From: Patescibacteria group bacterium
Lineage (GTDB): Bacteria > Patescibacteria > Microgenomatia > Levybacterales > UBA12049
Reading direction: 5' to 3'
Length of the DNA: 24,806 nt
Assembly (NCBI GenBank): GCA_023379465.1
Contig: JAMCTM010000033.1
Span: 1 to 24,806, forward strand
The position numbers and the translations under genes are program-made. How positions within the stretch are numbered: position 1 is the stretch's first letter; every line of letters starts with the position of its first letter. The notes beneath the pieces were generated by a model. It was given only the letters and a program-made list of their open reading frames with translations, was not told the origin of the DNA and searched no databases. Shown piece by piece: positions 1 through 24,806 of the stretch.

Positions 1-11
1 TACAAGAGTAA

Positions 12-20
12 TGGTATAAT
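12..20 (+). promoter_or_regulatory. Extended -10 promoter element
   Basis: An extended -10 element (TGGTATAAT) lies two bases before an ATG at 23 and twelve bases before an in-frame ATG at 32. Transcription would start near 27, so any message begins close to the second ATG, which is a near-leaderless arrangement. The -35 region is outside the window. Confidence 0.4.
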
Positions 21-22
21 AA

Positions 23-121
23 ATGAAACTTATGAGCAATAGCGTAAAAATACTGTCGGAAGACAGAATTCAACTTACACAAGACCAGAAAAACTTGATT
101 GAACTTGCTTTTGTTAAATAG
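23..121 (+). pseudogene. Short reading frame ending in amber, in frame with the next ORF
   Basis: This frame encodes 32 residues beginning MKLMSNSVKILSED and stops at a TAG at 119-121. The same frame then stays open, without a further stop, into the ORF at 146-343. The simplest reading is that the two are halves of one small gene broken by an amber codon. An independent 32-aa peptide is the alternative. I do not recognise the family. Confidence 0.35.
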
Positions 122-145
122 GTTCTACCGGAAGACGCTGAATAT

Positions 146-343
146 ATGGAAAAAGTGCGAAAAGAAAGTGGAGAAGACTCTTACGGTAAACTAAACGAGT
201 ATTTTACTAACAGATACGGTTTAGATTTTGGAACGATTTATTTATCCGCAATCATGGGAGGGAAAGAAAAATACGAAGAAACAGTTGAATTAATTGAAAA
301 AGCTAGAGCAGAAGAAAGAATTAGAAACTTGAAGAAAAATTAA
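146..343 (+). CDS. Small hypothetical protein, possible 3' half of an interrupted gene
   Basis: This 65-residue charged protein is rich in Glu and Lys and has no visible signal peptide or membrane helix. I recognise no family. The ATG at 146 has no convincing Shine-Dalgarno site. The reading frame continues upstream through VLPEDAEY to an amber codon at 119 and beyond to an ATG at 23. This ORF is therefore either the surviving 3' part of a gene or a reinitiation product. It converges on the XRE regulator, and the two overlap by 4 bp at their 3' ends. Confidence 0.4.
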   Translation: MEKVRKESGEDSYGKLNEYFTNRYGLDFGTIYLSAIMGGKEKYEETVELIEKARAEERIRNLKKN

Positions 344-570
344 GAAGGAAAAATTTCAGAAGCGTCAATTTTTAACACTTTAATAAGTTTAGACAGTTTA
401 TTTATTGTTAAGTTTATTTCTCCTCGTTCAATTTTTGCATAATAATTTCCCTTGCCTTTAATACCTGCAAGTTTTGCAACTTGTTCTTGGGTAAGACCTA
501 ATTGTTCTCTTGCCTTTTTTAGCTTAATGCCTAGTATTTTAGTGACTAATTTACTTTTTGTATTGGTCAT
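340..570 (-). CDS. XRE-family helix-turn-helix transcriptional regulator
   Basis: The 76-residue protein is almost entirely one Cro/C1-type HTH domain. Residues about 14-70 read IKLKKAREQLGLTQEQVAKLAG, with the recognition-helix region KGNYYAKIERGE and then a helix ending DASEIFPS. Such single-domain proteins bind short operators and often repress their own promoter or that of a neighbour, for example as antitoxin-like or phage-type regulators. No toxin partner is visible. An extended -10 box lies 8 bp before the ATG, and the repeat GTATAG-catag-GTATAG sits over it, which would suit autoregulation. Identification of the fold is firm; the target is unknown. Confidence 0.8.
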   Translation of the reverse strand: MTNTKSKLVTKILGIKLKKAREQLGLTQEQVAKLAGIKGKGNYYAKIERGEINLTINKLSKLIKVLKIDASEIFPS

Positions 571-578
571 ATATGGTT

Positions 579-597
579 AGTATAGCATAGGTATAGG
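579..597 (-). promoter_or_regulatory. XRE gene promoter with overlapping direct repeat
   Basis: On the minus strand an extended -10 (TGCTATACT) occupies 579-587 and ends 8 bp before the ATG at 570, so the message is nearly leaderless. The plus strand reads GTATAG, catag, GTATAG across 580-596. This direct repeat over the promoter is a plausible regulator-binding site. The -35 is not clear. Confidence 0.35.
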
Positions 598-633
598 ATT
601 TTAGATTATATAAATAAATATTTCGTCACAGAA

Positions 634-2358
634 TTAAATTATGCGCAGTAACTCTTTAGCATTTGTTAAATTTGATTCTTGATCGTTTAAGCATAATAAT
701 GCTTGCTTTTCATCGATGGTTTTTCTGCCTTTTTGTTCCATACCTTCTTTTACAGCATTTTCGATCTCTGAAATGGTTACCTCTAACGTTTCATCCAATT
801 GATTTCTATAGCTGTAGATGCTTCTTGTAACTCTCTCTGAAAAATCATATCTTGATCTTCCACAGTGCTTATCAAATTCCTCTATGGTTCTACTTTTAAT
901 ATTATCGTAAAGAAGTTTACCTGAAATGAATTTGGGAAGCTTAGAAACAATTGGAGTGAAAAACTCCACATCTACTTTTATCTCATCAAAAGAAAATTTA
1001 AACTCTACCTCATCGATTAAATTTTCCTCAGTTTCAAACGGTTTTGCTTTTATGTCAAACAGATTTGAAGAAAGCTCAATTACTTTATTCAGTGACTTAT
1101 TCGTTTCGGTGGAAAATCTTCCGATGATAGATTTTAAGGACGTCTGAAGTTTAATTTCCTCTTCTTTTCTCCAAATGCTGAATATCTCTTTAATTTTTGT
1201 TTCCAGAAAAATATTTAATTTTTCGGCAAGCTGACTGCTTCCATGAGCTTTATTCTTTCCATAAAATTCAGCAAGCTCCTCAAGAAGTAAGGGCAACTTT
1301 TCAACTTTTAGAATTTCTATATCTTCAATTAAGCTTTGATTCACAAGTTTTTGGACTTGTCCTTCCAGAATATAATCTATATCTTCTTTTTGCATAATAA
1401 TTTCCCTTGCCTCTTTTTCAAACGCTACAACTTTTTCTTTTAGTAAAGATAGCGGAGTTTTAATCGTTTGTTTTTTTAGTTCTAGAATTAACTCTATCTC
1501 GTTAATTATGTATGACATTTTCTTCATCACTGACTCTTTAATAACTTTTGTCCTTTCTTTTTTCAGAAAAGAATTAAGTTCGGTTTCAAAATCCAAGAGC
1601 CTGCTCTCTTTTAACGCCTTTTTGTTATTTTTGCTCTTTCCATCCAGTCCCAGTTTCGAAGAAAGGGGATAAAACTTTAATTCTTTTACATCAAGGCTTT
1701 TTTCAACGACCTGTTTTGTAAAATCCAAAGATTGATTTCTTTCTTTTTCCTCAACTTGGTCGATTTTATTTTGAACAAAAAGTATTTTTCCCAAGTAATC
1801 TTTTATTGATAATAGGAATTGAAGCTCTGCTTGACTAATGGGTGGATCTGCGGTTACTACGAATATGCCAACATCTGCCTTAGGTACAAAATCATAGGCA
1901 ACATCAGTATTGTGTTTATATACCGAACCTACTCCCGGAGTGTCGACTATTTGAACACCTGATTTTAGAAAATCTGATTGATATTCTATTTCTACTTTAT
2001 CAACCTGTTTTTTGTTTTCGGGATTTTTATTCTCGGTTACATAATCCTCCAATTCTTCGCTTTTTATCTCAATTGTTTTACCATTTAAAAAAACAACGGA
2101 AATCTTTCTTTTATCTCCATATTTAATTATCGTCACTATTGAAGTTAAGGGAACAACAGAGGTAGGAAGGATACTCTCGCCAAGTAGAGCATTGATTAAA
2201 GAGGATTTGCCCCTTTTAAATTGACCTAAAATCACTATTTGAACTTCATTTTTTTGAAGTTTTTCAGAAAGAGCAAGTACTTTTTTACTTAACCCATCAT
2301 TTTCTTTTACTATCTCAAGGCTATCAAGAATTTTTAATGAATTTATTAAGTTATCCAT
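634..2358 (-). CDS. Dynamin-like GTPase under a fluoride riboswitch
   Basis: This 574-residue protein has an N-terminal dynamin-type GTPase domain. The P-loop GQFKRGKSS is at about 45-53, the switch threonine lies in PLTSIVT near 72, DTPG is at 139-142 and NKID is at 197-200. The remaining roughly 300 residues are helical and charged, as in bacterial dynamin-like proteins that remodel or protect membranes. A run around 460-485 (FFTPIVSKLPKFISGKLL) could be the membrane-contacting tip. The ATG at 2358 lies five bases after the T-run of an intrinsic terminator that is part of a fluoride riboswitch, so expression should rise with fluoride. Bacterial dynamins are linked to membrane stress and repair. 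A role in coping with fluoride damage is inference. Confidence 0.85.
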   Translation of the reverse strand: MDNLINSLKILDSLEIVKENDGLSKKVLALSEKLQKNEVQIVILGQFKRGKSSLINALLGESILPTSVVPLTSIVTIIKYGDKRKISVVFLNGKTIEIKSEELEDYVTENKNPENKKQVDKVEIEYQSDFLKSGVQIVDTPGVGSVYKHNTDVAYDFVPKADVGIFVVTADPPISQAELQFLLSIKDYLGKILFVQNKIDQVEEKERNQSLDFTKQVVEKSLDVKELKFYPLSSKLGLDGKSKNNKKALKESRLLDFETELNSFLKKERTKVIKESVMKKMSYIINEIELILELKKQTIKTPLSLLKEKVVAFEKEAREIIMQKEDIDYILEGQVQKLVNQSLIEDIEILKVEKLPLLLEELAEFYGKNKAHGSSQLAEKLNIFLETKIKEIFSIWRKEEEIKLQTSLKSIIGRFSTETNKSLNKVIELSSNLFDIKAKPFETEENLIDEVEFKFSFDEIKVDVEFFTPIVSKLPKFISGKLLYDNIKSRTIEEFDKHCGRSRYDFSERVTRSIYSYRNQLDETLEVTISEIENAVKEGMEQKGRKTIDEKQALLCLNDQESNLTNAKELLRII

Positions 2359-2362
2359 AAAT

Positions 2363-2391
2363 AAAAAAAACTTCTACAAAAACATAGAAGT
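2363..2391 (-). terminator. Riboswitch-controlled intrinsic terminator
   Basis: The stem ACTTCTA/TAGAAGT has an 8-nt loop and is followed by eight T residues on the minus strand, just before the dynamin-like gene. Its 5' arm is also the 3' strand of the fluoride aptamer pseudoknot, so the two structures exclude each other. Confidence 0.8.
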
Positions 2392-2431
2392 CATTAGCAA
2401 TATAAGCCTTAAAAAGCGAACTTCATCGCTT
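2363..2431 (-). promoter_or_regulatory. Fluoride riboswitch (crcB motif) with terminator platform
   Basis: On the minus strand the aptamer begins AAGCGATGAAGTTCGCTT (2431-2414) and ends GCTAATGACTTCTA. This matches the known crcB motif layout of a GGCGATGGAGTTCGCC-type hairpin followed by GCTAATGACTCCTAC. The loop GAAGT pairs with ACTTC to make the pseudoknot. The same ACTTCTA is the 5' arm of a terminator stem (2385-2391 with 2370-2376) followed by a T-run, so fluoride binding should prevent termination and turn the dynamin gene on. Confidence 0.9.
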
Positions 2432-2432
2432 A

Positions 2433-2466
2433 TTGTATTTTACAGCTTAATATATGATAAAATCAA
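2433..2466. promoter_or_regulatory. Interlocked bidirectional promoter, copy A
   Basis: Minus direction: -35 TTGATT (2466-2461), 18-bp spacer, -10 TAAAAT (2442-2437), giving a start near 2430, at the aptamer's first base. Plus direction: -10 TAAAAT at 2458-2463 with a weak -35 TTGTAT at 2433-2438, giving a start near 2470. Each -10 overlaps the opposing -35, so polymerase can occupy only one direction at a time. Confidence 0.6.
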
Positions 2467-2472
2467 TCTAAG

Positions 2473-2530
2473 AGTGATGAAGCTCACCTAATTGTTCCTA
2501 TGAACTGACAGCTTCTACGACTGTAGGAGC
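2473..2530 (+). promoter_or_regulatory. Fluoride riboswitch (crcB motif) with RBS-sequestering platform
   Basis: The aptamer has the hairpin GTGATGAAGCTCAC (2474-2487), a short GTTC/GAAC stem, then CTGACAGCTTCTAC (2505-2518). The loop GAAGC is complementary to GCTTC, as the crcB pseudoknot requires. The same GCTTCTAC can pair with GTAGGAGC (2523-2530), which contains the AGGAG ribosome-binding site of the next gene. There is no T-run, so control is probably translational: fluoride frees the RBS. Confidence 0.88.
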
Positions 2531-2531
2531 C

Positions 2532-3356
2532 ATGTTTGATAAACAGAAAATCATAGACTACACGGAGGATAAACATCTAAAAGACGGGGGTTATTTTTTC
2601 GCTAAAGTCGAACCTTCTAGCGGTCTTGATACCTATTACGCTGTAAAAATCCTCAAAATGCTAGGAATGAAACCGCAAGACCCTTTGGGAGTAAAAAGAT
2701 TTTTCCTCGATATGGAAGCTTCAGAAGGAATTGACGATATTACGGGACTGTATCTTAATCTAGAAACACTAAAAGAGATTGGATACGATTTAACTCGTTT
2801 TAGATGCTATGAATCTATCGTTAAAGAAACACAAAATAGACATGGGGGATTTGGAACTGTTGGCGAACTCTATGTCGAGATTGCTTCAGAACTTGAAACA
2901 ACCTATAGAGCTGTTGTAATTTCAAACGATTTAAATTGCTCTCTAGATAAAAATTCTCTTGTTGAGTTTATTTTTTCTTTTCAAAATAAAGATGGAGGTT
3001 TCGGAAGTAAAGGACTTTCTCTTCTTTCAACAACTTACTACGCTCTTTCAATACTTCAAGAACTTGGTGAACGGAAAAAAATTGCAAAAATTCCGAATTT
3101 TTTATTGGATATAGAAAGAAGCAATTTTTTTAACTTTTACTTAGAAGATATATTTTGGTTAACAGAAAGTTTACAACTCCTTAAACAAAAACCAAGAGAT
3201 ACAAAAACGATAATATCCTTTTTAGAGATGTGCATCCGGATTGACGGCGGATTTTCTCGTTCAATAAACTTGGGAATTTCAACACTTGAGGATACATATT
3301 ATGCAGTAACAATTCTTAAGAGATTGGAAGAATACGGAATACAAGAATTTGTCTAA
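2532..3356 (+). CDS. Prenyltransferase/squalene-cyclase repeat protein under a fluoride riboswitch
   Basis: This 274-residue protein has repeated Gly-rich turns typical of alpha/alpha-barrel terpenoid proteins: DGGYFF at 18-23, HGGFG at 104-108, DGGFG at 154-158 and DGGFS at 238-242. The last two, and the first, are followed by a D/S-T-Y-Y-A helix. This repeat occurs in protein prenyltransferase beta subunits and squalene-hopene cyclases. The usual DxDD cyclase motif and a clear zinc site are not visible, so enzymatic activity is uncertain and it may only be a binding barrel. The ATG follows AGGAG by just 2 nt, a short spacing, but no other in-frame start fits. It sits directly behind a fluoride riboswitch, and a small membrane-protein gene follows 11 bp later, probably co-transcribed. 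Confidence 0.75.
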   Translation: MFDKQKIIDYTEDKHLKDGGYFFAKVEPSSGLDTYYAVKILKMLGMKPQDPLGVKRFFLDMEASEGIDDITGLYLNLETLKEIGYDLTRFRCYESIVKETQNRHGGFGTVGELYVEIASELETTYRAVVISNDLNCSLDKNSLVEFIFSFQNKDGGFGSKGLSLLSTTYYALSILQELGERKKIAKIPNFLLDIERSNFFNFYLEDIFWLTESLQLLKQKPRDTKTIISFLEMCIRIDGGFSRSINLGISTLEDTYYAVTILKRLEEYGIQEFV

Positions 3357-3367
3357 AATCGGTAATT

Positions 3368-3598
3368 ATGAAAGAACAGCTTTTGATTTATTTTTGGAAA
3401 TTTTTTCTTCCTGCCGAAAAAATTGAAGAAAAGAAAAAAGAACTTTTAATTAAAAAGATTAAGTATCACGTTGAACACACATCGGGAGGAGGAATATTCT
3501 TTACGTTTTGGGAAAAGATAAAAATTCTTGGCTTTGTCGGTTTTTTAATTCTTATAAGTTTTTCAATATTTTTCTTATTAGCTTTTGTATCAAAATAA
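3368..3598 (+). CDS. Small single-pass membrane protein
   Basis: The 76-residue protein has a basic, charged N-terminal half (EEKKKELLIKKIKYHVEH) and one strong C-terminal membrane helix at about 53-73 (ILGFVGFLILISFSIFFLLAF). I recognise no family. It starts 11 bp after the prenyltransferase-repeat gene and is probably in the same fluoride-riboswitch operon. It ends 2 bp before the convergent 152-aa gene. Its composition resembles a C-tail anchored protein, and it could hold the partner protein at the membrane, which is inference. Confidence 0.6.
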   Translation: MKEQLLIYFWKFFLPAEKIEEKKKELLIKKIKYHVEHTSGGGIFFTFWEKIKILGFVGFLILISFSIFFLLAFVSK

Positions 3599-3599
3599 A

Positions 3600-4058
3600 T
3601 TAAGATATTTTGTATTTTTGTTTTAAAGCAATAACATCATCCGATTGCGTAAACTCATTAAGCGCCGTAGTCACAGCAGATATTCCAAAAACTGCAGTCG
3701 GGAAAGAAAAACAAAAATCAAATCCCTTAAGCACACCCCTTCGAAGTCTCTGTGCTGTACGAATAGTTTCTGAATCGGGGAGCTCATTAACGAGCTTATC
3801 AAGCACAATTCCAAAAGAAGCAAGGGTTTTTGCTAAGGTTGCCCTTAAAGCAATGTCTGTATCCTGATTTTTAATTTTTCTGATTAGAAGTGGAATTACG
3901 TTAGATGAATAGTTGACTACTCTATCATATTCGCTATTTTGGTAAACTTTTTCTATCCTATATCCCCATAAACCGACGACGTCTACCAGTCTGTCTCCTT
4001 TTGCTAAGTCCAGTCCTGTAAAAATACTTGTATTTATTTCTGTTTCCCGTTTTGGCAT
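3600..4058 (-). CDS. Hypothetical helical protein
   Basis: This 152-residue protein is of unknown family. Its middle (about 53-95, VIPLLIRKIKNQDTDIALRA and onward) looks like alternating helices of HEAT/armadillo type, and there is a more hydrophobic stretch at about 116-132 (FCFSFPTAVFGISAVTT). No signal peptide or catalytic motif is apparent. No Shine-Dalgarno site precedes the ATG. It lies 17 bp downstream of the helicase fragment on the same strand and probably shares its promoter at 4411-4438. Confidence 0.5.
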   Translation of the reverse strand: MPKRETEINTSIFTGLDLAKGDRLVDVVGLWGYRIEKVYQNSEYDRVVNYSSNVIPLLIRKIKNQDTDIALRATLAKTLASFGIVLDKLVNELPDSETIRTAQRLRRGVLKGFDFCFSFPTAVFGISAVTTALNEFTQSDDVIALKQKYKIS

Positions 4059-4075
4059 TAAGTTTTAAATAAAAA

Positions 4076-4297
4076 TTAATTTATAATTCTACTTAAATTC
4101 TGAATAAATTTCTGCTGGTTGTTAATTAGTTCATCAGTTTTAAAATTCCTAAGCTCTCTAACTGCCTGAGCTGATAACTTTTTTAAAGTTTGGTCATTTT
4201 CCAATACATCTTCGTCAACTTCAAGAGCTGTTTTATTTATACCTAACAACTTTAGACTTGAAAGAGAACGTATGCGTGAGAGTGCAACATAACTCAT
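4076..4297 (-). pseudogene. C-terminal fragment of PIF1/RecD-like helicase
   Basis: The 73 residues align along their whole length with the C-terminus of the complete helicase at 6080-7408. They share MxYVALSRxRSLSS, then DQTL and ELRN, with about 38 of the first 53 positions identical by eye. The Walker A, Walker B and QLPP motifs are all missing, so it cannot be an active helicase. The similarity begins exactly at the ATG. The upstream in-frame sequence has a stop within six codons and no likeness to helicase. The ATG overlaps the stop of the preceding 35-aa frame (ATGA), so it may be translated by coupling. A leftover of a duplication is most likely; a kept small domain is possible. Confidence 0.65.
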
Positions 4298-4401
4298 TCT
4301 CCAAATAACTCGTTAAATATATCTTCGTACATGCTTTGTATATACAGATCCCACGGGTAGGCGACAAATAATCTTTTTTTCGTCTTTATGTCCAAGTTCA
4401 T
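4294..4401 (-). CDS. 35-aa ORF, possible N-terminal remnant
   Basis: The peptide begins MNLDIKTKKRLFVAYPWDLY and ends ELFGE before TGA. The KKRLFVAYPWDLY opening looks like the first strand and helix of a TIR-like or nucleotide-binding Rossmann protein that has been cut short, but that is a guess. A good promoter (TTGCAC, 16 bp, TATAAT) ends 9 bp before its ATG, which supports expression. It overlaps the helicase fragment by 4 bp. Confidence 0.4.
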   Translation of the reverse strand: MNLDIKTKKRLFVAYPWDLYIQSMYEDIFNELFGE

Positions 4402-4410
4402 AGTTAGCCT

Positions 4411-4438
4411 ATTATATCTCTTGATTTAAATTGTGCAA
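4411..4438 (-). promoter_or_regulatory. Promoter of the 35-aa ORF / helicase fragment genes
   Basis: On the minus strand, -35 TTGCAC (4438-4433), a 16-bp spacer and -10 TATAAT (4416-4411) precede the ATG at 4401 by 9 bp. The predicted start site is only about 2-3 nt before the ATG, so the message is nearly leaderless. Confidence 0.5.
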
Positions 4439-4463
4439 GAAACATTAAACGATATTTTTAGCT

Positions 4464-4512
4464 TGCGCTTCGCAGAATTAAAGGTCTACGTCGCACAACT
4501 CAAGATGTGCGA
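4464..4512. other. Two adjacent hairpins in a gene-free stretch
   Basis: The 162 bp between 4402 and 4563 hold no gene. It contains TGCG-ctt-CGCA (4464-4474) and TCGCAC with GTGCGA (4491-4496 and 4507-4512, 10-nt loop). Neither is followed by a long T-run on either strand. They lie upstream of promoters on both sides and could be protein sites or a small RNA. Confidence 0.3.
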
Positions 4513-4563
4513 TTTACATAAAATATTTGATTTCTTAGTTTTCTAAGAGTATCTTTTACTTAA

Positions 4564-4761
4564 ATGCAGCTTTCAGACGAATCGATACAGGAGTTTAAAG
4601 AAATATTTAAAAAAGAGTATGGAAAAGAATATACGGATTCTGAAGCAAGAGAAGCTGCGAAAAATCTCGTTGGATTTTTCGATCTTTTGATTAAGGTTGA
4701 CCAACGAAATAAGCAAAATAAGAACAAATCTAATGCTGGCAAAGATGATTATGAGTTATAA
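4564..4761 (+). CDS. Small conserved-type hypothetical protein
   Basis: This 65-residue, highly charged protein begins MQLSDESIQEFKEIFKKEYG and continues with DSEAREAAKNLVGFFDLLIK. From memory, short proteins with this pattern (a helix, a K-x-x-G turn, then an A-rich helix) are frequent in Patescibacteria genomes; their function is unknown. The C-terminal 20 residues are low-complexity, rich in Asn and Lys. It stands alone on the plus strand and converges on enolase, whose 3' end is 16 bp away. It has no clear Shine-Dalgarno site. Confidence 0.6.
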   Translation: MQLSDESIQEFKEIFKKEYGKEYTDSEAREAAKNLVGFFDLLIKVDQRNKQNKNKSNAGKDDYEL

Positions 4762-4777
4762 ATTTGTGTAGGTTTAA

Positions 4778-6073
4778 TTAGAAGTTTCTGAAGCTAGACA
4801 GACCCGTTCCGTAATTAGTTTTTCCCACAAGCATTCTTTCGATTCGCATCAGTCTGTTATATTTCGCCACCCGTTCAGACCTTGCCGGAGCGCCGGTTTT
4901 CATTTGTCCGATACCCATCGCAACCGTAAAGTCCGCAATAAAAGTGTCCTCAGTCTCTCCGCTTCTATGGGAAACAACAGATGTCATGTTATTTTTTCTG
5001 GCAAGTAATACCGCATCAATCGTTTCGGTTAAAGTTCCTATTTGATTTAACTTTATTAAAACAGAGTTCGTAGTTTTATTATCAATACCTCTTTGGATTC
5101 GTTTTACATTGGTGACATACAAATCATCTCCGACAATTTGGAGTTTATCTCCGAAGGAAGCCGTAAATTTTCCAAAAGCATTCCAGTCGTCTTCGGCGAA
5201 GATATCTTCCATAGAGATAATCGGGTATTTTGAGGCAAGGTTTTGGAAAAAGCCTGAAAGATCGTCGCTTGTTACTGTTTTTCCTTCCTTGGTAAGGTTA
5301 TATTTTCCGTCAACAAAAAATTCCGAAGCAGCAGGGTCAATTCCGAACGAAATGTCTCCTCCGAGTTTGTATCCGGCTTTTTGGATAGCTTCTGATAAAA
5401 GCTCGAAAGGTTCTTCGTTTGAAGAAACTTTTGGAGCAAAACCTCCTTCATCTCCAACGGTTATGGCATAACCTTTTTCCTTAATTATGCCTTTTAATAT
5501 CTGATAAACCTCCGCATTCATTCTGATTGCTTCAACCACAGATTTGGCTCCGATAGGGAAAAGCATGTATTCTTGAATATCGGTTGCCCAATTTGCGTGT
5601 TTTCCACCATTCATCACATTCATTTCGGGGATTGGCATAATGTAAGTTCCGTTAAAATCTGGGTTAAATTTAGTGAGGTATTCATAGAGTTCTTTCTTTT
5701 CTGATGCGCTTTCAGCTCTGGCAGCACTTAAAGAAACAGAAAGAATTGCATTTGCCCCAAGATTAGCTTTATTTTCAGTTCCGTCTAATTCAATCATGGT
5801 CTGATCAAGTTTATTTTGATCTTGAGCGTCTAATCCAATAACTGCTTGGGAAATCTTAGAATTGACGTTTTCAACGGCTTTTAGCACTCCTAAACCGTTA
5901 TATCTGCTCTTGTCTCCATCTCTAATTTCTACAGCCTCGTACTTACCTGTGGAGGCACCAGAGGGTATTGCATCCCATCCTTTTGATCCGTCTTCAAGCA
6001 CGGTTACAGCCTCAATTGTCGGGTTGCCGCGGCTATCTAAAATTTCTTGCGCTTGAACTGATTTAATTTTCAT
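4778..6073 (-). CDS. eno: Enolase (phosphopyruvate hydratase)
   Basis: At 431 residues this is full-length enolase, which interconverts 2-phosphoglycerate and phosphoenolpyruvate in glycolysis. The hallmarks are SGASTGKYEAVE near 38-49, the substrate loop MNGGKHA, the catalytic base region GDEGGFAPK, the metal ligand region SMEDIF, DDLYVTN, the catalytic lysine in LIKLNQIGT, and the signature SHRSGETED. It is the last gene of the operon that starts with pyrophosphatase behind a fluoride riboswitch, and it begins 6 bp after the helicase gene. Enolase is strongly inhibited by fluoride with phosphate and Mg2+, so a place in this operon makes sense: extra enzyme offsets inhibition. An additional internal promoter is likely for so central a gene but is not evident. 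Confidence 0.98.
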   Translation of the reverse strand: MKIKSVQAQEILDSRGNPTIEAVTVLEDGSKGWDAIPSGASTGKYEAVEIRDGDKSRYNGLGVLKAVENVNSKISQAVIGLDAQDQNKLDQTMIELDGTENKANLGANAILSVSLSAARAESASEKKELYEYLTKFNPDFNGTYIMPIPEMNVMNGGKHANWATDIQEYMLFPIGAKSVVEAIRMNAEVYQILKGIIKEKGYAITVGDEGGFAPKVSSNEEPFELLSEAIQKAGYKLGGDISFGIDPAASEFFVDGKYNLTKEGKTVTSDDLSGFFQNLASKYPIISMEDIFAEDDWNAFGKFTASFGDKLQIVGDDLYVTNVKRIQRGIDNKTTNSVLIKLNQIGTLTETIDAVLLARKNNMTSVVSHRSGETEDTFIADFTVAMGIGQMKTGAPARSERVAKYNRLMRIERMLVGKTNYGTGLSSFRNF

Positions 6074-6079
6074 ATTATT

Positions 6080-7408
6080 TTAATTATACATAACTTGTCT
6101 TAGGTTTTCGATGAATTCTTTTTGTTTATCTAATCTATCTTGTGGTTTTAAATTTCTTAATTCGATTAGCGCTTGGGTTGATAAATTTCTAAGAGTTTGA
6201 TCGGATTCCAAGACGGTTTCGTCCACCTGAAGTGCTATTTTATTAACTCCCATAAGCTTCATGCTCGAAAGGCTTCTGACTCTGGATAAGGCCACATATC
6301 CCATTCCGTGAGCAAATGACTTGCTTAAATCAATTTCTGCTAAATCAAGGCTCATGCCTTGAGATTTATGAATGGTAATTGCCCATGCCAAACGCAAAGG
6401 AACCTGGCTAATTTCGGCTTTTAGAACATCTTTTTCTTCGATTTTCCAACTCGCGGGTTTTGCGACTGCTTTAAGACCGGAGGTTGTTTTAACAACAGGG
6501 AATCCTTCCTCGTCAAATCCAATTATTTTACCAAGAGTTCCGTTAACATATCCTTGATTAAAGTTATTTTTAACAAACATAACTAAAGCTCCTTTTTTAA
6601 GAATCAGTTTTTCTGGAGCAAGACAGCCTTTTTTAAGATTGTCAACCAGAGTTTGCTCTCCCCAGGACGTCATTTCGTAAGCTCTTGACTCCTCTTTTAT
6701 TTTATCAAGCTCGAAATAATTAAGGCCATCTACGTCAACGTTATGCGTGTAAAGTTTGGTCGGAGTGATTTTCGCTTCAAGCTTTTTATTCAGTCTTGAC
6801 ATTAAAAGTCTTAAGGATTCAACAGAAACGTCATTTTGTCTTATTTCGTTCAGTATCTGTAAAAATCTTGAGTCTTCCTGCCTATATTGTTCTTCAAGGT
6901 AACAAATTTTTACATCCATTTCCTGCCAGGATTGCGATTTATCTACAAAACTGTTATCATCACTGTTTTTGCTTACAGGCGGGAGCTGGAAAAAATCTCC
7001 GCACAAAATTACTTGCAATCCGCCAAAAGGAGCATCGCTATTTTTGAATACTTTGCAAATCTTATTTACCATATCAAGCCTTGATGCCTGAAGCATGGAA
7101 ATCTCATCAATAACTAGCACCTTGGTATTTGCAAATCTTTCTTGCAAATAAGGTTTAAGAAGGATATTACTGATATCATCGTCTTCAAGTTTATCCTTTA
7201 TTCCGATACCCGACCATGAATGAATAGTTAGACCGTCTAGATGCGTAGCGGCAATTCCGGTTGAGGCTGTAACTCCAACTTCAACGCCATTTTTTTGTAA
7301 ATACCCAATATACTCATTAAGAAGGTAAGTTTTTCCGCTTCCCGCAGCACCCGTAAGGTAGACATTATAGCCCAATTTTAGAATATCGAAAGCCTCTTCT
7401 TGTGTCAT
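6080..7408 (-). CDS. PIF1/RecD-like superfamily 1B DNA helicase
   Basis: This 442-residue ATP-dependent helicase has Walker A GAAGSGKT at 20-27, Walker B DEIS at 101-104, the motif III-type GDFFQLPP at 137-144, and C-terminal motifs TIHKSQG and YVALSR typical of PIF1 and RecD2 proteins. PIF1-type helicases unwind 5' to 3', including G-quadruplex and R-loop substrates. It is shorter than eukaryotic PIF1 and is close to a minimal bacterial form. It sits in the pyrophosphatase-enolase operon, with gaps of 3 and 6 bp to its neighbours. A copy of its last 73 residues lies 1.8 kb downstream. Confidence 0.9.
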   Translation of the reverse strand: MTQEEAFDILKLGYNVYLTGAAGSGKTYLLNEYIGYLQKNGVEVGVTASTGIAATHLDGLTIHSWSGIGIKDKLEDDDISNILLKPYLQERFANTKVLVIDEISMLQASRLDMVNKICKVFKNSDAPFGGLQVILCGDFFQLPPVSKNSDDNSFVDKSQSWQEMDVKICYLEEQYRQEDSRFLQILNEIRQNDVSVESLRLLMSRLNKKLEAKITPTKLYTHNVDVDGLNYFELDKIKEESRAYEMTSWGEQTLVDNLKKGCLAPEKLILKKGALVMFVKNNFNQGYVNGTLGKIIGFDEEGFPVVKTTSGLKAVAKPASWKIEEKDVLKAEISQVPLRLAWAITIHKSQGMSLDLAEIDLSKSFAHGMGYVALSRVRSLSSMKLMGVNKIALQVDETVLESDQTLRNLSTQALIELRNLKPQDRLDKQKEFIENLRQVMYN

Positions 7409-7411
7409 TTT

Positions 7412-7918
7412 TCATTTTATCCCGTATTTTTCTTTGTATCTTCTGACTGCTTCGGAAAGCGGGGGAACGTTATATTTTGCGCGTTCCTCATCCGTTGTTG
7501 TTTCGTCGACAGTTTCCAACTCAGGTTCACCATTCCTGTTGGTCCTAAATTGCGTTCCGTATTTTTGCGGTTTGCCAATTGACAGTAAATATCTGTCCAT
7601 TGTGGCAGCAAAAAGCCATTTTGCACTTTCATCACCCTTTTCTACCGCCTTCTTGGCAAATTCATGTGCAAGGGCAAAGTCTTCAATAGTCTCTCCGTGC
7701 TGAAGTATATATGCGCCATGATGGTAATCAAGGCCCGTTTTAATCGAATCTAAATCCCTTAGGAATAAAACCGCTTCTTTCCTTTTTTTGTCTCGTCTTT
7801 TAAGCCATGAAACATCCTTGATCGTGGCGAACTCCCAGTTTTTACTGGCTCTGTCTTCAACATCTTCTTTGTAGAAATGCTGAAGGATTGAAGATGTGTT
7901 TTGAACCTTGATAGACAT
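7412..7918 (-). CDS. DUF6624-like hypothetical protein
   Basis: The 168-residue soluble protein carries the pattern HHGAYILQHGETIEDFALAH, then DRYLLSIGKPQKYGTQF and a closing acidic segment before PPLSEAVRRYKEKYG. The His-rich LQHG, the DRxL and GKPQxYGTQ motifs resemble the DUF6624 family as I remember it; its function is unknown. It begins 6 bp after the preceding gene and ends 3 bp before the helicase gene, so it is translated as part of the fluoride-linked operon. No membrane segment or signal is present. Confidence 0.6.
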   Translation of the reverse strand: MSIKVQNTSSILQHFYKEDVEDRASKNWEFATIKDVSWLKRRDKKRKEAVLFLRDLDSIKTGLDYHHGAYILQHGETIEDFALAHEFAKKAVEKGDESAKWLFAATMDRYLLSIGKPQKYGTQFRTNRNGEPELETVDETTTDEERAKYNVPPLSEAVRRYKEKYGIK

Positions 7919-7924
7919 AAATGA

Positions 7925-8275
7925 TTAAGGTTTTGAATATTCAAGAAACAACCTTTCCTTATCCTTTTGAAGCAGTCTTCTTTGCTCTTCTATATTTCTT
8001 AAAACCTGCTGAAGTTCCGGTTTCTGGCTGAAGTCAATAGTATTATTGATTTTTGACCATTGCTGAATAAGTTGTCTGTCGCGATTTTCAATAGCCTGTT
8101 CTATCAGTTGAAACTGAGTGTGCTTGCTAAAGGTATGCCATTCTTCAAAAGTAGCAAGAAATTCGGGATTATATTCTCCTATTTCTATTGCCTTTTGAAG
8201 AGTCATTAGTTGCCCGCCGAAAGATGGTTTTGTGCCCGGTGGAATTATTTCTATTTCATTAGGATCGCTTGCCAT
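7925..8275 (-). CDS. Hypothetical helical protein
   Basis: This protein of 116 residues starts at ATG 8275 (MASDPNEIEIIPPGTKPSFG). A TTG start at 8299 would add eight residues, but ATG is preferred because the extension lacks a better ribosome site. The first 35 residues are proline- and glycine-rich. The rest is helical and charged, ending in a coiled-coil-like run (VLRNIEEQRRLLQKDKERL). I recognise no family. It is 45 bp downstream of the VIT-like gene, the widest gap in the operon, so a weak internal promoter cannot be excluded. Confidence 0.55.
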   Translation of the reverse strand: MASDPNEIEIIPPGTKPSFGGQLMTLQKAIEIGEYNPEFLATFEEWHTFSKHTQFQLIEQAIENRDRQLIQQWSKINNTIDFSQKPELQQVLRNIEEQRRLLQKDKERLFLEYSKP

Positions 8276-8320
8276 ATTCAAAATTGTAACTTTCTGCAAC
8301 CAAAATTTATTATTATCTAT

Positions 8321-8863
8321 TTACACTATGTGTAACACTGCGCCAACAACAGATAGTCCTATTCCTACTGATATAAGGCCTATTGTCCAACGAAAAACAT
8401 TTGCATAGATAATCCTTGCAATGACAAGACCCAAAAGCCCAAGAGTTGTAAGGGATACGGCAATAGAAAGTCCAGTTATGTTCGGGAAAAGTATATTTGT
8501 AGAAAGGGGTATAAGGGCACCTATAAAACCAAATATACAACTGATACCCATGCCGACAGATACTTCAACGAAGACTGTTTTGCCAAGGGAAGTTGTTGCA
8601 AACTTCCCGTGCGATACGATATTGAGTTGTTTTTCGGCGTTAATAAGTTCTCGTCGAAGCTGTACATATTCCGCTATGAAATAAATGAAAGAACTAGCTA
8701 CGGCCGTAACAGCAGCGATGCGAAATGCCAGAGAATAATCTAATATTCCTCCTTCAATTATTTTTCCGGAGGTCAACGTTAATGCGGTTAAAACTCCGTC
8801 AACAACACCCAGCAACAGGGCAAATAATTGTTTACCAAGAATAAAATTAACAAAATTTTTCAT
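8321..8863 (-). CDS. VIT/CCC1-like integral membrane protein
   Basis: This membrane protein of 180 residues has about five helices. The N-terminal helix contains DGVLTALTLTSG, matching the DGxxxxxxxxxG feature of vacuolar iron transporter (VIT1/CCC1) relatives. It is followed by an AEYVQLRRELINAEKQL segment like the cytosolic loop after the second helix in that family. VIT proteins move Fe2+ or Mn2+ out of the cytosol by proton exchange. It overlaps the DUF211 gene by 4 bp (ATGA), so the two are probably translationally coupled. Archaeal relatives of both are small conserved proteins of unknown role. Its place behind a fluoride riboswitch suggests export of a metal or a metal-fluoride species, which is inference. 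Confidence 0.72.
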   Translation of the reverse strand: MKNFVNFILGKQLFALLLGVVDGVLTALTLTSGKIIEGGILDYSLAFRIAAVTAVASSFIYFIAEYVQLRRELINAEKQLNIVSHGKFATTSLGKTVFVEVSVGMGISCIFGFIGALIPLSTNILFPNITGLSIAVSLTTLGLLGLVIARIIYANVFRWTIGLISVGIGLSVVGAVLHIV

Positions 8864-9144
8864 CGCGCTTGCTTTACCGGAGTAATTATTCGCTCTCCGG
8901 CACCTAATTGGTCAATACTATGTACGACAGCACCGGAATTTTCAATCGCAGTTTGTATTTTGCCATAATCAAGATTTTGCCCTTCAATTGTAATATTCAT
9001 GTCAACCGTTTCTACATCTATTTCAGCAACTTCAATATTGAATCCTTCTACACCTTTGACATTAGAAATTGCTTCGCCAATTTCCAGTAAGGAAGGGCGC
9101 TGAAGTGCTTTATCAACATCTAGTAAGAGTCTTCTAATATTCAT
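8860..9144 (-). CDS. DUF211 family protein
   Basis: The 94-residue protein reads MNIRRLLLDVDKALQRPSLL at the start, with GVEGFNIEVAEIDVETVDMN and ITIEGQNLDYGKIQTAIENS following and a GAVVHSID motif near 71-78. This is the pattern of DUF211 (COG1888), a ferredoxin-like small domain known mostly from archaea. The fold resembles ACT-like regulatory or metal-sensing domains, and its role is unproven. A GAGG ribosome site lies inside the last codons of pyrophosphatase, 8 bp before this ORF. Its stop overlaps the start of the VIT-like gene, so the two likely work together, perhaps as sensor and transporter. Confidence 0.78.
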   Translation of the reverse strand: MNIRRLLLDVDKALQRPSLLEIGEAISNVKGVEGFNIEVAEIDVETVDMNITIEGQNLDYGKIQTAIENSGAVVHSIDQLGAGERIITPVKQAR

Positions 9145-9152
9145 AATTGAGG

Positions 9153-9677
9153 TTACCTCTTTTCAGATACATAACGGTCCTGGCCTTCCTTAATAATCCT
9201 GTATGCCTCTTCTTTTTCCAGCCACCCGTTTATTTTTGCCCATTTACCTTCAAGCTTTTTGTATTCTTCGAAGAAGTGAACTATTTCTTTCTTATAATGT
9301 TCATCAATATCATTCACGTTTTGAATATTGCTGAGCTTAGGATCTTTCTCTACAACTCCTAAAATTTTATAATCCTTCCCCGCGTTATCTTCCATATCCA
9401 AAGCGCCGACAACTCTAACCCTTACGACACAACCTGGGAAAAGAGGATCGGTAACAAACACCAATACGTCCAAATGGTCTCCGTCCTCGGCCCTTGTATG
9501 GGGCACAAACCCATAATCCGTAGGGTAAAAAACCGGAGAATGCAAAACTCTGTCAAGTCTTATCTCATCCAGGACTTCGTCAAACTCATACTTGTGATGT
9601 GAACCTTTAGGAATTTCGACAACGGCATTTATAATTTGCGGTGCTTTGTCTCCAAGCGGTATTTTTTCGTATGACAT
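9153..9677 (-). CDS. ppa: Inorganic pyrophosphatase (family I)
   Basis: This soluble pyrophosphatase has 174 residues and hydrolyses PPi to drive biosynthesis. Family features are the NAVVEIPKGSHHKYEFDE opening, VFYPTDYGFVPHT, and the metal-binding DGDHLDVLV, where the usual Pro or Glu of the signature is His but all three Asp are kept. LDMEDNAGKDYKI and the C-terminal FFEEYKKLEGKW complete the fold. The start is ATG 9677, with AGGAG 7 nt upstream. A longer frame to 9725 exists but runs through the riboswitch. Family I pyrophosphatases are inhibited by fluoride, which fits its place as first gene behind a fluoride riboswitch and head of a seven-gene operon ending in enolase. Confidence 0.97.
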   Translation of the reverse strand: MSYEKIPLGDKAPQIINAVVEIPKGSHHKYEFDEVLDEIRLDRVLHSPVFYPTDYGFVPHTRAEDGDHLDVLVFVTDPLFPGCVVRVRVVGALDMEDNAGKDYKILGVVEKDPKLSNIQNVNDIDEHYKKEIVHFFEEYKKLEGKWAKINGWLEKEEAYRIIKEGQDRYVSEKR

Positions 9678-9747
9678 AAAAAAACTCCTATCAAGTTTGA
9701 CAGAAGCCATTAGCTTTCGAGGCAATTAGAAGCGAGCTTCATCGCTT
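9678..9747 (-). promoter_or_regulatory. Fluoride riboswitch (crcB motif) upstream of ppa
   Basis: On the minus strand the aptamer starts AAGCGATGAAGCTCGCTT (9747-9730) and ends AAGCTAATGGCTTCTG. Loop GAAGC is complementary to GCTTC. The same GCTTCTGTC (9707-9699) can pair with GATAGGAGT (9692-9684), which contains the AGGAG site of ppa and is followed by six more T residues. The platform could therefore act on both transcription and translation; fluoride should switch it on. Confidence 0.92.
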
Positions 9748-9753
9748 AATTTT

Positions 9754-9783
9754 ATTTTACATCCTATTATGTGTTAAAATCAA
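9754..9783. promoter_or_regulatory. Interlocked bidirectional promoter, copy B
   Basis: Minus direction: -35 TTGATT (9783-9778), 18-bp spacer, -10 TAAAAT (9759-9754), start near 9747, the first base of the aptamer. Plus direction: -10 TAAAAT (9775-9780), start near 9788, again the first base of the aptamer; its -35 is weak. The layout matches copy A base for base in spacing. Confidence 0.6.
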
Positions 9784-9787
9784 GTGT

Positions 9788-9839
9788 AAGTGATGGAGTT
9801 CACTCAAAACCGCATTCTTTGCTGATAACTTCTAAAAGT
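9788..9839 (+). promoter_or_regulatory. Fluoride riboswitch (crcB motif) upstream of 71-aa gene
   Basis: The aptamer has AGTGATGGAGTTCACT (9789-9804), the AAACCGC joining strand, a short GCA/TGC stem and GCTGATAACTTCTA (9821-9834). These match the crcB consensus closely. Loop GGAGT pairs with ACTTC with one G-U. The platform is less clear: ACTT-ctaa-AAGT (9828-9839) may form just before the ATG at 9845, and no Shine-Dalgarno site is visible. Confidence 0.88.
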
Positions 9840-9844
9840 CTACA

Positions 9845-10060
9845 ATGAACAATCTATCTTTATATTTGCTTTTAGGAACAATGTTCGGATTTCTTGGAGG
9901 ATTGGCTGCTTTTTTGATAACCTACGAGGAATACCAGCATCATTTCGTTGATAAAGGAAAGGCTTTAAACCATAGTATTGAAACCGGAGTTTTCGCATTC
10001 ATTGTTTTCTTAGGTATTTCTTTGGCGGTTGGGTTGCTTTTTACCTACATCAAATTTTAA
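9845..10060 (+). CDS. Small two-helix membrane protein under a fluoride riboswitch
   Basis: The 71-residue protein has two membrane helices, about 5-26 (rich in Gly: LLLGTMFGFLGGLAAFLITY) and 48-69 (VFAFIVFLGISLAVGLLFTY), joined by a polar loop EEYQHHFVDKGKALNHSIET. It is not CrcB/Fluc, which has about 120 residues, four helices and a GxxxGAxxRY start. I recognise no family. The glycine-packed first helix and small size are compatible with an oligomeric channel or a partner protein. It is the only gene behind its riboswitch, so it is the clearest candidate here for a direct role in fluoride handling. That role is inferred from regulation alone. Confidence 0.8.
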   Translation: MNNLSLYLLLGTMFGFLGGLAAFLITYEEYQHHFVDKGKALNHSIETGVFAFIVFLGISLAVGLLFTYIKF

Positions 10061-10091
10061 ATATATTGAACTATTTGGGAGACGAACCCTG

Positions 10092-10991
10092 TTAGCCTTG
10101 GTTATACTTTATTTCCTTCCAGATATGCTCTTTTGTGGTAATTGTATTGGTTAGGATTTTTTGGTAGGTAGTTAAAAGAAAAATTAATCCTTCCGATTCA
10201 AAACTTCTCTCCAGTTGTTCTTTAATGTATCCGCTTAAGAAGTTCTGTTTCCCCTGGTTTGGGAAAATGAGAATGATTATCGGGAACTTATTATCAGTCC
10301 CCGTATATACGTATTTCCAATCTCCCTCCTCTTTAAGTTTAATATATTGCTTGACCCGGTATTTAATTGCGTACCTTGGAACATGGGGATCAAATAGCTC
10401 CAGGAAAAAAGTCGAGGATTTTATTTCGCCGTCAGGGTCATTAAATTTTTCAATGTACAAATCGGGGAAGTATTTTCGTATCTCGTTATATTCCTCATTA
10501 TCCCTGGTCCAGAGTTTTTTGTCTAAGGATAGCTCTGTTTTAGTCCGGCAGAAATATTCAAGGTCCCGTTTCTTTTTCTTATTAACTTTTCTTTCATATT
10601 CCTTAAACTGTGTGTAGATTTCAGAGATATTAACACAGTGGTTGAAAAACTTTAAAGTTGCGTGTTTGTCATCGTAAAACTTTTTGAAGTATTTGCTTTC
10701 CATTTCCTCATATGCTTGGTATTCTTCGGTCTTTTTATCTTTACTAAAGATTATCCCGTTATTATCAAGATAGTAGATTGCAGGTTTGGTATTCTCCAAA
10801 AGCTTATGGGAGTAGATTCTCCCTAAGTATTTTTTATTGACCAGATCCTTTAGCCAGGCGTTAATTCTTTTAGGGTCCTTATGGTTTAAAAGCCTTTGGA
10901 TTTGAATTCTATTAATAAATCGAAAGCGAAAGGCAAGGTCGATAATTTCTTTTTGTCTGTCTGTTATATTTGGTAATGTTTTGTAATTCAT
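10092..10991 (-). CDS. Replication-relaxation family protein
   Basis: This protein has 299 residues. The N-terminal winged-helix region (about 10-60: ITDRQKEIIDLAFRFRFINR, then RINAWLKDLVNKKYLGRIYS) matches the replication-relaxation family seen on plasmids and integrative elements. The C-terminal half has beta strands with a charged core (YFPDLYIEKF, FFLELFD, WKYVYTG), as in the family's nuclease-like fold. Such proteins are thought to help plasmid replication or mobilisation. It lies next to a serine recombinase, which fits an integrated element. No Shine-Dalgarno site is visible; a 27-bp tandem repeat lies just upstream. Confidence 0.75.
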   Translation of the reverse strand: MNYKTLPNITDRQKEIIDLAFRFRFINRIQIQRLLNHKDPKRINAWLKDLVNKKYLGRIYSHKLLENTKPAIYYLDNNGIIFSKDKKTEEYQAYEEMESKYFKKFYDDKHATLKFFNHCVNISEIYTQFKEYERKVNKKKKRDLEYFCRTKTELSLDKKLWTRDNEEYNEIRKYFPDLYIEKFNDPDGEIKSSTFFLELFDPHVPRYAIKYRVKQYIKLKEEGDWKYVYTGTDNKFPIIILIFPNQGKQNFLSGYIKEQLERSFESEGLIFLLTTYQKILTNTITTKEHIWKEIKYNQG

Positions 10992-11013
10992 CCTTAATTT
11001 GTTTTATATTAAT

Positions 11014-11056
11014 TTATGTTTTGAGGCAGATTTGTTTATATTATGTTTTGAGGCAG
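11014..11056. repeat. Two direct repeats upstream of the replication-relaxation gene
   Basis: TTATGTTTTGAGGCAG occurs at 11014-11029 and again at 11041-11056, a 27-bp period. The core GAGGCAG recurs at 11231-11237 in a hairpin. The site could be iteron-like or an operator for the gene that starts at 10991. Confidence 0.6.
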
Positions 11057-11200
11057 GTTATTTAGCTTTAAGCAGTTTGTTTTTGGATTATATCCTTGAT
11101 TTTTCTTTTAATCAACATTTCTCGTCCATTCTTTAATTCTATATTTATATAGATAATACCGGAGTTTTGATTTTAGCTTTTAAGGTTAAAAACAGCATAA

Positions 11201-11235
11201 GCCTTAGCCTCGGGTTTGTCCCAGCCGGCTGAGGC
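11201..11235. repeat. GC-rich hairpin in the element's intergenic region
   Basis: The arms GCCTTAGCC (11201-11209) and GGCTGAGGC (11227-11235) pair over 9 bp with one G-U. The 17-nt loop holds a GGG/CCC pair. The surrounding 330 bp (10992-11323) are AT-rich and hold no gene. Without a T-run on either strand it is not an ordinary terminator. Confidence 0.5.
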
Positions 11236-11256
11236 AGAAAAAGCATATTTTGATGC

Positions 11257-11286
11257 TTGACAATCTCTTCACGGAAGGTATATACT
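11257..11286 (+). promoter_or_regulatory. Promoter of the recombinase operon
   Basis: The -35 is TTGACA (11257-11262), followed by an 18-bp spacer and -10 TATACT (11281-11286). A 16-bp spaced TATATA is the alternative. It drives the 101-aa gene at 11324 and the recombinase. Confidence 0.75.
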
Positions 11287-11303
11287 GTCTATATATGGAC
11301 AGT
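11284..11303. promoter_or_regulatory. Palindromic operator over the recombinase promoter
   Basis: ACTGTC-tatatatg-GACAGT is a perfect 6+6 inverted repeat. It overlaps the end of the -10 box and the transcription start, so a bound dimer would block initiation. The repressor is not identified; the XRE protein or the 101-aa protein are candidates. Confidence 0.6.
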
Positions 11304-11323
11304 TAATAACCGAAAAATTTACT

Positions 11324-11629
11324 ATGAAAATTACCACTATATCCTCAATAAATAATAATACTTCAAAAATAGACAATTCACGCTTTGATATCAGTAAATT
11401 TCCAAAGTCCAACGACTTAATCAATGTCCTTAACCAAATGTTTCTGGAACAAACCTATGAAAATAAGACTGTTTTGGAAGCAAAGAGAATTTTAGGAGAA
11501 AAATATTCCTTTGAGGACGCAAGATCTCTAATTGCTGCGTTTGGATACCTTATTGACGACTGGTTAGAAGAATACGAAAGAAAAGTTTTTAACAATAAAA
11601 CTGTTAAAGAACTAATACATTCTTTTTAA
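11324..11629 (+). CDS. Small protein upstream of the serine recombinase
   Basis: The 101-residue protein is of unknown family. The first 25 residues are Asn/Ser-rich and probably flexible. The rest is helical (SNDLINVLNQMFLEQTYENK, then EARSLIAAFGYLIDDWLEEY-like). It ends 2 bp before the recombinase ATG, so the two are one operon, driven by a strong promoter with an operator. It may be a recombination directionality factor or a regulator of integration, which is suggested only by position. Confidence 0.6.
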   Translation: MKITTISSINNNTSKIDNSRFDISKFPKSNDLINVLNQMFLEQTYENKTVLEAKRILGEKYSFEDARSLIAAFGYLIDDWLEEYERKVFNNKTVKELIHSF

Positions 11630-11631
11630 TT

Positions 11632-13191
11632 ATGTTTGAGGATAGTTTGCAAACGAAAAAAGCGGTTATTTACCTTAGGGTTTCTTCGGAAGAACAGGTT
11701 GAGAATTTTTCTCTGGATACTCAGGAGGAAATTTGCCGTCGGGAAGCACAAAGACGCCAGTACGAAATTCTTGAAGTTTTCAGGGAAGAAGGACGGTCAG
11801 CAAAAAATATCACAGGAAGGCCGGTTTTGATTAAGCTTTTGGAATTTTGTCGAAAGAACCAAAGAACTGTTAACGCGGTATTTGTATATAGACTGGATAG
11901 GCTTTCCGGGCAAACTGTAGATTATCTTGCAATCAGAAAGAGACTTACGGAATACGGTATTACTTTAATATCCGCAACCGAGCCGACGGGAAACAGTCCG
12001 ACTGAAAAACTAATTGAGACAATGCTTGCCGGATTTGCCCAGATGGATAATGATGTAAGAAGCGAAAGGTCAAGAAATGGATTAAGGGCAAGATTTCTAT
12101 CGGGGCTATGTATCGCTAAAGTGCCAATTGGATATCAAATAAAAGAAGGTTTCGCGGTTAAAGATGAGGCAACTTTTGACAAAATGAAAAAAGCGTGGGA
12201 TTTAATGCTAACCGGAACTAAAAGCTTGTCCGAAATGGCTGAAATAATGAACGGTTGGGGGCATCGAAAGTTTGTTTTCAATAAGGAATACAAATTAAGA
12301 GGACAAACGGTAGATAGACTATTCCGCAATAAGTTTTATGCTGGTATTCTTACTTCTTCAACATACCCTGAGGAAATAAGGGGGCGACATACGCCGATGG
12401 TTACCGAAGAACAGTTTTACAGAGTTCAGGCAATTATCGACGCGCGAAATCGATCCGGAACTGCTCCGGCAAAAAGGCTTAAAGATAATCCGGATTTTCC
12501 ACTTCGTGGCACAATTAAATGCGGAAGATGCGGAGGAAATTTGTCCGGAGGATGGAGTAAGGGCAGGTCTAAAAAATACGCCTATTATATTTGTAAGAAT
12601 CGCTGCGGTGCGCCGTCAATTAAAGTTCAAGTGTTGAATGACTCATTAATAAGTTTCCTTCATGATATTTCTCCGACAAAACAACAGTTGGAAGTCTTTA
12701 TCATGGTGCTAAAGATGAGATTTAATCAAAACATTACCCTTCTTAGAACAAAAAGAGAAAGGGCCGAACAGGAAATAGAGGAGCAGGATAAACTGCTACA
12801 AACTTTAATAGAGAAAAATCTTAAGGGTACCTATGCTGATGATGAATTCATAAAACAAATAATTATTATTAAAAATAAAATTGAGGCTATGAAAGAAGTT
12901 CTTAATGCTTCATTGTTTGATAAATATTCGCTTGATGACATTGTTATCTTTATGAGAGCCAAGTTCAAAGATCTGGGCAAAACCTACCTGGATGCTGAAC
13001 CTGGCGTGCGTAGAGTACTTCTTGGTTCGATATGTCCCGATGGGTTGTCTTGGCGCTACGACGGCCTATCGAATCGCGAGTTTAGCCCACAATTTCAAAC
13101 TATTCTTGATTCAAAAAACGAAGATTTTGCGTTGAGTACCGCGGAGGGGAGTCGAACCCCTGATTCCAGGGATGAAAACCCTGTGTCCTAG
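11632..13191 (+). CDS. Large serine recombinase (integrase)
   Basis: The 519-residue recombinase has an N-terminal resolvase domain with the catalytic serine at 18 in YLRVSSEEQ, conserved arginines in YRLDRLS, and the long helix AGFAQMDNDVRSERSRNGLR. A recombinase domain follows, then a zinc ribbon with CGRCGG and a second Cys pair near CKNRCG, and a coiled coil at about 370-425. These are hallmarks of phage- and element-type integrases that act at attP and attB. The frame enters the antisense strand of tRNA-Glu, which supplies its last 18 residues and the stop codon. The element has probably inserted at this tRNA, so the native C-terminus may differ in the excised form. Confidence 0.93.
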   Translation: MFEDSLQTKKAVIYLRVSSEEQVENFSLDTQEEICRREAQRRQYEILEVFREEGRSAKNITGRPVLIKLLEFCRKNQRTVNAVFVYRLDRLSGQTVDYLAIRKRLTEYGITLISATEPTGNSPTEKLIETMLAGFAQMDNDVRSERSRNGLRARFLSGLCIAKVPIGYQIKEGFAVKDEATFDKMKKAWDLMLTGTKSLSEMAEIMNGWGHRKFVFNKEYKLRGQTVDRLFRNKFYAGILTSSTYPEEIRGRHTPMVTEEQFYRVQAIIDARNRSGTAPAKRLKDNPDFPLRGTIKCGRCGGNLSGGWSKGRSKKYAYYICKNRCGAPSIKVQVLNDSLISFLHDISPTKQQLEVFIMVLKMRFNQNITLLRTKRERAEQEIEEQDKLLQTLIEKNLKGTYADDEFIKQIIIIKNKIEAMKEVLNASLFDKYSLDDIVIFMRAKFKDLGKTYLDAEPGVRRVLLGSICPDGLSWRYDGLSNREFSPQFQTILDSKNEDFALSTAEGSRTPDSRDENPVS

Positions 13192-13210
13192 GCCACTAGA
13201 CGACCGCGGC
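13137..13210 (-). tRNA. tRNA-Glu (anticodon TTC)
   Basis: The acceptor arms GCCGCGG and CCGCGGT pair with one G-U, and the discriminator is A. The anticodon stem CAGGG/CCCTG encloses the loop TTTTCAT, giving anticodon TTC. The T-arm is CAGGGGTTCGACTCCCC-like. CCA is not encoded. The 3' half is overlapped by the recombinase reading frame on the other strand, which points to use as an integration site. Confidence 0.95.
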
Positions 13211-13220
13211 TAGAGGATCA

Positions 13221-13249
13221 ATTATACCGTATTTAAAGGAAGCTGACAA
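13221..13249 (-). promoter_or_regulatory. tRNA-Glu promoter
   Basis: On the minus strand, -35 TTGTCA (13249-13244), a 17-bp spacer and -10 TATAAT (13226-13221) lie just upstream of the tRNA 5' end at 13210. Confidence 0.75.
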
Positions 13250-13251
13250 AT

Positions 13252-13911
13252 TTATTTAAGTCTCTTTCTAAGTCCTTCCACGATATCCTTAGCTGTTGAT
13301 TGTCCCCCGAGACCAAAAGCAATTCCGCCGGCAATTGCAAACATTGCCACAAATCCCGTAAACAGAATTTGAATTAAGCTTGTCGCAACACCGAGTTGGC
13401 TAAGCACGGCCAAAATGACAAAAATATTAATTGCCCATTTAACAACCGATGCTATTGCAATTGATGTTTGAGCATCAACCCCTTTCATGGATGCCAGTAT
13501 TACGTCATGAGATAGCCTTGCAAAGACAAATCCGACCATGGCGATTACCGCTGCCACAAAGACATTGGGCAAATAGGTTAGGAATTCGTTAAGAACGGTT
13601 ATAATTCTCGGCAGTCCCCAGACGTCTGCTGTGGGAATTAAAAACAGTATTATTACAAACCACCTTGCGATTTCCGATAAAATATTAGTCCAAACAAAAT
13701 CCTCTTTTGCTTCCGGAACGCCGTATTTTTTAAGATAAGCTTCCAGCTTGACGGCTTTAAACAAACTTATAAGTATCTGCTTTACGATGGAAGCTATAAT
13801 TATTCCGATTAAAAGAATTATGAGTCCGGCCAAGAATTTCGGAATAAAATTCACAACAGCATAGAAGGCATTGTTAAAGGAGGCAGTAAGAGTTGCTGTA
13901 ATATTAGGCAT
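13252..13911 (-). CDS. Mechanosensitive-channel-like membrane protein (TM-helix repeat)
   Basis: The 219-residue protein starts at ATG 13911, which has an excellent site AAAGGGGGTGA about 8 nt upstream; a GTG at 13920 lies inside that site and is rejected. It has about four membrane segments. Two conserved units (FIPKFLAGLIILLIGIIIAS and YLPNVFVAAVIAMVGFVFAR) are the repeat of the small mechanosensitive channel relatives (CmpX type). The C-terminal helix IAGGIAFGLGGQSTAKDIVE is the MscS-like pore region. The beta domain of full MscS is missing. It probably releases solutes or senses membrane tension. Confidence 0.8.
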   Translation of the reverse strand: MPNITATLTASFNNAFYAVVNFIPKFLAGLIILLIGIIIASIVKQILISLFKAVKLEAYLKKYGVPEAKEDFVWTNILSEIARWFVIILFLIPTADVWGLPRIITVLNEFLTYLPNVFVAAVIAMVGFVFARLSHDVILASMKGVDAQTSIAIASVVKWAINIFVILAVLSQLGVATSLIQILFTGFVAMFAIAGGIAFGLGGQSTAKDIVEGLRKRLK

Positions 13912-13967
13912 TAATTTCACCCCCTTTCTGTAAAAGTTATTAACAGATTACAATTGTTTGTATTGTC

Positions 13968-13997
13968 TTGTCAAGTAATGCTTATCATTGGTATAAT
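13968..13997 (+). promoter_or_regulatory. tRNA-Lys promoter
   Basis: The -35 TTGTCA (13968-13973), an 18-bp spacer and -10 TATAAT (13992-13997) with an upstream TGG extension precede the tRNA by 10 bp. Confidence 0.75.
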
Positions 13998-14007
13998 TTA
14001 GTTATGC

Positions 14008-14079
14008 GGGCCGTTAGCTCAGCGGTAGAGCAGGAGCCTTTTAAGCTCTTGGTCGGAGGTTCGAATCCTCCACGGCTCA
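14008..14079 (+). tRNA. tRNA-Lys (anticodon TTT)
   Basis: Acceptor arms GGGCCGT and ACGGCTC pair fully with one G-U, and the discriminator is A. The D-arm reads AGCTCAGCGGTAGAGC. The anticodon stem GGAGC/GCTCT encloses CTTTTAA, giving anticodon TTT. The T-arm is GGAGGTTCGAATCCTCC. CCA is not encoded. Confidence 0.96.
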
Positions 14080-14176
14080 CTGGGATTCGACAAGATTTTA
14101 ACTTATTTAAATTTGATCTCAGGCAAAAGTATATTATATATAGTTTTAGAGTCCCGAGCCTGCCCAAAAAATTATA

Positions 14177-14800
14177 ATGGATAAGAATATTCAAAATCTT
14201 AAATTCGGAGACCATATATCTTGCATATACCGCGATGGTGATGAATTATTCTCATTAGTCATTCCTTTCTTTGTAGACGGGCTTAAAAAACATAATAAAT
14301 GTATATTTGTCTATTCGGAATTTTCCCCGGAGGTTATTATCGAAAAATTCGGATATTCGGGATTTGATTTAACACCCTACATTGAGACAAACGAGTTTGT
14401 GATTGCGCCAAAAGATAATGTGTATCTTACTAATGGATTTTTCAGCGCCGATGACGTAATCAATCGTTTTTCTAAGATACAATCAGACGCTCTTTCCGAA
14501 GGATTTGCCGCTCTTAGAGTTGCAGGTGATTCCTCTTGGATCAACGGTAATTCCGAACTTGTCTCGGAATTTATGAAATACGAGTCACGGGTAAACGATT
14601 ATATTCAGGGAACGTCCATTGTGGCCTTATGTCTATATCCCGAGTCGGCCCACGATCATAACACTTTAGTAGATGCAATTTCTAATCATCCCGGTTTATA
14701 TCTTTACGACAAATTTACACCTAATGAATATTTCGGTTCAAGAGACAATTCAGGGTTAACATACGAGCAGATGGTAAATAATCTTTATAATAAAAAGTAA
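14177..14800 (+). CDS. MEDS-domain sensory protein
   Basis: The 207 residues form a single MEDS domain (methanogen/methylotroph DcmR sensory domain). It opens with FGDHISCIYRDGDELFSLVI, then FFVDGLKKHNKCIFVYSE, and later has FAALRVAGDSSW and a CLYPESAHDHNTLVDAI core. MEDS domains usually sit in front of a histidine kinase or DNA-binding domain and are thought to bind small molecules. Here it stands alone, so it must signal through a partner. It starts about 98 bp downstream of tRNA-Lys and may be read from that promoter. A TATAAT overlapping its own ATG cannot serve as its promoter. Confidence 0.82.
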   Translation: MDKNIQNLKFGDHISCIYRDGDELFSLVIPFFVDGLKKHNKCIFVYSEFSPEVIIEKFGYSGFDLTPYIETNEFVIAPKDNVYLTNGFFSADDVINRFSKIQSDALSEGFAALRVAGDSSWINGNSELVSEFMKYESRVNDYIQGTSIVALCLYPESAHDHNTLVDAISNHPGLYLYDKFTPNEYFGSRDNSGLTYEQMVNNLYNKK

Positions 14801-14808
14801 CCTTATAT

Positions 14809-15858
14809 TTATAGATCGGAAAGCCAGGGTTTGCTTTCTTCGCGGGCTGCAGGAGAAATTACGCAAAATATTGCTTTTTTCTGAAAATCCTCTAAATTTT
14901 GTGCGCCTGTATAAGTCATTGCGCTTCTTAATCCTCCCATTAAATCATTAACTGCTTCTTTTACCGGTCCTTTGGTCGCTACTTCCAAAGATACGCCCTC
15001 GGCGGTCCTGAATTCTCCGGTTTCAACACCATTATCTTTCATGTAAGATGCTGACGCTTGTCCTCTTGCATTTTTTTTGCCATCCGTTATTTCTCCGGGA
15101 GTTTCGTCGCATCCGGCAAAAAGGCTCCCGACCATTATTAAACTTGCGCCTGCGGCAATGGCTTTTGCAAAATCGGCGGGTTTTTTTATTCCTCCGTCGG
15201 CAATAACCGGAATACCGGATGAAGTGGTTTCAAATACCGCCGAGAGCTGAGGGAATCCCGTACCGGCTACAAGTCTAGTAATGCATGTACCTCCGGGTCC
15301 GATTCCTACTCTTGCTACATCAATGCCGTTTTTTTTGTATTCGCATGCTTCATCATATGTGGCAATATTTCCGGCCAGAACAAAAACGTTCAATTCGTGT
15401 TTAATTTTTTTTGCAAGTTCCTTTACCTGTTCCATACCTCCGTTGGCAACGTCTACCAAAATTATCTTAGCCCCTTTATCTTTTAGGAGTTTTGCCTCCT
15501 CAAATCCGTTTTTAAGTCCGACGCAGTATATGGCAGGTACGTTTTCTTTTGTAAATTTTTCGCAGGTCTCAAGCCTTTTTTCTATCTCACCCCTTGGGAT
15601 TGTTCCGATTGCTCCAAGATTGGCGAGTTCCCTGGCCATTTCTTCCCCTGAAATTGTATCCATGGGGGCAGAAATTATTGGTTTAGTTAAATAATAAGGT
15701 CCAAGTTTTACTTTTGTTTCCACATGTTCCCTTGATGTTATTTTAGAATTTTGAGGTAAAAGAAGTACGTCATCGTACGTTAATGAGGCAGGGTTAATTC
15801 CTGTTACGTTTGGCCAGTTTCCCTTTTTCCCTAAAGCCTTGTAGAAAGTTTTTGACAC
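14809..15858 (-). CDS. IMP dehydrogenase / GMP reductase family enzyme
   Basis: This (beta/alpha)8-barrel enzyme has 349 residues and acts on IMP, XMP or GMP with NAD(P). The catalytic cysteine is C192 in [11 protein letters not shown]. It has ADGG at 220-223, MVGSLFAG, and [12 protein letters not shown]. Unlike typical IMP dehydrogenase it lacks the pair of CBS domains, and it has VDVANGG, as in GMP reductase (DVANGY), rather than the DTAHGH of IMPDH. The flap YRGMGS-type motif is replaced by ARGQAS. It may be a GMP reductase or a CBS-free IMPDH; I cannot settle which. It starts at a GTG and has a strong promoter with a structured leader. Confidence 0.85.
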
Positions 15859-15868
15859 TTAAAATAAT

Positions 15869-15902
15869 AATCCCCGCTCCAAAGATGCGGGGGATTTATC
15901 CC
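15869..15902 (-). promoter_or_regulatory. Structured leader of the IMPDH/GMPR gene
   Basis: On the minus strand the first hairpin GGGAT/ATCCC (15902-15891) shares its 3' arm with a stronger stem AATCCCCCGC/GCGGGGATT (15896-15869, one bulge), so the two compete. The second is followed by ATTATTTT and then the GTG start 10 nt later. It could be an attenuator or a translation switch. It matches no riboswitch class I know. Confidence 0.4.
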
Positions 15903-15907
15903 TTAAA

Positions 15908-15936
15908 ATAGTAAACCATTAAATATTTCTTGTCAA
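15908..15936 (-). promoter_or_regulatory. Promoter of the IMPDH/GMPR gene
   Basis: On the minus strand, -35 TTGACA (15936-15931), a 17-bp spacer and -10 TACTAT (15913-15908) form a near-consensus promoter. It diverges from the uvrA promoter beginning 7 bp away. Confidence 0.75.
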
Positions 15937-15942
15937 TATAGA

Positions 15943-15971
15943 TTGTTTTTCTGTGTAATTTTGACTATAAT
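15943..15971 (+). promoter_or_regulatory. uvrA promoter
   Basis: The -35 TTGTTT (15943-15948), a 17-bp spacer and -10 TATAAT (15966-15971) lie 23 bp before the uvrA ATG. No LexA-type box is recognised. Confidence 0.65.
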
Positions 15972-15994
15972 ATTAGTTCGATAATTTTAGAAAT

Positions 15995-18883
15995 ATGGAT
16001 AAGATTATTATAAAAGGCGCGAGGGAAAATAACCTAAAAAACATAGACCTTGAGATTCCTAAGAATAAGCTTGTTGTTTTTACGGGGCTTTCGGGAAGCG
16101 GTAAGTCTTCCCTTGCCTTTGACACTATTTACGCCGAAGGACAAAGAAGATATGTGGAAAGCCTTTCTTCGTACGCAAGGCAGTTTTTGGGAATTATGAA
16201 AAAACCCGATGTTGACCTTATCGAAGGCTTGTCCCCCGCTATATCTATCGACCAAAAATCAACGTCACATAACCCCCGTTCAACCGTTGGCACTGTTACG
16301 GAAATTTACGACTATTTAAGACTTTTATTCGCGCGGATCGGGCACCCCCATTGTCCAAAATGCGGAAGGGAAATAACGAGAATGACCAAAGAACAGATCG
16401 CAAACGCGGTCTTTGAACTTTTCGAAAGCAAAAATGTAAAGAATTTAAAGATACTAATTCTTGCACCCATCGTAAAAGACCGGAGGGGAGAATATCAGGA
16501 GCTTTTTGCAGACCTGAAAAAACGGGGATATAAAAAAACAAGGGTCGACGGGCAGATTTTTTCTCTCGATGAAGACTTCGTCCTTATCAAGACGAATAAA
16601 CATACGATTGAATCCGTAATAGATCAAGTAGTAATTACTAAGGATACTGATAAATCAAGAATTTCCTCAAGTGTAGAACAGGCACTAGCGCTAGGTAATG
16701 GAGAGCTGATTGTTTCAGTTGTCGAAGATAAGGGTTTTGAGATGCCCGATAAGCCTAAAAAAATGCAGGACAACTTTTTTTCGGAAAAATTTGCATGCCC
16801 TGTTGACAAAATATTTTTGCCCGAAGTCGAGCCAAGAATCTTCTCCTTTAATACTCCTCATGGAGCGTGTCCGGTCTGCGACGGGCTGGGGACCATACTT
16901 ACGGTAGATAAGGACCTTGTTTTTAATGACAATCTTACGATTTCCGAGGGCGGGATCATGCCCTATTCAAATCTTTTGTCGCATGATACTTGGTTCTCAA
17001 GGACTTTTAGGGCTTTTTGCGAAGAAAACGATATTCCGCTCACCACAAGGCTTGGACAGGTAAGCGATGCCAAAAAAGAATTGCTTTTAAATGGAACGGG
17101 AGAAAGACTTTACTATGTAGAGGGAGAAAACAGGTGGGGAAGGGAAACCGCAATACAGGAGCCATTTAAAGGAATACTTGACGATTTGAGACAGAAATAC
17201 CAATCTACCGAGTCAATGTTTTTAAAGTCGCAGATAGAAAAATACATGAGATATGAAACCTGTACCCAGTGCGCCGGAGCAAGGCTTAAAAAGGAAGCGC
17301 TCTCGATAACAGTCAATAGCAAATCGATAGTAGAAGTATCGGATATGTCTATTAGAAATTCATCTGAATTTATAGAAAACTTACCCAAGTCACTTTCTCA
17401 GAGGGAAAACGAGATTGCAAAATTAATAATAAAAGAAATAAAGCAAAGACTTTCTTTTTTGCTGGATGTAGGGCTTGACTATTTGACTCTTTCAAGAGGA
17501 GCGCAGACTTTAGCAGGGGGAGAAGCACAACGAATCAGGCTTGCCTCACAAATTGGGAGTGGCTTAACGGGTGTACTGTATGTATTGGATGAGCCCTCGA
17601 TTGGACTCCATCAACGGGATAACCAGAAACTAATAGATACCCTTAAGAAACTGAGAGATTTGGGAAATACGGTCCTGGTTGTAGAACACGATGAAGAAAC
17701 CATGGAACAGTCGGATCATATGGTGGATTTTGGACCTGGCGCAGGCGCAAGCGGCGGAAGAATAGTGGCGCAGGGAACAGTCGAAGAAATAAAAAATGAT
17801 GCGGCATCGCTAACGGGCGAATATTTATCCGGAAAACGGAAATTAAGCATTATTACCAATAGTTCGGAAAAACTTGATTTAACTGCTAACGATAAGTATT
17901 TGAGAATTGAAGGCGCAAATGAACATAATCTTAAGAATATTGATGTTAATATTCCTTTAAACAAGCTGAATGTTATAACAGGTGTCTCCGGAAGTGGTAA
18001 ATCAACTCTTATTAACGATATTTTATATCATGCGCTGATGCAAAAAAATAACCCGTACCACAGGCAAAAGCCGGGAAAATATAAATCGATTTCGGGGTTT
18101 GAGCATATTAAAAACGTTTACATGATAGACCAATCCCCTATCGGAAGGACGCCGAGAAGCAATCCTGCCACATACATAGGGGCTTTCAGCTACATAAGGG
18201 ACCTTTTTGCAAAAACAAAAGACGCGAAAATCAAAGGCTACGGTCCCGGAAGGTTTTCTTTTAACGTAAGAGGCGGGAGGTGCGAAGCATGTGAAGGTGA
18301 AGGAAAAATCAAAATAGAGATGCAGTTTTTACCGGACGTTTATATCACTTGTGAGGTTTGTAACGGAAAACAGTACAATGAAGATGCATTAAGCGTTTTA
18401 TATAACGATAAAAACATATCAGAAGTTCTTCAAATGACCGTATCTGAGGCGTTAAGTTTTTTTGAGTTTGTCCCCGGCCTTTCGCATAAACTACAGACTT
18501 TAAACGACGTGGGCCTTTCATATATAAAGCTTGGGCAGCCTGCTCCGACGCTTTCAGGTGGAGAAGCTCAAAGGGTAAAACTCGCCGCAGAGTTATCCAA
18601 AAAAGGCACCAACTCTTTATATCTTCTGGACGAGCCTACAACCGGACTTCATTTTGCAGATCTTGAAAAACTTTTGAATGTATTAAGAAAGCTTGTCGAT
18701 ATAGGGAATACCGTAATAGTCATTGAACATAACCTCGACGTGATCAAGAATGCGGATCATATAATAGATTTGGGTCCGGAGGGCGGCGAAAACGGCGGGA
18801 GAATAGTCGCCGCGGGGACACCGGGGGATATTATTAAAGTCAAAGAGTCTTATACGGGAAGTTTTCTAAAGAAAAGAGTTTAA
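15995..18883 (+). CDS. uvrA: Excinuclease ABC subunit A
   Basis: The 962-residue ABC-type ATPase finds damaged DNA and loads UvrB in nucleotide excision repair. The first half has Walker [10 protein letters not shown] at 31-39, a signature [14 protein letters not shown] and Walker [11 protein letters not shown]. The second half has [22 protein letters not shown] and [10 protein letters not shown]. The second zinc module CEACEGEG...CEVCNG is complete. In the first, the usual CPxC pair is ACPVD, so one of four Cys is lost, while [10 protein letters not shown] is intact. An extra CPKCGR at 120-125 belongs to the UvrB-binding region. Length is slightly above the usual 940. uvrC follows two genes later on the same strand. 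Confidence 0.97.
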
Positions 18884-18897
18884 AAATTTAGATAATA

Positions 18898-18903
18898 TAT
18901 AAT
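18898..18903 (+). promoter_or_regulatory. -10 box just before the transglutaminase gene
   Basis: TATAAT ends 6 bp before the ATG at 18910, so transcription would start at or beside the start codon. The -35 is poor. Readthrough from uvrA is an alternative. Confidence 0.35.
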
Positions 18904-18909
18904 AGTCTG

Positions 18910-20745
18910 ATGATCAAGGCTTTAAAGCTAGTATTATTTTTATTATTTTTTTTGTTTGTCTTTCAATTTCCGGTATTTGCTGCGTCAAACTTCTCTGCCG
19001 ATTATAACATTACTTACACGGTAGACCAAAGTGCCGATTCACATGTTGTTATTAATGCAACGTTAAAAAACCTTACGGGTAGATATTATGCTTCTTCATA
19101 TAAGATTACTGTTGCCTTAACCGATATTAAAAATGTTAAAGCAAGTGACGAAGGAGGTCCGATAATACCGGTTATTACCAAAAGTTCGAATGAAACAACT
19201 ATAGATGTCAATTTTAACAAAAGAATAGTAGGGCTTAATAAAACTTTACCTTTCCAGATCTCGTTTGATACAAACGAAATAGCAAAGGATTTACAAAATA
19301 TCTGGGAAATAAACATACCGGGAATTCCCAATACTCCCGACATTTCATCTTTTAATGTAACGGTAAACTATCCTCCAAATTTAGGAGAACCGTCTTACAT
19401 AAAACCTGCTGTACAGAATTTGAATGCACAACCCGGAAAACTCACATTCACTAAAAATGACTTGGGAAATTCGGGTATATCCATATCGTTTGGTTCATAT
19501 CAAATTTACAATATGGATCTTAAGTATCATCTCCAAAATAAAAACATCTTTTCTGTTTCTTCTGAAATCGCCCTTCCGCCGGATACAAATTATCAGAAAG
19601 TAATAATTGACTCGATAAGCCCAAAACCAGTTAATGTTACTGTAGATAAAGACGGAAACTGGCTTGCAAAATTTACAATTCCTCCTAATAAAATAATAAA
19701 CATAGACGTAAAGGGTAAGGTCAAGGTATTCCTTAATCCCCAACCTCAAAGTTTAAGTGCTTCTCTTGAGACAGACTACCTTAAGAGTCAAAAATACTGG
19801 AATACCGATAATCCAAATATAGTAAAGCTCGCAAAAGAGTTAAAAACCCCGCAAGCAATTTACGAGTATGTGTTAAAAACTCTTCATTATGATTTTTCAA
19901 GAGTAGAAACCGACAGCCCGAGGCTTGGTGCGGTGGCAGCCTTAGCCAATCCCAATTCGGCAGTTTGTCTTGAATTTACGGATCTTTTTATAGCGCTTTC
20001 CAGAGCAGCCGGGATTCCCGCAAGAGAAGTCGACGGATACGGATTTTCGGGAAATACTCCGCAAAGACCAATAAGCAATATTGAAGACGTTCTTCATGCG
20101 TGGCCCGAATACTACGATTTTGACAAAAACACATGGATAATGGTAGACCCCACTTGGGGAAATACTACCGGAGGTACTGATTATTTCCACGTAATGGACT
20201 TTGACCATATTGCATTTGTTATAAAAGGGGAGTCAAGCGAATATCCTGTACCCGCCGGTGGTTACAAGATTTCGGACACAAAGAATACAAAAGATATTTA
20301 TATTTCTGTCGGATCAGGTTTTAATGAAAACCCGATAGCAAACGCGGATATTTCGGTGCAAAAGCTCGCAATTTCAGGATTTCCTTTTTCCGCAGGAATA
20401 GACATTTTAAACGACGGCAATGTTGCAATAAATCATATGGAGATTGACAGTTCCACGGGAGTTCTTACTCCAAAAGCACAAAAAATATACACCGGGTATA
20501 TTCCACCTTACGGAACTCAGCAATTAAGCCTTAATTTCAACAGAATTTCTTTTTTGACAAACGTAAACGATACAATTAGAATTACGGTTGGAAACAAGAG
20601 TTTAAAAGCCAATATAAAGCTTGTCCCGATTTATGAAAATAAACTTTTTTATATAGGAGGTATCGTATTTGTTAGTTTCTGCATCATCGTATCGATTATT
20701 GCCTACTTATACAGGCGTTTATCAGTTTTTAGACAAAAACGGTAA
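18910..20745 (+). CDS. Secreted, membrane-anchored transglutaminase-like protein
   Basis: This 611-residue exported protein has a signal peptide at 1-24 ending PVFAASN and a single C-terminal helix at about 578-600 followed by Arg-rich RRLSVFRQKR, so it faces outward. The N-terminal 270 residues are beta-rich. A transglutaminase-like domain follows, with C353 in SAVCLEF, H396 in LHAWPEY and D413 in VDPTWG forming the catalytic triad. Such domains act as cysteine peptidases or cross-linkers in the cell envelope. The last part looks like a beta-sandwich. Its 3' 77 bp overlap the start of uvrC in another frame. Confidence 0.85.
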   Translation: MIKALKLVLFLLFFLFVFQFPVFAASNFSADYNITYTVDQSADSHVVINATLKNLTGRYYASSYKITVALTDIKNVKASDEGGPIIPVITKSSNETTIDVNFNKRIVGLNKTLPFQISFDTNEIAKDLQNIWEINIPGIPNTPDISSFNVTVNYPPNLGEPSYIKPAVQNLNAQPGKLTFTKNDLGNSGISISFGSYQIYNMDLKYHLQNKNIFSVSSEIALPPDTNYQKVIIDSISPKPVNVTVDKDGNWLAKFTIPPNKIINIDVKGKVKVFLNPQPQSLSASLETDYLKSQKYWNTDNPNIVKLAKELKTPQAIYEYVLKTLHYDFSRVETDSPRLGAVAALANPNSAVCLEFTDLFIALSRAAGIPAREVDGYGFSGNTPQRPISNIEDVLHAWPEYYDFDKNTWIMVDPTWGNTTGGTDYFHVMDFDHIAFVIKGESSEYPVPAGGYKISDTKNTKDIYISVGSGFNENPIANADISVQKLAISGFPFSAGIDILNDGNVAINHMEIDSSTGVLTPKAQKIYTGYIPPYGTQQLSLNFNRISFLTNVNDTIRITVGNKSLKANIKLVPIYENKLFYIGGIVFVSFCIIVSIIAYLYRRLSVFRQKR

Positions 20746-21940
20746 TGTTATTTATGTCGGAAAAGCGCTGAATTTGCGGAAGAGGGTATCTTCATATTTT
20801 TCCTCTAAAGAATTGGGGCAAAAAACAAAAAATTTAGTGTCCGATATAGCATCAATAAAAGTGGTAGGAGTTTCCTCGGAAATAGAGGCCTTTTTACTAG
20901 AGGAAAGACTAATAAAAAAATACAAACCGAAATACAACATTAAGCTTTTGGACGGCAAATCTTTTTTGGGGTTAAAAATTACCATAAAAGATGAATATCC
21001 AAAAGTGTTGCTTGTAAGGAAGGAGGACGATAAAACTTCGCTTTATTTCGGACCTTTCACGAGCGCAAAGTCGTTGAGGACTGTCTACAAGCTTTTAAGA
21101 AGAATATTCCCGTTTCAGGCCGTTACGAACCATCCCGATAAATATTGTCTTTATCATCACCTTGGGCTTTGTCCGTGTCCGACTGTTACGAAAGATAAAA
21201 ATTATAAAAGAAACATTAAACATATAATAGATTTTTTAAACGGTGACACTGCCGGGGTAGTCAGGGAGCTCGAAAATGAAAGGGACAATTACAGTAAGCA
21301 GGATGACTTTGAAAACGCGCAGAAGATCCAGGAAAAAATTAATTCAATTAAGTTAATAACAAGCCCTGTTTATAAGCCACTTGAGTATGAATTGAATCCT
21401 AATTTAAGAATTGATATTATTTCCGAAGAGCTGGACTCTTTAAAAAACATACTTATCCAAAACGATGTACACCCGAAAAACTTGGAAAGGATAGAATGTT
21501 ATGATATATCTACGTTTCAAGGCAAAAGCTCCACCGCTTCTATGGTTGTTTTTGCAAGCGGGGAAAAAGACAGCTCTTCATACAGAAGGTTTAGGATAAA
21601 GGAAGATTATGGCGGGCTTCCGAATGATTTTGCGATGCTTTCTGAAGTTTTGGAAAGAAGACTAAAAAGAACAGATTGGAAAATGCCTTCATTAATAATT
21701 GTAGATGGGGGTAAAGGTCAGGTGTCATCGGCGCAAGCCGTATTAAAAAGTTTAAATTTGGACATCCCGCTTATAGGACTTGCGAAGAAAGAGGAGATCA
21801 TAATTACATCGGAACTTAGGGAAGTAAAACTACCGCACACGGATAAATCTTTGCACTTGCTAATGAGGATCAGGGATGAAGCTCATAGGTTTGCGATTAA
21901 CTACCACAGGAAACTTCGTTCTAAATTGGCTTACGAGTGA
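20669..21940 (+). CDS. uvrC: Excinuclease ABC subunit C, short form
   Basis: The nuclease that cuts on both sides of the lesion after UvrA and UvrB act. The GIY-YIG domain has GVY at 16-18 and IYVGKA at 28-33, with the usual LIKKYKPKYN. The UVR helix pair is at about 200-230. The RNase H-like domain has D279 in CYDIS, D346 in DGGKGQV and H406 in EAHRFA, so the 5' cutting triad is complete. At 423 residues it lacks the C-terminal helix-hairpin-helix pair of the usual 600-residue protein. The start is TTG 20669, supported by AGGAGG 8 nt upstream, all inside the transglutaminase gene. It ends in TGA and overlaps the convergent gene by 20 bp. Confidence 0.95.
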   Translation: MLVSASSYRLLPTYTGVYQFLDKNGNVIYVGKALNLRKRVSSYFSSKELGQKTKNLVSDIASIKVVGVSSEIEAFLLEERLIKKYKPKYNIKLLDGKSFLGLKITIKDEYPKVLLVRKEDDKTSLYFGPFTSAKSLRTVYKLLRRIFPFQAVTNHPDKYCLYHHLGLCPCPTVTKDKNYKRNIKHIIDFLNGDTAGVVRELENERDNYSKQDDFENAQKIQEKINSIKLITSPVYKPLEYELNPNLRIDIISEELDSLKNILIQNDVHPKNLERIECYDISTFQGKSSTASMVVFASGEKDSSSYRRFRIKEDYGGLPNDFAMLSEVLERRLKRTDWKMPSLIIVDGGKGQVSSAQAVLKSLNLDIPLIGLAKKEEIIITSELREVKLPHTDKSLHLLMRIRDEAHRFAINYHRKLRSKLAYE

Positions 21941-23288
21941 TATCGTAAACGTAAGGAAAATAAAGGAAAGTCGCGGGCGGGTCGTCGAGCAGATATTTTT
22001 GAAAATCCTGGTATATACTTCTTCTCTTATTTATATCAAAAGTCGTTCTTCCGTCCTCCAAAAGCTTATCTATTCTTAAATTTTTATAGTCGGTGATGTT
22101 ATATTTCTGCGAAGAATGCCAAAGCATATATTGATCGGGGTCTTGCGGGACGTTAAATTCTCCTAGGAAAATTTGAAAGTTCGACGGAAGCGTATCGACT
22201 ACCACTATTTTCGTATTAATTCCTATTTGCTGCCAATCAGATTGTATTATTTTTGCAACATCTAAATATTGGGGTAGGGTTTTAAATTCAAAACTCAAGT
22301 GAGAACTTCCGGACGCAGACGGAGAGCTTTTTATTAATGATTTTGCATGTGCGAGGTCCTGGGAATATGTAGTTAATCCGCCTTTTGCAACCCATGACGA
22401 GGGTACAAACGGACCATAGTTTCTTTTTCCTTGTGCGAAAGTATCCGGAATAGCATATGACAATGCTTCCCTGATACGTTTATCGGATAAATCTTTATCG
22501 TCAAGATTATAGAATATTGTAACGAGCAAAGAATAATCTGTGCTTTTGGCCGCCTGAAGATTTACAAATTTAGTCATGTCCTTTCCGTCAAAAATGGTAT
22601 CTTTAATGTCGTAAATTTGAGAAACTTCTCCAAGCATAAAAGCAGTTTTTAATGATTCTTCGGTCGGGTAAAACTGATATGAAATTTCCTTGTTACCGTT
22701 TTTTACAGATACGAGATCTATCGACTCCACGAAATTTCCATTTAGATTTAAGTTTGAGATTTTGTAGTCTCCGGTCCCTATATATCCTTGCTTAAATATA
22801 GGTTTTGAGACGGTAACTAAAAAAGGTGCATAATTATTCTTTAGCGTAAATACGATCGAGTAGGGGTTAGGCCGTTCTACGGTTACATCTCTAAAATTAT
22901 AATTAATGTCGTTTGAAGTAAGTTTAGTACCGTCGTTAAAATATATATTGTTATTAAGAGTAAATATGTATGTTTTGCCGTTATTCTTTACCTGCCATGA
23001 TTTAGCAATCGCCGGCTGTGGAGTTTGCGTCGAATCTACACTGGTTAGACCCGATGACAATTTGGAAAGAATAAAAGGAGGAAGGTTGTCAACTGTGTAT
23101 GCCCCCTCAACGCCGATTACGTCCTTTTGTGCAAAAGGAATGATCGGAATTATATAATTTACCCCCACCCTTATCAGGAAGAACACCAAAAGTCCGAGCA
23201 AAAACGATACGAATATGGTTTTTCTCCATTTATTAATATATGCCTTAAAAAGCCAGATTAAAAGTCTTCTTCTTTTCCAAAAAATCAT
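21921..23288 (-). CDS. ABC-type peptide substrate-binding protein, membrane-anchored
   Basis: The 455-residue protein belongs to the family 5 extracellular solute-binding proteins (DppA/OppA type). Features are AIAKSWQVKNNGKTYIFTLN near 93-112, FNDGTKLTSNDINYNF, KRIREALSYAIP, and WQQIGINTKIVVVD followed by FQIFLGEFNVPQDPDQY. Instead of a lipoprotein cysteine it has a basic N-terminus and an uncleaved helix at about 24-42, so it is tethered to the membrane. It may bind peptides or act as an anchored chaperone or sensor. No permease or ATPase genes lie near it. It starts 3 bp after secG and overlaps the 3' end of uvrC by 20 bp. Confidence 0.85.
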   Translation of the reverse strand: MIFWKRRRLLIWLFKAYINKWRKTIFVSFLLGLLVFFLIRVGVNYIIPIIPFAQKDVIGVEGAYTVDNLPPFILSKLSSGLTSVDSTQTPQPAIAKSWQVKNNGKTYIFTLNNNIYFNDGTKLTSNDINYNFRDVTVERPNPYSIVFTLKNNYAPFLVTVSKPIFKQGYIGTGDYKISNLNLNGNFVESIDLVSVKNGNKEISYQFYPTEESLKTAFMLGEVSQIYDIKDTIFDGKDMTKFVNLQAAKSTDYSLLVTIFYNLDDKDLSDKRIREALSYAIPDTFAQGKRNYGPFVPSSWVAKGGLTTYSQDLAHAKSLIKSSPSASGSSHLSFEFKTLPQYLDVAKIIQSDWQQIGINTKIVVVDTLPSNFQIFLGEFNVPQDPDQYMLWHSSQKYNITDYKNLRIDKLLEDGRTTFDINKRRSIYQDFQKYLLDDPPATFLYFPYVYDITRKPI

Positions 23289-23291
23289 AAA

Positions 23292-23510
23292 TTACTTTAT
23301 GGGGAGTAAAAGTAGTATAGAAATAATGCCGAAAATTATTGTGTCAACGACAGTTGCATACATCAAAAATTTTTCTACACTTCTCTTGCTCCTGTAAAAC
23401 TCTCCCGTACCGCCGAATGCCGACGAAAGTCCGCTTCCCTGCATTTGCATTAAAACTAAACCGATTAAGATTATTGCGGAAATGATTTCGAGAATATTTA
23501 AGATAATCAC
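23292..23510 (-). CDS. secG: Preprotein translocase subunit SecG
   Basis: SecG is a small partner of SecY and SecE that helps protein export across the membrane. The 72 residues have two helices, about 2-22 and 50-70. Between them is the family loop VLMQMQGSGLSSAFGGTGEFYRS-like, where the QxGxGLSxAFGG motif is diagnostic. Length is usual. It is followed by the substrate-binding protein gene after 3 bp, so the two are co-transcribed. No clear promoter is seen in the 47 bp between it and the upstream 4-TM gene on the same strand. Confidence 0.93.
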   Translation of the reverse strand: MIILNILEIISAIILIGLVLMQMQGSGLSSAFGGTGEFYRSKRSVEKFLMYATVVDTIIFGIISILLLLPIK

Positions 23511-23557
23511 AAATGTAATTATATAGTTTTGCTCATTAATTTTGCAAGCACGCTTAA

Positions 23558-23965
23558 TTATTTATTATTTGAAAGCCAATCCAGAAAAGTGACGGTTGTT
23601 GACTGCAAGAAAGCGACCAGGATGAATGCAAAAAGCGTATTCACGTATATTTTGGGAATAACAAATCCGGCGTAGGAATACCCCGGAAAAGTGAATGAAG
23701 AAATCGTTATTCCTATCACAAGAACCGTGAGTAGATAAAAAATCACAATATTTACCACAAAAGAAAACATGCCAAGCGTTACCAGATTTAAGGGAAGAGC
23801 CAATAGATTCAAGACAGGTTTTAAAAGTACTAAAAGTATTGTAAGGACAAACCCTCCGATTATTAATGTGGGAATTCCACCATACACTTTTACTCCGGGC
23901 AGTAGTTGTGACATTAAATAAATAGCAAAAGCATTATAGAGAGTATTCCTAAGTAATCCTTTCAT
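23558..23965 (-). CDS. Four-helix phage-holin-family membrane protein
   Basis: This 135-residue protein has four membrane helices, with PTLIIGGFVLTILLVLLKPV and LNLLALPLNLVTLGMFSFVV characteristic of the 4-TMS holin superfamily IV (PF04020), which is common in bacterial chromosomes where no phage is present. Its role is unknown. The start is ATG 23965. A TTG at 24001 opens the same frame but is the -35 box of this gene's own promoter. The -10 ends 7 bp before the ATG, so the message is leaderless. Confidence 0.82.
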   Translation of the reverse strand: MKGLLRNTLYNAFAIYLMSQLLPGVKVYGGIPTLIIGGFVLTILLVLLKPVLNLLALPLNLVTLGMFSFVVNIVIFYLLTVLVIGITISSFTFPGYSYAGFVIPKIYVNTLFAFILVAFLQSTTVTFLDWLSNNK

Positions 23966-23972
23966 TGAATTT

Positions 23973-24001
23973 ATGCTACCAGACACTCGATTTAGTGTCA
24001 A
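23973..24001 (-). promoter_or_regulatory. Promoter of the holin-family gene
   Basis: On the minus strand, -35 TTGACA (24001-23996), a 17-bp spacer and -10 TAGCAT (23978-23973) precede the ATG by 7 bp. Transcription would begin at or next to the A of ATG. Confidence 0.65.
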
Positions 24002-24009
24002 TTTAAATG

Positions 24010-24038
24010 TTGATAATATTTATATCAAAGCGTATTAT
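24010..24038 (+). promoter_or_regulatory. Promoter of the DUF2130 gene
   Basis: The -35 TTGATA (24010-24015), a 17-bp spacer and -10 TATTAT (24033-24038) end 9 bp before the ATG. It diverges from the holin-family promoter with 8 bp between the -35 boxes. Confidence 0.6.
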
Positions 24039-24047
24039 ATTTAAATT

Positions 24048-24806
24048 ATGAACGACATTAAATGCCCTTATTGCGGGAAATTAATTCATATTGACGAAGT
24101 TTTAAGGCACAATCTCGAACAAACGATCCTTAAGGAGGCTGCGGACAAACAGAAGGAAGAAATTGAAAAAATAAAACTAGAAGCACATCAAAGTTTCCAA
24201 AAGCAGTTGGAGGAAGAAAAAGCTAAAGCTTTAAAAGAATCGGAAAAAGAAAAAAATTTGCTCGAACAACAACTTAAAAAGGAAAAATTAGAAAAAGAAA
24301 AATTTGAAGAAAAAATAAAACTTCAGGCGGAAAAAGAAGCTTCCGAAAAATACAGGCTAGAGAGATTGGCATGGGAAAAAACCAAGGCGGACATGGAAAA
24401 ACAAATAGAAGACGTAAAACGCACTGCCAAGCTCGGGTCTCAACAATTACAAGGCGAAGTACTTGAGTTGGATCTGGAAGATAAATTAAGAGAAGCATTT
24501 ATTAAATTCGGTGATGAATTTCTTCCGATTCCAAAAGGAGTCGAGGGAGCCGATATATGGCATAAAGTTAAACTTCAAGGGAAAGAAATCGGCTCAATTT
24601 TATACGAAACAAAAAGAACTAAAGCTTGGAGTCCCCAATGGCTTTCAAAGTTAAAAGACGACGCTGCCAAGGTAAGCTCAAGCGAAGCAATTATTATATC
24701 TCAGACACTTCCCGAAAATGTTGCAAGCTTCGATCGAATAGACGGAATTTGGGTTACAAACTATGAAAATGCAATAAACATTGCAAGATATATCAGGTTT
24801 AAAATC
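24048..24806 (+). CDS. DUF2130 domain protein, cut by the window end
   Basis: The first 253 residues are present and open to the last base. A zinc-finger-like CPYCGK is at 6-11. A long charged coiled coil occupies about 25-140. The DUF2130 core then begins: KLGSQQLQGEVLELDLEDKL, FLPIPKGVEGADIWHKV and ILYETKRTKAWSPQWL, followed by an IIISQTLP strand. This core resembles a restriction-endonuclease-like fold, with the E-x-K of YETKR as part of a possible active site. No function is proven. The missing C-terminus lies beyond the window. Confidence 0.85.
   Translation, partial: MNDIKCPYCGKLIHIDEVLRHNLEQTILKEAADKQKEEIEKIKLEAHQSFQKQLEEEKAKALKESEKEKNLLEQQLKKEKLEKEKFEEKIKLQAEKEASEKYRLERLAWEKTKADMEKQIEDVKRTAKLGSQQLQGEVLELDLEDKLREAFIKFGDEFLPIPKGVEGADIWHKVKLQGKEIGSILYETKRTKAWSPQWLSKLKDDAAKVSSSEAIIISQTLPENVASFDRIDGIWVTNYENAINIARYIRFKI

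Follow-up and report, generated by a model that had tools for sequence, protein, structure and literature searches.

Back-to-back fluoride riboswitch aptamers in a Patescibacteria genome and the regulon they probably control

Why should two fluoride riboswitches stand back to back between a pyrophosphatase gene and the gene for a 71-residue membrane protein in a member of the Patescibacteria? The question arises at positions 9678-9844 of the window, by which we mean the whole 24,806-nucleotide stretch of DNA analysed here. This region is bounded by two start codons (that of ppa at 9677 and that of the 71-aa gene, here tm71, at 9845), and the initial annotation had read it as a second divergent pair of fluoride riboswitches, built like another at 2359-2531. 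We scanned the whole window with cmscan against Rfam 15, where the gathering score of the fluoride riboswitch family RF01734 is 34 bits. Both aptamers of the 9678-9844 region scored above this curated cut-off, which bears out the second pair. The one heading tm71 lies at 9780-9841 on the plus strand (42.5 bits, E 8e-9), with its P1 stem at 9789-9792/9801-9804 and a pseudoknot of 9795-9800 with 9827-9832 (GGAGUU/AACUUC); the one heading ppa lies at 9694-9755 on the minus strand (34.8 bits, E 2.6e-6), with a pseudoknot of 9740-9735 with 9708-9703 (GAAGCU/GGCUUC).

The pair at 2359-2531 did not reach the cut-off. The aptamer heading a dynamin-like GTPase gene (2378-2439, minus strand; pseudoknot GAAGUU/GACUUC) fell just under it with 32.2 bits (E 1.8e-5), and the divergent aptamer heading the gene for an alpha-alpha toroid protein (2464-2524, plus strand; pseudoknot GAAGCU/AGCUUC) fell far under it with 19.6 bits (E 0.24). 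These two are probably divergent relatives of RF01734 rather than formal members; of the four fluoride riboswitches originally proposed, the two at 9678-9844 are secure and the two at 2359-2531 are retained as probable. The geometry of the two pairs is the same, as had been suggested from their outward-facing design: within each, the RF01734 matches are separated by 24 nt and the P1 stems by exactly 40 bp.

How common are such aptamers in this genome and its relatives? The nearest available genome, G001, has 92% of sampled words in common with the window. A covariance search of that genome returned the same four aptamers with the same scores and three further matches at 8.5-10 bits, so that no fifth credible copy was found there, and a dedicated fluoride regulon, as first surmised, is likely. 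In a sample of 40 relatives, RF01734 exceeded the cut-off in one, G001. At E 1e-5 or better, matches were found in at least three of 373 genomes of the class sample and at least four of 379 of the phylum sample, two samples that share genomes. These counts are lower bounds, because the large scans filter more strictly and miss the aptamer of the relative G050, which scored 24.4 bits when its locus was searched alone and gave no match in either large scan.

We aligned 12 aptamers, comprising the window's four, three from the relative G301 and one each from G050, G384, G494, G615 and G625. Across P1 and the pseudoknot, 98.3% of the 120 cells held standard pairs and both sides had changed in five of the ten pairs; neither value was reached in any of 500 shuffles, and slid controls of the alignment were 40-58% paired. 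For the pseudoknot alone, 98.6% of cells were paired in the 12 sequences, with both sides changed in three of six pairs. The count of further pair types was no higher than chance (419 of 500 shuffles were as high). Overall, the six-base-pair pseudoknot, in which the P1 loop pairs with the 3' strand, covaries across these 12 aptamers of the phylum. One of its pairs, columns 21-54, is U-G in eight aptamers, U-A in three and unpaired in one; within the window, the wobble occurs in the two arms with a hairpin and U-run (ppa and dynamin), and U-A in both plus arms. The columns that we take to be the ligand-site and linchpin positions A6, U7, U38, A40 and U48 are invariant in all 12 aptamers, and the column taken in the same way as U41 is U in 11 and C in the toroid arm. 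The A40-U48 linchpin of the fluoride riboswitch is named in PMC11077080.

Can these aptamers act as switches? Each leader was folded with 45 nt of downstream sequence, and folds with the downstream letters shuffled 200 times served as controls. In nine of the 12 leaders, the 3' strand of the pseudoknot paired downstream with a mean probability of at least 0.89. Lower values were obtained for the G494 leader (0.60; 34 of 200 shuffles as high), the tm71 arm (0.54; 16 of 200) and a single leader at locus L120 of G301 (0.45; 87 of 200). In the ppa arm (0.89; 7 of 200), this strand is predicted to enter a hairpin at 9683-9708 on the minus strand, followed by a U-run, which was picked up by the terminator scan and holds an AGGAG motif (9689-9685) close to the start codon at 9677. 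In the dynamin arm (0.97; 0 of 200), the folds predict a terminator hairpin that is built from the 3' pseudoknot strand and lies at 2369-2392 on the minus strand, again followed by a U-run; it is absent from the terminator-scan list. For the toroid arm (0.91; 8 of 200), both folding and the scan point to a hairpin, GCUUCUAC/GUAGGAGC, at 2511-2530 on the plus strand over the Shine-Dalgarno sequence of the toroid gene. Terminator-like sites numbered two in the 9678-9844 region (0.3 expected) and two in the 2359-2531 region (0.1 expected); of the two in each region, a platform hairpin accounts for one and the opposite strand of the minus aptamer's P1 for the other. No clear Shine-Dalgarno sequence is seen in the tm71 arm, whose best fold joins the 5' half of the aptamer to the start region (-18.2 kcal/mol, z -2.43, a stability that 4 of 200 shuffles reached). 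We predict a mutually exclusive platform in the ppa, dynamin and toroid arms, with the hairpin taking the 3' pseudoknot strand. Without fluoride, this strand would be taken by a hairpin that terminates transcription, hides the ribosome-binding site, or both. The platform of the tm71 arm is less clear; there, the 5' half of the aptamer probably pairs over the start region. All four leaders are predicted to be, and are consistent with, ON switches.

The low score of the toroid arm, with an E value of 0.24 and C in place of a conserved U, would also suit a smaller regulon, in which only the tm71, ppa and dynamin arms hold functional aptamers and the toroid arm is a decayed relic. We consider this quite unlikely, given that this weakest of the aptamers can still form six Watson-Crick pseudoknot pairs and a hairpin over the Shine-Dalgarno sequence, that its promoter centre resembles the sequence upstream of the single G301 L120 leader (32 of 37 positions identical), and that toroid homologues stand behind aptamers in G494 and G615. 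The preferred reading keeps four arms.

The 40-bp centres between the P1 stems, at 9748-9787 in the 9678-9844 pair (pair 2) and at 2432-2471 in the 2359-2531 pair (pair 1), appear to hold overlapping divergent promoters. On the minus strand, the promoter scan found TTGATT-18-TAAAAT in both, with 9 of 12 consensus matches each (TTGATT at 9783-9778 and TAAAAT at 9759-9754 in pair 2; 2466-2461 and 2442-2437 in pair 1). It found no plus-strand promoter in either centre; the plus-strand elements are extended -10 motifs read by eye, TGT-TAAAAT at 9772-9780 and TGA-TAAAAT at 2455-2463. The scan also lists a minus-strand TTAACA-17-TAAAAT from 9777 to 9749 (10 of 12) and a TTATCA-17-TACAAT (9 of 12), both of which would place transcript starts inside P1. 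In total, promoter-like sites numbered four in pair 2, against 0.8 expected, and three in pair 1, against 1.3. We dropped an alternative reading of TATTAT as a single symmetric -10 common to both directions, because TAAAAT elements lie at matching distances from both aptamers in both pairs. Judged by eye from the -10 elements, about 38-40 bp separate the predicted divergent start sites, which in pair 2 would fall near 9787 on the plus strand and near 9747 on the minus strand, and with divergent promoters in the 40-bp centre each transcript would start at or near its own aptamer.

Did the two pairs arise from one? Aligned over their whole length, the two intergenic regions scored 53.5 in the same orientation and 29.5 when one was flipped, against at most 11.5 in 500 shuffles; part of the score of 53.5 is explained by the aptamer constraint common to both regions. 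The promoter centres are identical at 31 of 38 positions in the same orientation (gapped score 22.0, reached by none of 2000 shuffles) and score 13.0 when flipped (reached by 27 of 2000). An ungapped comparison of the centres gave 17 of 44, within the range of shuffles (mean 14.8, sd 2.9, maximum 27), and is low because of a one-base offset. The first genes of the four arms belong to different families. As far as sequence can tell, duplication of a single divergent unit is the most likely origin of the two, and the genes are not duplicates; the suggestion that the regulon was built by duplication thus holds for the intergenic unit and fails for the genes.

Alternatively, the two divergent pairs could have been assembled independently, from pre-existing single leaders set back to back. 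Single leaders do occur in relatives, before ppa in G301 and G050 and at G301 L120. The L120 leader, for which no minus partner was detected, has a plus-type promoter that is identical with pair 2 at 29 of 36 positions in addition to its match with pair 1; promoters of this type thus also occur apart from divergent pairs, and the plus-type promoter of either pair is as similar to that of G301 as to that of the other pair. Moreover, in pairwise aptamer scores the minus arms stand out (22.0) and the plus arms do not (9.0 with each other, against 10.0 and 13.5 with the minus arms of the other pair), and each centre is partly palindromic, with self scores of 14.0 and 11.0 that 19 and 17 of 2000 shuffles reached. 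However, independent assembly has to contend with the identical 40-bp spacing, with the centres aligning better in the same orientation than flipped, and with the quartet sites of the four window aptamers, of which six group the arms by side, three support the flipped arrangement and one groups them within pairs. Because columns 12/23 (two of the six) and 20/55 (two of the three) covary, 5:2:1 is a fairer count than 6:3:1. We regard independent assembly as somewhat unlikely and prefer duplication of a single divergent unit.

Which genes would these units control? On the minus strand of the 9678-9844 region, the inorganic pyrophosphatase gene ppa (9153-9677; PF00719, E 1.4e-55) opens a series of seven frames on one strand with gaps of at most 21 nt, in agreement with the earlier view that one arm heads an operon beginning with pyrophosphatase. 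The frames that follow encode a DUF211 protein (8860-9144; PF02680), a VIT1-like/TIGR00267-like membrane protein (8321-8863; TIGR00267 at 39.4 bits against a cut-off of 156.95, and PF01988 at E 0.026, under cut-off), a 124-aa product without an NCBIfam match (7925-8299), a 168-aa DUF6624-like protein (7412-7918; 26.9 bits, cut-off 27), a PIF1-like helicase (6080-7408; PF05970) and, 6 nt further on, enolase (4778-6073; PF00113/PF03952), the last gene of the predicted operon. Judging from spacing only, ppa to enolase would be co-transcribed. The DUF211 and VIT1/TIGR00267-like genes (8321-9144) overlap by 4 bp within this predicted operon, and a metal link of the pair to the fluoride response is possible. 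Behind enolase, a 73-aa frame (4076-4297, minus strand) is 59.7% identical to residues 369-440 of the PIF1-like helicase and resembles a partial local duplicate of it.

The plus arm of the same region leads to tm71 (9845-10060), whose product is a two-helix membrane protein. The start at 9845 gives an N-terminus similar in length to those of its homologues; a 59-aa start at 9881, as in the database cluster P0001, was dropped because the homologues keep the longer N-terminus. In the 2359-2531 region, the minus arm leads to the gene for the dynamin-like GTPase (634-2358, 574 aa; PF00350, E 1.6e-29; NCBIfam DynA at 82 bits, under cut-off), and the plus arm to that for a prenyltransferase-like alpha-alpha toroid protein (2532-3356, 274 aa; PF00432), followed on the plus strand by an open reading frame for a 76-aa protein (3368-3598). 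By eye, a frame resembling the latter lies directly behind the aptamer at G301 L120. Elsewhere in the window, a 519-aa frame on the plus strand (11632-13191) has, by eye, the look of a serine recombinase, and its 3' end overlaps a tRNA gene on the other strand (13137-13210); this region is possibly an integrated element.

Several of these genes recur behind fluoride aptamers in relatives. G301 carries the order aptamer-ppa-tm71 twice in locus L121 (1031-1841 and 5381-6192, a distance of about 4.4 kb, with 54 of 63 positions identical between the two aptamers) and G050 carries it once; in all three loci, tm71 begins immediately behind the stop codon of ppa. In G615, an aptamer is followed by a toroid fragment and tm71, and in G494 by a toroid gene and the gene for a 74-aa membrane protein, whose homology with tm71 was not supported (hhalign probability 3.4%). 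In G384, an aptamer precedes crcB and then a small protein; G625 has an aptamer with a gene that looks MFS-like by eye and with two crcB genes. G140 has toroid and tm71 genes in a row, and its dynamin gene lies on the other strand; no aptamer was found in its leader with Rfam or our own model, and by eye its toroid gene is preceded by a hairpin like the 3' end of an aptamer and by a U-run. Similarly, neither Rfam nor our own model detected an aptamer at the ppa relatives L036-L038, three of 80 ppa loci, among which the close relative L037 comes from a Candidatus Woesebacteria genome. G140, a genome of the same class, encodes a protein identical throughout its alignment to one recorded for a Candidatus Gottesmanbacteria bacterium, which together with L037 suggests that the host belongs to the Patescibacteria (CPR).

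To put numbers on this recurrence, toroid model A3 matched three of 379 phylum genomes (G001, G494 and G615), each with an RF01734 match in front of the gene (19.6, 49.2 and 30 bits, two of them under the cut-off). As the model was built from two of its three matched genomes, the same comparison without the model-building genomes leaves G615 as the lone toroid genome, among at least three aptamer genomes (G615, G625 and G050) of 377. The wider toroid model A5 matched two of 187 class genomes (G001 and G140) and, in the class of G494, one of 16, namely G494 itself. For tm71, model A2 matched 11 of 373 class genomes at 12 loci at E 1e-3 or better. Of these loci, eight give strong matches, at E 1e-13 or better. 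Among the eight, four, including that of G001, have an aptamer upstream, G140 has a toroid neighbour, and L130, L131 and L132 have neither aptamer nor toroid. By eye, the relative at L130 has a thioredoxin-like protein and a permease as neighbours, that at L131 lies behind an ABC transporter and that at L132 between restriction-modification-like genes, with no aptamer detected at any of the three. Since strong tm71 relatives occur in such unrelated contexts, the tm71 family is not only a fluoride family.

These contexts would agree with a reading in which the aptamers are real, ppa and enolase alone matter for fluoride, and tm71, the toroid gene and the dynamin gene are incidental neighbours, all the more as the association counts for tm71 and toroid are not independent, the search models having been built partly from aptamer-linked members. 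Incidental placement does not sit well, however, with a toroid family that stands behind an RF01734 match in each of its three phylum genomes, or with a tm71 gene that comes directly after ppa in three aptamer-led loci and after a toroid fragment, likewise behind an aptamer, in a fourth. We judge it unlikely and continue to count tm71, toroid and dynamin as cargo of the switches.

Fluc/CrcB and CLC-F are the usual partner genes of fluoride riboswitches; does the regulon include one? CrcB (PF02537) was found in none of 30 relatives searched, G001 included, and CLC (PF00654) was not found in G001, the one genome searched for it in this set. As CrcB was missing from all of these nearby genomes anyway, its absence from G001 alone says little. 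Among eight genomes chosen for aptamers or cargo, PF02537 occurred in two, G384 and G625, and PF00654 in none of the seven other than G001. Genome by genome, the pattern "CrcB or tm71/toroid" is suggestive in these eight, chosen as they were for aptamer or cargo and with G494 and G625 outside the tm71 search. Reading exporter absence from G001, we probably have a fluoride regulon without a recognised exporter. Fluc and CLC-F are the two types of fluoride exporter that a review names for bacteria (PMC11139923).

Could tm71 itself fill this role? AlphaFold models it, from 11 sequences, as a helical hairpin (mean pLDDT 93.2). It matched no family over the cut-off in Pfam and NCBIfam searches and gave no PF02537 match up to E 0.1; a fold search gave no match at E 0.001 or better, a search that a two-helix hairpin makes uninformative. 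The toroid model, from 17 sequences (mean pLDDT 91.2), has 6o60_B as its top Foldseek match (E 1e-6, TM-score 0.76 by query length), and the modelled fold is nearest to the beta subunits of protein prenyltransferases. Neither predicted structure points to a fluoride function. That tm71 is a new, oligomeric, riboswitch-induced fluoride exporter, with the toroid and dynamin-like proteins as accessories, in Patescibacteria without CrcB and CLC-F, is a speculation to which we give little credence; if it were true, the back-to-back switches would allow a single short promoter region to drive the fluoride response in both directions.

From the observed aptamers, their covarying pseudoknot, the common geometry and the recurrent cargo, we infer how the leaders switch, which promoters they use, how far the operon extends and what the cargo does. 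We think it likely that each intergenic region works as a control unit that responds to fluoride in both directions and that the two units, probably duplicated, form one fluoride regulon. Two overlapping divergent promoters would sit in the 40 bp between the aptamers of each unit. Bound fluoride would lock the aptamer pseudoknot; without fluoride, the downstream hairpin of the ppa, dynamin and toroid arms would take the 3' pseudoknot strand and terminate transcription, cover the ribosome-binding site, or both, and in the tm71 arm the 5' half of the aptamer would probably pair over the start region instead. The regulon would comprise ppa, probably enolase, tm71, the toroid protein, the dynamin-like GTPase and a few others. 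Pyrophosphatase and enolase are known fluoride targets. Those of its members that are found again behind fluoride aptamers in distant relatives make up a short list of candidate fluoride-resistance genes. In addition, natural riboswitch-promoter modules from Patescibacteria could serve as inducible parts, a use proposed for riboswitches in this group of bacteria (PMC11665869).

The riboswitch class is already known; the back-to-back layout and the cargo are probably new versions of it. Our literature search found no work on fluoride riboswitches in the candidate phyla radiation, no account of two divergently transcribed riboswitch aptamers and no link between a fluoride riboswitch and a prenyltransferase; the cargo may already be listed elsewhere. 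The window's leaders have the aptamer fold and six-pair pseudoknot of the crcB motif RF01734, and in the ppa, dynamin and toroid arms the 3' strand of the pseudoknot is predicted to be used also by the hairpin at a terminator or ribosome-binding site, as in that motif. PMC11077080 describes the switching logic predicted here for transcriptional fluoride riboswitches, translational ones are known as well (PMC13273304), and the genes reported downstream are highly varied (PMC7266159). Unlike the usual RF01734 locus, the window has four copies in two back-to-back pairs with predicted overlapping promoters, one arm (tm71) whose platform is less clear, and cargo without CrcB or CLC in G001. As in bidirectional promoters, divergent transcription in the window would issue from one short AT-rich region. 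In bidirectional promoters with a near-symmetric -10, start sites lie 7-25 bp apart by definition (PMC10268837); with predicted starts outside this range, those of the window are better called overlapping divergent promoters. Pyrophosphatase and enolase are described as frequently associated with fluoride riboswitches in PMC11139923, and to such known ppa/enolase fluoride operons the window adds tm71, the toroid protein, the dynamin-like GTPase, DUF211 and the VIT1-like protein. Of these, tm71 is, like Fluc/CrcB, a small helical membrane protein, but it has two helices rather than four and no PF02537 match, and the toroid protein shares the alpha-alpha toroid fold of prenyltransferase beta subunits and squalene cyclase in the form of a small single-domain bacterial protein.
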